Assembly: GCF_004803695.1 (NCBI RefSeq) | Contig: NZ_CP039393.1 | Coordinates: forward strand, 682,001 to 746,000 | From: Muribaculum gordoncarteri | GTDB lineage: Bacteria; Bacteroidota; Bacteroidia; Bacteroidales; Muribaculaceae | DNA length: 64,000 nt | Reading direction: 5' to 3' | Shown: piece by piece, positions 1-64,000 of the stretch | Position numbering within the stretch: the first letter of the stretch is position 1 | Layout of the letters: every line of letters starts with the position of its first letter | Program-made: the position numbers and the translations under genes | Notes under the pieces: model-generated | Seen by the model: only the letters and a program-made list of their open reading frames with translations | Database searches by the model: none | What the model was told of the DNA's origin: nothing

Positions 1-170
1 AGTTCAAGGGGTTGAAGAATGTCGATTCCTACCGTGACGGAGGTCTTCACAAATACACCGTAGGCAACTACAAGTCGATGGATGACGCCGAGAAGGAGTT
101 GCGAAAGGTCAGAGCTAAATTCCCCGAGGCTTTCGTGATTACCATGCGCGACGGTAAACGTATAAAATGA
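1..170 (+). CDS. C-terminal end of a SPOR-domain protein, probably N-acetylmuramoyl-L-alanine amidase (partial)
   Basis: The reading frame is open from the left edge (first full codon at base 3) and stops with TGA at 168-170. The visible residues include YTVGNYKSMDDAEKELRK and a basic tail, MRDGKRIK. The pattern of YTVG, then an alternation of residues, then VITMRDGKRI fits the end of a SPOR-type peptidoglycan-binding repeat. In Bacteroidales a periplasmic cell-wall amidase with such a tail commonly sits just before an MCE/MlaD gene, as here (35-base gap), so amidase is the best guess. The catalytic domain is outside the window, so the enzyme identity is inference from context. Confidence 0.6.
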   Translation, partial: FKGLKNVDSYRDGGLHKYTVGNYKSMDDAEKELRKVRAKFPEAFVITMRDGKRIK

Positions 171-205
171 TTAGATTGTTTAAATAGTAAACATACACAA
201 AAAAG

Positions 206-1105
206 ATGAAACGCTATTCAAGAGAGTTGATAATAGGAATGTCGGTGCTTGTGGCGCTGCTGGTGCTTTTCTTCGGCATCGATTACCTTAAAGGCATCAA
301 CGTGTTCAAGGCCGCCAACTATTACTATGTGTCCTATACCAATGTAAACGGACTTACAGTGTCGTCGCCTGTTACCATCAATGGATTCAAGGTGGGTCAG
401 GTGCGTGACATAAACTATGAATATGACAATCCCGGTCATGTGCTTGTGGAGCTTTCGCTCGACAAGAAACTTAAGGTGCCCTCGGGCAGCAAGGCTATCA
501 TAAAGAGCGACCTGCTCGGTACGGCTTCGGTAGAGCTGCAGTTTTCCACCTCGGCCGACAGCCACGATGTGGGCGACAAGCTGATAGGTGAGGCTATGCC
601 TTCGATGCTCGATAATGTTGCGAGCGAGCTGATGCCTACGGTTAGCTCCATATTCCCGAAGGTTGATTCGCTGCTTACCTCGGTCAATAGACTCGTGTCG
701 GATTCGGCATTGCTTTCATCGGTGAAGCGTCTTGACAAGATTACTGCCAACCTGGAGGCTACCACCGTAAACCTCAACCGCACGCTTGCAACGATGCCCA
801 AGGTGATGACTACGGTCGACGGCGTGGCGTTGAACCTCGACACCATAACGGCCAATCTCGCCCTCGTGTCGCAGGAGCTGAAGGAGATGCCCATCGAGTC
901 GACATTGCAGAATGTCCATGACATAACTGCCGACATGAAGGTTCTTACCGGAAAGCTGAATTCGACCGACAATTCACTCGGACTGCTGCTTAACGACCGA
1001 GGCCTCTATGACCACCTTAACGGGGCCGCAGGTGGATTGGATTCGCTCCTGTTTGATGTGAAGAAGAATCCCAAACGATATATTCCGCCGATTAAGGTAT
1101 TTTGA
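206..1105 (+). CDS. MlaD/MCE-family lipid transport protein
   Basis: A 299-residue protein with one N-terminal membrane anchor (about residues 8-25) followed by an MCE domain at about 38-115 (NVNGLTVSSPVTINGFKVGQV, then GTASVELQF). The remaining helical part, to about residue 280, resembles the coiled/needle region of MCE proteins. MCE proteins are the substrate-binding part of ABC systems that move phospholipid between inner and outer membranes. No ATPase or permease lies in this window, so its partners are elsewhere or upstream. The ATG is 35 bases after the preceding stop, suggesting co-transcription. A strong terminator follows at 1195. Confidence 0.85.
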   Translation: MKRYSRELIIGMSVLVALLVLFFGIDYLKGINVFKAANYYYVSYTNVNGLTVSSPVTINGFKVGQVRDINYEYDNPGHVLVELSLDKKLKVPSGSKAIIKSDLLGTASVELQFSTSADSHDVGDKLIGEAMPSMLDNVASELMPTVSSIFPKVDSLLTSVNRLVSDSALLSSVKRLDKITANLEATTVNLNRTLATMPKVMTTVDGVALNLDTITANLALVSQELKEMPIESTLQNVHDITADMKVLTGKLNSTDNSLGLLLNDRGLYDHLNGAAGGLDSLLFDVKKNPKRYIPPIKVF

Positions 1106-1194
1106 CGGTAGTTGTCGCTTATTTGGAATCATTCTAAATAGTTGATAACTGTCGGCGGAAAATGTTCCACAATCCACTCCTTAGTGGTAAAGCA

Positions 1195-1232
1195 ATGTTC
1201 AGGGAGTTTCACGGAACTCCCTGAACATTTTA
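1195..1232 (+). terminator. Rho-independent terminator after the MCE gene
   Basis: A perfect 14-base-pair stem (1195-1208 with 1215-1228) with a six-base loop is followed by a T-rich run (TTTTATTT). It separates the MCE gene from dnaA. The rest of the 340-base gap (1106-1447) is AT-rich. I see no gene in it. A loose promoter-like GAAATTTG lies at about 1405-1412, ahead of dnaA. Confidence 0.9.
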
Positions 1233-1447
1233 TTTAACATTTGTGATTGTGCTAAAGTGCTGGCTATTAGTCGAATGATATTCTATAGCTATCGTGGATG
1301 TGATTAAAATGTTAAAGGTTTGATAATGCGCTGACTGACAGATGTGTTGCAAAACCATTATAAAATCCAAATTTTTTCTTCATTGTTTTTGTAAAAAAAA
1401 ACGAAGAAATTTGCAATACAAAGATAAGCCCTAAAGAATAACTACAG

Positions 1448-2830
1448 ATGGAAAAGACTCACATTAATTTGTGGGAGGACTGCCTTGAAATATTTAAGGA
1501 CAATCTTCCTACGGAACAATTTGACGCCTGGTTCAAGCCTATAACATCAATAAGCTTTGATGGCCGTACGCTTAAATTGATGGTTCCGACATCCTTTTTC
1601 GTTGAGCAGCTTGAGGAGAAATATATGAAGCTCCTTGCGCCGACTCTTCGTAAAGTTTACGGACCCAAGGTGCAGCTTTTCTATCAGTATGACACAGTGG
1701 CCAAGGACCCCACCTCGTCGGTCACTATCGAAAGCTCGCGTCCGAGTCCCGCCGTGCAGCCCCATTCGGTCAATCCTTTTAAGACCGATGTCGTTGCCGA
1801 CTTTGACTCGCAGCTTAATCCGCGTTACACATTTGAGAACTATTGCGGCAGCATCAGCAACAAGATTGCACGTTCCATCGGAGAGGCTATCGCATCCAAT
1901 CCCAAGTGCAAGACTTTCAACCCTCTGTTTATCTTTGGGCCTACCGGTGTAGGCAAGACTCATCTTATTCAGGCTATAGGCATACGCATCAAGGAGCGCA
2001 ATCCGCAAAGCCGTGTGCTCTATGTGTCGGCGCGCCTCTTCGAGAGCCAGTACACTACCGCCGCAACAGCCAAGCCGAGCCGCATCAATGACTTCATCAA
2101 CTTCTATCAGTCGATCGATGTGCTGATAATCGACGACATTCAGGACCTCATGCGCAAGACTGCTACACAGAATGCGTTTTTCCACATCTTCAATCATCTG
2201 CATCAGAATCAGCGACAGATAATCCTGTCGAGCGACTGTGCGCCCTCCGAGATGATGGATATGCACGACCGACTGCTGTCACGCTTCAAGTGGGGAATGA
2301 CCGCCGAACTTGAGCGTCCCGACCTCGACCTGCGTCGTGAGGTGCTGACTCAGAAAGCTTCACAGGACGGACTCGATCTTCCGTGTGAGGTAATCGAATA
2401 CATAGCCGCCAATGTCACCGACAGCATCCGCGAGCTTGAGGGCATCGTGGTGTCGCTGATGGCCCATGCTACGGTGCTTGGCAAGGAGGTGACGCTCGAC
2501 CTCGCCCAGTCGGTGCTGGCCAATGCCGTGAAGATACAGCGCAAGACTGTAAACTTTGAAATGATTGCTCAGTGTGTGAGCGACTACTATAATATAGAGC
2601 CCGACCAGCTCTTCACCAAGAACCGTAAGCGCGAAATTTCCGATGCCCGACAGATGGTTATGTACTTGTCGAAGCGTCATGCCAAGATGCCTGTCACGGC
2701 AATAGGCGCAAGACTTTCACGCACTCATGCCACGGTGCTTCACGCTTGCCGTAACATAGAGGAGCGACTTTCGCTTGAAGCTGCGTTACGCGATGACGTG
2801 TCGAAGATCGAGGCTTCGCTTACATGTTGA
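1448..2830 (+). CDS. dnaA: Chromosomal replication initiator DnaA
   Basis: A 460-residue protein with the full DnaA layout: N-terminal oligomerisation domain (about 1-75), variable linker (about 85-120), AAA+ ATPase (about 125-340) and C-terminal DNA-binding domain (about 365-460). Walker A is GPTGVGKT at 164-171, and Walker B is in VLIIDDIQDL. The duplex-binding signature appears as SRTHATVLHACRNIEE near the end. It unwinds oriC by binding DnaA boxes. Length is normal for the family. It stands alone between two terminators; there is no dnaN next to it, as is usual in Bacteroidota. The start ATG at 1448 opens with METHINLW-like residues (MEKTHINLWEDCLEIF), typical of the family. Confidence 0.98.
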   Translation: MEKTHINLWEDCLEIFKDNLPTEQFDAWFKPITSISFDGRTLKLMVPTSFFVEQLEEKYMKLLAPTLRKVYGPKVQLFYQYDTVAKDPTSSVTIESSRPSPAVQPHSVNPFKTDVVADFDSQLNPRYTFENYCGSISNKIARSIGEAIASNPKCKTFNPLFIFGPTGVGKTHLIQAIGIRIKERNPQSRVLYVSARLFESQYTTAATAKPSRINDFINFYQSIDVLIIDDIQDLMRKTATQNAFFHIFNHLHQNQRQIILSSDCAPSEMMDMHDRLLSRFKWGMTAELERPDLDLRREVLTQKASQDGLDLPCEVIEYIAANVTDSIRELEGIVVSLMAHATVLGKEVTLDLAQSVLANAVKIQRKTVNFEMIAQCVSDYYNIEPDQLFTKNRKREISDARQMVMYLSKRHAKMPVTAIGARLSRTHATVLHACRNIEERLSLEAALRDDVSKIEASLTC

Positions 2831-2864
2831 TTGTGCAGTTTTTATTTAAAATGTAGATTAAGGT

Positions 2865-2893
2865 AAGGCGGCTGTGAAATCAGTCGCCTTTTA
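2865..2893 (+). terminator. Terminator after dnaA
   Basis: A 10-base-pair stem, AAGGCGGCTG with CAGTCGCCTT (one G-U pair), has a six-base loop and is followed by TTTTAG. It ends the dnaA transcript before the next small gene's promoter. Confidence 0.75.
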
Positions 2894-2919
2894 GTATCTA
2901 TTAACGGGTGTGTGCCTGA

Positions 2920-2947
2920 TTGTCGCACAGGTGAAGGACTACCTTTG
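2920..2947 (+). promoter_or_regulatory. Bacteroidota-type promoter for the small gene at 2972
   Basis: TACCTTTG at 2940-2947 matches the -7 consensus TAnnTTTG exactly. A TTG at 2920-2922 lies 17 bases upstream, slightly short of the usual 19-21. It sits between the dnaA terminator and the ATG at 2972, which supports separate transcription of this small gene. Confidence 0.6.
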
Positions 2948-2971
2948 CCATGTAATCTTTAGGCAATCGAT

Positions 2972-3220
2972 ATGGGAACAATCAACACATCCGACATTAT
3001 TTTCGCCACGCTTTTTCAGCATGGCCGTCAGGTAGTCACACTCCGTCTAAGCGGGCTTTCATCGTTCAGTGACATAATCAGGCAAGTGCGCCGTGCATCG
3101 GCCGGATGCATCGGGCTTGTCACTCTTCATCTCCGCAATTGCACCCAAGGCTGGAGCGGCAATCGCCCTATAATGATGCGTGGATGCGATGTGGCTCCGG
3201 TGCAGCTGTCGCTTTTCTGA
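2972..3220 (+). CDS. Small protein of unknown function with C-terminal QLSLF motif
   Basis: An 82-residue protein with its own promoter match, placed between dnaA and an M16 peptidase. The sequence is compact with no signal peptide or membrane segment. It contains VTLRLSGLSSFSDIIRQVRRA, a likely beta-alpha unit, then GWSGNRPIMMRG, and ends exactly in PVQLSLF. QL(S/D)LF is the consensus pentapeptide by which polymerases, Hda and other proteins bind the bacterial beta sliding clamp. I recall similar small Bacteroidales proteins with the same type of ending but not a named family. Being real is supported by promoter, terminator upstream and protein-like composition. The clamp role is inference. 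Confidence 0.7.
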   Translation: MGTINTSDIIFATLFQHGRQVVTLRLSGLSSFSDIIRQVRRASAGCIGLVTLHLRNCTQGWSGNRPIMMRGCDVAPVQLSLF

Positions 3221-3279
3221 TTGGATGTTATTTGTGGCAGAGGGGGTGAAAATGTGATGTTTTTGTAGAATTATTCTTA

Positions 3280-3306
3280 TTTGTACGATTATTATGTATA
3301 AATTTG
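3280..3306 (+). promoter_or_regulatory. Promoter for the M16 peptidase gene
   Basis: TAAATTTG at 3299-3306 matches the Bacteroidota -7 element. TTTG at 3280-3283 lies only 15 bases upstream, so the -33 part is weak. The ATG follows about 45 bases later. Confidence 0.45.
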
Positions 3307-3351
3307 TGCAAAGCAATGCAACTTATACATCATATTTCATAATAAATTACA

Positions 3352-6165
3352 ATGAGAAAGTTTATCCAACGGCTCGTGTGTGTTGCATGCATGGCCGTGG
3401 CTATGCCGAGTTTTGTTTCGGCACAGCAGCAGATGCCGCCTATACCGGTGGACGATCAAGTAAGGATAGGTAAGCTTGACAACGGTCTTACTTACTATAT
3501 TCGTCACAATGAATATCCCAAAGGACAAGCCGATTTCTATATCGCACAGAAGGTCGGCTCAATACTTGAAGAGGATAATCAGCGTGGCCTTGCTCACTTC
3601 CTTGAGCACATGTGTTTTAACGGCACCAAGAATTTCCCCGGAAACGAAATCGTTTCGTGGCTCGAAAGCGTGGGTGTAAAGTTTGGTCAAAACCTTAATG
3701 CACGCACCGATGTGGATGAAACCATCTACAATATATCGAAGGTGCCCACAGCGCGTGAAAGCGTACAGGATTCCTGCCTGCTCATCCTTCATGACTGGGC
3801 CGACGGGCTGCTGCTCGAGGATGCCGAGATCGACAAGGAGCGCGGTGTGATACACGAGGAGTGGCGCAGTACCAACGTTGGCTCCAATCGCATTCTCGAG
3901 AACCTTCTTCCGGTTATATATCCGGGCGACCGTTACGCTTACAGAATGCCTATCGGAACGATGGAGGTGGTCGATAACTTCCCTTATCAGGCTCTGCGTG
4001 ACTACTACGAGAAGTGGTATCGTCCCGACCAGCAGTGTATAGCCGTTGTGGGTGATGTCGATGTCGACCGCATAGAGGGAAAGATCAAGGAGATGTTTGC
4101 CGACATAAAGATGCCCGAAAATCCCGCACCCCGCGTCTACTATCCTGTCGCCGACAATGACAAGCCCATCATCGCCATTGGAAAGGACAAGGAGCAGTCA
4201 AGGGCTCTCGTGCAGCTTATGTTCAAGCGTGATGCAACACCCGACTCGCTGAAGGGCAATCTCGACTACCTCGTCGAGCTTTATGTTGTCAACATGATGA
4301 CCAACATGCTAAATTCGCGTCTTTCCGACATTATGTCGACTTCCGACGCTCCCTTTGCCGTGGCACAGGCCATGGATGGACGATTCCTTGCTGCCAAGAC
4401 CAAGAAGGCGCTCACTCTTGCCGGACTTGCAAAGGGCAATGACATAAAGCCGGTAATCGAATCGATCTATCGTGAAGCATTGCGTGCAAAGCGTGGCGGA
4501 TTCACCGCTACCGAATATGACCGTGCCCGCAATGAGTTCCTTTCGGCACTTGAGGCTGCTTATAAGAACCGCAATACACAGTCGTCATCGGTACTGGTCG
4601 AGGAGTATGTGCGAAACTTTATCGACAACGAGCCCATTCCCGGTATCGAGAATGAGTATAATATAATGAATCTGCTCGCCAAGCAGATTCCGGTAGAGGT
4701 GATTAATATGGCTATGTTGTCGTTGATTCCCGACAAAAACCTCGTGGTTCTTGCCATGTTGCCCGACAACGGACAATTCATAATCCCCACCGAAGCCGAA
4801 CTTTCCGATGTGCTGACAAAGGTGGCTGCTGAAGACATATCGGCCCATGTCGATGAGGTGAAGAGCGAGCCGCTTATCGCTCAGCTTCCCAAGCCCGGCA
4901 CTGTAGTGTCGGTGGGCGAGGACAAGCTCTACGGTGCAACCGTGTGGACTCTTTCCAACGGCATAAAGGTTGTGTTTAAGCACACCGACTTCAAGGATGA
5001 CGAAATCCTCTTTATGGCCACTGCCAACGGCGGAACATCGGTCTATGGAGCCGACGACGACCTGAACCTGCGATTCCTGCCAATCGCCATGCTGCAGTCG
5101 GGCCTTGGCAGCTACACCAACTCTGACCTGTCGAAATATCTTGCCGGTAAGCAGGCTTCGGTGAGCGTTACGCTCGACGACTATGCCCGCAGCGTGAGCG
5201 GCTCATGTGTGGTTAAGGATCTTCCTTCGCTGATGGAGTTGATATACATGACTTTCACCGCCTACAACATAACTCCCGACGAATTTGCTTCGACCCAGAA
5301 TGTCTATACCGGTGCATTGCAGAATCAGGAGGCAAATCCCGAATACCAGTTTGGCAAGGGATTCCAGATGGACACTTACGTATCTCCGCGTAATTACGCC
5401 GTGGATGTAGCTACAATTCAGAATGCCAACCGTGAGCGCATTCTTGATATAATTCATCAGCAGCTTGCCGATGCGGGTCAGTTCACGTTCTATTTCGTGG
5501 GTAATGTCAATGCCGAAACCCTCAAGCCGCTCGTGGAGCAGTACATAGCCACACTGCCCAAGGGCGCGGCTCCTAAGGAGGTTAAGCTTGCCGGACTCGG
5601 ATTTAAGAAGGGTGCCTCGACCGACCGTGAAACATTCAAGATGGATATTCCGCAGACCTATGTCGGCATTACCTTGACAGGTGATATGCCTTACACATCC
5701 AAGAACCAGAAGCTCGCTTCGATTGCCGGACAGATATTGACCGGTCGTCTTGTGAAGCTTGTTCGCGAGGATGAGGGCGCCGTATATTCAATCAGCGCAC
5801 AGGGTGCAATGCAGCGCGTTTCCGACAATCCCGTGGTGATGCAGTCGGCATTCCCCATGAAGCCTGAAATGAAGGACAAGGTGCTCGGCATAATCGCCGA
5901 ACAGTTTGATGACATGTCACGCAACATCACTCCCGAGGAGCTTGCCAAGGTGAAGGAGTTCATGGTCAAGAGTGCCACCGAGGGGCTTGAGCGCAATGCC
6001 TCATGGCTGTCGGCCATGGTAGGTTACAACAGGCTGCCAGTTGACACCCTCACTGATGCTGTCGATGTCATAAACTCAATCACTGAGGACGATGTTGAGG
6101 CATTCATGAGCGAGCTGATGAAGCAGAACAACTATCGTGTCTACATTCTCGACCCTGCCGAGTAA
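3352..6165 (+). CDS. M16-family (pitrilysin/insulinase) zinc peptidase, secreted
   Basis: A 937-residue protein with an N-terminal signal peptide (cleavage probably after FVSA, about residue 24). The inverted zinc motif HFLEH is at 82-86 (H82, E85, H86), with a further acidic helix (VIHEEW) about 75 residues on supplying the third ligand. The protein is long enough for the two-halves layout of M16: an active N-terminal half and an inactive C-terminal half (a second peptidase-like domain around 520-900). Such periplasmic PqqL-like proteases degrade small proteins or peptides. It is monocistronic, with its own promoter and a strong terminator. The exact substrate is unknown. Confidence 0.93.
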   Translation: MRKFIQRLVCVACMAVAMPSFVSAQQQMPPIPVDDQVRIGKLDNGLTYYIRHNEYPKGQADFYIAQKVGSILEEDNQRGLAHFLEHMCFNGTKNFPGNEIVSWLESVGVKFGQNLNARTDVDETIYNISKVPTARESVQDSCLLILHDWADGLLLEDAEIDKERGVIHEEWRSTNVGSNRILENLLPVIYPGDRYAYRMPIGTMEVVDNFPYQALRDYYEKWYRPDQQCIAVVGDVDVDRIEGKIKEMFADIKMPENPAPRVYYPVADNDKPIIAIGKDKEQSRALVQLMFKRDATPDSLKGNLDYLVELYVVNMMTNMLNSRLSDIMSTSDAPFAVAQAMDGRFLAAKTKKALTLAGLAKGNDIKPVIESIYREALRAKRGGFTATEYDRARNEFLSALEAAYKNRNTQSSSVLVEEYVRNFIDNEPIPGIENEYNIMNLLAKQIPVEVINMAMLSLIPDKNLVVLAMLPDNGQFIIPTEAELSDVLTKVAAEDISAHVDEVKSEPLIAQLPKPGTVVSVGEDKLYGATVWTLSNGIKVVFKHTDFKDDEILFMATANGGTSVYGADDDLNLRFLPIAMLQSGLGSYTNSDLSKYLAGKQASVSVTLDDYARSVSGSCVVKDLPSLMELIYMTFTAYNITPDEFASTQNVYTGALQNQEANPEYQFGKGFQMDTYVSPRNYAVDVATIQNANRERILDIIHQQLADAGQFTFYFVGNVNAETLKPLVEQYIATLPKGAAPKEVKLAGLGFKKGASTDRETFKMDIPQTYVGITLTGDMPYTSKNQKLASIAGQILTGRLVKLVREDEGAVYSISAQGAMQRVSDNPVVMQSAFPMKPEMKDKVLGIIAEQFDDMSRNITPEELAKVKEFMVKSATEGLERNASWLSAMVGYNRLPVDTLTDAVDVINSITEDDVEAFMSELMKQNNYRVYILDPAE

Positions 6166-6194
6166 TCGCGATTCTGTAATTGCATAATATAAAG

Positions 6195-6235
6195 AAGGAG
6201 CCATGCCCGATGTGAGGCATGGCTCCTTTGGTTTT
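6195..6235. terminator. Terminator between convergent genes
   Basis: A perfect 13-base-pair stem (6195-6207 with 6216-6228) with an 8-base loop is followed by TTGGTTTTG. It lies between the M16 gene and the convergent nitroreductase gene and could serve both strands. Confidence 0.8.
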
Positions 6236-6288
6236 GTATCCGTTGGCGGTTGATTTAGAGCCGTTAATATTTATTGTCGAACCGGCTC

Positions 6289-7038
6289 TTACTCCATCAG
6301 GAAGTTCTCGCGGATGAAGTCGTAGTATATCTTTGAGAAGCGCTCGTTGTTCTCGCGCGGATAACGCACATCGGTAAATACCTGGGCGAGGGTGGTCTTG
6401 CCGTTCTCCTCGATGAATTTGCGGCTGTCCTCGCGGGCCTCCTTTTCGGCATAGATGTCACGTATATCCTCCACGGAGTAGTCGTGATATGCCTCCTCGT
6501 GGATTATTCCCTCGACGGGAATGCGGTCTGACAGCGGTGCATCGCCCTCGGGATAGCCCACGGTGAGCGTTACGAGGGGAATCACCCGTTTGGGCAGGTT
6601 GAGCACTTTTGCTATTTCGGGAGCAGTATAGGTGGTTGTGCCAAGGTAGCAGCATCCAAGTCCGTGCATTTCGGCTATGGTGTTGAACTGCTGTGCGAAA
6701 ATGCAGGTATCGAGAGCTCCTGTCATGAACGACTGGAAATTGTCGTAGCCAGGAACGGCGTCACTTGCCTCGCACCACTTCACAAATCGGTTGTAGTCGA
6801 TGCAGAATGTGAGCAGCACGCTGCATCCTGTGGCCGAGGGCTGGTTGAAGTGCAACGGGGCGAGAGCTCTCTTTCCTTCCTCCGATCGGGTTACGATTAC
6901 CGAGTAGAGCTGCATGTTGCCGGTGGTGGGAGCGTGCGATGCCTCTTCAAGCATCTCTTTCAGCAACTGTGGCTCGACCTCGCGTGAGCTATAGCGGCGC
7001 ACTGTGCGCCGTGTCTTGAAATAATTGTCGATATTCAT
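6289..7038 (-). CDS. Nitroreductase-family FMN oxidoreductase
   Basis: A 249-residue protein beginning IDNYFKTRRTVRRYSSREV, the classical FMN-phosphate-binding RRSxR region of nitroreductases. It continues with ASHAPTTGNMQLY (about 33-45) and GLGCCYLGTTTY (about 130). The C-terminal extension (about 200-249) resembles NfsA/FRP-type enzymes. Members use NAD(P)H to reduce nitro compounds, quinones or flavins, and the natural substrate here cannot be told. It is a single gene convergent with the M16 gene and divergent from nrdJ. The start ATG at 7038 gives the normal family length. Confidence 0.9.
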   Translation of the reverse strand: MNIDNYFKTRRTVRRYSSREVEPQLLKEMLEEASHAPTTGNMQLYSVIVTRSEEGKRALAPLHFNQPSATGCSVLLTFCIDYNRFVKWCEASDAVPGYDNFQSFMTGALDTCIFAQQFNTIAEMHGLGCCYLGTTTYTAPEIAKVLNLPKRVIPLVTLTVGYPEGDAPLSDRIPVEGIIHEEAYHDYSVEDIRDIYAEKEAREDSRKFIEENGKTTLAQVFTDVRYPRENNERFSKIYYDFIRENFLME

Positions 7039-7086
7039 GTGTAGAATGTATAAATGTTATTTCACTGTGTGCGAATGTACGATTAT

Positions 7087-7251
7087 TTGTCAACATATCC
7101 AAGAAATAAAGTGAGTTCGTTGAAATAAAGTGTGCTCGTTTTCTTATGTTGCCGTCAGTTTCTGTTTTGGAAAACTTTTGAACATTGCTATTTTATTTAA
7201 TTTGTTGATTATTAGTTATATCGTATTTTGTTTTGGAAAACTTATCAACAT
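7087..7251 (+). promoter_or_regulatory. Repeated operator-like sites upstream of nrdJ
   Basis: The 340-base gap between the divergent nitroreductase and nrdJ genes has no gene but is full of repeats. TGTTTTGGAAAACTT occurs at 7163-7177 and again at 7229-7243, each containing the dyad GTTTT-GG-AAAAC, with similarity continuing to AACAT in both copies. GAAATAAAGTG occurs at 7103-7113 and 7122-7132. Three sites, TTGTCAACA (7087-7095), TTTTGAACA (7176-7184) and TTATCAACA (7242-7250), resemble the DnaA box TTATCCACA, the last with one mismatch. They lie upstream of the nrdJ promoter and may be binding sites for a regulator. The regulator's identity is inference. Confidence 0.5.
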
Positions 7252-7274
7252 AGTGCGTTTTTATCGATTAATCA

Positions 7275-7307
7275 TTTGGATAACTGAAATGCTTTTATGT
7301 ATCTTTG
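7275..7307 (+). promoter_or_regulatory. nrdJ promoter
   Basis: TTTG at 7275-7278 and TATCTTTG at 7300-7307 are separated by 21 bases, an exact match to the Bacteroidota housekeeping promoter. The predicted transcript has a leader of about 65 bases before the GTG at 7379. I see no cobalamin riboswitch in the leader. Confidence 0.8.
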
Positions 7308-7378
7308 CGGTGTAGAAAATTTTTAAGGCTTATCTTTTTTAATAACCAACCTGTCTAATAAAATTTAAACATAGAATA

Positions 7379-9907
7379 GTGGCTACGATTTACACTTACG
7401 ACGAAGCTCAGCAGGCTTCGTTGGACTATTTTGGAGGTGATGAACTTGCTGCTCGCGTTTGGGTAACCAAGTATGCGCTCAAGGACTCATTCGGCAATCT
7501 CTTCGAGAAAACGCCCGACGACATGCATCGTCGCATCGCACGCGAAATCGCGCGCGTGGAGAACAATTATCCTAACCCTATGAGCGAGGACGAAGTGTTT
7601 GAGCTCATTCGCAACTTTAAGTATATCGTTCCGCAAGGCAGTCCCATGTCGGGCATAGGCAACAACTATCAGGTTGGTTCGCTTAGTAACTGCTTTGTCA
7701 TCGGCATTGACGGCACCCCCGACTCCTACGGCGGCATAATGAAGATCGACGAGGAGCAGGTGCAGCTCATGAAGCGCCGAGGCGGAGTGGGGCACGACCT
7801 CAGCCACATTCGACCCAAGGGTATGCCGGTAAAGAATTCGGCATTGACCTCTACGGGACTGGTGCCCTTCATGGAGCGTTACTCCAACTCTACCCGCGAG
7901 GTGGCTCAGGACGGACGCCGTGGCGCGTTGATGATGACCGTAAGCATAAAGCATCCCGACAGCGAGGCATTCATCGATGCCAAGATGACTGAAGGTAAGG
8001 TGACGGGTGCCAATGTGTCGGTGCGCATCGACGATGACTTCATGCAGGCTGCCGTTGACAACAAGCCCTACGTTCAGCAATATCCCGTTGACTCCGACGA
8101 GCCTATAGTGAAGAAGGAGGTAGAGGCTGCCGCGTTGTGGGGTAAGATTGTGCACAACGCATGGAAATCGGCCGAGCCGGGAGTGCTTTTCTGGGATACC
8201 GTGACACGCGAATCGGTGCCCGACTGTTACGCCGATCTCGGATTCCGCACCATCTCCACCAATCCGTGTGGCGAAATACCGTTGTGTCCCTACGACAGCT
8301 GCCGACTGCTCGCTATAAATCTCTACAGCTATGTGCGCAATCCGTTCACTCCCGAGGCTTCGTTTGATTTCGACCTCTTCAAGACGCACGTGGCCAAGGC
8401 TCAGCGCATGATGGACGACATCATCGACCTTGAGATGGAGAAGATCGACAAAATTATAGATAAAATCGACTCCGACCCCGAAAACGCCGAGGTTAAGCAG
8501 ACCGAGCGTCACCTTTGGGAGAAGATTCGCTCAAAGACATTGAAAGGCCGTCGCACGGGCGTGGGAACAACAGCCGAGGGCGACATGATTGCCGCACTTG
8601 GACTGCGTTACGGTACTCCCGAGGCTACCGACTTCTCGGTTGAGGTACACAAGGCCCTTGCAATTGCAGCCTATGGCTCGTCGGTAAACATGGCCAAGGA
8701 GCGTGGCGCATTTGAGGTCTACGACGCCGAGCGTGAGAAAAACAATCCCTATATCAATCGTCTTCGTGAGGCATCGCCCGAGCTATATGACGAAATGGTG
8801 GCCAACGGACGACGCAATATCGCCTGTCTTACCATCGCCCCCACCGGAACCACGAGCTTGATGACGCAGACCACATCGGGTATTGAGCCGGTGTTCCTGC
8901 CTGTCTACAAGCGTCGTCGCAAGGTGAATCCCAATGACCCTGAAGTGCACATCGATTATGTTGACGAAACAGGTGACGCATTTGAGGAGTACATCGTTTA
9001 CCATCCCAAGTTCCTCAAGTGGATGGAGGTCAACGGTATCGAGCGAAAGGACTCCTACACTCAGGAGGAGCTTGACGCACTTGTGGCCCGTTCGCCTTAC
9101 TACAAGGCCACTTCCAACGATGTAGACTGGATGGAGAAGGTGAAGATGCAGGGTCGTGTGCAGAAGTGGGTCGATCACTCTATTTCGGTGACCATAAATC
9201 TGCCCTCCGATGTTACCGAGGAGCTTGTCAACCGCCTTTATGTCGAGGCTTGGCGCTCGGGATGCAAGGGATGCACCGTCTATCGCGACGGTTCCCGCTC
9301 GGGAGTGCTTGTGGCTGTCGAGAAGAAGGCCGAGCCGACTGTCAAGGATACCGACGCCCATGTTCACAAGCGTCCCATCGAGCTTGAAGCCGATGTGGTA
9401 AGATTCCAGAACAACAAGGAGAAGTGGATTGCCTTCGTGGGACTGCTCGACGGTGAGCCTTACGAGATTTTCACCGGTCTTGCCGACGACGAGGACGGAA
9501 TCTTCTGCCCCAAGAGCGTTACTCACGGAAAGATTATCAAGGCCATCGACGATAAGGGCAACAAGCGTTACGACTTCCAGTTTGTAAACAAGCGTGGTTA
9601 CAAGACCACCATCGAGGGACTTTCCGACAAGTTCAACCCCGAGTACTGGAACTATGCCAAGCTTATCTCCGGTGTGTTGCGTTACGGAATGCCTATTGAC
9701 CAGGTGTTGAAGCTTGTGGGTACTCTTGAACTCGACAGCCAGTCGATAAATACATGGAAGATGGGTGTTGAGCGTGCGTTGAAGAAGTATCTCCCCAACG
9801 GCACCAAGGCCAACGGACAGAAGTGTCCCAACTGTGGCAACGATACTCTTATTTATCAGGAAGGATGCCTGATATGCACATCCTGCGGCACTTCAAAATG
9901 CGGATAA
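7379..9907 (+). CDS. nrdJ: Class II (adenosylcobalamin-dependent) ribonucleotide reductase
   Basis: An 842-residue enzyme that reduces ribonucleotides to deoxyribonucleotides using B12. Visible signatures include SNCFVIGIDGTPDSYGGIM (about 102-120), the NPCGE active-site loop at 295-299 with Cys297, ACLTIAPTGTTS (about 480) and GCKGCTVYRDGSRSGVL (about 625). The C-terminus is a cysteine-rich zinc-ribbon tail with CPNC and CLIC...C...KC, typical of bacterial NrdJ. Translation appears to start at GTG 7379; I found no nearby ATG in frame. It is a single gene with its own promoter and terminator. Needing no oxygen, it suits an anaerobe. Confidence 0.95.
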   Translation: MATIYTYDEAQQASLDYFGGDELAARVWVTKYALKDSFGNLFEKTPDDMHRRIAREIARVENNYPNPMSEDEVFELIRNFKYIVPQGSPMSGIGNNYQVGSLSNCFVIGIDGTPDSYGGIMKIDEEQVQLMKRRGGVGHDLSHIRPKGMPVKNSALTSTGLVPFMERYSNSTREVAQDGRRGALMMTVSIKHPDSEAFIDAKMTEGKVTGANVSVRIDDDFMQAAVDNKPYVQQYPVDSDEPIVKKEVEAAALWGKIVHNAWKSAEPGVLFWDTVTRESVPDCYADLGFRTISTNPCGEIPLCPYDSCRLLAINLYSYVRNPFTPEASFDFDLFKTHVAKAQRMMDDIIDLEMEKIDKIIDKIDSDPENAEVKQTERHLWEKIRSKTLKGRRTGVGTTAEGDMIAALGLRYGTPEATDFSVEVHKALAIAAYGSSVNMAKERGAFEVYDAEREKNNPYINRLREASPELYDEMVANGRRNIACLTIAPTGTTSLMTQTTSGIEPVFLPVYKRRRKVNPNDPEVHIDYVDETGDAFEEYIVYHPKFLKWMEVNGIERKDSYTQEELDALVARSPYYKATSNDVDWMEKVKMQGRVQKWVDHSISVTINLPSDVTEELVNRLYVEAWRSGCKGCTVYRDGSRSGVLVAVEKKAEPTVKDTDAHVHKRPIELEADVVRFQNNKEKWIAFVGLLDGEPYEIFTGLADDEDGIFCPKSVTHGKIIKAIDDKGNKRYDFQFVNKRGYKTTIEGLSDKFNPEYWNYAKLISGVLRYGMPIDQVLKLVGTLELDSQSINTWKMGVERALKKYLPNGTKANGQKCPNCGNDTLIYQEGCLICTSCGTSKCG

Positions 9908-9932
9908 AGGATTATAAAAGTATATAAATTGT

Positions 9933-9985
9933 AAAAAATGGCTAATGGCGGAAAAATTTCCTGTCAATTAGCCGTTTTTTATTTA
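9933..9985 (+). terminator. Terminator after nrdJ
   Basis: A 14-base-pair stem (9933-9946 with 9967-9980, one G-U pair) has a loop that itself contains the small dyad GGAAA/TTTCC. The 3' side runs into TTTTTTATTT. Confidence 0.8.
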
Positions 9986-10069
9986 TAATGTAACTAACTT
10001 TACAGAGTCTGTTTATAGCGATTATAAAGAATTCTAAAGATTGACTGAAATTCAAAAAATAATACCAAC

Positions 10070-12748
10070 ATGAAGCTTAATTTCAATATCGACTACCGCA
10101 CCAATTGGGGCGAATCGGTATACATCGTCGGACATATTCCCGAACTTGGCGATGGTGATGAATCTCGTGCCGTGAAGCTTGAACTTGACGGTGTGGGATT
10201 GTGGTCGCTGTCGATTGATGTCGCCGATGAAACTTGCGACTTCGACTATCGTTACATTGTAAGACGCGACGACGGTTCGACGCGTTACGAGTGGGGACGC
10301 CCCCACAGGTTTGTTGCAGGGTGCGATGTGAAAAGTTACGAAATCTATGACCGATGGCAGGATCAGCCTTACGACAAGCCCTACTATTCATCGGTGTTTG
10401 TCGACTGTATCAACCGTCGTGACGACCGTGACGAGCCACAGTCGCTCTATCCCGGTTCGGTGACATTGCGCGTCGACGCTCCTATGGTGGGTTCCGGTGA
10501 GGTGCTTGCATTGTGCGGCGACGACGAGGCTATCGGCGAGTGGAATCCCGAAAACGCCTTGGTGATGAACGACAGCAATTTCCCTGAATGGAGCATAACG
10601 CTTCCCAATAAGGAGATTCATCTGCCGTTCCGTTACAAGTTTGTGATTCTTGACAAGACTACCCGTAAGCTGCTCGCCTGGGAGAACGGCGACAATCGAG
10701 TGATGAACATAATCCCCGAGCATAAGAGCTCGGCGCTCGTTGTGGGCGGTATGCGTTTCATCAATTCCCGTCCGGCATGGCGCGGAGCGGGTGTGGCCAT
10801 TCCCGTGTTCTCGGTGCGCAGTGAGGATGACTTCGGCGTGGGCGACTTCTTCGACCTTAAGAAGATGGTTGATTGGGCTGTTGTCACAGGACAGAAGTTC
10901 CTTCAGATTCTGCCTATCAACGACACCACGATGACTCACACGTGGACCGACTCCTATCCCTACAACGCCAATTCAACATTTGCGTTGCACCCCATGTATA
11001 TGCGTCTTAGCGAGCTTGGACGCCTTAACGACGAGAACCGTCAGAAGTACTACGACGACCTCGCCGTTGAACTTAACGCGCTTCCCACAGTCGACTATGA
11101 GCGTGTCAACAACGCCAAGAACGAGTTTATGCGCGAGATATTCCGCCAGGAGGGCGCAAAGACTCTTGAGTTGCCCGAGTTCAAGGCATTTGTCGAGGCT
11201 AATGCTTACTGGTTGACTCCTTATGCCGCTTTCTGCGTGCTTCGTGACATGAACGGCACCCCTGAATTTGGCAAGTGGGGCGAATATGCCGTTTATGATG
11301 AGGCCAAGGTGTCGAAATTTGTCGATGAGCATGCCGATGACATAAACTTCGTGTACTATGTACAGTATCATCTCGACAGGCAGATGCGTGCCGTCCATGA
11401 ATATGCCGGTAAGCACGGCGTGGCCTTCAAGGGCGATATTCCTATCGGTATTTCGCGCGACTCGGCCGATGCATGGATTTCACCTCGCCTGTTCAACATG
11501 GATTGCCAGGCCGGTGCTCCGCCCGATGACTTCTCGGTGCTTGGACAAAACTGGGGATTCCCGACCTACAACTGGGAGGAGATGAACAAGGACGGTTTTG
11601 CCTGGTGGAAGGCACGTTTCCGCAAGATGGCCGAGTACTTCGACGCCTACCGCATCGACCATGTGCTTGGGTTCTTCCGAATATGGCAAATACCGATGGA
11701 TGCTGTACACGGATTGCTGGGAATCTTCAATCCCGCATTGCCCTATACACCCGATGAGTTGCGTCACAATTACGACTTCTGGCTCGATGTCGATTTGCAG
11801 ACGACTCCGTTTATAATGGATTACTTCCTCTATGACTTCTTCGGCGAATATACCGACGAGGCCAAGCGTCGCTTCCTGATTGATGTTGGTTACGGACGCT
11901 ACAAGCTCCGTCCCGAGTTTGACACTCAGCGCAAGATTGCCAACTACTTCGCAACCGAAGAGAAGTGTGAGAAAAACGATAAGCTGTGCAACGCCTTGCT
12001 TGGTCTTGTCGACGAGGTGCTCTTTATCGAGGATCCCTACGAGAAAGGCAAGTATCATCCGCGCATCTCGGCACAGTTCACCTATATATATCGCTCGTTG
12101 ACCGACTATGAGCGCTGGTGCTTCAACCGTCTTTACAACGACTTCTACTACCACCGTCACAATGACTTCTGGTATGGAAAAGCTATGTGGAAGCTTCCTC
12201 CCTTGATTGACTCCACTTCGATGCTCACCTGCGCCGAGGACCTTGGCATGATTCCCGATTGCGTTCCCGCTGTGATGAATGCGTTGCAGATGCTTTCGCT
12301 TGAGATTCAGCGTATGCCTAAGGACCCGAAGGCCGAATTCGGTAACACGTGGACCTATCCCTATCTGTCGGTCTGCACGACATCGACCCACGACATGGGC
12401 GGAATACGCCAGTGGTGGGAGGAGAATCGTGAAGTCACGCAGCATTTCTACAACAACATGCTCCATGAGCAAGGTCCGGCACCGCACTATGCCGAGCCGT
12501 GGATTTGCGACAAGATAGTGACGCTTAACCTTCAGTCGCCATCGATGCTTGCCATATTCCCGCTTCAGGACTGGCTGTCGATCGACGGCAATCTGCGTCG
12601 CAACGACCCGCGTGAGGAGCTGATTAATATTCCGGCTAATCCGCGTCACTATTGGCGTTACAGAATGCACATGACGGTCGAGGAGCTTCTTGATGCTCAG
12701 CTCTATAACGACTATGTGCGTTCAAAGATTAAGTCGGTAGGCCGATAA
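10070..12748 (+). CDS. malQ: 4-alpha-glucanotransferase (GH77) with N-terminal starch-binding domains
   Basis: An 892-residue amylomaltase of the long DPE2-like type. Two CBM20-like starch-binding modules come first (about 1-95 and 125-235; the second contains GDDEAIGEWNPENALVM). The GH77 catalytic domain starts at about 250. Its three acids are visible: Asp530 in YRIDHVLGFF (nucleophile), Glu723 in EDLGMIP (acid/base) and Asp775 in STHDMGG. The enzyme moves glucan chains between maltodextrins, probably in the cytoplasm since no signal peptide is present, serving glycogen or starch-derived oligosaccharide metabolism. It is a single gene, with a terminator on each side. Confidence 0.95.
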   Translation: MKLNFNIDYRTNWGESVYIVGHIPELGDGDESRAVKLELDGVGLWSLSIDVADETCDFDYRYIVRRDDGSTRYEWGRPHRFVAGCDVKSYEIYDRWQDQPYDKPYYSSVFVDCINRRDDRDEPQSLYPGSVTLRVDAPMVGSGEVLALCGDDEAIGEWNPENALVMNDSNFPEWSITLPNKEIHLPFRYKFVILDKTTRKLLAWENGDNRVMNIIPEHKSSALVVGGMRFINSRPAWRGAGVAIPVFSVRSEDDFGVGDFFDLKKMVDWAVVTGQKFLQILPINDTTMTHTWTDSYPYNANSTFALHPMYMRLSELGRLNDENRQKYYDDLAVELNALPTVDYERVNNAKNEFMREIFRQEGAKTLELPEFKAFVEANAYWLTPYAAFCVLRDMNGTPEFGKWGEYAVYDEAKVSKFVDEHADDINFVYYVQYHLDRQMRAVHEYAGKHGVAFKGDIPIGISRDSADAWISPRLFNMDCQAGAPPDDFSVLGQNWGFPTYNWEEMNKDGFAWWKARFRKMAEYFDAYRIDHVLGFFRIWQIPMDAVHGLLGIFNPALPYTPDELRHNYDFWLDVDLQTTPFIMDYFLYDFFGEYTDEAKRRFLIDVGYGRYKLRPEFDTQRKIANYFATEEKCEKNDKLCNALLGLVDEVLFIEDPYEKGKYHPRISAQFTYIYRSLTDYERWCFNRLYNDFYYHRHNDFWYGKAMWKLPPLIDSTSMLTCAEDLGMIPDCVPAVMNALQMLSLEIQRMPKDPKAEFGNTWTYPYLSVCTTSTHDMGGIRQWWEENREVTQHFYNNMLHEQGPAPHYAEPWICDKIVTLNLQSPSMLAIFPLQDWLSIDGNLRRNDPREELINIPANPRHYWRYRMHMTVEELLDAQLYNDYVRSKIKSVGR

Positions 12749-12778
12749 TACGATACATCCATCGTGACACATAAACGT

Positions 12779-12818
12779 AATGGCGATTGCTTCAATGCAG
12801 TCGCCATTATTTTTTTAT
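12779..12818 (+). terminator. Terminator after malQ
   Basis: A 12-base-pair stem, AATGGCGATTGC with GCAGTCGCCATT (one G-U pair), has a six-base loop and is followed by ATTTTTTTAT. Confidence 0.85.
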
Positions 12819-12872
12819 CTATTCGTGGGTGAGTTAAATTTCGACAAAAATCAAAGAACCAAGATGAGCCTC

Positions 12873-13067
12873 TTAAAAAGTATACGCAGCGAGTAGACAA
12901 TGTTGCAACTTCGAGAAACCCCATCCGCTTCCGTATCTCTTTACAAGCTTATCGGTAAGATGTTTTACAACATTAGGTTGTAAAGTTACTAATTTTTCAA
13001 TGATTATAACTTTTGGCTCAGATATTTTGGTTAAATTTGCGGGTGGAAAGTTTTTTGACTGCTCCAT
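12873..13067 (-). pseudogene. Remnant of a DUF1016/YhcG-type PDDEXK nuclease gene
   Basis: A 64-residue open frame whose C-terminal half, KRYGSGWGFSKLQHCLLAAY, resembles the N-terminal (DUF1016_N) region of YhcG-like nucleases, where a stretch of this kind precedes the region leading into the nuclease domain. The preceding LTDKLVKRYGSGWG also fits. The frame stops with TAA right after AAYTF, so the nuclease part is missing. Nothing resembling it follows on the minus strand before malQ. It therefore looks like a decayed, truncated copy. Identification is from memory of the family and is moderate. Confidence 0.45.
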
Positions 13068-13102
13068 GACATTTTTGAAAAATAAGAAGCGTTATGCGTA
13101 AT

Positions 13103-13250
13103 CTTGTGATTTGAGAACGTAGGAAATTCGACAAATAGCACAAGGATTGGCATAGTGGTTCTCACGCTCATAGTGTGGGCTGCTATTGTTACATCTGTGC
13201 TAATGGTTTCCTACGACCTTCAAATCAAGACATGGCATAGTTGGCTCACG
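13103..13250. repeat. Imperfect inverted and direct repeats in a gene-free stretch
   Basis: The 465-base gap between malQ's terminator and the GLPGLI pseudogene is AT-rich and, apart from the nuclease remnant, without a gene. Arms at 13103-13126 and 13207-13229 are imperfect inverted copies (CTTG..ATTTGA....CGTAGGAAA), enclosing 80 bases with a second nested pair, TAGCACA (13136-13142) and TGTGCTA (13196-13202). An imperfect direct repeat, GGCATAGT.GG..CTCACG, occurs at 13141-13166 and 13226-13250. It may be a small non-autonomous mobile element or a folded RNA. Confidence 0.5.
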
Positions 13251-13283
13251 TTTTATATTTATAACTAATTTTCCATTGAGCTG

Positions 13284-14161
13284 ATGGAAAAACACATTGC
13301 AATGACAACAAACCGACTTATCACAATGTTGGTTCTTCTTTGCTTGGCTCTCGGAGCAAACGCTAAAAAGAAGAAGCAGGACTATCCGCGTTCTGAAATC
13401 AAGGTAAGCTACAATTACTATAATAAGTTCCTGCGTGGCAGTGATGGTATAGTAGAGAAAAACACGCCTTTCATTCTGCTTGCCAACCACAATGAGAGCA
13501 AATTCTATTGCCCGAGTACAGAATATAAGGATTCTCTGCTTTCCACACCTTCGGGGAGAGCAAAGGAAAAAAAGATGTTTGATGCTGCAGTGGCAGCATA
13601 CGTGCAAAATCGTGATGAAAGTCTATGGACGGGGTGGTATATCACTCTCAGTTATACGTAACGAAAGATTATGCAAAATCTGTTTCTACAACCTACGACC
13701 AAGCCGGACTGGGTGAACTCGGATATTACGACGAGCCTTTTTCCGAAATCGACTGGCATATAGTTGAGGACAGCACCAAAACTGTATTAGGCTATGAGTG
13801 CGTGATGGCGACCGCCGATTACCACGGTCGGAAATGGACGGCGTGGTTCTCTCCCGAGATTCCGGTTCAGGATGGCCCTTGGAAATTTTGCGGATTGCCC
13901 GGGCTTATACTTGAAGCCGCCGAGGAGAATGGTCATCACCGTTTTACAGCCGACGGTATCGAGCAGTCAAGTCAGTCGATATACCCGATATATAACAAAG
14001 ATTACGAAAAAATGGGGCGGCTTGACATGCTGCGCAACCTGCGAAATTTCCGTGATAACAATAATTCGATAATCAAGGCATCGACCGGCGGTATGCTTGA
14101 CTTCGGTCCCGATGCCCCCGTGCAAACTGAATACGATTTCCTGGAAACTGACTATCGTTAA
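13284..14161 (+). pseudogene. GLPGLI family protein, disrupted by a frameshift
   Basis: Two frames join into one GLPGLI-type protein: residues 1-115 or so from 13284 (signal peptide ending LALGANA, then YPRSEIKVSYNYYNKF), and the rest from about 13625 to 14161 (EDSTKTVLGYECVMATADYHGRKWTAWFSPEI and CGLPGLI, the motif naming the family). The break falls at the run ACGGGGTGG (about 13627-13635). One added G would restore a continuous protein of about 292 residues, the same size as the intact paralogue at 17490. GLPGLI proteins are secreted proteins of unknown role, usually beside a receptor-like outer-membrane protein, as here. It could be a real mutation, a slippage-controlled gene or a sequencing error. 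Confidence 0.8.
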
Positions 14162-14224
14162 AATTACACTTTTGGGTATGGCTCAGAATTAGCCACTTTT
14201 GTAATTTTGCGGAAAAATAGAGTT

Positions 14225-16882
14225 ATGTCAAAACGATTCTTCACATATATGTTGCTTATTGTCGTTGCCTTTTCGGCTATGGCGCAGATTAATGTGACAG
14301 GAAAAGTCATTGACAAGGAGAGCAATGAACCGCTGACAGGGGCGTCGGTGATTGTCAAGGGAGCCGACGGCAAAATCAAGAAATTTGCCTCGTCGAAAGC
14401 CGACGGCGCATTCGCTATGACGCTGCCGTTGGTCAATGGTTGCCGATTGGAAGTTGCCATGATGAGTTTCGCCAAGCAGTCTATTCCACTTGACAGCGTG
14501 ACATTTCCTTTGACCGTCTACATGGAGCCGGGAGCTACATTGCTTAAAGAGGTGACGGTAAAAGCCGACCGCATACGTGAGCAGGGAGATACGATTACCT
14601 ATAATGTCGGCAGCTTCGCCCAACAGCAGGATCGCTCCATAGGCGATGTGCTGAAGCGTATGCCCGGCATCGATGTTGCCAAAAACGGCAAAATTCAGTA
14701 TCAAGGCGAGGACATCAACAAGTTCTATATCGAAGGCTCCGACCTTCTCGGCGGTAAATATGGAATCGCTACCAACGGTATCAGTCATGATGATGTAGGT
14801 GCGGTCGAGGTGATGGAAAACCATCAGCCTATGCAAGTGCTGTCAGGTATCTCATTTTCCGACAAGGCGGCTATCAATCTCAAGTTGAAAAACAAGGCCA
14901 AGGCCACATGGACTTTCCACGGTGATGCCGGCGGCGGTTACTCGTGGCAGCCCGATGGAGCGATTTGGGATGGCGAACTGTTCACAATGGCTGTGATGCC
15001 ATCGTTTCAGAACATAACCACCTTCCGCACCAACAACACGGGCGAGGATCTTTCATCGTCAAGCATCGACTTCTTCGCCGGTCGTCGCAATTCGGGATTG
15101 AGCCGTTATGTGAGCGTAGGCCTGCCGGGCGTACCGTCACTTAGCGAAAAGCGTACACTGTTTAACCGCTCGTTTCTCGTGTCGACCAATAGCCTGTGGA
15201 AACTGAAAAACGGCGAGTTCAAGGTCAACATCGACTACTCCTTCAACCGCGTTACGGCCGATGCCTCCAACACCACGACATACTTCTTACCCGATGTGGG
15301 ACAACGCGGACGCGAAGTATCGCGTCCCTACGATGGAAACCGCATAATTACCGAAAACCGCAGTGGCACCGAACACTCTCACTCGCTCAGCGGCAAGTTC
15401 ATCTATGAGTTGAACCGGCGGACTGCTTTCATCAACAACACGTTACGTACTAATGTAGACTGGGATGATGTCGACCTCGTAACATCGGGGTCGATACCCA
15501 ACGAGCAGTCGGCGAAACTGCCTGACTACTATGTCAGCAACAACTTCAAGATGATAAAACGCTTCAAAGGAAACCATCTTGTAACGCTGCAGAGCGTCAA
15601 CGAATGGGAATCGCTGCCGCAGACACTTACTTTGACTATGGTCCCTGATGCTGCGGACGCGAAGTATCGCGTCCCTACCGGCAATAAATTTAGTCAGCAC
15701 ATCTCCGATCACGCTTTCTATACTCACGAGAGTGCGGCTTACGCATTCAATATAAAGGGTGTGACGCTGAGTCTTGAAGGCGGCATAAAGGGGTACTTCC
15801 GTTCTATGGATTCGCAGTTGCCCGACTTTCCTGAGGAGGTGCCCGGACTTACTGAAAACGTAGTCAATACCAACTACATGACGGTATATGCCGACCCGGA
15901 GTTTGAATACTGGGTACGCCGTGTCAACATTTCACTCAACCTGCCTGTAAGTTACGCGCATTACACCTTCGACAAGGCTATCGCCAATCATGATGAGGTA
16001 TATTTCTCGCCGTCGTTAAGCTTCGACTGGAAGCCCAACAACCGCTTCTCGGGATCGTTTAGCGGCGGTCTTGGTCGCTCGCCTATGAACATGAATCTTA
16101 TCCATCCGGGACTCATAATGACCAACTACCGCACGTTGAAAGCGGGAACTGAACAATTTTACAACTCTTCGTCGCAGAATGTGTCGGCAAGCGTCAGCTA
16201 CAAGCACACCCGTCACGGACTCTTTGCCAACGGAATCGTAATGCAGTCGTGGACTCACATTCCCTACACGATGTCACAGCAGCTCTATGGCGACTATGTT
16301 GTCTACAGCTATGCCGACGCCGACAACGACAGCCGTATGCTCATGGCTATGGGAAGTGTCGGCAAGACGCTCGACTTCATGCGGGGAAGCTGCAACGTGA
16401 ACGGGTCGTTCAGCCGCAACGAGTCGCAGCTGTTTTCGCAGCAACAATCGGTCAACTCGGTCAGCACCGGTTGGAGCATTGGCGGCAAAATTAACGGCAA
16501 TCCATGTCGCTGGTTCAGCTTCGACTATAGCATAGATTATTCCGACAGTCGCCTGACAATGAACGGCATGAGCGAGTCATGGCTCTCGACTATGGAAAAT
16601 GAGCTGAGCCTCACATTCATTCCCTACCGCAGATGGCAATGGACCGTAAGCGGCGAGCATTACCGCAACGAGATAACTGAAAACTCATTCAAGAATGTCG
16701 TTATGCTCGACACCAAGCTCATCTATCAGTTCAACAAGAGGATAGAACTTGCCGCGTCGCTCACCAACATCCTCAACAAGCGCAGTTACAACTACATAAC
16801 CTATTCGCAGCTCTCATCATTTGAGAGTCAGCGACAGCTCCGCGGTCGTCAGCTCCTATTCTCGATAACCCTCCGAAAATGA
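14225..16882 (+). CDS. TonB-receptor-like outer-membrane protein with carboxypeptidase regulatory-like domain
   Basis: An 885-residue protein. The signal peptide ends at about residue 20 (AFSAMAQ). A CarboxypepD_reg-like beta-sandwich follows (about 22-100, VTGKVIDKESNEPLTGASVIV), then a plug-like segment (about 105-210, LKEVTVKADRI, IGDVLKRMPGIDV) and a long beta-barrel ending in FSITLRK. I chose ATG 14225 because the earlier in-frame TTG (14207) overlaps the promoter-like TAATTTTG at 14202-14209. Such proteins typically accompany GLPGLI genes; substrate is unknown. Two identical 26-base REP palindromes lie inside the coding sequence (15306, 15653) and are read in different frames. The stop overlaps the next start (ATGA). 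Confidence 0.85.
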   Translation: MSKRFFTYMLLIVVAFSAMAQINVTGKVIDKESNEPLTGASVIVKGADGKIKKFASSKADGAFAMTLPLVNGCRLEVAMMSFAKQSIPLDSVTFPLTVYMEPGATLLKEVTVKADRIREQGDTITYNVGSFAQQQDRSIGDVLKRMPGIDVAKNGKIQYQGEDINKFYIEGSDLLGGKYGIATNGISHDDVGAVEVMENHQPMQVLSGISFSDKAAINLKLKNKAKATWTFHGDAGGGYSWQPDGAIWDGELFTMAVMPSFQNITTFRTNNTGEDLSSSSIDFFAGRRNSGLSRYVSVGLPGVPSLSEKRTLFNRSFLVSTNSLWKLKNGEFKVNIDYSFNRVTADASNTTTYFLPDVGQRGREVSRPYDGNRIITENRSGTEHSHSLSGKFIYELNRRTAFINNTLRTNVDWDDVDLVTSGSIPNEQSAKLPDYYVSNNFKMIKRFKGNHLVTLQSVNEWESLPQTLTLTMVPDAADAKYRVPTGNKFSQHISDHAFYTHESAAYAFNIKGVTLSLEGGIKGYFRSMDSQLPDFPEEVPGLTENVVNTNYMTVYADPEFEYWVRRVNISLNLPVSYAHYTFDKAIANHDEVYFSPSLSFDWKPNNRFSGSFSGGLGRSPMNMNLIHPGLIMTNYRTLKAGTEQFYNSSSQNVSASVSYKHTRHGLFANGIVMQSWTHIPYTMSQQLYGDYVVYSYADADNDSRMLMAMGSVGKTLDFMRGSCNVNGSFSRNESQLFSQQQSVNSVSTGWSIGGKINGNPCRWFSFDYSIDYSDSRLTMNGMSESWLSTMENELSLTFIPYRRWQWTVSGEHYRNEITENSFKNVVMLDTKLIYQFNKRIELAASLTNILNKRSYNYITYSQLSSFESQRQLRGRQLLFSITLRK
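15306..15331 (-). repeat. REP palindrome, copy 1 (inside the outer-membrane protein gene)
   Basis: A 26-base element: GCGGACGCGA, AG, TATCGCGTCCCTAC. Read on the minus strand it begins GTAG followed by a GGACGCGA...TCGCGTCC hairpin, the layout of REP elements used by RAYT transposases. It codes here for RGREVSRPY. Confidence 0.85.
15653..15678 (-). repeat. REP palindrome, copy 2 (inside the outer-membrane protein gene)
   Basis: Identical over all 26 bases to copy 1 and in the same orientation, but translated in another frame, giving ADAKYRVPT. The same DNA in a different frame shows that the conserved unit is the DNA and not a protein motif. Confidence 0.85.
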
Positions 16883-17481
16883 GCATTATGGTTGATCGTC
16901 ACATGTTTCGCGCTGAATGGCATGACTATAACGACGGGATATTCTTCGTTACCGTATGCGCCAAAGATAAAAAGCATCTCTTTGGAACGATAAGTAATGA
17001 TGAAATGCACAAAACCGCATTAGGTGCAATTGTCGAAGAATGTATACAAGCCATTCCTGCACATCATCCCCAAGTCAACATACCCAACTATGTAATAATG
17101 CCCAACCACATCCATTTAATCATCGCAACAGTAGGGACGCGATATATCGCGTCCGCAACAGCAAAATTAGCAAAAGCAGAAATACCGGAAACAACAGAAC
17201 CAATAAATCCACTAAAACCATCCATCGGCTGTCTAAAACCACCTGCACATGGAGAGCCAATAATTGATTATCATCACAATTCAAGGTTGGCGGTAATAAT
17301 AGGTTCATTAAAAGCTGCGGTAACTCGCATTGCCCGGACGCGATGTATCGCGTCCCTACCGTGCTGGCAATCACGGTTTCATGAACATATTATAAGGAAT
17401 CAACGCGCGTTTGACAATATTATGGATTATATCGACAATAATGTTGCTCGCTGGGAGCAAGATTGTTTCAATTTAAAATAA
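16879..17481 (+). CDS. REP-associated tyrosine transposase (RAYT, Y1/HUH family)
   Basis: A 200-residue single-strand transposase. The N-terminus RAEWHDYNDGIFFVTVCAKD and the HUH motif PNHIHLII (His77, His79) are typical. Tyr184 in IMDYIDNN is the expected catalytic tyrosine. RLAVIIGSLKAAVTRIAR (about 136-153) and WQSRFHEHIIRNQ (163-175) match the family core. RAYTs act on hairpin DNA elements (REPs) with a GTAG foot. Unusually, two REP copies (17131, 17334) sit inside this gene in opposite orientations and encode VGTRYIASA (85-93) and RTRCIASLP (153-161). The active site appears intact. The start ATG overlaps the stop of the preceding gene by four bases. Confidence 0.9.
   Translation: MSIMVDRHMFRAEWHDYNDGIFFVTVCAKDKKHLFGTISNDEMHKTALGAIVEECIQAIPAHHPQVNIPNYVIMPNHIHLIIATVGTRYIASATAKLAKAEIPETTEPINPLKPSIGCLKPPAHGEPIIDYHHNSRLAVIIGSLKAAVTRIARTRCIASLPCWQSRFHEHIIRNQRAFDNIMDYIDNNVARWEQDCFNLK
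17131..17156 (+). repeat. REP palindrome, copy 3 (inside the RAYT gene)
   Basis: GTAG is followed by a perfect 20-base palindrome (GGACGCGATA and its complement) and GC. It is the inverse orientation of copies 1, 2 and 4, with the GTAG foot on the plus strand. Confidence 0.88.
17334..17359 (-). repeat. REP palindrome, copy 4 (inside the RAYT gene)
   Basis: CCGGACGCGATGTATCGCGT then CCCTAC. The GTAG foot is on the minus strand, so copies 3 and 4 form an inverted pair with both feet pointing outward, 229 bases end to end. Confidence 0.88.
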
Positions 17482-17489
17482 ATATTTAT

Positions 17490-18335
17490 ATGATTAATAA
17501 AGTAACAGCTATGCTTATGTGCCTTGTGGCAATAGCCGCAAGTGCACAGCCGCAGGCCGACATCGAGGTCAGCTACACGGCTCATCATCCCAATCTTCGC
17601 AACGGTAAGGATGATCTTACAAGTCAGTATATTTTGCTCGCCAATGGTGATGAGTCAAAATTCTTCTCGCCGATGACCGAATATGTAGATTCGCTCAACT
17701 CTACGCCTGAAGGGAAAGCAAAACTGAATGAGATGACGAGCAATGCCTTTCTCGGAGGAAAATTGGACGATATACCTCGTTCCGACGGCTCATACTATGT
17801 CGTTAAATCGGTTGACAAATATACTTATTATGACAACTCCGGCTTTGAAAAATACGTGTATGAAGAGCCTGTTGCCGAAATGAAGTGGGAAGTTGCAGAA
17901 GATTCAACTAAGAATATCCTCGGTTATGAGTGCATAATGGCTGTTGTCGATTATCACGGCCGCCGATGGACTGCATGGTTCACGCCTGAGATTCCTATAA
18001 ATGCCGGACCGTGGAAATTTGCCGGTCTTCCGGGACTGATATTGGAGGCGACTGCCGACGGCAACCAATACAGCTTTGTGGCAACGGGTCTTCAGCAAAC
18101 CGACAAGCCCATAACTCCTGTATATCTTGCAAATGAATATGAGAAGACCGACCGCATTAAATTCTTAAAGGCGCGTCGCAGTTTCCTCGACAATCCGTTG
18201 GGTAAAATCAACGCCCAATTCGCCGGTGCCGGAGTCACTGTGGGCAAAGTTCAAAACGAGGACGGCAGTGACGCTACAGGCTCAATCTTCGCACCCGCTT
18301 CGGTCGTCGACCTTATCGAAACCGACTATCATTAA
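17490..18335 (+). CDS. GLPGLI family protein, intact
   Basis: A 281-residue secreted protein. The signal peptide ends AIAASAQ (about residue 19). The core is LGYECIMAVVDYHGRRWTAW, followed by PEIPINAGPWKFAGLPGLIL, containing the family's naming motif. ATG 17490 is preferred over an in-frame TTG (17463), which overlaps the RAYT gene end. It is a clear paralogue of the broken gene at 13284 (same blocks in the same order). Function is unknown; the family is usually paired with carboxypeptidase-regulatory-domain outer-membrane proteins, here separated from it by the RAYT gene. Confidence 0.88.
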   Translation: MINKVTAMLMCLVAIAASAQPQADIEVSYTAHHPNLRNGKDDLTSQYILLANGDESKFFSPMTEYVDSLNSTPEGKAKLNEMTSNAFLGGKLDDIPRSDGSYYVVKSVDKYTYYDNSGFEKYVYEEPVAEMKWEVAEDSTKNILGYECIMAVVDYHGRRWTAWFTPEIPINAGPWKFAGLPGLILEATADGNQYSFVATGLQQTDKPITPVYLANEYEKTDRIKFLKARRSFLDNPLGKINAQFAGAGVTVGKVQNEDGSDATGSIFAPASVVDLIETDYH

Positions 18336-18389
18336 ATATCAGTAGGAAATATAAGTAGACGACGACCGTTCGCCTTGACGGTGATTTTG

Positions 18390-18417
18390 CGGAGGCTCCA
18401 TTGATGTGGAGCCTCCG
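18390..18417 (+). terminator. Strong hairpin after the GLPGLI gene
   Basis: A perfect 11-base-pair stem, CGGAGGCTCCA with TGGAGCCTCCG, has a six-base loop. There is no T-run on the plus strand (TGCTGTAAAAAAA follows), so its role as a terminator is probable rather than certain. Confidence 0.55.
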
Positions 18418-18459
18418 TGCTGTAAAAAAATCGGTAACAGTGATGCCTATCAGATATAA

Positions 18460-18493
18460 TTGTGTGTAGGAACGCGAAATTTTTATACCTTTG
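18460..18493 (+). promoter_or_regulatory. Promoter for the chromate transporter pair
   Basis: TACCTTTG at 18486-18493 matches the -7 element; TTG at 18460-18462 is a loosely spaced -33 candidate. The ATG follows 23 bases downstream. Confidence 0.6.
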
Positions 18494-18516
18494 CAAGCTG
18501 AAATGAATAGCTTTCT

Positions 18517-19095
18517 ATGGATAAGTTGTATTGGAAACTTTTCTTCACGTTCCTGAAGATAGGCGCATTCACCTTCGGCGGCGGATGGGCCATGATTTCA
18601 TTAATAGAGCGCGAGGTGGTCGACAAGAACAAGTGGATTGACCGGGAGGAGTTTCTCGACCTTCTGGCTATATCGCAGTCGATGCCCGGCATACTTGCAG
18701 TTAACATTTCAGTGTCGATAGGCGACAAGTTACGCGGATTCCGCGGCAGCCTTACGGCGGCTCTCGGCACCATCCTCCCTTCGTTTCTCATAATATTGGC
18801 CATCGCCATATTCCTGACCCCCGACATTATCAAGAACAACCCCATAGTGTCACGCATATTCATGGGCATTCGTCCGTGTGTGGTTGCGCTCATCGTGGCT
18901 CCGGTCATCACATCGGCCCGTGCTGCCAAAATATCATGGCGCACGGTGTGGATTCCCATCGTGGTTGCAGTGCTCATCTACATCGGCTGGAATCCTATAG
19001 TGTTCATCGTCTTGGGTGGACTGGGCGGTTACCTGTGGTTTACGCGTCACCATCGCATGTTGCGTGACAAGCAAGGAAAGGAGGATGGAAAATGA
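18517..19095 (+). CDS. Chromate transporter, N-terminal-type half
   Basis: A 192-residue membrane protein with the CHR domain hallmark FTFGGGWAMISLIEREVV (about 18-35), SMPGILAVN (about 54) and several hydrophobic helices. Together with the next gene it forms a two-gene short-chain CHR transporter, where each half equals one half of the long ChrA. Named for chromate/sulfate export in other bacteria, its ion here is not shown by the sequence. Stop and next start overlap (ATGA), indicating coupled translation. Confidence 0.9.
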   Translation: MDKLYWKLFFTFLKIGAFTFGGGWAMISLIEREVVDKNKWIDREEFLDLLAISQSMPGILAVNISVSIGDKLRGFRGSLTAALGTILPSFLIILAIAIFLTPDIIKNNPIVSRIFMGIRPCVVALIVAPVITSARAAKISWRTVWIPIVVAVLIYIGWNPIVFIVLGGLGGYLWFTRHHRMLRDKQGKEDGK

Positions 19096-19619
19096 GCGTC
19101 TACCTTAAACTTATATGGGCTTATCTCAAGATAGGTCTTTTCGGATTCGGCGGCGGTTACGCCATGCTTGCACTTATAGAGCGTGAGGTTGTGACACCGG
19201 GATGGATCACCGAGCAGATGTTTACCGACATAGTGGCTATTTCGCAGATGACACCCGGTCCTATCGGCATCAACAGCGCCACTTATATAGGTTACGTTGT
19301 CACCGGCAGTGTGCTTGGCTCGATAGTCACCACCGTCACCGTCATGTTGCCCTCGTTCCTGCTGGTACTCTATGCAAGTCACTTCATTCGCCGTCACAAG
19401 GAGTCGGCTATAATCAAGGGAGTGTTTGCCGGGTTGCGTCCTGTCGTCATAGGACTTATCGCATCGGCTGCGCTGTTGCTGATGAACCGTCAGAACTTCC
19501 CCGACAACACCTGGAGCATACTCATAGGTGTCGCATCATTCATTCTTGTCTATTTCACCAAGATACATCCTATATTCATAATCTGCCTTGCCGGAATAGC
19601 GGGACTTGTAATATATTGA
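19092..19619 (+). CDS. Chromate transporter, C-terminal-type half
   Basis: A 175-residue membrane protein with the CHR motifs GFGGGYAMLALIEREVV (about 17-33) and QMTPGPIGINSATYIGY (about 52-68) and about five hydrophobic segments. It is the partner of the preceding half, overlapping it by four bases. Both are needed in known short-chain CHR pairs, which insert in opposite topologies. Substrate is uncertain. Confidence 0.9.
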   Translation: MSVYLKLIWAYLKIGLFGFGGGYAMLALIEREVVTPGWITEQMFTDIVAISQMTPGPIGINSATYIGYVVTGSVLGSIVTTVTVMLPSFLLVLYASHFIRRHKESAIIKGVFAGLRPVVIGLIASAALLLMNRQNFPDNTWSILIGVASFILVYFTKIHPIFIICLAGIAGLVIY

Positions 19620-19624
19620 TTATT

Positions 19625-20911
19625 ATGAACTACGACGAAGCCATCGACTATCTTTATACGCGTCTCCCCATGTTTCAGCGCATGGGTGCACCGGCCTACA
19701 AGCCCGGTCTTGACACATCGCTCAACCTTGCACGGGCATTCGGCGACCCTCACCGTCATTACCCCTCAATCCATGTTGCGGGAACCAACGGAAAGGGTTC
19801 CACGGCCCACACATTGGCGGCTATTCTGCAAAGTGCCGGATACAAGGTGGGGCTTTACACTTCGCCTCATCTTGTCGACTTTCGCGAGCGCATGAGGGTT
19901 GACGGAGCGATGATTCCCCGCGAGCGCGTAGTCGACTTTGTGGAGCGTTACAAGGCTCTCGGATTCGACGGAGCGCCGTCGTTCTTTGAGTTGACAATGG
20001 TCATGGCGTTTGAATACTTCGCAGCCGAGCATGTCGACATCGCGGTCATAGAGGTGGGACTTGGCGGACGGCTCGACAGCACCAACATCATTTCGCCCGA
20101 CCTGTGTGTCATCACCAACATATCATTTGACCACACCCAGTTCCTCGGCGACACGCTGCCGCAGATTGCCGCCGAGAAGGCCGGCATAATAAAGCCCGGT
20201 GTGCCTGTGGTGATAGGGGAGTCGGAGGGTGATGTGCGTCGCGTATTTGCCGAGAAAGCCGCCACCGAAGGTGCCCCGATACGTTACGCCGACGACGAGA
20301 AGCGTTACGCATCATTCGACATGACCCCGCAGGGCATCATCTATCACGACACTCCATGCGGCGAGCTGCTCGGAGCCCTCTCGGGCGAATGTCAGCTTAA
20401 AAACACCTCGACGATACTCACCGCCGTTGATGCGTTACGTTCGCTCGGCCGTGACCTGCCCGATGAGGCTGTGCGCCGCGGATTTGCCGAGGTGTGTTCG
20501 CTCACCGGCCTTGCCGGACGATGGATGAAGATTTCGTCACACCCCATGGTCGTGTGTGACACTGGACACAATGTAGGCGGCTGGCAATACATTGCCCCTC
20601 AGCTCGATGCCGCTCCCGGTCGCAAGCATCTCGTAATCGGATTTGTCAACGACAAGGACATCGACCACATCCTCGACATGATGCCGCGTGACGCCCGCTA
20701 CTATTTCACGCAGGCTTCGGTGCAGCGTGCGTTACCGAGTGCCGAACTTGCCGCCAAGGCAAAAGAAAAAGGCCTCCACGGGGAAGCCTTTGATAGTGTT
20801 GACGGCGCATTTGCCGCCGCTATGGAAGATGCATCGTCGGGTGACACGGTGTTTATCGGCGGAAGCACATTTGTCGTTGCCGATTTCCTTGCGTCGCGCG
20901 ACAAAGCGTGA
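19625..20911 (+). CDS. folC: Bifunctional dihydrofolate synthase / folylpolyglutamate synthase
   Basis: A 428-residue Mur-ligase-type enzyme that adds glutamate to dihydropteroate and tetrahydrofolate. The ATP loop is GTNGKGS at 53-59. The conserved block SFDHTQFLGDTLPQIAAEKA, then GIIKPGVPVV, follows at about 160-190. A C-terminal ligase domain contains DTGHNVGG. The same frame stays open far upstream into the chromate gene, but ATG 19625, five bases after the previous stop, gives the normal length. It ends 10 bases from the convergent ridA. Confidence 0.95.
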   Translation: MNYDEAIDYLYTRLPMFQRMGAPAYKPGLDTSLNLARAFGDPHRHYPSIHVAGTNGKGSTAHTLAAILQSAGYKVGLYTSPHLVDFRERMRVDGAMIPRERVVDFVERYKALGFDGAPSFFELTMVMAFEYFAAEHVDIAVIEVGLGGRLDSTNIISPDLCVITNISFDHTQFLGDTLPQIAAEKAGIIKPGVPVVIGESEGDVRRVFAEKAATEGAPIRYADDEKRYASFDMTPQGIIYHDTPCGELLGALSGECQLKNTSTILTAVDALRSLGRDLPDEAVRRGFAEVCSLTGLAGRWMKISSHPMVVCDTGHNVGGWQYIAPQLDAAPGRKHLVIGFVNDKDIDHILDMMPRDARYYFTQASVQRALPSAELAAKAKEKGLHGEAFDSVDGAFAAAMEDASSGDTVFIGGSTFVVADFLASRDKA

Positions 20912-20921
20912 CAACCGGCCG

Positions 20922-21296
20922 TTAGCGCACGGCAAGCACTTCGATTTCCACAAGCACCTGCTTGGGGAGCTCTCTTACGGCTACAGCCGAGCGGGCGGGG
21001 TAGGGAGCGCTGAATGCTTCGGCGTAAACCTCGTTCATTGCGGCGAAGTCGTTCATGTCGGCAAGGAATACGGTAGTCTTCACCACGTTGTCGAGAGTAA
21101 GACCTGCCTCATTGAGTATAGCCTTTACATTGGCGAGCGACTGACGGGTCTGTGCCTTGATGCCTTCGGCGATATTGCCTGTTGCGGGATCGATGGGAAT
21201 CTGTCCCGATGCAAATACGAATGAACCTGTGTCGATGGCCTGGCTGTAGGGGCCTATTGCGCCCGGAGCCGCTGTGGTTGAAATTGGAGTCTTCAT
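20922..21296 (-). CDS. ridA: RidA family reactive enamine/imine deaminase
   Basis: A 124-residue protein of the YjgF/YER057c/UK114 family. [10 protein letters not shown] (13-22), [10 protein letters not shown] (28-37) and PARSAVAV with the catalytic Arg102 are present, so it should hydrolyse 2-aminoacrylate-type intermediates from PLP enzymes. Length is standard. It stands alone, convergent with folC. Confidence 0.95.
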
Positions 21297-21333
21297 TGTA
21301 GTTCTGATTTTGGTTGGTTGTTAATCGTGATGC

Positions 21334-21341
21334 CAAAATTA
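21334..21341 (-). promoter_or_regulatory. -7 element for ridA
   Basis: On the minus strand TAATTTTG lies 38 bases before the ridA ATG, matching TAnnTTTG. No good -33 element was seen. Confidence 0.45.
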
Positions 21342-21383
21342 CTACTTTATTTGCATAACTCCATCTCCTGTGGCGGTGATTTT

Positions 21384-22760
21384 TTATTTCGGAGTACCTT
21401 TTATGTTGACTTTTAGATTCTTGAGCAGGATGTCGGATGTGTTGCTGACCATATTTTCGATACGGTCGTCTATCAGCTCGATTATTTCCTCAAATTCGTT
21501 CTTGAAATAGGGTATGAAGTCCGACGAGCCGTGAGCGTTAAGCTTTTTCAGCACGTAACCCAAGGTTATTATGTTAGGGTCGACAGCAGGCTGATAGGCG
21601 TGTTCGTCGCCGTTTGACATCACGACCGACAACAGCCCCGCACCCGTCATTTCGTCGATGAGTGCCGATATGAGTCGTGCCGGCATGTGATATAGCTCGG
21701 CAAATCCAGCTACGGTGAGCGGCGGCTCCTGATTCTCAAATCGCTTCACGATTACGGTCATTATCACCAGCGCTATCTTGCGCTTGTAGTCAAGCGATAT
21801 GGCGTTGACATCGTTACGGAAGTTGAACTGGAATATGTTCTGCGACGAGTAGCACAGTACAGCTCCGGCAAGGGTTATAGTCCACACAAGCTGAAGCCAT
21901 ATAAGCAACAACGGAAGGAATGCGAAGCTACCGTAGATGGCATTGTACTTCGACACATACAGCTGACCGGTGAGAAACAGGAACTGAAGCACCTGGAATG
22001 CCGTGCCCCCGAGCAATCCGCACAGCAGGGCGTTCTTGAACTTGACCTTGGTGTTGGGGAAGAGCAGATACATTCCCGTGTAGGAAATCCACGTTAGGAA
22101 AAACGGCGTGCAGTCGAGTATAATCTTCAGTGCCGGAGTGATGAAGCGAATGTGGATGTTGTCGAGGATGGTAGTTGACATGAGCAGCGAAACTCCGCTC
22201 TGGCATATCATGAGTATGGGCAGAAGAAACAGTATGGCCGTATAGTCGATGATCTTGCGCCCAAGCGAGCGGTCGGAGTTGATGCCCCACACTCGGTTAA
22301 ACGACATTTCGATATTGCTCATCAACGATATCATGGTCCACAACAGGAACACGAGGCCCACTCCCACGAAGATGCCCTCGGATGCCTGGGCGAGATACTG
22401 GTCGACAAATCCGAATGCCGTCGACAGCACCTCCCTCTGGGCGGGAAAGAAGTTGAACAGCTGCGACTGCATGAGGTTCTGGAAGCCGAAACCGCGGCCT
22501 ATGGCAAACAACAGCGCCAATGCTGGCACTATGGCAAGCAGGGTATTGTAGGTGAGTGACGATGCACGGGTCTGCAGGTCGGTGTTGAGGAACGACCTCA
22601 CCGATAGGTTGAGAATCTTTATCGTGTTGACCTGCCATGTGCGCCGCGTGTCGCTCCACACCCCTTCGGAACAATATTTCCAAAAGGCTATGGCGCGGTC
22701 GGCGGTTGCCTTTGCACGCACTGCGAGTCGGTTGCCTTGTCGTTTGTCGGTTTCTGCCAT
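21384..22760 (-). CDS. YihY/UPF0761 family inner-membrane protein
   Basis: A 458-residue protein with about six transmembrane segments between 75 and 330 (TRASSLTYNTLLAIVPALAL at about 65-84 is the family signature). It has a cytoplasmic C-terminal extension (about 340-458) with a winged-helix-like portion (PPLTVAGFAELYHMPARLIS). The family was once called ribonuclease BN, but that activity belongs to another protein and the true function is unknown. The start ATG at 22760 has a minus-strand TACTTTTG (22786-22793) upstream as a -7 candidate. Confidence 0.88.
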   Translation of the reverse strand: MAETDKRQGNRLAVRAKATADRAIAFWKYCSEGVWSDTRRTWQVNTIKILNLSVRSFLNTDLQTRASSLTYNTLLAIVPALALLFAIGRGFGFQNLMQSQLFNFFPAQREVLSTAFGFVDQYLAQASEGIFVGVGLVFLLWTMISLMSNIEMSFNRVWGINSDRSLGRKIIDYTAILFLLPILMICQSGVSLLMSTTILDNIHIRFITPALKIILDCTPFFLTWISYTGMYLLFPNTKVKFKNALLCGLLGGTAFQVLQFLFLTGQLYVSKYNAIYGSFAFLPLLLIWLQLVWTITLAGAVLCYSSQNIFQFNFRNDVNAISLDYKRKIALVIMTVIVKRFENQEPPLTVAGFAELYHMPARLISALIDEMTGAGLLSVVMSNGDEHAYQPAVDPNIITLGYVLKKLNAHGSSDFIPYFKNEFEEIIELIDDRIENMVSNTSDILLKNLKVNIKGTPK

Positions 22761-22851
22761 GAATCAATAAAATCGCTTTACGTTACAAAAGTAACAAAAA
22801 ATGAGAGTGAAAAGTCGGCTTTTGCCGTGAAAAACATTTGAACATATAAAA

Positions 22852-22883
22852 TTTGTTTAACCGCGTAGTTTGGTGTATCTTTG
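22852..22883 (+). promoter_or_regulatory. fur promoter
   Basis: TTTG (22852-22855) and TATCTTTG (22876-22883) are separated by 20 bases, an exact Bacteroidota promoter. The ATG at 22891 starts seven bases after the -7 element, so the transcript may be leaderless or nearly so. Confidence 0.8.
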
Positions 22884-22890
22884 CACTGCA

Positions 22891-23358
22891 ATGATTGACG
22901 ACAAGTTACGGACAGCCGCGCGTGCCACGCTCACGGAGTATCTGAAGGCGAAGCGTCTTCGCAAGACCCCCGAGCGTTATGCAATACTTGACAAGGTGTG
23001 CGAGATGAACAAGCACTTTGACATCGAGGCGTTGTATGCGGCAATAGAGGGCGACGGTTACCATGTGAGTCGTTCCACCATCTACAACACGATGGAGCTG
23101 CTCACCGATTGCGGCATCGTGAGGCGTCATCAATTCGGAGCTCAGCCTGCTCAGTATGAGCGGGTTTCGGCGACGGTCAATCATCTGCACCTGATATGCC
23201 AGCAGTGTGGCAAAATCAAGGAGGTCAAGGACCCCGAGCTTGTGTCGTTCATGAACTCACGGCGCTATTCGGCCTTCCACGACTCCTACTTTTGCCTCTA
23301 TGTCTACGGCATCTGCGCCGCGTGTACCCGTCGTAACAGGAGGGAAGCCGGTAAGTGA
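22891..23358 (+). CDS. Fur family metal-responsive repressor
   Basis: A 155-residue regulator with an N-terminal winged helix (about 20-85; SRSTIYNTMELLTDCGIV) and a C-terminal metal-binding half with HLHLICQQCGKI (Cys103, Cys106) and GICAAC (Cys142, Cys145), the structural zinc site. It could be Fur, Zur or PerR, and the sequence alone does not decide. ATG 22891 is used because an upstream in-frame TTG lies inside the promoter. purA follows after 48 bases, probably in the same transcript. Confidence 0.92.
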   Translation: MIDDKLRTAARATLTEYLKAKRLRKTPERYAILDKVCEMNKHFDIEALYAAIEGDGYHVSRSTIYNTMELLTDCGIVRRHQFGAQPAQYERVSATVNHLHLICQQCGKIKEVKDPELVSFMNSRRYSAFHDSYFCLYVYGICAACTRRNRREAGK

Positions 23359-23406
23359 CAGTAAAGAAAAAAGTAACTAAATAAGAAACTTTGAACATTT
23401 AAGACA

Positions 23407-24675
23407 ATGAAAGTTGACGTTCTGCTTGGGCTCCAATGGGGCGATGAGGGAAAAGGCAAAGTCGTGGATGTGCTGACTCCGCGCTATGATGTCGTTGCAC
23501 GTTTTCAGGGAGGTCCCAATGCCGGCCACACCCTTGAATTTGAGGGTAAGAAATACGTATTGCGTTCAATTCCGTCGGGAATCTTCCAGCATGGTCAGCT
23601 CAACATCATAGGCAATGGAGTTGTGCTTGACCCGGTATTGTTCCGTGAAGAGGCCGAGGCTCTTGAAGCCAGCGGAATTCCCTTGAAGCAAATCCTGAAG
23701 CTGTCAAAGAAGGTGCATCTGATTCTGCCCACCCACCGATTGCTTGACGCTGCCAACGAGCGCGCCAAGGGCGGTGCCAAAATAGGAACCACAGGAAAGG
23801 GCATCGGTCCCACCTATACCGACAAGGTGAGCCGCAACGGCTTGCGTCTTGGTGATGTTTATCACAATTTCGACGCAAAATATGAGGCGGCACGCAATCG
23901 TCACCTCTCGATGCTCAAGGCAATGGGCGAGGAGCCTGAATTTGCCGAGCTTGAGCGCAAGTGGCTCGATGCAATCGAATATATAAAGGGCTACGACATT
24001 GTCGACAGCGAGCATCTCATCAACCGCATGCTCCGCGAGGGCAAGTCGGTGCTTTGTGAGGGTGCTCAGGGCACTCTGCTCGATGTTGACTTCGGAAGCT
24101 ATCCCTTTGTCACCTCAAGCAACACGGTGTGTGCCGGCGCTTGCTCGGGACTCGGTGTGGCTCCCAACCGCATCGGTGAGGTGTTTGGCATATTCAAGGC
24201 CTACTGCACCCGCGTAGGTTCGGGTCCGTTCCCCACCGAGCTTTTCGATGAAACAGGAAAGCGCATTCGCGACCTCGGTCATGAATATGGTGCCGTCACC
24301 GGCCGTGAACGCCGTTGCGGATGGATTGACCTGGTGGCATTGAAGTATGCCATAATGATAAACGGTGTGACTCAGCTCATAATGATGAAGAGCGACGTGC
24401 TCGACGACTTTGACGAAATCAAGGCCTGCGTGGCTTATGAAATCAACGGCGAGCGTGTCGAGGAGTTCCCCTTCTCGATTGAGGAAGATGAGATCAAGCC
24501 CGTCTATGTCACCATGCCCGGATGGAAGACCGACATGACAAAGTTCCATGACGAAAGCCAGTTCCCCAAGGAGTTCAGCGACTACATCGCATTCCTGGAG
24601 AAGGAGCTTGAAACACCTATAACCATCGTGTCGATCGGTCCCGACCGTGAACAGACTATAATTCGCCAACGTTAA
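23407..24675 (+). CDS. purA: Adenylosuccinate synthetase
   Basis: A 422-residue enzyme joining IMP and aspartate with GTP, the first committed step to AMP. The N-terminal GTP loop is QWGDEGKGKVVD (about 10-21). IGTTGKGIGPTYTDK (about 127-141), LCEGAQGTLLDVDFGSYPFV (about 218-237) and a C-terminal GPDR (about 414-417) are all present. Length is normal. It follows fur and precedes the DUF1015 gene by 30 bases. Confidence 0.97.
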   Translation: MKVDVLLGLQWGDEGKGKVVDVLTPRYDVVARFQGGPNAGHTLEFEGKKYVLRSIPSGIFQHGQLNIIGNGVVLDPVLFREEAEALEASGIPLKQILKLSKKVHLILPTHRLLDAANERAKGGAKIGTTGKGIGPTYTDKVSRNGLRLGDVYHNFDAKYEAARNRHLSMLKAMGEEPEFAELERKWLDAIEYIKGYDIVDSEHLINRMLREGKSVLCEGAQGTLLDVDFGSYPFVTSSNTVCAGACSGLGVAPNRIGEVFGIFKAYCTRVGSGPFPTELFDETGKRIRDLGHEYGAVTGRERRCGWIDLVALKYAIMINGVTQLIMMKSDVLDDFDEIKACVAYEINGERVEEFPFSIEEDEIKPVYVTMPGWKTDMTKFHDESQFPKEFSDYIAFLEKELETPITIVSIGPDREQTIIRQR

Positions 24676-24705
24676 CCTAAACCCTATAATCAGGAACATA
24701 ACACC

Positions 24706-25953
24706 ATGGCTAAAGTAAAACCTTTCAAGGGCTTGCGCCCTCCTCGCGAAATGGTCACCGAAGTGGCTTCGCGTCCTTACGATGTACTTAACTCCGATGA
24801 AGCACGTGCCGAATCGGAGGGTAACGAAAAGTCGCTCTATCACATCATCAAGCCCGAAATCGACTTCGAGCCGGGAACCGACGAGCATGACCCCAAAGTG
24901 TACAGTAAGGCGTTGGCCAACTTTGAGGCGTTCCAGCGTAACGGATGGCTCGTTCAGGACAATGAGGAGCACTACTACATATATGCCCAGACAATGAACG
25001 GCCGCACCCAGTACGGATTTGTGATAGCCGCCAATGTCGACGACTATATGCAGAACCGCATCAAGAAGCACGAACTCACCCGTCGCGACAAGGAGGAGGA
25101 CCGCATGAAGCATGTGCGTGTCAACAACGCCAACATTGAGCCGGTGTTTTTCGCGTTTCCCGATAATGCCGAGCTTGAAGCCATAATAAAGAGCGTCGTG
25201 TCGGGTGCTCCGGAGTATGATTTCATCGCTCCCGACGGATTTGGCCATCACTTCTGGGTGATCGACGACCGAAAGACTATCGACCGCATCACTGAACTCT
25301 TTGCCGAGATTCCCTATCTATATATCGCCGACGGACATCACCGCACAGCCGCAGCCGCTCTCGTCGGCAACGAGAAGGCGAAGCAAAATCCCGCTCACAC
25401 AGGCAATGAGGAGTACAACTACTTCCTTGCCGTGGCATTCCCCGCTTCTCACCTTAACATCATCGACTACAATCGTGTGGTGCGTGACCTCAACGGCCTC
25501 TCTGAAGAGGAGTTCCTGAATGCGCTCAACAAGGACTTTGTGGTTGAGGACAAGGGAGTCGACGAGTATCGTCCGGGCCGTCTGCACGAGTTTTCGATGT
25601 ATCTCGGCGGCCACTGGTACAGCCTTGTTCCGCGTGAAGGCCGATATGACGACAGCGACCCCATCGGTCAGTTGGATGTAACCATTTCGAGCGACCTCAT
25701 TCTGCGTGACATCCTCGGAATCCACGACCTGCGCAGCGACAAGCGCATTGACTTCGTGGGCGGTATCCGCGGACTCGGTGAGCTGAAGCGTCGTGTCGAT
25801 TCGGGTGAAATGAAGGTGGCTTTGGCTCTCTATCCCGTGTCGATGGATCAGCTGATGCGTATAGCCGACACAGGCAACATAATGCCTCCCAAGACCACGT
25901 GGTTTGAACCCAAGCTGCGCTCCGGTCTTGTGATTCATAAACTTGACGACTGA
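24706..25953 (+). CDS. DUF1015 family protein
   Basis: A 415-residue cytoplasmic protein. The N-terminus PFKGLRPPREMV...SRPYDVLNSDEA is the DUF1015 signature, followed by HELTRRDKEEDR (about 117-128) and the conserved IADGHHRTAAA (about 205-215). That DGHHR segment recalls the ParB/Srx-fold serine kinases SbnI and SerK, so a small-molecule kinase role is possible. In other Bacteroidales I recall the gene near serine biosynthesis genes; here it lies between purA and rseC. Function is not established. Confidence 0.85.
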   Translation: MAKVKPFKGLRPPREMVTEVASRPYDVLNSDEARAESEGNEKSLYHIIKPEIDFEPGTDEHDPKVYSKALANFEAFQRNGWLVQDNEEHYYIYAQTMNGRTQYGFVIAANVDDYMQNRIKKHELTRRDKEEDRMKHVRVNNANIEPVFFAFPDNAELEAIIKSVVSGAPEYDFIAPDGFGHHFWVIDDRKTIDRITELFAEIPYLYIADGHHRTAAAALVGNEKAKQNPAHTGNEEYNYFLAVAFPASHLNIIDYNRVVRDLNGLSEEEFLNALNKDFVVEDKGVDEYRPGRLHEFSMYLGGHWYSLVPREGRYDDSDPIGQLDVTISSDLILRDILGIHDLRSDKRIDFVGGIRGLGELKRRVDSGEMKVALALYPVSMDQLMRIADTGNIMPPKTTWFEPKLRSGLVIHKLDD

Positions 25954-25971
25954 AACCGATAGATCGTAAAA

Positions 25972-26403
25972 ATGTCCCGAGGCGTTACCCACAAGGGAGT
26001 GGTGGTCGCCGCAAGCGCACATAATGTCAAGGTGCGCATCGACGACGGCAATGCCGCAGGTTGTGCAGCCTGCAGTCTTCACTCGTTGTGCAGTCCGCTT
26101 GGGAAAAGTGACGATTCGGTTACTATACTTGCTCGCGTTCACGATTCATTGCCCGTCAATGAGGGTGAGCGTGTGATTGTGGGAATAAGCGACGGCGCTC
26201 AATGGAGGGCCGTCGCGATTGCATTCTCGCTGCCGTGTCTCTTGATGCTGATGATTGTCGTGGCAGGCCGTTTTCTCGGCTTCGGAGACGACACTTCGGC
26301 CTTGGCGGCGCTTATTGCGACAGTGCTATATTTCGGCGTGCTGTACATTTTTCGCAGCAGGCTGCGCGTCAGTTACCGGTGGAAGGTCATCGGCAAGGCG
26401 TGA
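25972..26403 (+). CDS. rseC: RseC/SoxR-reducing-system family protein
   Basis: A 143-residue membrane protein. An N-terminal domain carries the cysteine cluster CAACSLHSLC (Cys31, Cys34, Cys40), and two transmembrane segments lie at about 80-100 and 108-128. RseC proteins associate with Rnf complexes and may help insert or exchange electrons. It sits 18 bases after DUF1015 and 69 bases before rnfB, the standard place in Bacteroidales. Confidence 0.88.
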   Translation: MSRGVTHKGVVVAASAHNVKVRIDDGNAAGCAACSLHSLCSPLGKSDDSVTILARVHDSLPVNEGERVIVGISDGAQWRAVAIAFSLPCLLMLMIVVAGRFLGFGDDTSALAALIATVLYFGVLYIFRSRLRVSYRWKVIGKA

Positions 26404-26472
26404 AAGAGGAGAAAAAACGAGGGAAAAACAGAATATAAATTTTAGGTATTACAATATAATGTGATAATGATT

Positions 26473-27336
26473 ATGTCTGCAATCGTTGTTGCTGTAATTG
26501 TATTAGGAGGCTTGGGTGTCGTTGGAGCGTTGGTGTTGTATTTGGTTTCCAAGCGCTTCTACGTTAAGGAGGACCCGCGCATCGAGCTCATCGAGCAGCT
26601 TCTGCCGGGAGCCAATTGCGGAAGTTGCGGGCGCTCGGGCTGTCATGACTTTGCCTGCGCATGTGCGTCGGCATCTACGCTCGACAATCTTGTGTGCCCC
26701 GGTGCCGGCGATGACGCCATGGCCAAGATAGCCGAAATCGTCAATCTTGCGCCGGTCAAGTCCAACCCTATGGTGGCTGTGCTTAAGTGCAACGGCTCGT
26801 GTGCCAACCGGCCCGTCACTTCCGTGTATGACGGGGCTGAATCATGTGCTATTCTTAATTCGCTATGTATCGGAGCTACCGGATGCGCCTACGGTTGCCT
26901 CGGCGAAGGCGATTGTGTGGATGTGTGCCGGTGGAATGCCATAAAAATGAATCCCGTGACCGGACTGCCTGTCATCGACGCCTCCCTGTGTACGGGATGC
27001 GGAGCCTGCTCGCGTGCGTGTCCGCGTGGCATCATCGAGCTTCGCGGCAAGGGCCCGCGCGGCTTGAGGGTGTGGGTGGCTTGCTCGAGCACCGACCGAG
27101 GCGCATTGGCCATGAAGGCTTGCAAGGCGGCATGTATCGGTTGTGGAAAGTGCCTGCGTGAGTGTCCTCACGGGGCGATAACGCTTAAGGACAATCTGGC
27201 CTATATCGACTGGAAGGCTTGCAAGCTTTGTCGCAAGTGTGAGCTTGTGTGTCCCACCGGAGCTATATGTGATGCCGGATTCCCCATGTCGGCGCGTGAC
27301 ATGAAGGTGCTTGCCGACAGTCACAGGAAATCATGA
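26473..27336 (+). CDS. rnfB: Rnf complex subunit B (iron-sulfur protein)
   Basis: A 287-residue subunit taking electrons from ferredoxin. One N-terminal membrane helix (about 4-25) is followed by the cluster motif NCGSCGRSGC with Cys49, Cys52, Cys57 and Cys75. A middle segment has CNGSC, and three ferredoxin-type motifs follow (CTGCGACSRACP, CIGCGKCLRECP, CKLCRKCELVCP). Starts at GTG 26461 and ATG 26467 are also in frame; 26473 fits homologues best. First gene of rnfBCDGEA. Confidence 0.95.
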   Translation: MSAIVVAVIVLGGLGVVGALVLYLVSKRFYVKEDPRIELIEQLLPGANCGSCGRSGCHDFACACASASTLDNLVCPGAGDDAMAKIAEIVNLAPVKSNPMVAVLKCNGSCANRPVTSVYDGAESCAILNSLCIGATGCAYGCLGEGDCVDVCRWNAIKMNPVTGLPVIDASLCTGCGACSRACPRGIIELRGKGPRGLRVWVACSSTDRGALAMKACKAACIGCGKCLRECPHGAITLKDNLAYIDWKACKLCRKCELVCPTGAICDAGFPMSARDMKVLADSHRKS

Positions 27337-27375
27337 TGAAGTAGAGAAAAAATATCAACGAGATATAATATAAAT

Positions 27376-28725
27376 ATGCTTACGTTTCACAAAGGCGGTG
27401 TTCATCCGCCCGAGAATAAGCTTACGGCTTCAATGCCGATAGTGCCGGTGGAGCTGCCTCGCGAGGTCACGGTGACATTCTCGCAGCACATAGGTGCCAT
27501 GGCACGTTGCGTTTTAGCCAAAGGTGACACGGTAAATCGTGGCGACCTCGTGGCCGAGGCGGTGGGATTTGTGTCGGCCAATGTACACACTCCCATATCG
27601 GGCACTGTCACGCGCGTCGACAAGAGCAAGACGGCCTACGGATTTACTGCCGACACCGTGACGATTACAGCCACCTCCGAGGATCATGAGCGTGACATGA
27701 AGGTTATTGCCGCGATGAGCCCTGTGAGGAGCGACAGTCAGATTGACGCGTTGACTCCCGAAGAGATTGTCGCAATAATCGACCGTGCCGGAATCGTGGG
27801 GCTTGGCGGAGCTACATTCCCGACCAAGGTGAAGCTCGCGCCTCCGCCCGGATGCCATGCTGAAGTACTTGTGATTAACGGAGTGGAGTGTGAGCCCTAT
27901 CTTACCAACGACCATGCGCTCATGCTTGCCCACAGCCGTGAGATTGTTTCAGGAATAAGACTGCTCATGCGCGCTGCCGGTGTGAATCGGGCCATAGTGG
28001 GCATCGAGAACAATAAGCCCGACGCAATTGCTGCCATGAGGGATGCCTCACGTGATGTCGACGGTGTCGAGGTGGCCGCTCTTAAGGTGAAATATCCGCA
28101 AGGAGGTGAGAAGCAGCTGATCGAGGCCCTGCTCGGCAAGGAGGTGCCTTCGGGCGCTCTGCCGGTGTCGACGGGTACCATCGTGCAGAATGTGGCCACC
28201 GCCTACTCGGTCTATGAGGCCGTGTGCTACGACAAGCCGTTGATCGACAGGATAGTGACGGTTACCGGCCCGTCGGTGACACATCCCGGAAACTATCTCG
28301 TGCCTATAGGCATGAACATCATGTCGCTTATACAGGTTGCCGGCGGTGTGCCGGCTGATACCGGAAAGATAATCCTCGGCGGTCCCATGATGGGGCGTGC
28401 CGTGGTTACCATCGACACTCCTACCGTCAAGGGGGTGTCGGGAGTGCTGATGCTGCCTGAGTCGCAGTCGCGTCGCGGGAGGGTGGAGCCTTGCATAAGG
28501 TGTGCCTCATGCGTGTCGGCCTGTCCTATGGGGCTTGAGCCCTATCTTATGTCAACGCTGTCAAGGCTCGGCCGCTGGGATGAACTTGAGCACAACAAGG
28601 TCATGAATTGCATCGAATGTGGATGCTGCAGCTATATATGCCCCGCGTCACGGCCGCTGCTTGACTACATTCGTCTTGGAAAGTCCAAGGTGGGTAATTT
28701 GATTCGTTTACGTAACAAAAAGTAA
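27376..28725 (+). CDS. rnfC: Rnf complex subunit C
   Basis: A 449-residue peripheral subunit that exchanges electrons with NAD through FMN. GLGGATFPTKVKL (about 138-150) is the FMN/NADH-binding signature, and two 4Fe-4S motifs lie at about 373-383 (CIRCASCVSACP) and 412-422 (CIECGCCSYICP). It follows rnfB by 39 bases and precedes rnfD by 13. Length is typical of the Bacteroidota form. Confidence 0.96.
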   Translation: MLTFHKGGVHPPENKLTASMPIVPVELPREVTVTFSQHIGAMARCVLAKGDTVNRGDLVAEAVGFVSANVHTPISGTVTRVDKSKTAYGFTADTVTITATSEDHERDMKVIAAMSPVRSDSQIDALTPEEIVAIIDRAGIVGLGGATFPTKVKLAPPPGCHAEVLVINGVECEPYLTNDHALMLAHSREIVSGIRLLMRAAGVNRAIVGIENNKPDAIAAMRDASRDVDGVEVAALKVKYPQGGEKQLIEALLGKEVPSGALPVSTGTIVQNVATAYSVYEAVCYDKPLIDRIVTVTGPSVTHPGNYLVPIGMNIMSLIQVAGGVPADTGKIILGGPMMGRAVVTIDTPTVKGVSGVLMLPESQSRRGRVEPCIRCASCVSACPMGLEPYLMSTLSRLGRWDELEHNKVMNCIECGCCSYICPASRPLLDYIRLGKSKVGNLIRLRNKK

Positions 28726-28738
28726 TGATATATTCATT

Positions 28739-29695
28739 ATGAGTCAGATGTTAACAATATCGGCCTCGCCTCATCTGCACACTTCGCGCAGCGTGTCGAA
28801 GTGCATGTGGCATGTTATTGTCGCATTGTTGCCGGCGGTGGCCTGTTCGCTCTACTATTTCGGACTCGGGGCGATGGTGGTTATTGCCTCGTCGATTCTG
28901 GGATGCGTCATTGTGGAGTATGCCATAAACCGATGGATGTTGCGCGCTCCGTCGACAATAGGCAACGGATGTGCTATACTCACCGGACTTCTGCTTGCAC
29001 TGAACCTCCCCTCCAACATTCCGGTGTGGATTGTGTTGATAGGCTCGGTCGTTGCAATAGGCATCGGTAAGATGTCGTTTGGCGGCCTCGGATGCAACAT
29101 CTGGAATCCTGCTCTGGTGGGACGAGTGTTCCTGCTCATCTCTTTCCCGGCGCAGATGACCTCATGGCCCGTTCCGCTTGAAAATCAATGGCGTTACCTT
29201 GACGCTACTACCGGTGCCACAACATTGGGTATGTTGAAGCTTGGCGAGATTTCGCCCGAGTCGGTCGACCTTTGGCACAGTGCCATGGGACTTACCGCAG
29301 GCTCGCTCGGCGAGGTCAGCGCCCTTGCACTGTTGCTCGGATTTGCCTGGCTGCTTGTGACGCGTGTCATAACATGGCACATCCCGGTGGCGATATTTGC
29401 ATCGGTAGCCTTGCTTGCTTTGGCCGTGGGTGACAATGTAGGCGTTCAGCTGCTTTCGGGCGGATTGATGCTCGGTGCCATTTTCATGGCCACCGACTAC
29501 GTGACATCGCCCATGTCACGCAAGGGCATGATTATATATGGCGTTATGATAGGTGCAATCACGGTGGTGATACGCAAGTGGGGTGCCTATCCCGAGGGAG
29601 TTTCATTTGCGATTCTGCTAATGAACAGTTTTGTTCCCCTGATCGACCGTTACATCAAGCCGCGTAAGTTTGGAGAAAGGAGGGCCCGGAAATGA
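28739..29695 (+). CDS. rnfD: Rnf complex subunit D (flavinylated membrane subunit)
   Basis: A 318-residue protein with about nine transmembrane segments, homologous to NqrB. The covalent-FMN motif DATTGAT is at 155-161, with Thr161 the expected attachment residue (modified by ApbE, not in this window). It forms part of the ion-translocating path. The stop overlaps the start of rnfG by four bases. Confidence 0.96.
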   Translation: MSQMLTISASPHLHTSRSVSKCMWHVIVALLPAVACSLYYFGLGAMVVIASSILGCVIVEYAINRWMLRAPSTIGNGCAILTGLLLALNLPSNIPVWIVLIGSVVAIGIGKMSFGGLGCNIWNPALVGRVFLLISFPAQMTSWPVPLENQWRYLDATTGATTLGMLKLGEISPESVDLWHSAMGLTAGSLGEVSALALLLGFAWLLVTRVITWHIPVAIFASVALLALAVGDNVGVQLLSGGLMLGAIFMATDYVTSPMSRKGMIIYGVMIGAITVVIRKWGAYPEGVSFAILLMNSFVPLIDRYIKPRKFGERRARK

Positions 29696-30291
29696 AGAAA
29701 CTTGCATCCACTCTGCCCAATATGGTGTTGTCGCTTGGTGTGATAACCATTCTGTCGGCCGTGCTGCTCGCATGGGTCGACAATGTTACCGCCGGGCCTA
29801 TAGCACTTGCCGCGCAGCAGAAGAAGATTTCGGCGATACAGTCGGTCGCTCCGGTCTTTGACAATAATCCGCTTGACGACAGCTGGGAGTGGTCGCCCTC
29901 GCAGTCGGCCCGGCCCTATTCGGTCTATCCCGCATTTAAGGATGGCAAGCTGGTAGGTGCAGCTGTTGAAGCCTACTCGCTGAACGGATTTTCGGGCGAG
30001 GTGAGGGTTATGTACGGCTTTGACGCATCGGGCGATGTCACGGGCTATGAAGTGCTCTCCCATGCCGAAACGCCAGGACTTGGCGCCCGCATGAACGAAT
30101 GGTTCCGCTCCGATGAGGGCAATCGCTCGGTAATAGGACACAATCCCGGCAGTGAGAACATGACCGTGGTTAAGGATGGTGGAATAATCGATGCCATAAC
30201 GGCCGCCACGATAAGCTCACGCGCTTTCCTTGAAAGCACTCATGGGGCCTATGATGCATTTGTCGCTTATAAAAAATACAGAAATGAATAG
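29692..30291 (+). CDS. rnfG: Rnf complex subunit G (flavinylated)
   Basis: A 199-residue protein with one N-terminal membrane helix (about 10-30) and a periplasmic FMN domain. The flavinylation site appears as DAITAAT at 167-173, with Thr173 the likely attachment residue. The usual motif is (S/T)GAT, so the glycine position is Ala here. GLGARMNEWF (about 127-136) is also conserved. It overlaps rnfD and rnfE. Confidence 0.94.
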   Translation: MKKLASTLPNMVLSLGVITILSAVLLAWVDNVTAGPIALAAQQKKISAIQSVAPVFDNNPLDDSWEWSPSQSARPYSVYPAFKDGKLVGAAVEAYSLNGFSGEVRVMYGFDASGDVTGYEVLSHAETPGLGARMNEWFRSDEGNRSVIGHNPGSENMTVVKDGGIIDAITAATISSRAFLESTHGAYDAFVAYKKYRNE

Positions 30292-30871
30292 ACTACGCAT
30301 AATATATAACGGTCTTGTAGTTGAAAATCCTACCTTCGTGCTGTTGTTGGGAATGTGTCCCACGCTCGGCACCACGGGTTCGGCAATGACCGGAATGTCG
30401 ATGGGACTCGCCACCGCCGGAGTGCTCGTGTGCTCCAACATGGCCATATCGGCTATCAAGAAACTCGTTCCCGATAAGGTGCGCATTCCCGCCTACATCG
30501 TGGTGATAGCGACATTTGTCACTCTGTTGCAGATGTTCATGCAGGCCTATCTGCCGGCGCTTAACGAGAGCCTTGGCATTTTCATTCCGCTCATTGTGGT
30601 CAACTGCATACTGCTCGGCCGTGCCGAAGCCTACGCATCCAAGCACTCGGTGATTGACTCCTGCATGGACGGTGTGGGAATAGGACTTGGATTCACTGTC
30701 GCACTCACTCTGCTCGGCTCGGTAAGGGAGCTGCTCGGCAACGGCACGCTCTTTGGTCTTGAGGTTTTCCCGGCCGACTACGGTTCGCTGGTGTTTGTGC
30801 TCGCACCGGGAGCGTTCATCGTGCTCGGCTTCATGATTGCTTTGATTAATTACATTAGAAAACGCGCTTAA
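30284..30871 (+). CDS. rnfE: Rnf complex subunit E
   Basis: A 195-residue, six-helix membrane protein of the NqrD/RnfE family. VVENPTFVLLLGMCPTLGTT (about 11-30) holds the conserved cysteine that helps bind the intramembrane iron-sulfur centre with RnfA. The frame is open further upstream, but ATG 30284, overlapping rnfG by eight bases, gives the family's start (MNRLRIIYNGLVVENP). Confidence 0.95.
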   Translation: MNRLRIIYNGLVVENPTFVLLLGMCPTLGTTGSAMTGMSMGLATAGVLVCSNMAISAIKKLVPDKVRIPAYIVVIATFVTLLQMFMQAYLPALNESLGIFIPLIVVNCILLGRAEAYASKHSVIDSCMDGVGIGLGFTVALTLLGSVRELLGNGTLFGLEVFPADYGSLVFVLAPGAFIVLGFMIALINYIRKRA

Positions 30872-30881
30872 CTGCATCGCC

Positions 30882-31463
30882 ATGCTTACATATCTGTCAA
30901 TTATCATCACCGCGATATTCGTAAACAACATTGTGTTTGCCCAGTTCCTGGGTATATGCCCCTTCCTCGGGGTGTCGAAGAAGCTTGGCTCGGCTGTAGG
31001 AATGGGGGCTGCCGTGACATTTGTCATGGCCATAGCCACCTGCGTCACATGGCTTTTGCAGTCGTGTGTGCTCAATCCGTTGTCGCTTGGCTATATGCAG
31101 ACGATTGTCTTCATCCTGGTGATTGCCGCCCTGGTGCAGATGCTTGAGATTGTGCTGAAGAAGATAGCCCCCGGCTTGTATCAGGCTCTCGGTGTGTTCC
31201 TGCCGCTGATAACCACCAACTGCGCCGTGCTCGGTGTTGCCATACTGGTGGTGCAGAAGGATTTCAATCTGGCCGAGTCGCTTGTCTATGCCGTGTCGAC
31301 GGCTGTAGGCTTCACGCTCGCTCTCGTGATCTTTGCCGGCATACGCGAGCAACTGACGCTTGTCGATGTTCCTCGCCCGATGCGCGGTGTGCCCATCGCT
31401 CTTATATGTGCGGGGCTGCTCGCCATGGCATTTATGGGATTTGCGGGAATCTCCATCGCTTGA
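30882..31463 (+). CDS. rnfA: Rnf complex subunit A
   Basis: A 193-residue, six-helix membrane protein of the NqrE/RnfA family. NNIVFAQFLGICPFLGVS (about 14-31) with the conserved cysteine and PLITTNCAVLGVA (about 108-120) are diagnostic. It pairs with RnfE in the membrane core. Last gene of the complex; 10 bases after rnfE. Confidence 0.96.
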   Translation: MLTYLSIIITAIFVNNIVFAQFLGICPFLGVSKKLGSAVGMGAAVTFVMAIATCVTWLLQSCVLNPLSLGYMQTIVFILVIAALVQMLEIVLKKIAPGLYQALGVFLPLITTNCAVLGVAILVVQKDFNLAESLVYAVSTAVGFTLALVIFAGIREQLTLVDVPRPMRGVPIALICAGLLAMAFMGFAGISIA

Positions 31464-31616
31464 TTTTGTACATTTGGCGCTTATTGTAGTTCTTGCATTA
31501 GTCAAAATGTAGTTTATTGTGGCTGCTTTTGTCCTAAATCGCCTATTTTGACCTAAAGATATCATGCTGGAGCAAATTTAACTCTGTTAAATGGTCATAA
31601 TAACATATTTATTTTG

Positions 31617-31624
31617 TAATTTTG
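31617..31624 (+). promoter_or_regulatory. -7 element for the Crp-family gene
   Basis: TAATTTTG lies 38 bases before the ATG at 31662. No clear -33 element. The 198-base gap also has an 8-base inverted repeat, GTCAAAAT (31501-31508) with ATTTTGAC (31545-31552), of unknown meaning. Confidence 0.45.
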
Positions 31625-31661
31625 TGTGATATGTTGCATAACATTGCTATAGGGCAAAAGA

Positions 31662-32363
31662 ATGATTAAAAAAAGCACTTTAGAAAAAGTAATTCGTGAC
31701 GATTTGGCCGAGCTTTGGTCTATACTTAACGGTGACGAAAAGCGTCGCATCGTTGAGAGCTTCACGACACATACATTTAAGAAGAACCAGATAATTTACG
31801 CCGAGAAGGAGGAGCCTGAATATCTGTGGTGTCTTCTAAAGGGAAAGGTGAAATTGTACAAGGATGGCATCGGAGGTCGTCAACAGATTCTGCGACTGAT
31901 TCGCCCGGTACAATATTTCGGCTATCGCGCTTATTTTGCCGATGAGCCTTACGTTTCCACGGCGGCGGCCTTTGAGCCTTCGGTGCTCGGCTCCGTGCCG
32001 ATGGAACTGGTTAAGGACCTGATTCAGCATAACATAAAGCTGGCATGGTTCTTCATACACGAGCTTTCGCGAAATCTTGGAGGCTCCGATACGAAGATTG
32101 TAAATCTCACGCAGAAGCATATACGCGGCCGACTGGCCGAGGCGCTGATCGCTCTTCAGGAAAGTTACGGATATGAGGATGACGGCGCTACGTTGAGAAT
32201 ATACATGGCGCGTGAGGATTTGGCCAACTTGTCAAACATGACCACCTCCAACGCCATACGCACATTGTCGGGTTTTGTCAATGAGAAGATTTTGATTGTC
32301 GACGGTCGTCGCATCAAGATTATGAACGAAGCCGCATTGCGTAAGATAAGCAAGTTCGGCTAA
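31662..32363 (+). CDS. Crp/Fnr family transcriptional regulator
   Basis: A 233-residue regulator with an N-terminal cyclic-nucleotide-type beta-roll (about 35-125; IIYAEKEEPEYLWCLLKGKVK), a dimer helix (about 127-160) and a C-terminal winged helix (about 165-230; REDLANLSNMTTSNAIRTLS). No cysteine set for an Fnr iron-sulfur cluster is seen, so the ligand is unknown. It follows the Rnf genes with its own promoter-like element and ends overlapping the convergent menE by four bases. Confidence 0.9.
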   Translation: MIKKSTLEKVIRDDLAELWSILNGDEKRRIVESFTTHTFKKNQIIYAEKEEPEYLWCLLKGKVKLYKDGIGGRQQILRLIRPVQYFGYRAYFADEPYVSTAAAFEPSVLGSVPMELVKDLIQHNIKLAWFFIHELSRNLGGSDTKIVNLTQKHIRGRLAEALIALQESYGYEDDGATLRIYMAREDLANLSNMTTSNAIRTLSGFVNEKILIVDGRRIKIMNEAALRKISKFG

Positions 32364-33337
32364 AGCCGTTTTATTTTTCCGGAATCGGTCCGACTGAAGT
32401 TCGGAATCGCGATAACATCTTTAGGTACGCTGTAACGGTCGAGCACCGAGCGTGCCTTTTCCATTATATAGTCACGGTCGATGTCACATCCCTCGATGTA
32501 GAGCACCGCCTCTTCGCCCCACAGTTTGCTGGGGCGTCCTGCTATATAGAAAGGGCGGTCGATGAAGCGTGACAGCTTTTTTTCAATCTCCTCGGGATGA
32601 AGCTTCACGCCTCCCGAGTTGATTACATTGTCGTAACGCCCTTTCCAGCGGAAACGGCTGTTGTCGATAAGCTCGACGGTGTCGTTGGTGGTCAGGCTCC
32701 GGAACGAGTAGTGCGGAGCCTCGATTACGAGGCATTCGCGCTCGTCGGTCTTGAAGCTTATTCCGGGGAGCGCATGGAAGTGCTCGTCGCCCGCCGTGAT
32801 GTCACGCAGTGCCACGTGACTGCATGTTTCGGTCATTCCATAGGTGGCGTAGGCTTTGAGGTGGCAGGCGGCAAGCTTTTGCTCGGTTTCGGGATCGAGT
32901 GCGCCGCCGCCCACGATTAGGTTGCGCACTCCCGTTATGTAGGGCGACTGAAGCAGTTCCGTCACCTGCGACGGAACCACCGGCAGCAGGCCGACAATGC
33001 CGTAGTCACGCTTCAGCGGTGACATGGACGGCTCTTCAATCCACAGCTCGGCACCTGATATTAACGCTCTCACAATCATCATCTTTCCCGCTATGTAACC
33101 TGGCGAAAGCGGCAGCACGAGGCGTGACTCGGGGCCTATGCCGAAGTAACGGCATGTCGCTTCGGCCGACAGTCGCATATCGCTTTTGAGCAGGCGTATC
33201 TCCTTGGGCTTTCCGGTCGAGCCTGAGGTGTGGGCTATGATGTAGTCATGGCTGTTGTTCCACTCCTCGATGAATTGCCGGGCCTCGGGCGTGATGTTGT
33301 GTATCATCGCTTCCATGGAAGTTGCGGTATTTGCCAT
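32360..33337 (-). CDS. menE: o-Succinylbenzoate-CoA ligase, short form
   Basis: A 325-residue adenylate-forming enzyme activating o-succinylbenzoate in menaquinone synthesis. The AMP loop HTSGSTGKPKE (about 36-46), YATYGMTETCSHV (about 165-177) and a C-terminal lysine region (RTDSGKIKRL) are visible. It is shorter than the usual 350-490 residues, as the N-terminal subdomain is reduced. The first ATG (33337) overlaps menC by 34 bases; ATGs at 33316 and 33307 are alternatives. Last gene of menB-menC-menE. Confidence 0.9.
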   Translation of the reverse strand: MANTATSMEAMIHNITPEARQFIEEWNNSHDYIIAHTSGSTGKPKEIRLLKSDMRLSAEATCRYFGIGPESRLVLPLSPGYIAGKMMIVRALISGAELWIEEPSMSPLKRDYGIVGLLPVVPSQVTELLQSPYITGVRNLIVGGGALDPETEQKLAACHLKAYATYGMTETCSHVALRDITAGDEHFHALPGISFKTDERECLVIEAPHYSFRSLTTNDTVELIDNSRFRWKGRYDNVINSGGVKLHPEEIEKKLSRFIDRPFYIAGRPSKLWGEEAVLYIEGCDIDRDYIMEKARSVLDRYSVPKDVIAIPNFSRTDSGKIKRL

Positions 33338-34371
33338 GACGCTTCGGTGTCGTAACGCAGCACGTCGCCGGTCTGTCTTAGCGGCGATGTGATGTTGTCG
33401 GTGTAAAGTGCTCCTGTGCCGAGCCCCTGCGGCATGTCACGCGTGTCGAGAGTGGCAGTCCATTGGGCTATTGCGTTAAGTCCCACGTTGGATTCAAGCG
33501 CCGATGTCACCCATCGGCCTATGCCTCGCTTGTCGGCCTCGCTTATCCACGATGACGCCATGCCGAATCCGCCGCACAGCGACGGCTTCAATATGATGTA
33601 ACGCGGCATTATGGCATCAAGCATCTTCTCCATCCGGTCAAGCGTCACGATGCCTATGAGCTCCTCGTCGAGAGCTATGTCGATGGGGCTTTCACGACTG
33701 ATGCGTGACATTGCATCCCACTGTCGCGGCTTTATGGGCTGTTCGATGGAGTGAATGTCGTAACGTGCCAGCCTGTCGAGATGAATCAGTGCGTTATCGG
33801 GCGTGAAGGCTCCGTTGGCGTCGAGCCGCAGCTGCAGGGTGGAGGCGGGGTAGGATTCACGGATGTAGCTTATCAGTCGCAGCTCCTCGTTGAAGTCGAT
33901 GCCGCCTATCTTCAGCTTCACGCATCGGAATCCCTGTGCCAGCTTCTCGTCAATGCGTTGCAGCATGGCATCGGCATTTCCCATCCACACGAGGCCGTTG
34001 ATGGAGATTGCGCTGTCGCCGTTGCTCCACGGCGACGGGAATATGACCCGTCGGCCTCCGTTGGCGAGATCGGCGAGAGCGGTTTCCAGTCCGAATACGA
34101 TTGAGCTGTAGAGCGGGTCGACCGGGAGTGGCTTGCCGCGAAGCCACGATGTTATGTCACGGCAGGCGTCGGCAAGCCGTTGCTCGTAGTCGGGCAGGTC
34201 GTCGGCACCGAGCCCTTTGAAGAGTGCGCACTCACCAAGTCCGTAAACTTCGGGATTGTTGTCGTCCCATATCTTTACGAAGTAGGTAGTCTTGTCGAGC
34301 ATTACCGCGCGTGATGTTATGGCCGGCTGCTTGAAGTGCAGCAGGTAGCGGCAGTAGGCGGCTTGAAGCAT
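33304..34371 (-). CDS. menC: o-Succinylbenzoate synthase
   Basis: A 355-residue enolase-superfamily enzyme dehydrating SHCHC to o-succinylbenzoate. Catalytic and metal residues are visible in order: CVKLKIGG (lysine pair), LRLDANGAF (Asp), SIEQPI (Glu), ALDEELIG (Asp) and ILKPSLCGGFG (Lys). Its start overlaps the menB stop by one base (TGATG), so the genes are translationally coupled. Confidence 0.93.
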   Translation of the reverse strand: MLQAAYCRYLLHFKQPAITSRAVMLDKTTYFVKIWDDNNPEVYGLGECALFKGLGADDLPDYEQRLADACRDITSWLRGKPLPVDPLYSSIVFGLETALADLANGGRRVIFPSPWSNGDSAISINGLVWMGNADAMLQRIDEKLAQGFRCVKLKIGGIDFNEELRLISYIRESYPASTLQLRLDANGAFTPDNALIHLDRLARYDIHSIEQPIKPRQWDAMSRISRESPIDIALDEELIGIVTLDRMEKMLDAIMPRYIILKPSLCGGFGMASSWISEADKRGIGRWVTSALESNVGLNAIAQWTATLDTRDMPQGLGTGALYTDNITSPLRQTGDVLRYDTEASWQIPQLPWKR

Positions 34372-35189
34372 CAGCCCGGGAATTTGGGGAACTGGCCGAA
34401 GTCGGGATCGCGTTTCTCAAGGAATGCATTCTTGCCTTCCTGAGCCTCGGCCATGAGGTAGTACATCAATGTGGCGTCGCCGGCAAACTCCATCATGCCG
34501 CGCTGGCCGTCGAGCTCGGCGTTCATGGCGCGCTTGATCATGCGTATGGCCATCGGGCTGCGTTTGAGTATCGTTTCGCACCACTCTACGGTTTCGTCCT
34601 CAAGGCGTTCGAGGGGCACTACTTTGTTTACCATGCCCATCTCCTCGGCCTCCTTGGCGGTGTATTGGCGGCACAGAAACCATATTTCGCGGGCTTTCTT
34701 CTGTCCCACGCAGCGGGCGAGGTACGATGAGCCGAATCCGGCGTCGAAGCTTCCCACTTTTGGTCCGGTCTGGCCGAAACGTGCGTTCTCCGATGCGATT
34801 GTGAGGTCGCACACCACCTGAAGCACGTTGCCGCCGCCTATCGCGTAACCGTTGACCATGGCTATTACAGGCTTGGGAATTGAGCGGATGGCTTTGTGGA
34901 GGTCGAGCACGTTGAGGCGGGGCACTCCGTTGTTGTCGATGTAACCGCCTATGCCCTTCACCTTCTGGTCGCCTCCCGAGCAGAATGCCTTGTCGCCCGT
35001 GCCGGTGAGGACGACTACGCCTATGTCGCTGCGCTCGCGGCATATCGACATCGCGTCAAGCATCTCAAAATTGGTCTGCGGACGGAATGCGTTGTAAACT
35101 TGCGGACGGTTTATGGTTATCTTGGCAATGCCGTTGTAATACTGGAATAGAATGTCTTCATACTCCTTTATGGTGCTCCATTCTCTCAT
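34371..35189 (-). CDS. menB: 1,4-Dihydroxy-2-naphthoyl-CoA synthase
   Basis: A 272-residue crotonase-family enzyme closing the naphthoquinone ring. [17 protein letters not shown] (about 22-38), [11 protein letters not shown] (about 69-79), [16 protein letters not shown] (about 119-134) and [15 protein letters not shown] (about 147-161) match MenB. ATG 35189 is preferred over one at 35231, which lies upstream of the promoter element. First gene of the men group; menaquinone is the quinone of anaerobic Bacteroidales respiration. Confidence 0.95.
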
Positions 35190-35218
35190 TGTGATTATCG
35201 TTTTTGTTTTGTGTAACG

Positions 35219-35226
35219 CAAATTTA
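35219..35226 (-). promoter_or_regulatory. -7 element for menBCE
   Basis: TAAATTTG on the minus strand, about 30 bases before the menB ATG. No convincing -33. It sets the menB start at 35189. Confidence 0.5.
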
Positions 35227-35249
35227 GCCACAAATCTTCAATCTATGAA

Positions 35250-35289
35250 ATAAAAAATCGGGCGACATCGATTGACGATGCGCCCGATT
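35250..35289 (-). terminator. Terminator after the beta-galactosidase gene
   Basis: Read on the minus strand: AATCGGGCGCATCG, a short loop, then CGATGTCGCCCGATT (one bulge) followed by TTTTATTT. It ends the long minus-strand gene group just before the men promoter. Confidence 0.85.
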
Positions 35290-35294
35290 GGCCG

Positions 35295-37685
35295 TTATTC
35301 AGCTGTAAGTTTCACTTTGGTGCCTTTGAGCAGCGGCGAGGTGAAGTTGACCGTTATTTCGCCCGGCTCGCCTGTTGTCTGGATGTAGGCGAGCAGTCGG
35401 CCGCGATAGGCGCGGTGACGGTTGTCGGTGTAGTCGCTCATGTCGGAGTTGTTGCACCCTTCAAGTCCGAGCAGTCGGGCCGGTCCCTGGATTGTACAGG
35501 TTATTTCGTTGTCGCCAAGCGTCACTATGTTTCCGTCATCGTCGAGAATGTCGACAAACACGTGGGCCGTGGCCTTGTCGCGATTCAGTGTCGGCTTGTC
35601 GGCCGATGCCTTGAGCGCAAACGGTCTTCCCGAGGTCACGATGTCATATCCGGCCGTTACGTTGCCGTTATTGTCACACGCCTCCACGGTGAGTTTGCCG
35701 GGAGCGTAGGGAATGTCCCAATGTATTATGCCGCTCTTGGGGTCGTAGGGCTTCATGGCTCCGACCTCCTTGTCGTTAAGCAGCAGGCGTGCCTGTGGCT
35801 GGTTGGTGTAGCACACAACCCTTATGGTTTCTCCGTCGTCGTAGTTCCAGGTGTCCCACGCGTCGACCGACAGATAGTCGCGGCGAGGCTTGGGGTAGGT
35901 GCCTATATAGGCTACGGGGTTTTCACACCACAATGACGCACGGAAGTGTCCGCGAGGCTTCGGGAAGCTGCCGAAGTCAAGCAGGCCGGTATAGAAGCCG
36001 CGTGCGGGCCAGCTGCCCGACTCTCCGAGATAGTCGGTGCCTGTCCAGATGAATTGTCCGAATATGAAGTCCCTGTCGCGTGTGGCATACCAAGCGTCGA
36101 TGTCCGACCTGTTTTCACTGCCGTAGATTATGCGTGACGGATAGGTGGAGTGGTCGGTGTCGTAACGGTCCTCGGTGTAGTTGTAACCCACTACATCCAC
36201 CGCTTCGGGATATTCGGTTTCGTTTGACATCACCACTCCGGCAAGTGCGCCGGTCACGGGGCGTGATGTGTCGACGCTTCTTACACAGGCTGCAAGTCGC
36301 TTGGCAATCTTGCCTATGCGTTCGGCATTGGGGGCTTCGGGATTGTAGCCGCCAAACATGGGCTGGCTTATGGTCGAGCCGTCGAGCACGGGGTGGGAGT
36401 AGGGGTCGTTGGGATAGTCGACCTCGTTGCCGATGCTCCACATGAATATCGACGGATGGTTGCGGTCGCGGCGCACCATGTCGGTGACATCGCGGTCGAT
36501 CCACTCTTCAAAGAAGTCGTAGGTGCCGTCAAATCCGGGAGTGCCTTTGTTCCAGCCCTCGATCCACTTGCGCTTGGGAAATTCCCACTCGTCCGAAGCT
36601 TCGTCCATAACGAGAAGACCTATTCGGTCACACACATCGTAGAGTGCCGGTGCCTGTGGATTGTGGGCGCAGCGTATGGCATTCACGCCTATTGACTTCA
36701 GATTGGCAAGACGGCGCTCCCACACCTCTTCGGGCACAGTGGCACCAAGCACTCCGGCATCGTGGTGCAGACACACTCCCTTGACCTTCATCCAGCGGCC
36801 GTTGAGTGCGAATCCCTTGTCGGGGTTAAACTCAAGCGATCGCAATCCTGCTGTGGTAGTGCTGCCGTCGATGTACTTTCCGTCGGCCCACAGTTCGGTA
36901 TTGAGCTTGTAGAGATAGGGATTGTCTATGTCCCAGCGTTCGGGATTCTTTACGCGCAGAGTCAGAGTTGACTTGCCGTTGTTGACTCCGGCGGTCGATT
37001 GCGACACGACTTTTCCGTCGGCATCGGTAAGCGTTGCCTTGACCTGCAGTTTCTTTGCCTTCTCGGGATTCTCGATGTCGACCGTCACCTTGACGTCGGC
37101 ACGTTTGTCGGTAAGGCGAGTGGTTTCGTAACCCACGCCCCATTGGGCTATGTGGGTTTCGGGTGCCTCGACAAGCCACACGTCACGGTATATTCCCGAG
37201 CCGGTATACCAGCGTGAGTCGGCGTAACGGCTGTGGTCGACACGCACTGCTATTACATTGTCGCCGGGAACGAGGTAGGGTGTCATGTCATACATGAACG
37301 ACACGTAACCGTTGGGGCGCTTGCCGAGCAGATGACCGTTGACATAGACCTCGCTGCGGTTGTACACGCCTTCAAAGTAGATATATTGGCGGGCGGCATC
37401 GCCGGTAGGGGTGAAGTGCTTGCGATACCATGCAATGCCTCCGGGAAGGAATCCGGTGCAACTTGCAAGTGACGGCGACAGCTGTCCTTCAATCGACCAG
37501 TCGTGGGGCAGGTCGAGCTTGCGCCACTTTGAGTCGTCGTACTTGGGATTTACAGCGGTTGAATCGTCGGCGAGCTTGAAAAGCCATCCGTCATTGAATT
37601 TCGACGGCTCGCCGAACGACACCTGCGCTTGTGCCGTAACGGCGCACAGCGCAGCAATGAGTGACAATAAAAAGGTTCTTATCAT
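35295..37685 (-). CDS. GH2 beta-galactosidase, secreted
   Basis: A 796-residue glycosidase. Signal peptide ends AVTAQA (about 20). The jelly-roll sugar-binding domain spans about 25-180 (YVNGHLLGKRPNGYVSF), an immunoglobulin-like domain about 185-290 and the TIM barrel about 295-590. Acid/base Glu421 is in WSIGNEVDYP and nucleophile Glu524 in YGSENRSDID. The C-terminal part (about 610-796) has a DUF4982-like module and a further beta-sandwich (about 690-790). Beta-galactosidase is the likeliest activity; related GH2 activities cannot be excluded. Last gene of a co-directional group and just before a terminator. Confidence 0.88.
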   Translation of the reverse strand: MIRTFLLSLIAALCAVTAQAQVSFGEPSKFNDGWLFKLADDSTAVNPKYDDSKWRKLDLPHDWSIEGQLSPSLASCTGFLPGGIAWYRKHFTPTGDAARQYIYFEGVYNRSEVYVNGHLLGKRPNGYVSFMYDMTPYLVPGDNVIAVRVDHSRYADSRWYTGSGIYRDVWLVEAPETHIAQWGVGYETTRLTDKRADVKVTVDIENPEKAKKLQVKATLTDADGKVVSQSTAGVNNGKSTLTLRVKNPERWDIDNPYLYKLNTELWADGKYIDGSTTTAGLRSLEFNPDKGFALNGRWMKVKGVCLHHDAGVLGATVPEEVWERRLANLKSIGVNAIRCAHNPQAPALYDVCDRIGLLVMDEASDEWEFPKRKWIEGWNKGTPGFDGTYDFFEEWIDRDVTDMVRRDRNHPSIFMWSIGNEVDYPNDPYSHPVLDGSTISQPMFGGYNPEAPNAERIGKIAKRLAACVRSVDTSRPVTGALAGVVMSNETEYPEAVDVVGYNYTEDRYDTDHSTYPSRIIYGSENRSDIDAWYATRDRDFIFGQFIWTGTDYLGESGSWPARGFYTGLLDFGSFPKPRGHFRASLWCENPVAYIGTYPKPRRDYLSVDAWDTWNYDDGETIRVVCYTNQPQARLLLNDKEVGAMKPYDPKSGIIHWDIPYAPGKLTVEACDNNGNVTAGYDIVTSGRPFALKASADKPTLNRDKATAHVFVDILDDDGNIVTLGDNEITCTIQGPARLLGLEGCNNSDMSDYTDNRHRAYRGRLLAYIQTTGEPGEITVNFTSPLLKGTKVKLTAE

Positions 37686-37737
37686 AGTTGTTTACGGGTA
37701 TTGATTTGGTTGTGATCAGTTTGGTAGCAATGCCTGT

Positions 37738-38538
37738 TCACCTCGCACGCAGTTCCCAAAATGCCACCGCTGCCGCCGCTGCCACATTCAGGGAGTCGAC
37801 GCAGTGTGACATGGGTATCCTCACCACATAGTCGGCATCGGCTATTACATCGTGAGGAAGTCCGTCGCCTTCGGTGCCCATGATTATTGCAAGTCGGGGC
37901 TGCTCGGCAAGTACGGGATGGTCTATAGGCACGGAGTCGTCGGTCAATGCCATTGCCGCGGTCTTGAATCCGAGCTCGCGCAGGGCGCCTGCCGGAACAG
38001 TGAGCCTTGTCCACGGCACGAGAAACACCGAACCCATCGACACCCTCACGGCACGGCGGTTGAGCGGATCGCATGACGAAGGAGTGAGCAGCACCGCGTC
38101 GATGCCAAGAGCGGCCGCCGAGCGGAATATCGCCCCTACATTGGTCGAGTCGACAACGTTGTCGACTATCACGACACGCCTTGCGTCGGCACAGATGTCG
38201 GCGATGTCACGCAGTTGGGGTCGACGCATGGCACACAGCACACCGCGTGTGAGCGTGTAGCCCGTGAGCGACGACAGCAGTTCGCGGCTTCCGGTGTAGA
38301 CGGGGATGTCGCCGCATCGGGCTATTATGTCGGCCGCATCGCCGGTTATGTGGCGATGTTCACACAGCATCGCTACCGGAACGTAGCCTGCGTTGAGCGC
38401 GACATTGATTACCTTGGGGCTTTCGGCGATGAAAATCCCCTTGTCGGGTTCAAGTCGGTTGCGCAGCTGCGCCTCGGTGAGGCTGCCGAACATCTCCACT
38501 CCGGGGTGTGACAGTGAATCGATTTCGATTACAGGCAT
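37738..38538 (-). CDS. TrmH/SpoU-family RNA 2'-O-methyltransferase
   Basis: A 266-residue knotted (SPOUT) methyltransferase. An N-terminal RNA-binding substrate domain (about 1-105) precedes the three family motifs: STNVGAIFRSA (about 132-142), IMGTEGDGLP (about 215-224) and IPMSHCVDSLNVAAAAAVA (about 237-255). It modifies a ribose in rRNA or tRNA; the exact nucleotide is unknown. It lies nine bases after the esterase gene. Confidence 0.92.
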   Translation of the reverse strand: MPVIEIDSLSHPGVEMFGSLTEAQLRNRLEPDKGIFIAESPKVINVALNAGYVPVAMLCEHRHITGDAADIIARCGDIPVYTGSRELLSSLTGYTLTRGVLCAMRRPQLRDIADICADARRVVIVDNVVDSTNVGAIFRSAAALGIDAVLLTPSSCDPLNRRAVRVSMGSVFLVPWTRLTVPAGALRELGFKTAAMALTDDSVPIDHPVLAEQPRLAIIMGTEGDGLPHDVIADADYVVRIPMSHCVDSLNVAAAAAVAFWELRAR

Positions 38539-38547
38539 GGGCGATGA

Positions 38548-39651
38548 TTATTTACGGAACAATCGGCGCAGTGAGTTGGCAAGGCAGTAACGGGCATGCA
38601 TCCAGGTGTGGCTGCCGCCGCGCTCCTCGGCCTGATATTTTATCGCCTTGTCGTCGAAGTAACGCTTGTTGCGCACTACATCGTTATAGAGGAAGTCGCT
38701 TGTGCCTACACACATCCACAGTGAGTTGAGGCTGTTGGCGTCCTTGACGATGTTGGGGAAGTAGGCGTCGATTACTTCGGGAGTGAGATATGCGCTGTAG
38801 GATTCGAGCCAGCCGAATTTGTCGGGGCATGAGAAGGCGGTGAACATCGATTGTCCGCCTCCGCGTGAGAATCCGGCGATGGCGCGTGAGTCGCGATTGT
38901 TGATTGTGCGGTAGTTTGACTCGACATAGGGCATGATCGACTGGGTAAGCTCCTTGACAAACACCTGATACATCTTGGCGGCTTCGGGCGACGACGGACG
39001 GGGTGTGCCGTTGTTCATGTAGCCGTAGGGCATCACTACTATCATCGGCTCGGCTTCGCCTGATGCTATGAGATTGTCAAGCAGTGTGTTGGCGCGACCT
39101 ACCTTGAACCACACCTCTTCAGTGTCGGTGGTACCGCTTACCAGATAGAACACGGGATAGTTCTTGTCGGGATTGGCCTCGTACTCGGCCGGAGTGTAGA
39201 CTATGAGGTTGCGGTGTTGTCCGAGCACATCCGACTTATAGGTGTTGTAGTGTATCTTTCCGTGGGGGACATCGCGAACGGTGTAGAGGGCGTTGTCGTC
39301 GGGAATCTCGAGCATGCTCGCCTTGAAGCTCTCGTTGGGGAATATGTTGATGTTGCCCGGGTCGGCCACGCTTATTCCATCGATGATGAAGTTGTAGGGG
39401 TATATGTCGGGTGTGGGGGTTGGCACGGTCACGCTCCATACGCCCTTGTCGTTGCGTGACATGGCTACGGAGCCCTGCATGAACTGTCCGGTTAGTGACA
39501 CCGACGATGCGTTGGGTGCCGCTACGCGAAATACGATTGAGTCACCGAGAATGACGGGTGAGTTCATGACATCGAGAAATGCAAGTGGGTCGGCGGCGTT
39601 GGCTTGAAGCGACAACATGGCTGCGCCTAAAAGCAGAGAGCTTAGTTTCAT
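38548..39651 (-). CDS. Secreted CE1-type esterase (feruloyl/acetylxylan-like)
   Basis: A 367-residue protein. Signal peptide ends at about 19 (LQANA). An early-set/CBM48-like beta-sandwich (about 25-115) precedes an alpha/beta-hydrolase with the nucleophile GFSRGG (Ser262) and His348 in GGSHTW; the acid is probably in GTSDFLYND. This two-domain layout is that of bacterial feruloyl or acetylxylan esterases and enterochelin-esterase relatives. With the downstream beta-galactosidase it suggests plant-polysaccharide breakdown. Substrate unproven. Confidence 0.85.
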   Translation of the reverse strand: MKLSSLLLGAAMLSLQANAADPLAFLDVMNSPVILGDSIVFRVAAPNASSVSLTGQFMQGSVAMSRNDKGVWSVTVPTPTPDIYPYNFIIDGISVADPGNINIFPNESFKASMLEIPDDNALYTVRDVPHGKIHYNTYKSDVLGQHRNLIVYTPAEYEANPDKNYPVFYLVSGTTDTEEVWFKVGRANTLLDNLIASGEAEPMIVVMPYGYMNNGTPRPSSPEAAKMYQVFVKELTQSIMPYVESNYRTINNRDSRAIAGFSRGGGQSMFTAFSCPDKFGWLESYSAYLTPEVIDAYFPNIVKDANSLNSLWMCVGTSDFLYNDVVRNKRYFDDKAIKYQAEERGGSHTWMHARYCLANSLRRLFRK

Positions 39652-39673
39652 AATTACGTGTAATTTCGGTGGG

Positions 39674-39958
39674 TTATTTGGTTATGTTAAATCCTAACTT
39701 GATGATGCACTTAAGGGTTTCCTGCGAAGTGGCGCGGTCATACTCCTTTTCGCTGTCGGGGAGTGAGTCGTAGTCCACAAGGCACGGATGGTGCTTGGCG
39801 GCATCGTCACGCACGGGGCCGTAGGTCCAGCCTTCGGCCATGCGGTTTTTGGCCCACACTTCATGTACGTTTCGGGCCATATCCTCGATGAGAGGCATGA
39901 GTTGAGAGGGCAGTTCAATGTCGGATGTGTCGACGGGCGACGGGATATATTGCTTCAT
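39674..39958 (-). CDS. Small RyR-domain protein
   Basis: A 94-residue protein that is almost only one RyR (ryanodine-receptor repeat) domain: HEVWAKNRMAEGWTYGPVRD, then KHHPCLVDYDSLPDSEKEYD and TLKCIIKLGF follow the family pattern W..NR..EGW.YG......HP..V.Y..LP..EK.YD...........LG. No signal peptide. Bacterial RyR domains are of unknown ligand. Preceded at 30 bases by a related gene and followed at 22 by the esterase gene. Confidence 0.88.
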   Translation of the reverse strand: MKQYIPSPVDTSDIELPSQLMPLIEDMARNVHEVWAKNRMAEGWTYGPVRDDAAKHHPCLVDYDSLPDSEKEYDRATSQETLKCIIKLGFNITK

Positions 39959-39988
39959 CGCAGTAGAGTGTTATGTTGTTATTTGTAA

Positions 39989-40294
39989 CTATTTTTTGTC
40001 ATCTTCGCCGGAGTCGGTTCCCTTTTCGCAGCTGTATTGCTTCAGGTCGAAATATCGGAGGGCTTTCAGCATCATGGGTATGTTGCGTGAAAATCCGTTA
40101 TCCTTATCCCGGGTTTCTTTGGGCAGGCTGTCAAAGTCCTTGATGTCGTAGTGTATCATGTTGCGGCGAAGCTCTTCGGCGCTATTGAATCGGCTGTCGC
40201 TGCTCAGTTGCGGCCTGAAGCTTTCCGACACTGAATGTGATAGGATTAGGCAGTAACACCACTCTGTAAAAAACAATAATTTACGATTAGGCAA
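39989..40294 (-). CDS. Divergent RyR-like small protein, possible truncated start
   Basis: A 101-residue frame. Its second half, FDSLPKETRDKDN then IPMMLKALRYF, follows the other RyR pattern (FD.LP...R..N...IP..L.A..Y) known from RyR proteins joined to NAD-binding domains, so it is a likely diverged RyR domain. There is no ATG at the beginning. The apparent start is TTG at 40294 and the frame stays open further upstream, so the real start is unclear and the gene may be 5'-truncated. The first internal ATG is at residue 46. Confidence 0.6.
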   Translation of the reverse strand: MPNRKLLFFTEWCYCLILSHSVSESFRPQLSSDSRFNSAEELRRNMIHYDIKDFDSLPKETRDKDNGFSRNIPMMLKALRYFDLKQYSCEKGTDSGEDDKK

Positions 40295-40445
40295 GCATTC
40301 TCTTGCTATGAAAATACTTAATTTAAAACAAAATTATACACTAATTATGAAATATACAAGTAATTACTTTGATTTTAACATATAGGATGTTGGATAATGT
40401 TAAACTTTTGTTGGCTCGACATGGCTTTTTTATTGGGATGCGTCC

Positions 40446-40480
40446 TTTCCCGGGTTTAGAAATGATGTGATGCCGGGAAA
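40446..40480. repeat. Short inverted repeat in the intergenic gap
   Basis: TTTCCCGG (40446-40453) and CCGGGAAA (40473-40480) are perfect inverted arms 19 bases apart in the AT-rich 280-base gap between divergent genes. No T-run follows, so it may be an operator rather than a terminator. Nothing else was recognised in the gap except TATCTTTG at 40549-40556, the -7 element of the next gene. Confidence 0.4.
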
Positions 40481-40574
40481 ATAGGTTTTAACATTGTTAA
40501 TTTGGCTATTCGCGACATTATGGGGTGAAATCGGGTACTTCGGCCTATTATCTTTGCTGAAAAAATATAATATC

Positions 40575-41054
40575 ATGGAAAACAACGGAACCAAGAAAAG
40601 CAAGAGAGTCTACAAGCTGAAGTTTGACCAACTGTGGGTCGATGCAATCAACCAGATACCGGTGTGCTATCACAGCGAGATATACTACTGGCTCGATTAT
40701 TATCAGAATCATAACCACAGCGATTTGATAGGTACTATCAAGGATGATCTGGTGCGCTCGCTGTTCATGCTCATCTATCCCACAATCAGGCGTCGCCGCC
40801 TTGCACGCGAGCGTCAGCGCCGCTATCGAGCACGCAAGAAAGCCGCCCGCCTCGCCTCAATGGCTCAGCCGGCGGCTTCAATGAGTTCACAGTCGTTGAA
40901 GGATGGAAACTGCGATTCAACAACCGCTCAATCAGGCAAGTGTGACCTGAAAGCTGCTTATGCGGTTAATGTCGGTCGACAGTCACCGGTCATCGGTCGC
41001 GAATCGATTCGCGCTTCAGTCAATTACCCTGCTGACGGTTATCGATCTTCTTGA
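40575..41054 (+). CDS. Unknown protein with a strongly basic middle segment
   Basis: A 159-residue protein, ATG 40575, with TATCTTTG 19 bases upstream. A folded-looking first part (LKFDQLWVDAINQIPVCY, then a hydrophobic region to about 75) is followed by a very basic stretch RRRRLARERQRRYRARKK (about 80-97) and a low-complexity, polar tail. I do not recognise the family. The basic part suggests nucleic-acid binding. The last 35 bases overlap the convergent META gene, and the tail includes a 16-base perfect palindrome (40998-41013), so the extreme C-terminus may be recently extended. Confidence 0.65.
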   Translation: MENNGTKKSKRVYKLKFDQLWVDAINQIPVCYHSEIYYWLDYYQNHNHSDLIGTIKDDLVRSLFMLIYPTIRRRRLARERQRRYRARKKAARLASMAQPAASMSSQSLKDGNCDSTTAQSGKCDLKAAYAVNVGRQSPVIGRESIRASVNYPADGYRSS

Positions 41055-41886
41055 GTACAAGCACGTTCTCGCCGTCCTTGTCACGCATGATCACGGTGCC
41101 CGATTTGCCTCGCTGTGCAGTTTCAACGCGCTCAAGTGCTACGAGAAACGCCGTTTCGGTTTTGGCTTGCTCGTCGGGGCAACGCATCTTGGTAGTGGCG
41201 AGGTTGTTAAACTGGATTGAATTGGATTTCTCGGGGTCGATAATCAGCGAACCGTTGACGATGTTGCAACCGGTGTTTCCGTGAATGGTGTGTTCCGGAA
41301 TGTCGATTACGAGCTCCACATCCTCGTTATTGTTGTAGGTTCCGGTTATCTCCTTCACTGTCCACGCTCCGTTGAGGTAGTCCATGTTGTGCTTTCGCAT
41401 CACCATCTCGACGATGTTGTGCTCGTTGCGCAGGTCGAGATAGTATTCATGGCCTTTCTTCGTTACCGAGAAGGTGCGTGTGCGTTCGAGAGCCTTGTTG
41501 ATCAATGCCTCGTATTGCGAATCCTGACAGGCCATCATGGTGGAGATGACATTGGATATACGCAGCGACGAGCCTTCGTTGACGAAATCGCCGTTGATGT
41601 AGTTGCATCCGTTGAAGCCGTAGATGCGGTGGTCGGCCATGTTGAATGTTACATAGGGGTGGGTTTCACCTGTGCCGGTGACGCGCTTGCCGTTTACCTT
41701 GTAGACAGTCCACTCTCCGTCGAGGGCCTCCTCCTTGTTAATGGTGGGCTTGGGCTTGGGGTTAGATGCGGGTTTTTCAACCGGAGCCGGAGCTTCGGGT
41801 TGCGATTGATTCTTGAATATTCCACAGCTCGACATCCCTGCTGCGAGAAGAGATATTGCTAATATTTGGCTTAAGCTTTTTTTCAT
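41020..41886 (-). CDS. Lipoprotein with two META (HslJ-like) domains
   Basis: A 288-residue lipoprotein. Lipobox AAGMSSC gives Cys21 as the lipidated residue, and a proline-rich linker follows. Two META domains lie at about 53-165 (DGEWTVYKVNGKRV, FNGCNYINGDF) and 170-275 (NGAWTVKEITG, NTGCNIVNGSL). HslJ-like domains are linked to heat or novobiocin stress in other bacteria, function unclear. ATG 41886 is used because an upstream start is only TTG. The 3' end overlaps the convergent 40575 gene. Confidence 0.88.
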   Translation of the reverse strand: MKKSLSQILAISLLAAGMSSCGIFKNQSQPEAPAPVEKPASNPKPKPTINKEEALDGEWTVYKVNGKRVTGTGETHPYVTFNMADHRIYGFNGCNYINGDFVNEGSSLRISNVISTMMACQDSQYEALINKALERTRTFSVTKKGHEYYLDLRNEHNIVEMVMRKHNMDYLNGAWTVKEITGTYNNNEDVELVIDIPEHTIHGNTGCNIVNGSLIIDPEKSNSIQFNNLATTKMRCPDEQAKTETAFLVALERVETAQRGKSGTVIMRDKDGENVLVLKKIDNRQQGN

Positions 41887-41972
41887 ACTTTTGTTCAATT
41901 TAGTGTTTGGAATAAATGCCTCGTTTAGATATATGACAATCGGCGCGCATTAAAGTTTAATGGCGCGGCTTT

Positions 41973-42740
41973 TCAGTCGGGTATGTCTATGATCAGGCTG
42001 TCGTAGGCTATGTGTACGTTGGGCGGTAGTTTTGCCGCCATTACTGATTGCAGTCCGAATCCGTGGCTTAGATGGGTGAGATAGGCCGCTCTCGGATTCA
42101 CACGGACTATTATCTCCAGTGATTCGGGCAGGCTCATGTGGGATATGTGCGGTTTCTGTCGCAATGCGTTTATGACGAGGGTGTCGACTCCCTGCAGCAG
42201 GTCGACGGTGGTGTCGGGGATGGTCTTGGCATCGGTTATGTAGGCGAATTTTCCAATGCGGAATCCCAGGATGGGCAGATTAAGATGCATTACCGGCAGC
42301 GGAATCACTTCTATGTCGTCGACCATGAACGGACGGCTGTCGATTTCGTGGATGTCAAACGACGGAACACCGGGATAGGGGTGCTGACGGAAGCAATAGG
42401 GCACGCGTTCACGCAGGTCGCGGGCCACATCGCTCTTGCAGTAGAGAGGAAAGCTGCGGTGGTTGGCGCAATAGGGGCGCAGGTCATCGATGCCGCCCAC
42501 ATGGTCGTAGTGGCTGTGGGTGAGCAGCGCACAGTGCAACTGAGGGCATCCGGCGTGAAGTATCTGCGTATAGAAGTCGGGCCCGCAGTCGATGAGCAGG
42601 TTGCGCCCGTCGTTCAGTTGGATTAAGGCCGAGCTGCGCGAGCGTTTATCGTGGGTGTCGGTCGAGGTACACACCTCGCACTTGCACATCAGTTGAGGAA
42701 CTCCCGAGGAGGTGCCTGTGCCTAAGAATCGCAGTCGCAT
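41973..42740 (-). CDS. PhnP-like metallo-beta-lactamase-fold phosphodiesterase
   Basis: A 255-residue protein. It starts MRLRFLGTGTSSGVP and holds the motif HSHYDH (His75, His77, Asp79, His80), plus further ligands in LPVMHL and FAYITDAK. CKCEVC near residue 18-24 recalls the extra zinc-binding cysteines of PhnP. Such enzymes cleave cyclic phosphates; related members act on tRNA ends, so the substrate is not certain. It begins two bases after the murB stop, so it is co-transcribed. Confidence 0.88.
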   Translation of the reverse strand: MRLRFLGTGTSSGVPQLMCKCEVCTSTDTHDKRSRSSALIQLNDGRNLLIDCGPDFYTQILHAGCPQLHCALLTHSHYDHVGGIDDLRPYCANHRSFPLYCKSDVARDLRERVPYCFRQHPYPGVPSFDIHEIDSRPFMVDDIEVIPLPVMHLNLPILGFRIGKFAYITDAKTIPDTTVDLLQGVDTLVINALRQKPHISHMSLPESLEIIVRVNPRAAYLTHLSHGFGLQSVMAAKLPPNVHIAYDSLIIDIPD

Positions 42741-42742
42741 GG

Positions 42743-43753
42743 CTAAATGACGTTTACTTCAGGTGAAAGCATTATTCCGAATCGGTCGTAAACCGTGGCC
42801 TGTACACGCCGGTAAAGCTTCACCACATCGTCGCTCGTGGCATTGCCGGTATTGACGATGACGAGGCACTGGCGCTGATAGACCATGGCTCCGCCTTCGA
42901 CCGCTCCCTTGAGTCCCGAAGTTTCGATAAGCCATCCTGCGGGAACCTTGACAAGGTTGTCGTCGACATCGTAGTGCGGAGCTTCGGGATAGGATGATTG
43001 AATGTGCCGCCACATTGACTTGTCAATGACGGGATTCTTGAAGAAGGAGCCTGCGCTGCCAAGCTCCGAGGGTTCGGGAAGCTTGGATCGTCGTATCTCT
43101 ATGACTCGATTGCGCACTGTGGCCGGTGTAAGATAAGTCACTTCACGCAGCTCCTTAAGAGGGCCGTAGTCGAGCGTATAGCGTGGCGTGTGCCACAGCC
43201 GGTAGTGGACGGCAGTGATGATGTAGCGTCCTGCCAGGTCGGGGCGCTTGAAGAGGCTGTCGCGATAGCCGTACCGGCACTCGTCGGCGGTGAATGTCAC
43301 CATTCCGGAGGTGAAGGTGTCCAATGCTTCTACCTTGACAATCAAGTCCTTTACTTCGACACCGTAGGCACCGATGTTCTGTACGGCCGAGGCTCCCACC
43401 TCGCCTGGAATGTAGGATAGATTTTCGGCTCCGTACAGGTTGCTGTCGACGCAATGTTGCACGAAGTCGTCCCACACGATGCCTGATTCGGCACGTATTA
43501 TCACGCTTTCGCCGTCGTCGGCCACCGTCGACATTCCTTTCATGGCCGAATGCAGCACAAGTCCGTCAAACGACTTGGTGAACAACAGGTTGCTTCCGGC
43601 TCCAATGTGGAGTCGCTTCATCGTGGCAAACTGTGAGTCGGCAAGAATCGAGCGCAGTTGATCGACCGAATCGTATTCGGCCATCCATCGAGCCCGTGCG
43701 GGGAGGTGGAATGTGGTTGCGGATGACAGGTCGAAGTCTTGAATCAGTAGCAT
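42743..43753 (-). CDS. murB: UDP-N-acetylenolpyruvoylglucosamine reductase
   Basis: A 336-residue flavoenzyme of peptidoglycan synthesis. HIGAGSNLLFTK (about 46-57), IPGEVGASAVQNIGAYGVEV (about 114-133, FAD binding), YGYRDSLFK (about 160-168) and GSAGSFFKNPV with its catalytic Ser (about 230) are present. The extra YGYR segment places it with the E. coli (type I) form. It starts 15 bases after the upstream lipoprotein gene. Confidence 0.96.
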   Translation of the reverse strand: MLLIQDFDLSSATTFHLPARARWMAEYDSVDQLRSILADSQFATMKRLHIGAGSNLLFTKSFDGLVLHSAMKGMSTVADDGESVIIRAESGIVWDDFVQHCVDSNLYGAENLSYIPGEVGASAVQNIGAYGVEVKDLIVKVEALDTFTSGMVTFTADECRYGYRDSLFKRPDLAGRYIITAVHYRLWHTPRYTLDYGPLKELREVTYLTPATVRNRVIEIRRSKLPEPSELGSAGSFFKNPVIDKSMWRHIQSSYPEAPHYDVDDNLVKVPAGWLIETSGLKGAVEGGAMVYQRQCLVIVNTGNATSDDVVKLYRRVQATVYDRFGIMLSPEVNVI

Positions 43754-43768
43754 TGGCAGTGTCGTTTT

Positions 43769-44698
43769 TTATAATCGGAAGCTTTGAAGCAGTCCGTCGT
43801 CAAATATCAGGTAAACTCCGTTTTCATAGTTCCATAGCTCGTGCATGGTGCTTATGCCCGGACGGCGGTCGACCGAAGTGGGCGGGCCGAGTGCGAGTCG
43901 GCACTCTTCGCGGGTCATGTACTTCACTATGCGTCCGTGAATTATGTTACGCCAGTTTTCGTCGGAGATTTGGGGATATTTCAAGTGTGGATCTTTGAGG
44001 AAAAAGAGTGAGGCGAAGTTGCGCGATGAGTTTCCGCTGTCGCCTACCGACATGAACACATAGGCCGGCCGGCCGTTGTCGAGCTCGGGGTTGCGGAATT
44101 TCACCATTACGGGGTAGACGGAGTTGCCGGGCAGCACATCCATCACCTCCACAGGAATGAATTTCAGTCCGTTGCGGGCTTTACCGTCCTTGTCATACCA
44201 CATCGAAGTGCGGATATAAAACTTTTTCCCTTTTATGGCTTTCATTGTGCTGTCGACGACGCTCAACTCAATGGTGAAAGGAATTTCGATTTGGCTGCGT
44301 CGGGCAAGCTCTTCAGGCGAGGAGTTCAGTCGGTAGACCACCTCGCGCCCCTTGGAGTCGGCAAATAGCAACTCGGTGTCGGCTTCGCCCGTGAGCGACG
44401 GCACCGTGCGGTATTTGCTGAATGAAAGCAGGTCGCCTTGACGCGGCGACGGAGTAGACGAGGGCTCGAGGGCGAGGTTGATTTTGTCGTCGGTGACATA
44501 GAACAGCTTGCCTTCGTGCCACTTGTCGAGTGGAGCGTGACGCACATTGTCGAGGTAGCGGTCTTCCTCAGTTACCGCAACTTTTTCGCGCTTGACATCG
44601 GATGCGGTAATTTTGGGAGTGCTCTCAATGCCGGTAAAGCATCCCGACATTGAGAGCATTATTGCTGACGCCGCTATGTAAGTTGCAATGCGCGACAT
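43769..44698 (-). CDS. Lipoprotein with a BamE/SmpA-like C-terminal part
   Basis: A 309-residue lipoprotein: lipobox SMSGC gives Cys20. The middle (about 50-235) is beta-rich with no known name to me. The C-terminus MTREECRLALGPPTSVDRRP, HELWNYENGVYLIFDDGLL resembles the BamE/SmpA two-strand pattern. It directly abuts the prolyl oligopeptidase gene and precedes murB by 15 bases. A role in the envelope is likely, but not defined. Confidence 0.75.
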   Translation of the reverse strand: MSRIATYIAASAIMLSMSGCFTGIESTPKITASDVKREKVAVTEEDRYLDNVRHAPLDKWHEGKLFYVTDDKINLALEPSSTPSPRQGDLLSFSKYRTVPSLTGEADTELLFADSKGREVVYRLNSSPEELARRSQIEIPFTIELSVVDSTMKAIKGKKFYIRTSMWYDKDGKARNGLKFIPVEVMDVLPGNSVYPVMVKFRNPELDNGRPAYVFMSVGDSGNSSRNFASLFFLKDPHLKYPQISDENWRNIIHGRIVKYMTREECRLALGPPTSVDRRPGISTMHELWNYENGVYLIFDDGLLQSFRL

Positions 44699-46816
44699 TT
44701 ACTTAGTGACGGGTGTTATTCCCAGGTTATAGAAGATGAAAGAATATATGTCGGCATACTCGTCGAGCACCTTTGCAACGGGCTTGCCGGCTCCGTGACC
44801 CGCCTTGGAGTCGATGCGGATGAGCTTGGGAGCGTCGCCGGTGTTGCTTGCCTGAAGCTTGGCGGCATACTTGAACGAGTGTGCGGGAACTACTCGGTCG
44901 TCATGATCGGCTGTGGTGACAAGTGTTGCGGGGTAGGGTGTGCCGTCGTCCTTGATGTTGTGCAGTGGCGAGTAGGAGAGCAGGTAACCAGCCATTTCGG
45001 GAGAATCGGCGCTTGTTCCGTAGTCGGAAGCCCAGTTCCAACCGATGGTGAACAGGTGATAGCGCATCATGTCCATTACGCCTACACGGGGAATGGCCAC
45101 CTTGAACAGGTCGGGGCGAAGGTTCATTGTAGCGCCCACGAGCAATCCGCCGTTGGAGCCGCCCTCGATTGTGAGGTAGTCGGGCGATGTCCAGCCTTCC
45201 TTGATCATGTACTCGGCAGCTGCGATGAAGTCATTGAACACGTTCATCTTCTGCTGCTTGGTACCGGCGAGGTGCCAGGGTTCGCCGTATTCGCCGCCTC
45301 CGCGCAGATTGGCCTCGGCGTAGATGCCGCCGTTTTCAAGCCAGAACAGACGCTGAGCCGAGAAGCCGGGATTGAGCGACACGTTGAAGCCTCCGTAACC
45401 GTAGAGGTAGACGGGGTTCTTGCCGTTGCGTTCAAGGCCTTTTTTGTAGGTGATGAACATCGGTATCTTGGTTCCGTCGGCCGAGGTGTAGAACACCTGC
45501 TCGGTAACGTAGTCGTCCATGTTGAATCCGGGGATTTCAACTGCCTTGTAGGGCTCCGACTTGCCTGAAGCGAGGTCATACTTGTAGATTTCCGACGGAT
45601 AGGTGAACGATGTGAAAGTATAGAACACTTCGTCGTGCTTGCGACTTGACGACACGCCTGCCGAACCGAGAGTGGGCAGCTCGATTTCGCTGAGTTGTTT
45701 TCCGTCGAGCGAGTAGACATAGAGGCGGTTGGAGGCATCGATGTCGTAGGTGAGGATGAGTTTGTCGCCGGCAAAGTTGACACCCGACAACACGCCTTCG
45801 CCCTCAGGCACGAGCTCTTTCCAGTTCTCGCGTTGGGGAGCTTTGACCGAGGCGGTCATGAGGCGGTAACGCGGTGCGCCGTAATTGGTGTAGATGTACA
45901 TCGTTCCGTCGATTATGTCGAGGATTGATATGTCGTAGTCCTGTGAAGGCTCTACAGTCACCCATTTGGCATTGGGATCCTTGAGGCTCTTCATGGTGAT
46001 TGACGAGCCGAGTCCCTCGCCGCCACCGTAGATTATAAGAGCCGATTCGTCGTCGGGCACTGAAGCCGAGTGGAAGTGCAGGGGATGATCCTTGTCCTCA
46101 TACACAAGCTTGTCGTCGCTCTGGGGAGTTCCTATTTTGTGATAGTAGACACGATGGTTTTCGTTGGCGTGGGAGAACTCCTTGCCGTCGACGGGTTTGT
46201 CGTAGGCGCTGTAGTAGAAGCCGTCGCCTTGCCATGCGGCATCGGTGAACTTGGCCCATTCGATGTGGTCGGGCAGCAGCTCCTTGGTTTCGGTGTCCAT
46301 CACATAGATTTCGGTCCAGTCAGAGCCGCTGCGCGAAATGGTGTAGGCGGTGTACTTGCCGTCGTTGGAAGTGCTTATGCCGGTCAGGGCCACTGTACCG
46401 TCGTCGCTGAGCTTGTTGGGGTCGAGGAACACCTCGGGTTTCTCGTCAAGAGAGCGTGTGCGGTAGAGCACCGACTGATTCTGCAATCCGTCGTTCTCGT
46501 AGAAGTAGTACCATCCGTCCTTCTTTGAGGGCATTCCGGGTTTCTTGTAGTCGTAGAGCGTTTTGAGTCGCTCGCGGATGTCCTTGCGGAAGGGTATCTT
46601 CGAGAGGTAGCTTTCGGTGAGTGCGCGTTCCTCTTCCACCCACTTTAGGGTGGCTGCCGAGGTGTCGTTTTCCAACGGACGGTAGGGGTCGGCTACTTGC
46701 ACACCGAAGTAATCGTCGACAGTGTTGTCGGCGGGTGCTTCAGGATACTGAAGTTTGTTGGTCGAGCATGATGCCACTATTGCCATAGTTGCTAAAGATA
46801 GAAGTATATGCTTCAT
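44699..46816 (-). CDS. Prolyl oligopeptidase (S9A), lipoprotein
   Basis: A 705-residue serine peptidase cutting after proline in short peptides. Lipobox AIVASC gives Cys17, so it is membrane-anchored, unusual for cytosolic relatives but common in Bacteroidota. An N-terminal beta-propeller (about 80-420) is followed by the alpha/beta-hydrolase domain: Ser554 in GGSNGG, Asp in DDRVVPAHS (about 640), His674 in AGHGAGK. It follows secA by 30 bases. Confidence 0.95.
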   Translation of the reverse strand: MKHILLSLATMAIVASCSTNKLQYPEAPADNTVDDYFGVQVADPYRPLENDTSAATLKWVEEERALTESYLSKIPFRKDIRERLKTLYDYKKPGMPSKKDGWYYFYENDGLQNQSVLYRTRSLDEKPEVFLDPNKLSDDGTVALTGISTSNDGKYTAYTISRSGSDWTEIYVMDTETKELLPDHIEWAKFTDAAWQGDGFYYSAYDKPVDGKEFSHANENHRVYYHKIGTPQSDDKLVYEDKDHPLHFHSASVPDDESALIIYGGGEGLGSSITMKSLKDPNAKWVTVEPSQDYDISILDIIDGTMYIYTNYGAPRYRLMTASVKAPQRENWKELVPEGEGVLSGVNFAGDKLILTYDIDASNRLYVYSLDGKQLSEIELPTLGSAGVSSSRKHDEVFYTFTSFTYPSEIYKYDLASGKSEPYKAVEIPGFNMDDYVTEQVFYTSADGTKIPMFITYKKGLERNGKNPVYLYGYGGFNVSLNPGFSAQRLFWLENGGIYAEANLRGGGEYGEPWHLAGTKQQKMNVFNDFIAAAEYMIKEGWTSPDYLTIEGGSNGGLLVGATMNLRPDLFKVAIPRVGVMDMMRYHLFTIGWNWASDYGTSADSPEMAGYLLSYSPLHNIKDDGTPYPATLVTTADHDDRVVPAHSFKYAAKLQASNTGDAPKLIRIDSKAGHGAGKPVAKVLDEYADIYSFIFYNLGITPVTK

Positions 46817-46846
46817 AATGTGATAATTGATGATATTGATTTATTG

Positions 46847-50218
<3,372 letters not shown>

Positions 50219-50344
50219 TTATGTAGATTTTTTTAATTATCGAATTTAGTGAGGCTGACCCTGTGCGGGCTATGTAATGATTGATGCGTTACAGTGGGAT
50301 TGGATAATCGGTCACCGTCGGCCGGTTGGTGGAGTTGGCCGGGA

Positions 50345-51958
50345 TTATCGGTTGAAGCGCATCGGCGGCAGCTCGGATGCGTTGGGCGAGCGTATGCGCA
50401 GAAGTCGAGCCACTGTGGGGGCTATGGTGCGTGCGTCGATTTCCGAGGTTATGCGCTCGGCCTTGAGGTCGGGCGACAGGAAGAACACGGGCGACGACAT
50501 GAAGCCAGTGCGCACTGTTGAGCGCACCTCTTTCTGGTTATTAGGATTCTGGTCGACGATTTCCCATCCGGGTGTCACCTCGATGAATACATCGCCGGCA
50601 TAGTCGACCTGGGTGTTGCGCTTCAGCGCGTCGGCATTGTGTCCGGCACGGCCGGCCTCGATGTCATCGATTGTCCACACACGGCTCACTCCGCTCATGC
50701 GCAGCAGCAGGTCAGCGGCTTCGGTGCGGATGGTCTTGGGATCGATGCCGTTATCTTTTATCAACTTGTGGTTGAGGAATATCTGTCCGTTGTGGTAGCC
50801 CGAAACCCATTCTCCGTTGCCGTATTTGGGAACGAAGTAGACATTGAGCAACGACACTGCACGACGGGGGATGAACTCTCCGTTGGGGATGCCCCACCTT
50901 TCATCGTCACGCTTGGTGCTTGGCGGTGCGGGAGTGCCGGCCACCATTATGAATGTGTTCTTTAAGCCTACATTGGTGTCGATGGCGCGGAACAGGCGTG
51001 CAAGGTCGGCATCGAGTTTGAGGTAGCTGTCCATCGTTTCGATGCGGTTGTCGGCATCCTTGGCTGCTGCAAAGGGGGCGAGAGTGTAGCCGAGATTGAG
51101 CATGTCCATGGCATCGTGTGTGCCGAGGCGCAGACCCTTGATGTAGTCGGCCGCGATGTCGGTCACCTCGGTGTTGACGGGTGCCGATGTCTTGTAGTTG
51201 CGGAAGCGGTCGATGTCGTTGCGCAGGAACTGATGGCGAAACGGATAGTATTTCTTGTAGGCGGGCAGGTCGGGATAGCTTTCGGGTGAAAGCGAGGGCT
51301 TCCAAGTGAGCGTATCGAGCCTCGAGGCGAGCGACCTGGAGAAGTTGCGTGCCTGCATGGGTTGCGGCACATCCTTGTAATAGGCGGTTGTGGCCCATCG
51401 GCCGGTCACGTCGTTAATCCAGAATGCACTATTGCCTGCATGTCCTGCAAGTATTATCGATTGGGACGGGGAGGGGGCTACCGAATATACGTTGCCTATG
51501 CCTCCGCCGTCGATGCGAACTTCGTCGGAGAGGGTGCTGACCCTTATTGACTTCGGTGAGTAAGTTTCGTCGGTGTAGTTGCCTATCTGCGAGGGATCGA
51601 GCACAATCGGGTACTGTCGGCGCATCTCGGCATCGTAGACAAATGCCGCGGGGATGCCGTTGACCGAAGGTGACGCTCCGCTGTAGATCATGGCTGTGGC
51701 GGCTGTGGCATCGAGCGCCGTTCCGTAGTTTACGTTGTCGAGCATCACGCCGTCACGCATCAGCAGCTTGAATCCGTTTTCGCCGAAATAGCCTTTGAGC
51801 AGGTCGAGATAGTCCTCACGCAGCCCGTCGATGACTATGCCCACGACCAGTTTGGGACGGGGTGACGGAGCCTGTGCCGCAACGGACAGGGTGACCATTG
51901 AGGCTATGAGAGCCGTGACTAATCGCACGGTTATGCGGGGGTCTTTCTTTCGACGCAT
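50345..51958 (-). CDS. Alkaline-phosphatase-superfamily (PafA-like) protein, probably catalytically defective
   Basis: A 537-residue secreted protein (signal peptide ends SVAAQA at about 30). It has the superfamily frame: VIDGLRED with Asp44, then IYSGASPSVNGI (91-102). But the nucleophile block, normally T-A-x-G-H-A, reads A84-T-A-A-T-A, and the usual D..GH and TADHG metal motifs are replaced by LGYTLAP and VAGTPAPP. By eye it has lost most zinc ligands. An upstream in-frame ATG (52048) is less likely than 51958. It overlaps DUF4105 by 28 bases. Confidence 0.8.
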   Translation of the reverse strand: MRRKKDPRITVRLVTALIASMVTLSVAAQAPSPRPKLVVGIVIDGLREDYLDLLKGYFGENGFKLLMRDGVMLDNVNYGTALDATAATAMIYSGASPSVNGIPAAFVYDAEMRRQYPIVLDPSQIGNYTDETYSPKSIRVSTLSDEVRIDGGGIGNVYSVAPSPSQSIILAGHAGNSAFWINDVTGRWATTAYYKDVPQPMQARNFSRSLASRLDTLTWKPSLSPESYPDLPAYKKYYPFRHQFLRNDIDRFRNYKTSAPVNTEVTDIAADYIKGLRLGTHDAMDMLNLGYTLAPFAAAKDADNRIETMDSYLKLDADLARLFRAIDTNVGLKNTFIMVAGTPAPPSTKRDDERWGIPNGEFIPRRAVSLLNVYFVPKYGNGEWVSGYHNGQIFLNHKLIKDNGIDPKTIRTEAADLLLRMSGVSRVWTIDDIEAGRAGHNADALKRNTQVDYAGDVFIEVTPGWEIVDQNPNNQKEVRSTVRTGFMSSPVFFLSPDLKAERITSEIDARTIAPTVARLLRIRSPNASELPPMRFNR

Positions 51959-53154
51959 GTGATATAAATGTATCGTACCGATAGCATGGCATCGCTTATC
52001 AACAGCGGGATGAATGCGCTGTTGCCGGACTGTCCGGTGAACGGCCACGTTACTGATAACAAAAATAATGCTGCAAAGTTAATTATTTCATACCATTTTA
52101 ACAACCCGGCGCACTTTTTTGTGTAGATAAAGAGCGGAACAATCAAGCAGAAGGGATTGAGCCAAACTATGAGCCAGTTGGGTGAAGTGGCTTCGTGGGA
52201 TGACACAAACACAAGGAACGTGATGACGCATCCCGCTATTCCGAAGAGGGTGAAAATGATTGAGTCGAACCAGCGCGTCACTTTACGGCGAATGCAGTCG
52301 TGTATCGTCACTATTGCCGTTGCGGCGAGCAGGCATAGGGCGACAAACATGGGCGTGGAGTGCCACGGCGATGGCGGCAGCGGTCCTCCCGAAAGCTCAC
52401 CCTCCCACAGGGTTTCGGTGGAGTCGACAAGAGGCACCTGATTGCCTGTAGAGTCGCGAAGGGTGGCGGTCGACATGAGCGCGAGGAGCATTTCGGGTGC
52501 GAATGACTTTTCGCGTGTCGACAGCTTATAGTCGATGCCGCTACCGAGCGCAAGGTCTATGCCGAATTGATACCACGGATAGTTGGCGTGATATTGTCGC
52601 ATGGCGTTTCTGAAAGTCCAGTCGGCAGTGTGGTCGGGCGCGGTAAACGATAGGGTGTCACCTATCGCGGCCTCAAGCATTACGAGTGGCCTTGTTGCAC
52701 AGTTGTCCTTTACGTAGTTGTAACGGTAGGTGCGTTTTTCGGGCCGCAGGTTTTCGCTCAGCAGCTCGGAAAGCCTGTGGGCCTGGGGTTGGGTCAGGTC
52801 GAGGTGCTGTTCGACTACACGCCGTCCGTGACGCATGTAGTCGGCCATGAAGTATTCAAAGGGATAGGCCGCCACCATGTAGTCGGTTTCGCCTTTTACA
52901 AAACGGTATATGAAGTTGGGCGAGTCGAAGTCGAATATCCCGTAATTTACGGCGAGGTCATTGTCGCCACGCTTTATGCGTAATGCGGTGTGACCTTCAA
53001 GCTCGTAGACCTGATTTCCGGGGAGGCAGGTTATCAGGCTCACACTGATCGAGTCGTCGGGCAACACCTCGTTACGGGCCTGTAGGTCGCCGAAGGTTGC
53101 TGCAGTAAGCAGCATGGCCGCCATTGCGGCCGATACTTTATTTATTATTCTCAT
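51931..53154 (-). CDS. DUF4105 (Lnb N-terminal-like) membrane protein
   Basis: A 407-residue protein: signal peptide, then a papain-like DUF4105 domain (about 30-270) with ELEGHTALRI (His55) and YNYVKDNCATRP (Cys152), then about four membrane helices (about 275-390). The domain is related to the lipoprotein N-acyl transferase Lnb, and the His/Cys pair fits that, so lipoprotein processing is a possible role, not shown here. It overlaps GH127 by 17 bases upstream and the AlkP-like gene downstream. Confidence 0.85.
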   Translation of the reverse strand: MRIINKVSAAMAAMLLTAATFGDLQARNEVLPDDSISVSLITCLPGNQVYELEGHTALRIKRGDNDLAVNYGIFDFDSPNFIYRFVKGETDYMVAAYPFEYFMADYMRHGRRVVEQHLDLTQPQAHRLSELLSENLRPEKRTYRYNYVKDNCATRPLVMLEAAIGDTLSFTAPDHTADWTFRNAMRQYHANYPWYQFGIDLALGSGIDYKLSTREKSFAPEMLLALMSTATLRDSTGNQVPLVDSTETLWEGELSGGPLPPSPWHSTPMFVALCLLAATAIVTIHDCIRRKVTRWFDSIIFTLFGIAGCVITFLVFVSSHEATSPNWLIVWLNPFCLIVPLFIYTKKCAGLLKWYEIINFAALFLLSVTWPFTGQSGNSAFIPLLISDAMLSVRYIYITCVERKTPA

Positions 53155-55540
53155 TTCTGATTATTCTCACTCCGTAGATTTGTCCCACCTGCTTGCCTTT
53201 ATGGGCTTGGAACTTCACGCGCACTTCGTTCTTTCCGTTCAGCATCGAGGCCGGTATTGCATAGTCGACAGTCTTGAACTGTGTCGTGCGCCAGCGGTGG
53301 GTGTTGTCGGCACTTGCCATCAGCTCGTCGTCGATAAGAATGTCAAATTCCGATGTGCGCCATTCGTCCTGACCCCAGAATGTAAGCCTCAGTGTAAGAT
53401 CGGTTTCGCCGTTGGTCTTCATGAGGTAGCTGAAGTGGTGTCCGTTGCGTGCGTCACGATAGAACACACCTTCGGTTGAGCCTTTTTCGGAACGGCTTGT
53501 TTCCATTCGGTGGTCGGTTTCGGGCTGTTGCTCTCCTGGCATCACCTTGTCGATTGTGCGCGCCTCGAGTGCGTGACGCTCAGCCTCCTCGTCGGCGAGT
53601 TTCTGCAGATATTCTTTATATCCTTTTTCGCTAAGTGCGAGCCAGTACATCATGTAACGCGAGTCGTGTATCTCGAAGAAGGGTTGCAATTCGCCGTCGA
53701 TGGGGTTCTCCATGCGGGTTGTGAGCTTGAAGTGCAGCGGCTTTCCTGCTACGGGTCGGAGGTCGCGGGTGATGTCGTTGATTTCCTTAGGCAGGAGGAT
53801 GGGAGCCTTGTCGAGCGGAAGGCGTTCGCCGCCGGCATATTGTCCGAAGCGGCTGTCGTCGGCTATCAGCGATTGAAGGTCTTCAGTGCCGGTCTTCATG
53901 CCGAGCAGAATAGGCCCGTAGGTCAAGGCTACGTATTGCGGAACATTGGGCATGGGTTTTACTGCGGCGTGCATAGGCATGCTTATTTCAAGACGGTCGC
54001 CCTTCTTCCATTTGCGCTTGATGCACACAAATCCGTTTTCCTCATATTGATCGGCGTTGAATCCCACGCCTTTAACCTTGAAGTCGTCGCACCATGAGGG
54101 CTTGCGTATCTTGAGCGTGAAGTCGCCTTTGCCTTTCACGACGCTTATCTGCGATGATTCGGCATAGGGGAATGCCGTTTCCTGACGGAGCACCATTCCC
54201 TTATCACGCCAGTTCAGCTGCGAAGCCACAAAAAGGTTGAGGTAGAGAGCGTCGTCGGAACTCTTTGCTCCCTTTGAACGAGTCCACACAAACTGGCCGT
54301 ACTTTCCGTGATTTTCCATTCCCGTTCCTACGCAGCACCACATGGCCATGTTGGGAGCGGAGTAGTTGCGATAGTGACGCGGACGGGCCGATGTGAAGTA
54401 GACATAACCGCCGTGCTCCGGATGCTGGGTCGAGAGAATGTGATTGAACATGGCCACTTCGTAGAAGTCGCCGTAGGCTCCGTCGGGATTTGCTCGGTTG
54501 AGGAACTCGGTGAGCTTCATCATGTTGTAGGTGTTGCACGACTCTGGGCCGTCAATGTCGTTCACGTAGTCGATGCAGGTTTCCTTGGTGGGGAAGTGTT
54601 CGCGTCGGCTGTTTCCGCCGAGGGCGAGTGAACGCTCGTGAGTTACGATGTCCCAGAAGTATTGGCTTGCATCGTGCATCTTGTTGTCGCCGTCAAGCTC
54701 GGATATGCGCTGGAATCCCACTACTTTGGGTATCTGAGTGTTGGCGTGCATGTTGTCAAGGCAATCGCGATGCTCTTCCATGGGGATGAGCAGCTGACGG
54801 TGGGCAAATCGACGGGCGCAATCGAGGTATTTTTTGTCGCCGGTCATTGCGTAGGCATCGGCTATGACCTCGTCCATGCCTCCGTGTTCGTTTCCGAGCA
54901 TCCTTTCCATCTGCTCGTCGGTCAGTTCCGAAGTGATGTCGACAGCCCAATCGCAGAATTTCAGGAATAGCCGGCGTCCGGTGGCGTTGTCGCAATAGAG
55001 CCAAGTGTCACGCAATCCGGCAAACATCTTGTGCAGATTATAGAATGGAGCCCATGCGCCGAAATAGGTGCTGAAATCGCCTTCACGGAATGTCGACCAC
55101 AGTTTGGCGCTGTTGGGGAATCCTCCCACATAGTTGCGGCTCCAAGGCTCGTTGCGCTTGTCGTTGGCCTCGGCGCAAAGATTAAGCTCCTCGAGCATGT
55201 ATTCCATTCGTCGGCGACACTCCTCGTTGCCTGTAGCGGCATTTATTGCAAGTGCCGACAGATAGTGTCCTCCCACGTGGCCGTCGAGGCCGTCCCAGTT
55301 GGGATAGGTCGGTTTTCGGGGTTCAAGACCTGCTTCCTTGCGATAGGGAGCGAGCATTCGGTCGCAGTCATATTTCAGCAGCGTTTCGATGTTCAGGTCA
55401 CGAGCTTTTTTCAGCGGCCCGTCGAGCAACTCGATGTCGCCGAGAGGAAATTCGTCGCTGTATAGTTTGTCCTGAGCTTGTGTCGTTATGTTATGTGATG
55501 AAAAGCCTAAAAAGGCTATGGCAATAAGTACTTTTTTCAT
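53138..55540 (-). CDS. GH127 beta-L-arabinofuranosidase-family glycosidase
   Basis: An 800-residue secreted enzyme. ATG 55540 gives a signal peptide (MKKVLIAIAFLGFSS) and lies after the promoter; ATGs at 55552 and 55555 are alternatives. The catalytic (alpha/alpha)6 barrel covers about 30-430. The zinc/nucleophile set of the family is visible: Glu333 and Cys335 in PESCNTY, Cys402 and Cys403 in MWCCVGTG. A beta-sandwich and a C-terminal DUF6805-like module (about 685-800) follow. It probably removes beta-L-arabinofuranose from plant glycans. Confidence 0.9.
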   Translation of the reverse strand: MKKVLIAIAFLGFSSHNITTQAQDKLYSDEFPLGDIELLDGPLKKARDLNIETLLKYDCDRMLAPYRKEAGLEPRKPTYPNWDGLDGHVGGHYLSALAINAATGNEECRRRMEYMLEELNLCAEANDKRNEPWSRNYVGGFPNSAKLWSTFREGDFSTYFGAWAPFYNLHKMFAGLRDTWLYCDNATGRRLFLKFCDWAVDITSELTDEQMERMLGNEHGGMDEVIADAYAMTGDKKYLDCARRFAHRQLLIPMEEHRDCLDNMHANTQIPKVVGFQRISELDGDNKMHDASQYFWDIVTHERSLALGGNSRREHFPTKETCIDYVNDIDGPESCNTYNMMKLTEFLNRANPDGAYGDFYEVAMFNHILSTQHPEHGGYVYFTSARPRHYRNYSAPNMAMWCCVGTGMENHGKYGQFVWTRSKGAKSSDDALYLNLFVASQLNWRDKGMVLRQETAFPYAESSQISVVKGKGDFTLKIRKPSWCDDFKVKGVGFNADQYEENGFVCIKRKWKKGDRLEISMPMHAAVKPMPNVPQYVALTYGPILLGMKTGTEDLQSLIADDSRFGQYAGGERLPLDKAPILLPKEINDITRDLRPVAGKPLHFKLTTRMENPIDGELQPFFEIHDSRYMMYWLALSEKGYKEYLQKLADEEAERHALEARTIDKVMPGEQQPETDHRMETSRSEKGSTEGVFYRDARNGHHFSYLMKTNGETDLTLRLTFWGQDEWRTSEFDILIDDELMASADNTHRWRTTQFKTVDYAIPASMLNGKNEVRVKFQAHKGKQVGQIYGVRIIRNENNK

Positions 55541-55573
55541 TGAGGTGGTCATCATTATGAGTTTGATACTTTG

Positions 55574-55602
55574 CAAAGTTAGTCATTTTGTCGTAAAATC
55601 AA
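55574..55602 (-). promoter_or_regulatory. Promoter for the GH127 group
   Basis: On the minus strand TTG (55602-55600) and TAACTTTG (55581-55574), 18 bases apart. It implies that the ATG at 55576 is not the start. Confidence 0.65.
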
Positions 55603-55635
55603 TAAGAGTGAGTGATAAAAGATTATGAAGGATTT

Positions 55636-55667
55636 TTTGTGGTTATAGATAATAATGCGTAAATTTG
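55636..55667 (+). promoter_or_regulatory. Promoter for the TPR/propeller gene
   Basis: TTTG (55636-55639) and TAAATTTG (55660-55667), 20 bases apart. The in-frame TTG at 55665 lies inside this promoter, so translation starts at ATG 55707. Confidence 0.8.
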
Positions 55668-55706
55668 AAGTCATTTTTGAAGGTATTTGTACAATCTGTT
55701 ATTAAT

Positions 55707-57110
55707 ATGTTATTTAGACAGTTACATAGATATATATTTTTGTCGTTTTTGTGTGTTGGCGCATTTGCCGGAGCAGTGACGCTTGACGAGGCCAAGGAGA
55801 TGTATCTTCAGGGCGACTTTGCCGGAGCGCTGCCGGTGTTTCAGGAAGCACTTGCGTCCAAGCCCAAGGATGCTTCGCTCAACCACTGGGTAGGGGTGTG
55901 CCTGATGCAGGAGGGGCGTGACGATGAGGCTGTGCCTCACTTGAAAATCGCCGACACCAAGGGCATTGCGGAGGCTCCGCGTTATCTTGCCGAGATCGCT
56001 TTCCGCAAATATGATTTCGAGGGAGCCGAGAGTTACATAGCAAAGTATGAGAAGGCGCTGAAGAAGTCACGCAAGACGATGCCCGAGGGCGCACAGGCGA
56101 TGATTGACCGCATCGACCTTGCAAAGACGATGCTCGATCGCGTGGAGCGTATCGTGATAATCGACAGTGTGACTGTGGACAAGGAGGATTTCTTCAGGGC
56201 CTATAGGCTGACTCCTGAAAGCGGATCGCTCAACACGGCCGAAGTGCTCCCCGAGGGAGTGGAGGCCGCTTATCCCACAGTTGTGTATATGCCCGAAACC
56301 CGCACCTCGATGACCTGGGCGGCTCCCGACTCGCTTGAAAACTACGTGCTTGTGTCGTCAAATCAGCTGTTTGACGGCTCATGGGAGAAGCCGTCACCGC
56401 TTCCCGGTGCATTGAGCGACAGCGGCGACAGCAACTTCCCGTTCTTCATGTCGGACGGCGTTACGCTATACTATGCCAACGACGGAGATGAATCGATAGG
56501 AGGTTACGACATATTCATATCGCGAAAGGGCGAGGACGGATTTCTCCAGCCTCAGAACATAGGTATGCCCTATAACTCGCCTTATGACGACTATATGCTT
56601 GCCATTGACGAGGTGACGGGTGTTGGCTGGTGGGCCACCGACCGCAATCGCATCGGCGACATGATAACGATATATAAGTTCATACCTTCGGACCTGCGCA
56701 ACAACTATCCGGTTGACGAGGAGGGGCTTGCCGCCAAGGCCATGATAACCGATTACCGCTCGACATGGGAGGAGGGAAAGGACTATTCCGACCTGCTTGA
56801 GGCGATAAACGAGATTGACCCCGACAAGAAGGTGAAGGTCGGCGATTTCCGCTTTGCGCTGCCCGGCGGTCGCATATACACCTCATGGGACGACTTCAAG
56901 AGCCCGCGTGCCAAGGAGCTGATGGAGCAGTATGTGGAGAGTGAAAAGAATTTTGCCGACAAGCTGTCAAAGCTTGCCCGACTGCGCGATAACTACCGTA
57001 ACGGCAACACCGAGGCTTCGGCTGCTATATTGAAGCTGGAAAAACAGATAGATGCCGACCGCACAACGTTGCGCAAGCTTGCCAACGAGGTGATAAAGGC
57101 CGAGAATTGA
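55707..57110 (+). CDS. TPR and PD40-type beta-propeller protein, secreted
   Basis: A 467-residue protein. Signal peptide MLFRQLHRYIFLSFLCVG, then two or three TPR-like helices (about 25-115; EMYLQGDFAGALPVFQEALA), a WD40/PD40-like segment (about 215-310; SNFPFFMSDGVTLYYANDGD, GYDIFISRK) and a charged helical C-terminus (about 390-467). This layout resembles Bacteroidota proteins near OmpA/gliding-type envelope systems but lacks the OmpA domain. Function unknown. Confidence 0.78.
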   Translation: MLFRQLHRYIFLSFLCVGAFAGAVTLDEAKEMYLQGDFAGALPVFQEALASKPKDASLNHWVGVCLMQEGRDDEAVPHLKIADTKGIAEAPRYLAEIAFRKYDFEGAESYIAKYEKALKKSRKTMPEGAQAMIDRIDLAKTMLDRVERIVIIDSVTVDKEDFFRAYRLTPESGSLNTAEVLPEGVEAAYPTVVYMPETRTSMTWAAPDSLENYVLVSSNQLFDGSWEKPSPLPGALSDSGDSNFPFFMSDGVTLYYANDGDESIGGYDIFISRKGEDGFLQPQNIGMPYNSPYDDYMLAIDEVTGVGWWATDRNRIGDMITIYKFIPSDLRNNYPVDEEGLAAKAMITDYRSTWEEGKDYSDLLEAINEIDPDKKVKVGDFRFALPGGRIYTSWDDFKSPRAKELMEQYVESEKNFADKLSKLARLRDNYRNGNTEASAAILKLEKQIDADRTTLRKLANEVIKAEN

Positions 57111-57192
57111 TTGCTGCGTGTCGCTTGACGACTGACGCTTGTCGGTGGATGGCGATGTGTTATTTTTACAATGGAATAAAGTAATAAACGAT

Positions 57193-58629
57193 ATGACATT
57201 ATTTTTAATAGCGCTTGCCATACTTGTGGGAGGCTATTTCATTTACGGAACATTGATGGAGAGGGTCATAGGATGTGACCCCCGAAGAGAGATGCCCTGC
57301 TACACCAAGCAGGACGGTGTCGACTACATTCCCATGGCTACATGGCGAGTGTTTCTGATTCAATTTCTTAATATAGCCGGCCTCGGACCGATATTCGGAG
57401 CCATAATGGGCGTTATGTTCGGCCCCGCGGCGTTTCTGTGGATTGTTTTGGGAACAATCTTCGCCGGAGCTGTGCATGACTTCCTGTCGGGCGTTATCTC
57501 GATAAGCTCCGATGGTGCCTCGCTTCCCGAGATTGTGGGCGAGCAGCTCGGTGTGGGCGTGAAGCAGCTCATGCGTGGCTTCTCGCTGCTGTTGATGATG
57601 CTTGTAGGAGCAGTGTTTGTGCTGACACCCGCCGGACTCATCGCTGACATGACTCCCGACTGGATGAATGTCAACTTCTGGATAGGAGCCATATTCCTAT
57701 ATTATATACTTGCAACTCTGCTACCCATCGACAAGCTGATAGGCAATCTCTATCCGGTATTCGGATTTGCGTTACTTTTCATGGCTGCCGGAATAATGGG
57801 CGTTCTCCTATTTGGTGATGTCACGATACCCGACGGAGTGTCGGAGGGCTTTTACAACCGCTCGGCCAATGCCGACTCGATGCCCCTGTTCCCGATGATG
57901 TTTGTGTCAATAGCCTGTGGCGCGATATCGGGATTCCATGCCACACAGTCGCCCATGATGGCACGATGCCTCAAGAACGAGAAGCTTGCCCGTCCGGTGT
58001 TTTACGGAGCAATGGTGGCTGAGGGCATAGTAGCGCTGATATGGGCAGCTGCGGCGATTGCTTTCACCGGCGGATATGGCGAACTTGGCGAATACCTTGC
58101 CGAGAACGGCGGAACCGGCGGACTCGTGCATAACATATCGATAGAGTGGCTCGGTGCCTTCGGAGGAATGCTCGCCATACTCGGAGTTGTGGCCGCTCCC
58201 ATCTCGACTGGCGACACCGCACTGCGTTGTGCGCGACTCATAGCCGCCGACTTCATGCACTGCAACCAGAAGAGCATCGTAAGGCGTCTTGCCGTGTCGG
58301 TGCCAATTTTCGCCGTTACATTTTTTATAATGCAGGTTAATTTCGATGTGCTTTGGCGTTACTTCGCCTGGTGCAACCAGACACTTGCCGTGTTCACGCT
58401 ATGGGCCATCACCGTTTATCTTGCCCGCAACGGCAAGCTCTACTGGGTAACGCTGTTCCCGGCCATGTTCATGACCTGTGTGTGCACGACCTACATCCTT
58501 TTTGCTCCCGAGGGGCTTGGACTTGACTACATGCTGTCGCTCGGCATCGGCATCGCTGCCGCACTGCTGTGTGCCGTGACATTCGCCAAGTCGGCCTATG
58601 CAATCAAGGGGCGAATTACAGAATATTGA
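57193..58629 (+). CDS. cstA: Carbon starvation protein CstA-like transporter
   Basis: A 478-residue, about 13-helix membrane protein. ATG 57193 gives a membrane start (MTLFLIALAILVGGYFIYG). The conserved FLNIAGLGPIFGAIMG (about 57-72), GAVHDFLSGVIS (about 92-103), ATQSPMMARC (about 253-262) and STGDTALRCAR (about 338-348) are typical. CstA proteins take up peptides or pyruvate in starved cells. It is shorter than E. coli CstA (701), like other Bacteroidota forms. The next gene begins three bases after the stop. Confidence 0.92.
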   Translation: MTLFLIALAILVGGYFIYGTLMERVIGCDPRREMPCYTKQDGVDYIPMATWRVFLIQFLNIAGLGPIFGAIMGVMFGPAAFLWIVLGTIFAGAVHDFLSGVISISSDGASLPEIVGEQLGVGVKQLMRGFSLLLMMLVGAVFVLTPAGLIADMTPDWMNVNFWIGAIFLYYILATLLPIDKLIGNLYPVFGFALLFMAAGIMGVLLFGDVTIPDGVSEGFYNRSANADSMPLFPMMFVSIACGAISGFHATQSPMMARCLKNEKLARPVFYGAMVAEGIVALIWAAAAIAFTGGYGELGEYLAENGGTGGLVHNISIEWLGAFGGMLAILGVVAAPISTGDTALRCARLIAADFMHCNQKSIVRRLAVSVPIFAVTFFIMQVNFDVLWRYFAWCNQTLAVFTLWAITVYLARNGKLYWVTLFPAMFMTCVCTTYILFAPEGLGLDYMLSLGIGIAAALLCAVTFAKSAYAIKGRITEY

Positions 58630-58631
58630 TT

Positions 58632-59474
58632 ATGATTGATTTCAGTGCGATAATATCGACTACCGACCGCTATAATTTCCACAGTCACACTCAGTACTGC
58701 GACGGACGAGCCACGATGGAGGAGATGGTCAAGGCTGCCGTTGCCGACGGCTTTGAGCATTGGGGCTTTTCGCCTCACTCGCCTGTGCCTATCGAATCGC
58801 CGTGCAACATGTCGCACGACTCGGTAAAGGCTTATCTCGACGAGGTGACGCGCCTTAAAGAGGTGTATGGCGACCGAATATCGCTCTACGCCTCAATGGA
58901 GATAGATTATCTCGGGGCGGAGTGGGGACCGTCAAACCCCTATTTCGACAATCTCCCGCTTGACTACCGCATAGGGTCGGTGCATTTCGTGCCGAGCGCC
59001 GACGGGTTGATCGATGTCGACGGCAGCGAGGCCACGTTCATTAAGAAGATGGAGCGTTACTTCAATAACGACATACACTATGTGGTCAATTCATTCTACG
59101 ACGAATCCATAAAGATGGTCGAGGCAGGAGGATTTGACATAATAGGCCACTTCGACAAGATAGGGCGTAACGCTGCGGCCTTCAAGCCGGGAATCGAGAG
59201 CGAGTCATGGTATATCAGGCGTGTCAACGACCTGATCGATGCCATAATCGAGCGTGGCCCGGCGGTGGAGATAAACACCAAGGCGTGGAATGACGTGCGC
59301 CGACTTTTCCCCCGTGTCGATTATCTGCCGCGACTGTTTGACGCCGGAATAACCGTGATGGTGAACAGTGACGCCCATTATCCCGACAAAGTGGATGCCG
59401 GCCGAGCCACCGGACTGAAGGTGCTAAACAGATTAGAGGAAACAAGCATAAACAGCAACATATCATGCCAGTAA
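58632..59474 (+). CDS. PHP-domain histidinol-phosphatase-like phosphoesterase
   Basis: A 280-residue PHP protein. The metal motif FHSHTQYCDG (His17, His19), FSPHSP (about 49-54), HFDKIGR (about 178-184) and NSDAH (about 254-258) match HisK-type histidinol-phosphatases. No other histidine biosynthesis genes are near, so another phosphate ester is possible. It is coupled with cstA upstream and overlaps metA by 10 bases. Confidence 0.85.
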   Translation: MIDFSAIISTTDRYNFHSHTQYCDGRATMEEMVKAAVADGFEHWGFSPHSPVPIESPCNMSHDSVKAYLDEVTRLKEVYGDRISLYASMEIDYLGAEWGPSNPYFDNLPLDYRIGSVHFVPSADGLIDVDGSEATFIKKMERYFNNDIHYVVNSFYDESIKMVEAGGFDIIGHFDKIGRNAAAFKPGIESESWYIRRVNDLIDAIIERGPAVEINTKAWNDVRRLFPRVDYLPRLFDAGITVMVNSDAHYPDKVDAGRATGLKVLNRLEETSINSNISCQ

Positions 59475-60385
59475 GAGTTCCAGTACTATTGCCTGCCGTG
59501 GAAACACTGAAGGCTGAAAACATATTCGTGATAGACGAGCAGAGGGCTTCGTCGCAGGACATAAGACCGTTACGCATAGGCATTCTCAATCTGATGCCGC
59601 TGAAAATCATGACGGAAACCGACCTGCTGCGACTTATATCCAACACTCCGCTTCAGATAGAGCTTGACCTTATAGACACCTGCACCCACGTGTCACGTAA
59701 CACTCCGCGCGAACACATAGAGGAGTTCTACAAGACATTTGAGGACATAAGAAACCAGAATTACGACGGATTCATAATAACCGGTGCACCTGTCGAGAAG
59801 GTCGACTTTGAAGAGGTTGACTATTGGGACGAGCTGTGCGAGATTTTTGACTGGGCGCGCACCCACGTGACATCGACACTCTATATATGCTGGGCCGCAT
59901 TTGCCGGCCTCTATCATCACTACGGGGTGCCCAAGCGGGTTCTCGACCACAAGATATCGGGAGTGTTCCGTCACAAGCTTAACGACAACCGCAATCCGAT
60001 ATTCCGAGGATTTGACGACGAGTTCTATGTGCCTCACAGCCGCTTCAGCGAGGTGTTGCGCGAGGATGTTGAGCGTGTCGAGGGACTTGACATCATAGCC
60101 GAGAGCGAAGAGAGCGGCATCTACATGGTTATGGCACGCGGCGGCAGGGAGTTCTTCATAACCGGCCACTCGGAGTATTCGCCCAATACGCTTGACTTTG
60201 AGTATCGCCGTGACCTCGACAAGGGGATGAATCCCGACATACCGGCCCACTACTATATCGACGACGACCCGTCTAAGGGGCCGATCGTGCGTTGGCGCTC
60301 ACATGCCAACCTGCTGTTCAGCAACTGGTTGAACTACTTCGTATATCAGGAAACGCCCTACGACATACGTGACATACATCAGTGA
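59465..60385 (+). CDS. metA: Homoserine O-acetyltransferase (MetA family)
   Basis: A 306-residue class-I-amidotransferase-fold enzyme making O-acylhomoserine for methionine. Catalytic Cys142 is in YICWAA, and His235 and Glu237 in GHSEYS, at the same numbers as in characterised MetA. Residue 111 is Glu (TGAPVE). In this family Glu111 marks acetyl-CoA users and Gly111 succinyl-CoA users, so this protein should be an acetyltransferase despite the common name. Last gene before a terminator. Confidence 0.93.
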   Translation: MPVRVPVLLPAVETLKAENIFVIDEQRASSQDIRPLRIGILNLMPLKIMTETDLLRLISNTPLQIELDLIDTCTHVSRNTPREHIEEFYKTFEDIRNQNYDGFIITGAPVEKVDFEEVDYWDELCEIFDWARTHVTSTLYICWAAFAGLYHHYGVPKRVLDHKISGVFRHKLNDNRNPIFRGFDDEFYVPHSRFSEVLREDVERVEGLDIIAESEESGIYMVMARGGREFFITGHSEYSPNTLDFEYRRDLDKGMNPDIPAHYYIDDDPSKGPIVRWRSHANLLFSNWLNYFVYQETPYDIRDIHQ

Positions 60386-60410
60386 AGTCACGCTGATTCA
60401 CTATGAAATA

Positions 60411-60448
60411 AAAAAGCTCACTGAAGCACAGGCTTCGGTGAGCTTTTT
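60411..60448 (+). terminator. Terminator after metA
   Basis: AAAAAGCTCACTGAAGC pairs with GCTTCGGTGAGCTTTTT (one G-U pair) around a 4-base loop, with the T-run included. It may also serve the convergent redoxin-like gene, which ends at 60451. Confidence 0.85.
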
Positions 60449-60450
60449 AC

Positions 60451-60963
60451 TTAATCGCATGTAAGTTGTGTCAAGGTTTGTTCTGTCGGGTTTTTCGCAA
60501 CAATTCGGCCTGAAGGGTCGATGAGGAAAGATTGCATACCCGATTCGAGGTGATAATCATTGATTAATTGATTTGCACGATTTCCCTCGATGTGAAATTG
60601 TGTTTCCGCACTAAGACCATCTCTACGCACTATCTCACGAAAGAGGCGCTCACTACGGTCCATATTGACCGATAAGAGATGGAATCGTTCTGCCGACTGT
60701 CCATCATTAAGCTTCTGCTCAATAGCAGTGTATTGCTTTCCGGCTATACGCGACGGCGCGTCGCTTGACGACCAGAATTGCAGAAGCACCCAGTGTCCCC
60801 TCATGTCATCGAGCGAAACAACCGAATCGTTACGCTCGACCTTGAATATCGGAGCCTGGAATCCCTTCACGCCGTCGATGGCGTTGTTGGTGGCTGCCGA
60901 GCCGAGGAGAAGCAGAACGGCGAAGAACACAATAATAGACATTGTTTTCTTCATTACGTTCAT
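60451..60963 (-). CDS. Redoxin (AhpC/TlpA-fold) protein lacking the active-site cysteines
   Basis: A 170-residue protein with an N-terminal hydrophobic signal/anchor (about 8-25) and a thioredoxin-like fold: GVKGFQAPIF, LDDMRGHWVLLQFW, SVNMDRSERLF and MQSFLIDPSGRIVAKNP align with TlpA/ResA proteins. The usual FWASWCPPC is FWSSSDAPS here, so both cysteines (positions 68 and 71) are Asp and Ser. It cannot act as a normal disulfide reductase; a chaperone or binding role is inference. ATG 60954 is a possible alternative start. Confidence 0.82.
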   Translation of the reverse strand: MNVMKKTMSIIVFFAVLLLLGSAATNNAIDGVKGFQAPIFKVERNDSVVSLDDMRGHWVLLQFWSSSDAPSRIAGKQYTAIEQKLNDGQSAERFHLLSVNMDRSERLFREIVRRDGLSAETQFHIEGNRANQLINDYHLESGMQSFLIDPSGRIVAKNPTEQTLTQLTCD

Positions 60964-61076
60964 TTAAAATTACTACTACGAAATCCTGAACTGTTAAAAT
61001 TTTGAGTCGAATTTCGTTGCCGATTTTCGGCATCAGTTAACCTCTGTCAACCGAATGATAAACAATTTCATCGCCA

Positions 61077-61108
61077 CAAAGTTAGTGCTTATGAACGAGA
61101 ATGACAAA
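61077..61108 (-). promoter_or_regulatory. Promoter for the redoxin-like gene
   Basis: On the minus strand TTTG (61108-61105) and TAACTTTG (61084-61077) are 20 bases apart, an exact consensus match. The transcript leader would be about 105 bases. Confidence 0.75.
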
Positions 61109-61463
61109 TTTTAAGCGTTCACAGCCATGGGTTTAGCTGTCGGTGACGCTTGGAAACCCTTTGGTTATGCGGTTTTCGAGCTATTGTTAAATAGTTATAA
61201 AACTATGTTTTGCAACATGCCGAATGGCGCAAAAATGGCAAATTCCGGCTTGAAAAACGGTTGTGATTCATGCCGTCGAAAAGCGTTATTTCGATGAAAA
61301 AATCATGTTTCATGAAGCGATAACGGGGCGTCGCAGTGTTAATCATGTTAACCGCACGTAACTGAAAAATGATAAATAAGATGAAAATATGTTTAAACAA
61401 ATGTGGTGAAAGCGGTGTTTTTATTTTTGTAATTCGGGTGAGTTCCCTAAAATAATATGCTTT
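61109..61463. other. Gene-free interval before the porin gene
   Basis: AT-rich interval between the redoxin-like gene's promoter and the porin. I see no gene, tRNA or hairpin terminator. TATTTTTG at 61432-61439 matches the -7 element for the porin, 25 bases before its ATG; the -33 element is not clear. Confidence 0.5.
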
Positions 61464-62762
61464 ATGAATATTAGATTATTGTCAATTTTATTGTTTTGTT
61501 CGCTTTCGTTGTCGATGATGGCTATAAGCCCTTCGGAAAAGCAGGTAAAAGAGTTGCAGAAAAGCCACCGTATAATAACTTTCGGCGACGGACTTGAAGC
61601 AGATTCTGTGACTAAATTGAATATGATCAATCAGTTTTATTATGATCAATTTAGAAACTTCCAGGACCCTCTGGCACCATATTTCATGCTTATGAGCAAG
61701 GATGCGCAGCTTGCCATGGGTATAGGTGGCGTGGTGAGAATGAGAGGATGGTATGATTGGGGCGGAGCGTTGAACAGCAGCGCTTTTGCTCCCTATGATA
61801 TATCGATACCCACCAATCCTGCGCGTGACCGCTGGCTTGGAAGCACTCCTTCGGGAACGGCATTCTTTGTTAGAGTCATAGGACACGACAAGAAATACGG
61901 CAATTATCAGTTATATATCGAGGCCAATTTCAACGGATACAGTTCGCGTGACTTCCACCTGAAGAAGGCCTACGTTCAGTATAATGACTGGACGCTCGGT
62001 TATGCCAACTCGTCGTTCAGCGACCCGTCGGCACAGCCGCCTACAGTTGATGCACAGGGCCCCAACTCAGAGATAAGCGACACCAACGTGTTGTTGCGCT
62101 GGATGCGTACGTTCAAGACCAATTGGGTTGTGGCCGCCTCGATCGAGAGTCCCGACGCTCAGGTCGATGCCGACGGTACCACAACATCGACACGAAGCAA
62201 CTATCTGCCTAATTTTGCAGCATTCGGTCAGTATGAATGGGGTGCGGGTCAGCACATAAGACTTTCGGGAATCATACGCGGACTTCCTTACCGTGACCTC
62301 GTAAACGGCACAAACCACACTGTAGTGGGTTGGGGCGCACACGTAAGCTCCATCTTCAGGGTGGTGGATCCGTTGACCGTATACGCATCGTTCAATGCAG
62401 GCAAGGGCTATCAGAGCCTTACCAACGACCTGCAGATGACGCCGCTCGACTTGATTGACGACCCCGACACGAAGGGCAAGATGTATGCTCCGTTCAGCCT
62501 TGGATGGTATGGCGCACTACAGTATCATTTCCGTCCCAATCTATTCTCGACGATCATGTTCAGCGAGATGCGCTTCCTTCCGAAGCAGGAGATGGCCGAC
62601 ATGACCTATAAATACGGATTGTATGCAACGGCCAATGTGTTCTGGAATCCCACACCACGCGTGCAGTTTGGTGCAGAGGTGAATCTGGGCAAGCGTCAAA
62701 ACAACGACGGACAGCACCGCTGGGCACGCCGCGCATGCCTGATGGCCCAGTTCTCGTTCTGA
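61464..62762 (+). CDS. DcaP-like trimeric outer-membrane porin
   Basis: A 432-residue outer-membrane protein: signal peptide ends about residue 20, a short N-terminal coiled/helical part (SEKQVKELQKSHRI) precedes a 16-stranded-type barrel ending in LMAQFSF, with the C-terminal aromatic residue used for barrel assembly. AYVQYNDWTLGYANSSFSDP and GPNSEIS match the DcaP porin family, which takes up small anions or dicarboxylates. Substrate not shown. Single gene followed by rnpB. Confidence 0.8.
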   Translation: MNIRLLSILLFCSLSLSMMAISPSEKQVKELQKSHRIITFGDGLEADSVTKLNMINQFYYDQFRNFQDPLAPYFMLMSKDAQLAMGIGGVVRMRGWYDWGGALNSSAFAPYDISIPTNPARDRWLGSTPSGTAFFVRVIGHDKKYGNYQLYIEANFNGYSSRDFHLKKAYVQYNDWTLGYANSSFSDPSAQPPTVDAQGPNSEISDTNVLLRWMRTFKTNWVVAASIESPDAQVDADGTTTSTRSNYLPNFAAFGQYEWGAGQHIRLSGIIRGLPYRDLVNGTNHTVVGWGAHVSSIFRVVDPLTVYASFNAGKGYQSLTNDLQMTPLDLIDDPDTKGKMYAPFSLGWYGALQYHFRPNLFSTIMFSEMRFLPKQEMADMTYKYGLYATANVFWNPTPRVQFGAEVNLGKRQNNDGQHRWARRACLMAQFSF

Positions 62763-62767
62763 TTTAT

Positions 62768-62798
62768 TTTGCAATGTGTGGAAATTAGCGTAACTTTG
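62768..62798 (+). promoter_or_regulatory. rnpB promoter
   Basis: TTTG (62768-62771) and TAACTTTG (62791-62798) are 19 bases apart, an exact Bacteroidota promoter, placing the RNA start at about 62804-62808. The TTTG lies just past the porin stop. Confidence 0.8.
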
Positions 62799-62807
62799 TC
62801 ACACTAC

Positions 62808-63222
62808 AAGCCGAGCGGGACGGTCGGTCGCTTGTCGACTACGAGAGCGACAAGAGGAAAGTCCGGGCAACATAGAGCACCATAGTTCTTAACGGGAACC
62901 TATCGGTGACGGTAGAGTAGCGTGACAGAAAATAACCGCCGCCGCCTGTTACGGATTGCAATATATCCGCAGCATGCGGCGGTAAGGGTGAAAAGGCGAG
63001 GCAAGAGCTCACCGGGACCGGCAGCGATGTCGGTCGCCGCACGCCTTATGGGTTGCAAGGTCAAGTATACCGGCATTTAAGGGTTGCTCGCCCATTGCCG
63101 GGGGGTAGACTGCTCAAGCCGCGTGGCGACATGCGGATTAGATAAATGACCGACCATGCAAAAGGCGAGAATATCGAGTCAATTGCATGACATAACCCGG
63201 CTTACAGCCCCGCTCGGCTTTT
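62808..63222 (+). ncRNA. rnpB: RNase P RNA, bacterial type A
   Basis: A catalytic RNA that trims 5' ends of pre-tRNAs. The universal core is visible: GAGGAAAGTCCGGGC near 62854 (5' side of P4) and ACATAACCCGGCTTAC near 63190-63205 (3' side of P4). The ends pair as AAGCCGAGCGGG (62808-62819) with CCCGCTCGGCTT (63209-63220), forming P1, which is followed by TTTTATTTT and so doubles as terminator. Length is about 415 bases. Exact ends are estimated from the P1 helix and promoter. Confidence 0.95.
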
Positions 63223-63249
63223 TTATTTTCAATTTAGAAAGATTTGTTG

Positions 63250-63257
63250 TAGATTTG
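63250..63257 (+). promoter_or_regulatory. -7 element for the last gene
   Basis: TAGATTTG fits TAnnTTTG and lies 26 bases before the ATG at 63283. The -33 element is not clear. Confidence 0.5.
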
Positions 63258-63282
63258 TGGGGAAACCAATCAGCATTCAATT

Positions 63283-64000
63283 ATGAAAATCAATCGATTA
63301 TTCATTGCTGCAGCTTTGGCTGTAGCATCGCAGCTTAGCACTGAGGCTGCCGAAGTAAAAACAATTGAAACGCCCCGCATGAAAGTCTATCTTCCCGATG
63401 CCGACAAAGCTACCGGACGAGCAGTGCTTGCCTGCCCGGGTGGTGCCTACATCATGCTTTCAAACAGCCATGAAGGACACAAGTGGGCTCCGTTTTTCAA
63501 CGATCTCGGCATAGCATACGCCGTAGTCGACTACAATTTGCCCAAAGGCAATCACAAGATTCCCATAGGAGAGGCTCAGGCCGCCATGAAGGTGCTGCGT
63601 GACAGTGCCGAGGTGTGGCATCTCAATCCGAAGGACATAGGTATCATGGGCTCGTCGGCCGGAGGTCATCTTGCATCGACTGTGGCCACTCACTACGATG
63701 CATCGACGCGCCCCGACTTCCAGATTCTGTTCTATCCCGTAATCACGATGGATAAGTCGTACACCCATATGGGAAGTCACGACAATCTACTTGGCGAGAA
63801 TGCTTCGCCCGAGCTTGAGGTGGAGTTTTCAAATGAAAAGCAGGTAACGCCCGACACTCCGCGCGCATTCATTGCATTCAGCGACGATGACAATGTGGTG
63901 TCGCCGCTTAACGGCACAAGCTACTACAACAGCCTTCACAAGGCCGGTGTGCCCGCAGTGCTTCACATTTATCCTTCGGGAGGTCACGGCTGGGGTTGCC
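63283..64000 (+). CDS. Secreted alpha/beta-hydrolase (esterase), truncated by the window end
   Basis: The first 239 residues of a secreted esterase. Signal peptide ends at about residue 22. The oxyanion block CPGGAYI is at about 51-57, the nucleophile GSSAGGH gives Ser125, the acid is in FSDDDNVVSP (Asp202 or Asp203), and the His is in PSGGHGWG (His235). This is the layout of acetylxylan/BD-FAE-type carbohydrate esterases. The 3' end is outside the window, though the catalytic triad is complete. The start ATG has a promoter-like element upstream. Confidence 0.85.
   Translation, partial: MKINRLFIAAALAVASQLSTEAAEVKTIETPRMKVYLPDADKATGRAVLACPGGAYIMLSNSHEGHKWAPFFNDLGIAYAVVDYNLPKGNHKIPIGEAQAAMKVLRDSAEVWHLNPKDIGIMGSSAGGHLASTVATHYDASTRPDFQILFYPVITMDKSYTHMGSHDNLLGENASPELEVEFSNEKQVTPDTPRAFIAFSDDDNVVSPLNGTSYYNSLHKAGVPAVLHIYPSGGHGWGC

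Follow-up and report, generated by a model that had tools for sequence, protein, structure and literature searches.

An inverted pair of REP palindromes within the reading frame of a Muribaculum gordoncarteri RAYT gene, and apparently concerted change of such pairs in related genes

RAYTs are described as domesticated single-strand nucleases, and the Escherichia coli family member TnpA-REP is reported to cut GTAG hairpins on single-stranded DNA and to rejoin them (PMC8266576). For TnpA-REP subclass 2.4, Quentin et al. (2018; PMC6006769) describe in-frame REP insertions between the HuH and Tyr motifs. According to that paper, the subclass corresponds to RAYT group 4 of Bertels et al. (2017), its variable region lies away from the catalytic site on the authors' model, and a 'large majority', not all, of its genes are flanked by REPs within 1 kb. 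In-frame REPs were reported in many other genes by Di Nocera et al. (2013; PMC3733652), who, where they discuss RAYT genes, treat them as flanked by REPs or overlapped by them at the ends and not, like the gene described here, as internal hosts. The Rickettsia palindromic elements mentioned in the same source are another case of palindromic repeats that entered genes in frame; RPE-1 is described there as longer.

We analysed a RAYT gene in a 64,000-nucleotide stretch of the Muribaculum gordoncarteri genome (NZ_CP039393.1, positions 682,001 to 746,000), referred to here as the window; its features are collected in Table 1. The product is 200 aa long and the start codon overlaps the stop codon of the upstream gene. 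Pfam Y1_Tnp matches it with 25.6 bits, above the curated cut-off of 23, and NCBIfam REP_Tyr_transpos (NF047646) with 55.1 bits, below the curated cut-off of 80; a six-frame Y1_Tnp search of the same genome listed two other places and did not return this gene. The sole PDB match up to E 1 was 4ER8, an E. coli-type TnpA-REP structure (E 0.16). His77, His79 and Tyr184, which the original prediction had judged intact, are indeed present, as are W163 and Q164. All five are invariant in an alignment of 66 sequences, an invariance that is partly circular because the rows were preselected by their HUH, W and Tyr motifs. The genome encodes a second Y1-type protein (L002, a frame of 315 residues) that is quite unlike the window RAYT and in which the palindrome scan listed no palindrome.

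Table 1. Features of the RAYT locus (positions in the window)
Feature	Position	Strand	Basis or remark
Upstream gene, outer-membrane-type protein with CarboxypepD_reg-like domain	14207..16882	+	ORF listed from TTG; the start may be a later ATG
REP (loop variant), in frame in upstream gene	15308..15331	-	13-column insertion, gap in 8 of 9 homologues
REP (loop variant as at 15308), in frame in upstream gene	15655..15678	-	12-column insertion, gap in 9 of 9 homologues
RAYT / TnpA-REP gene	16879..17481	+	ORF, Pfam Y1_Tnp, HUH and Tyr motifs
REP1 gtagGGACGCGATATATCGCGTCCgc	17131..17156	+	GTAG foot on sense strand; translated VGTRYIASA
REP2 ccGGACGCGATGTATCGCGTCCctac	17334..17359	-	GTAG foot on antisense strand; + strand translated RTRCIASL
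Downstream gene, Porph_ging family	17490..18335	+	Pfam (window gene only)

REP1 and REP2 lie between the HUH and Tyr motifs, at residues about 85-93 and 152-161, and leave the reading frame unbroken. They are in frame and mutually inverted with their GTAG feet outward, a REPIN-like orientation, as had been predicted. Their core, GGACGCGATNNATCGCGTCC, occurs at 14 places in the genome with up to two mismatches, against 0 for the backwards pattern, so that the element recurs elsewhere and belongs to a dispersed repeat family. In the window, four matches with up to three mismatches compare with a mean of 0.01 in 100 window shuffles; these shuffles, together with the codon-shuffled controls given below, reject chance palindromes. 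Four of the 14 places cluster within 2.1 kb at the RAYT gene, two inside it and two in the upstream gene. Of the remaining 10, two stand singly and eight make up four inverted pairs whose members are separated by 97-168 bases. Both GTAG feet face outward in three of these outside pairs; the fourth has one degenerate member. REPs of the genome's own family thus sit inside the RAYT ORF, and the proposed physical coupling of the enzyme's code to its presumed substrate holds. REPs also reach into coding sequence elsewhere in this genome: three similar genes (L008, L010 and L016, on C1 near 1947176, 2443373 and 2532862) terminate within a REP that codes for the final residues, ..KRRDAIHRVRK or ..KRRDAIHRARK, and the L008 gene matches DUF6291.

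The window gene resembles subclass 2.4, as set out in PMC6006769, in its length of about 200 aa, its variable stretch between HUH and Tyr and its internal REPs with the frame kept, and Bacteroidetes are among the main hosts of that subclass. The HUH motif NH[IFV]H is present as NHIH (residues 76-79) and the WQ motif as W163 and Q164. The Tyr motif YIxNNP reads YIDNNV, which agrees in Y, I, N and N and has V for the final P. Unlike the long REP of subclass 2.4, with three consecutive G-C pairs at the base of the stem, or its double-foot REP, the window REP has G-C, G-C and A-T at its stem base; this feature describes the REP and not the enzyme, and relatives with GGGCGC REP types do have three G-C pairs at the stem base. 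The window RAYT also differs from the flanked majority of the subclass in that no copy of its core, the one type sought, flanks it within 1 kb; the nearest copies outside the gene stand some 1.2 and 1.55 kb ahead of its start codon. The gene is probably a further case of the already described subclass 2.4-type RAYT with internal REPs. The original prediction knew of no described case; on this point it was anticipated by the in-frame REPs of subclass 2.4 in PMC6006769.

The clearest sequence evidence of REP insertion at this locus comes from the upstream gene. Its product was aligned with those of 9 of 11 foreign loci in other genomes (up to 83% identical), and the two REPs coincide with the gaps given in Table 1. 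Clean gaps of the kind that the original prediction had asked for in the RAYT are clearly seen here; at the first insertion one homologue (L111) has a shorter, unrelated filler instead. These two copies are GTAG-tagged and in frame, like the intragenic REPs that Di Nocera et al. describe (PMC3733652), and are read in two different phases. At seven of nine homologous loci the upstream gene is immediately succeeded by a gene that by eye resembles the Porph_ging-family gene, and a RAYT is absent from between them; at the other two (L114 and L115) other sequence follows. Because the neighbours adjoin without a RAYT at seven of the nine loci, the gene probably came to this locus with hardly anything beyond its ORF, although the loss of older flanks would look alike.

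The concentration of four of the 14 genomic core places within 2.1 kb, two of them in the next gene and in two other phases, would fit neutral local hopping, in which the enzyme acts near its own gene and the internal REPs are the copies that survived in frame in loops and are not maintained. The variable region of subclass 2.4, which lies away from the catalytic site on the model in PMC6006769, would be suited to such survival.

Of the 297 genomes searched in the family, 86, its own included, contain a match to the RAYT with an E value of 1e-10 or lower. From the best 90 places listed, which are not a random sample, 82 genes with a whole HUH-to-Tyr frame were taken, the window gene among them; the other eight loci had no such frame by motif search. 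GTAG-footed palindromes between HUH and Tyr were found in 32 of these 82 genes among the matches listed, again counting the window gene (28 under the strict criterion), against a mean of 0.46 and a maximum of 3 in 100 codon shuffles. The remaining 50 have no internal REP by the stem-8 criterion. Counts and pairs use a stem of 8 with at most one mismatch, the strict counts a stem of 9 with none. A second set of 80 loci from named genomes, which by title come from Clostridia, Bacteroidota, Chloroflexi, WOR-3, Synergistaceae and others, gave 74 usable genes, six loci having no whole HUH-to-Tyr frame. Here 41 of 74 genes carry internal footed palindromes (33 strict; codon-shuffled mean 0.43, maximum 3, 100 shuffles). 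The two sets may overlap, as L124 and L040 look alike.

The aligned homologues without REPs do not encode the residues of REP1 and REP2, and the idea that these residues are common to REP-free homologues was rejected for the aligned RAYT rows. With the element also present elsewhere in the genome, neither of the two refuting conditions named in the original prediction holds. The expectation that such homologues would show clean gaps was borne out only in part: both loops vary in length, and clean gaps at both sites were not demonstrated. One REP-less homologue (L025) is as long as the window RAYT at the second site, and in another group only a few residues separate REP-less from REP-bearing relatives. 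Pooled over both sets, the distance from HUH to W does not differ between 73 REP-bearing and 83 REP-free genes (Mann-Whitney P 0.13), with medians of 77 versus 65 aa in the family set and 48 versus 46 in the named set. Since these lengths do not differ, the REP of most genes may stand in place of former loop sequence instead of lengthening the loop, and the comparison does not establish simple insertion for the majority.

Homologues carry REPs in the same loops as the window RAYT, and most of these share its reading phase, but the REP sequences differ (another gene has, for example, the stem type GGGCGCAATACATTGCGCCC). Among the matches listed for the family, the sense-footed REPs of the HUH-Tyr stretch all use a single phase (11 of 11), the antisense-footed ones fall into the three phases as 20, 12 and 0, and the eight that are footed on both sides divide into 5 and 3. 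The third phase, empty for antisense feet, is nevertheless open (stop-free) for the window element. A palindrome in that phase does occur in L041, where it has no GTAG foot. This bias, the recurrence of REP sites across diverged genes and the concert within internal pairs described below all run against neutral hopping, although shared descent accounts for part of the pattern and the footless palindrome of L041 does lie in the third phase. Neutral hopping would again fit two genes with 97% identity (see below), between which the REP stretch has turned over. On balance we regard neutral hopping as a possible but unlikely account of the internal REPs.

A left-footed and a right-footed REP are found together between HUH and Tyr in 13 family genes among the matches listed, including the window gene; one of them (L039) has a stop codon in its match. 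Nine of the 13 (L017, L018, L020, L021, L024, L029, L032, L040 and L052) use the two loops of the window RAYT, and the other four have both REPs in the first loop. Within a gene the two members agree on average at 19.54 of 20 bases; between genes they differ. When the right-hand copies were permuted among the genes the mean fell to 14.49, and the observed value was reached in 0 of 10,000 permutations, a procedure that ignores relatedness (L036 and L039 are close relatives). In nine right-hand-loop cores, chosen by eye as distinct, every stem pair is kept (100% of cells paired), and the covariation score was reached by 0 of 500 shuffles. Pairs altered on both sides numbered two of eight, which 127 of 500 shuffles of these nine sequences matched. 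In L020 and L022, whose DNA is 97% identical, most of the difference lies in the left loop, where the REP stretch is rearranged; both frames stay open (L022 contains unread bases), and the two genes form a natural pair for the study of recent REP turnover. L021 carries, besides its matched pair, a third palindrome in an N-terminal loop, which is of the GGACGCGAT type and has the foot gaag in place of GTAG; the RAYT gene may thus also admit a REP type other than that of its pair. What may be new here is that both internal copies change together over evolution. The passages of PMC6006769 considered here do not describe the matched inverted pair, its concerted change, the paired stems or the gene-confined REP types.

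In 15 genomes, picked among those with internal REPs, we looked for further copies of the internal types with an exact GTAG-hairpin pattern, which misses decayed copies. An identical copy lies outside the gene in eight of them (G057, G175, G195, G232, G243, G260, G272 and G283); in G260 it lies only beside the gene, in G283 just one of the two types inside the gene has such a copy, and the internal copy of G232 stands behind the Tyr motif. Two more genomes (G024 and G218) have only one-base variants outside, which brings those with an identical or one-base-different copy to 10 of 15. The exact pattern found the internal type nowhere outside the gene in the other five (G026, G178, G099, G182 and G071, with assemblies 91, 91, 76, 99 and 99% complete). 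One internal copy in G182 lies behind the Tyr motif, and the second internal copy in G099 is decayed. Because their internal type was found nowhere else, exchange with a dispersed REP population cannot be acting now in these five genomes.

Such confinement is what would be expected if selection kept the REP pair in the gene as a self-carried substrate, whereby enzyme and target would move and be inherited as a unit and could found a fresh REP population after transfer. The concerted pairs and paired stems agree with this, as does the window RAYT standing alone between genes that are adjacent at seven of nine loci, with the nearest other core copies more than 1 kb upstream. However, 50 of the 82 family genes among the matches listed do without an internal REP, the assemblies of G099, G026 and G178 are only 76 to 91% complete, the exact pattern overlooks decayed copies, and the loss of a former dispersed population would give the same picture. 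We therefore consider selection for a self-carried substrate improbable.

The internal hairpins, or a long helix between them, could instead act in the mRNA by slowing translation or by binding the enzyme. The RAYT gene RNA does fold more stably than 20 shuffles of it (z -4.5), with REP1 paired to REP2 in the predicted best fold, and the same holds for single-stranded DNA of the REP stretch against 200 shuffles (z -6.3). These folds are no evidence of function, because any inverted palindromes would pair in this way. For 42 of the 45 internal REPs in the named set, moreover, GTAG stands only on the antisense strand, so that their mRNA would lack the recognised GTAG hairpin. Autoregulation through the mRNA is thus very improbable.

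The reading that we favour, and hold to be moderately probable from the sequence comparisons, is that of a subclass 2.4 RAYT whose loops host its presumed cognate REPs, which are kept in step by exchange. By analogy with E. coli TnpA-REP, REPs would have landed in or near the enzyme's own gene because the enzyme would cut and rejoin GTAG hairpins on single-stranded DNA. Only copies in frame and in tolerant loops would have survived. Later exchange of whole hairpins among REP copies, driven by the enzyme or by gene conversion, would keep the internal copies matched to each other and to the REP type of the genome without disturbing the frame. A bolder proposal, which we find doubtful, is that the gene retains the internal pair as part of itself and so forms a self-contained enzyme-plus-substrate cassette. 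The enzyme's own target would then encode its loops, both copies would be updated in concert as its specificity changes, and the gene could start a new REP population after transfer to another genome.

RAYT genes have tolerated short palindromes as protein-coding sequence many times over. Genes with two matched copies of their presumed target keep a gene-by-gene record of the REP that belongs to each enzyme, and exchanging loops and hairpins between them would put enzyme-target co-evolution to the test.
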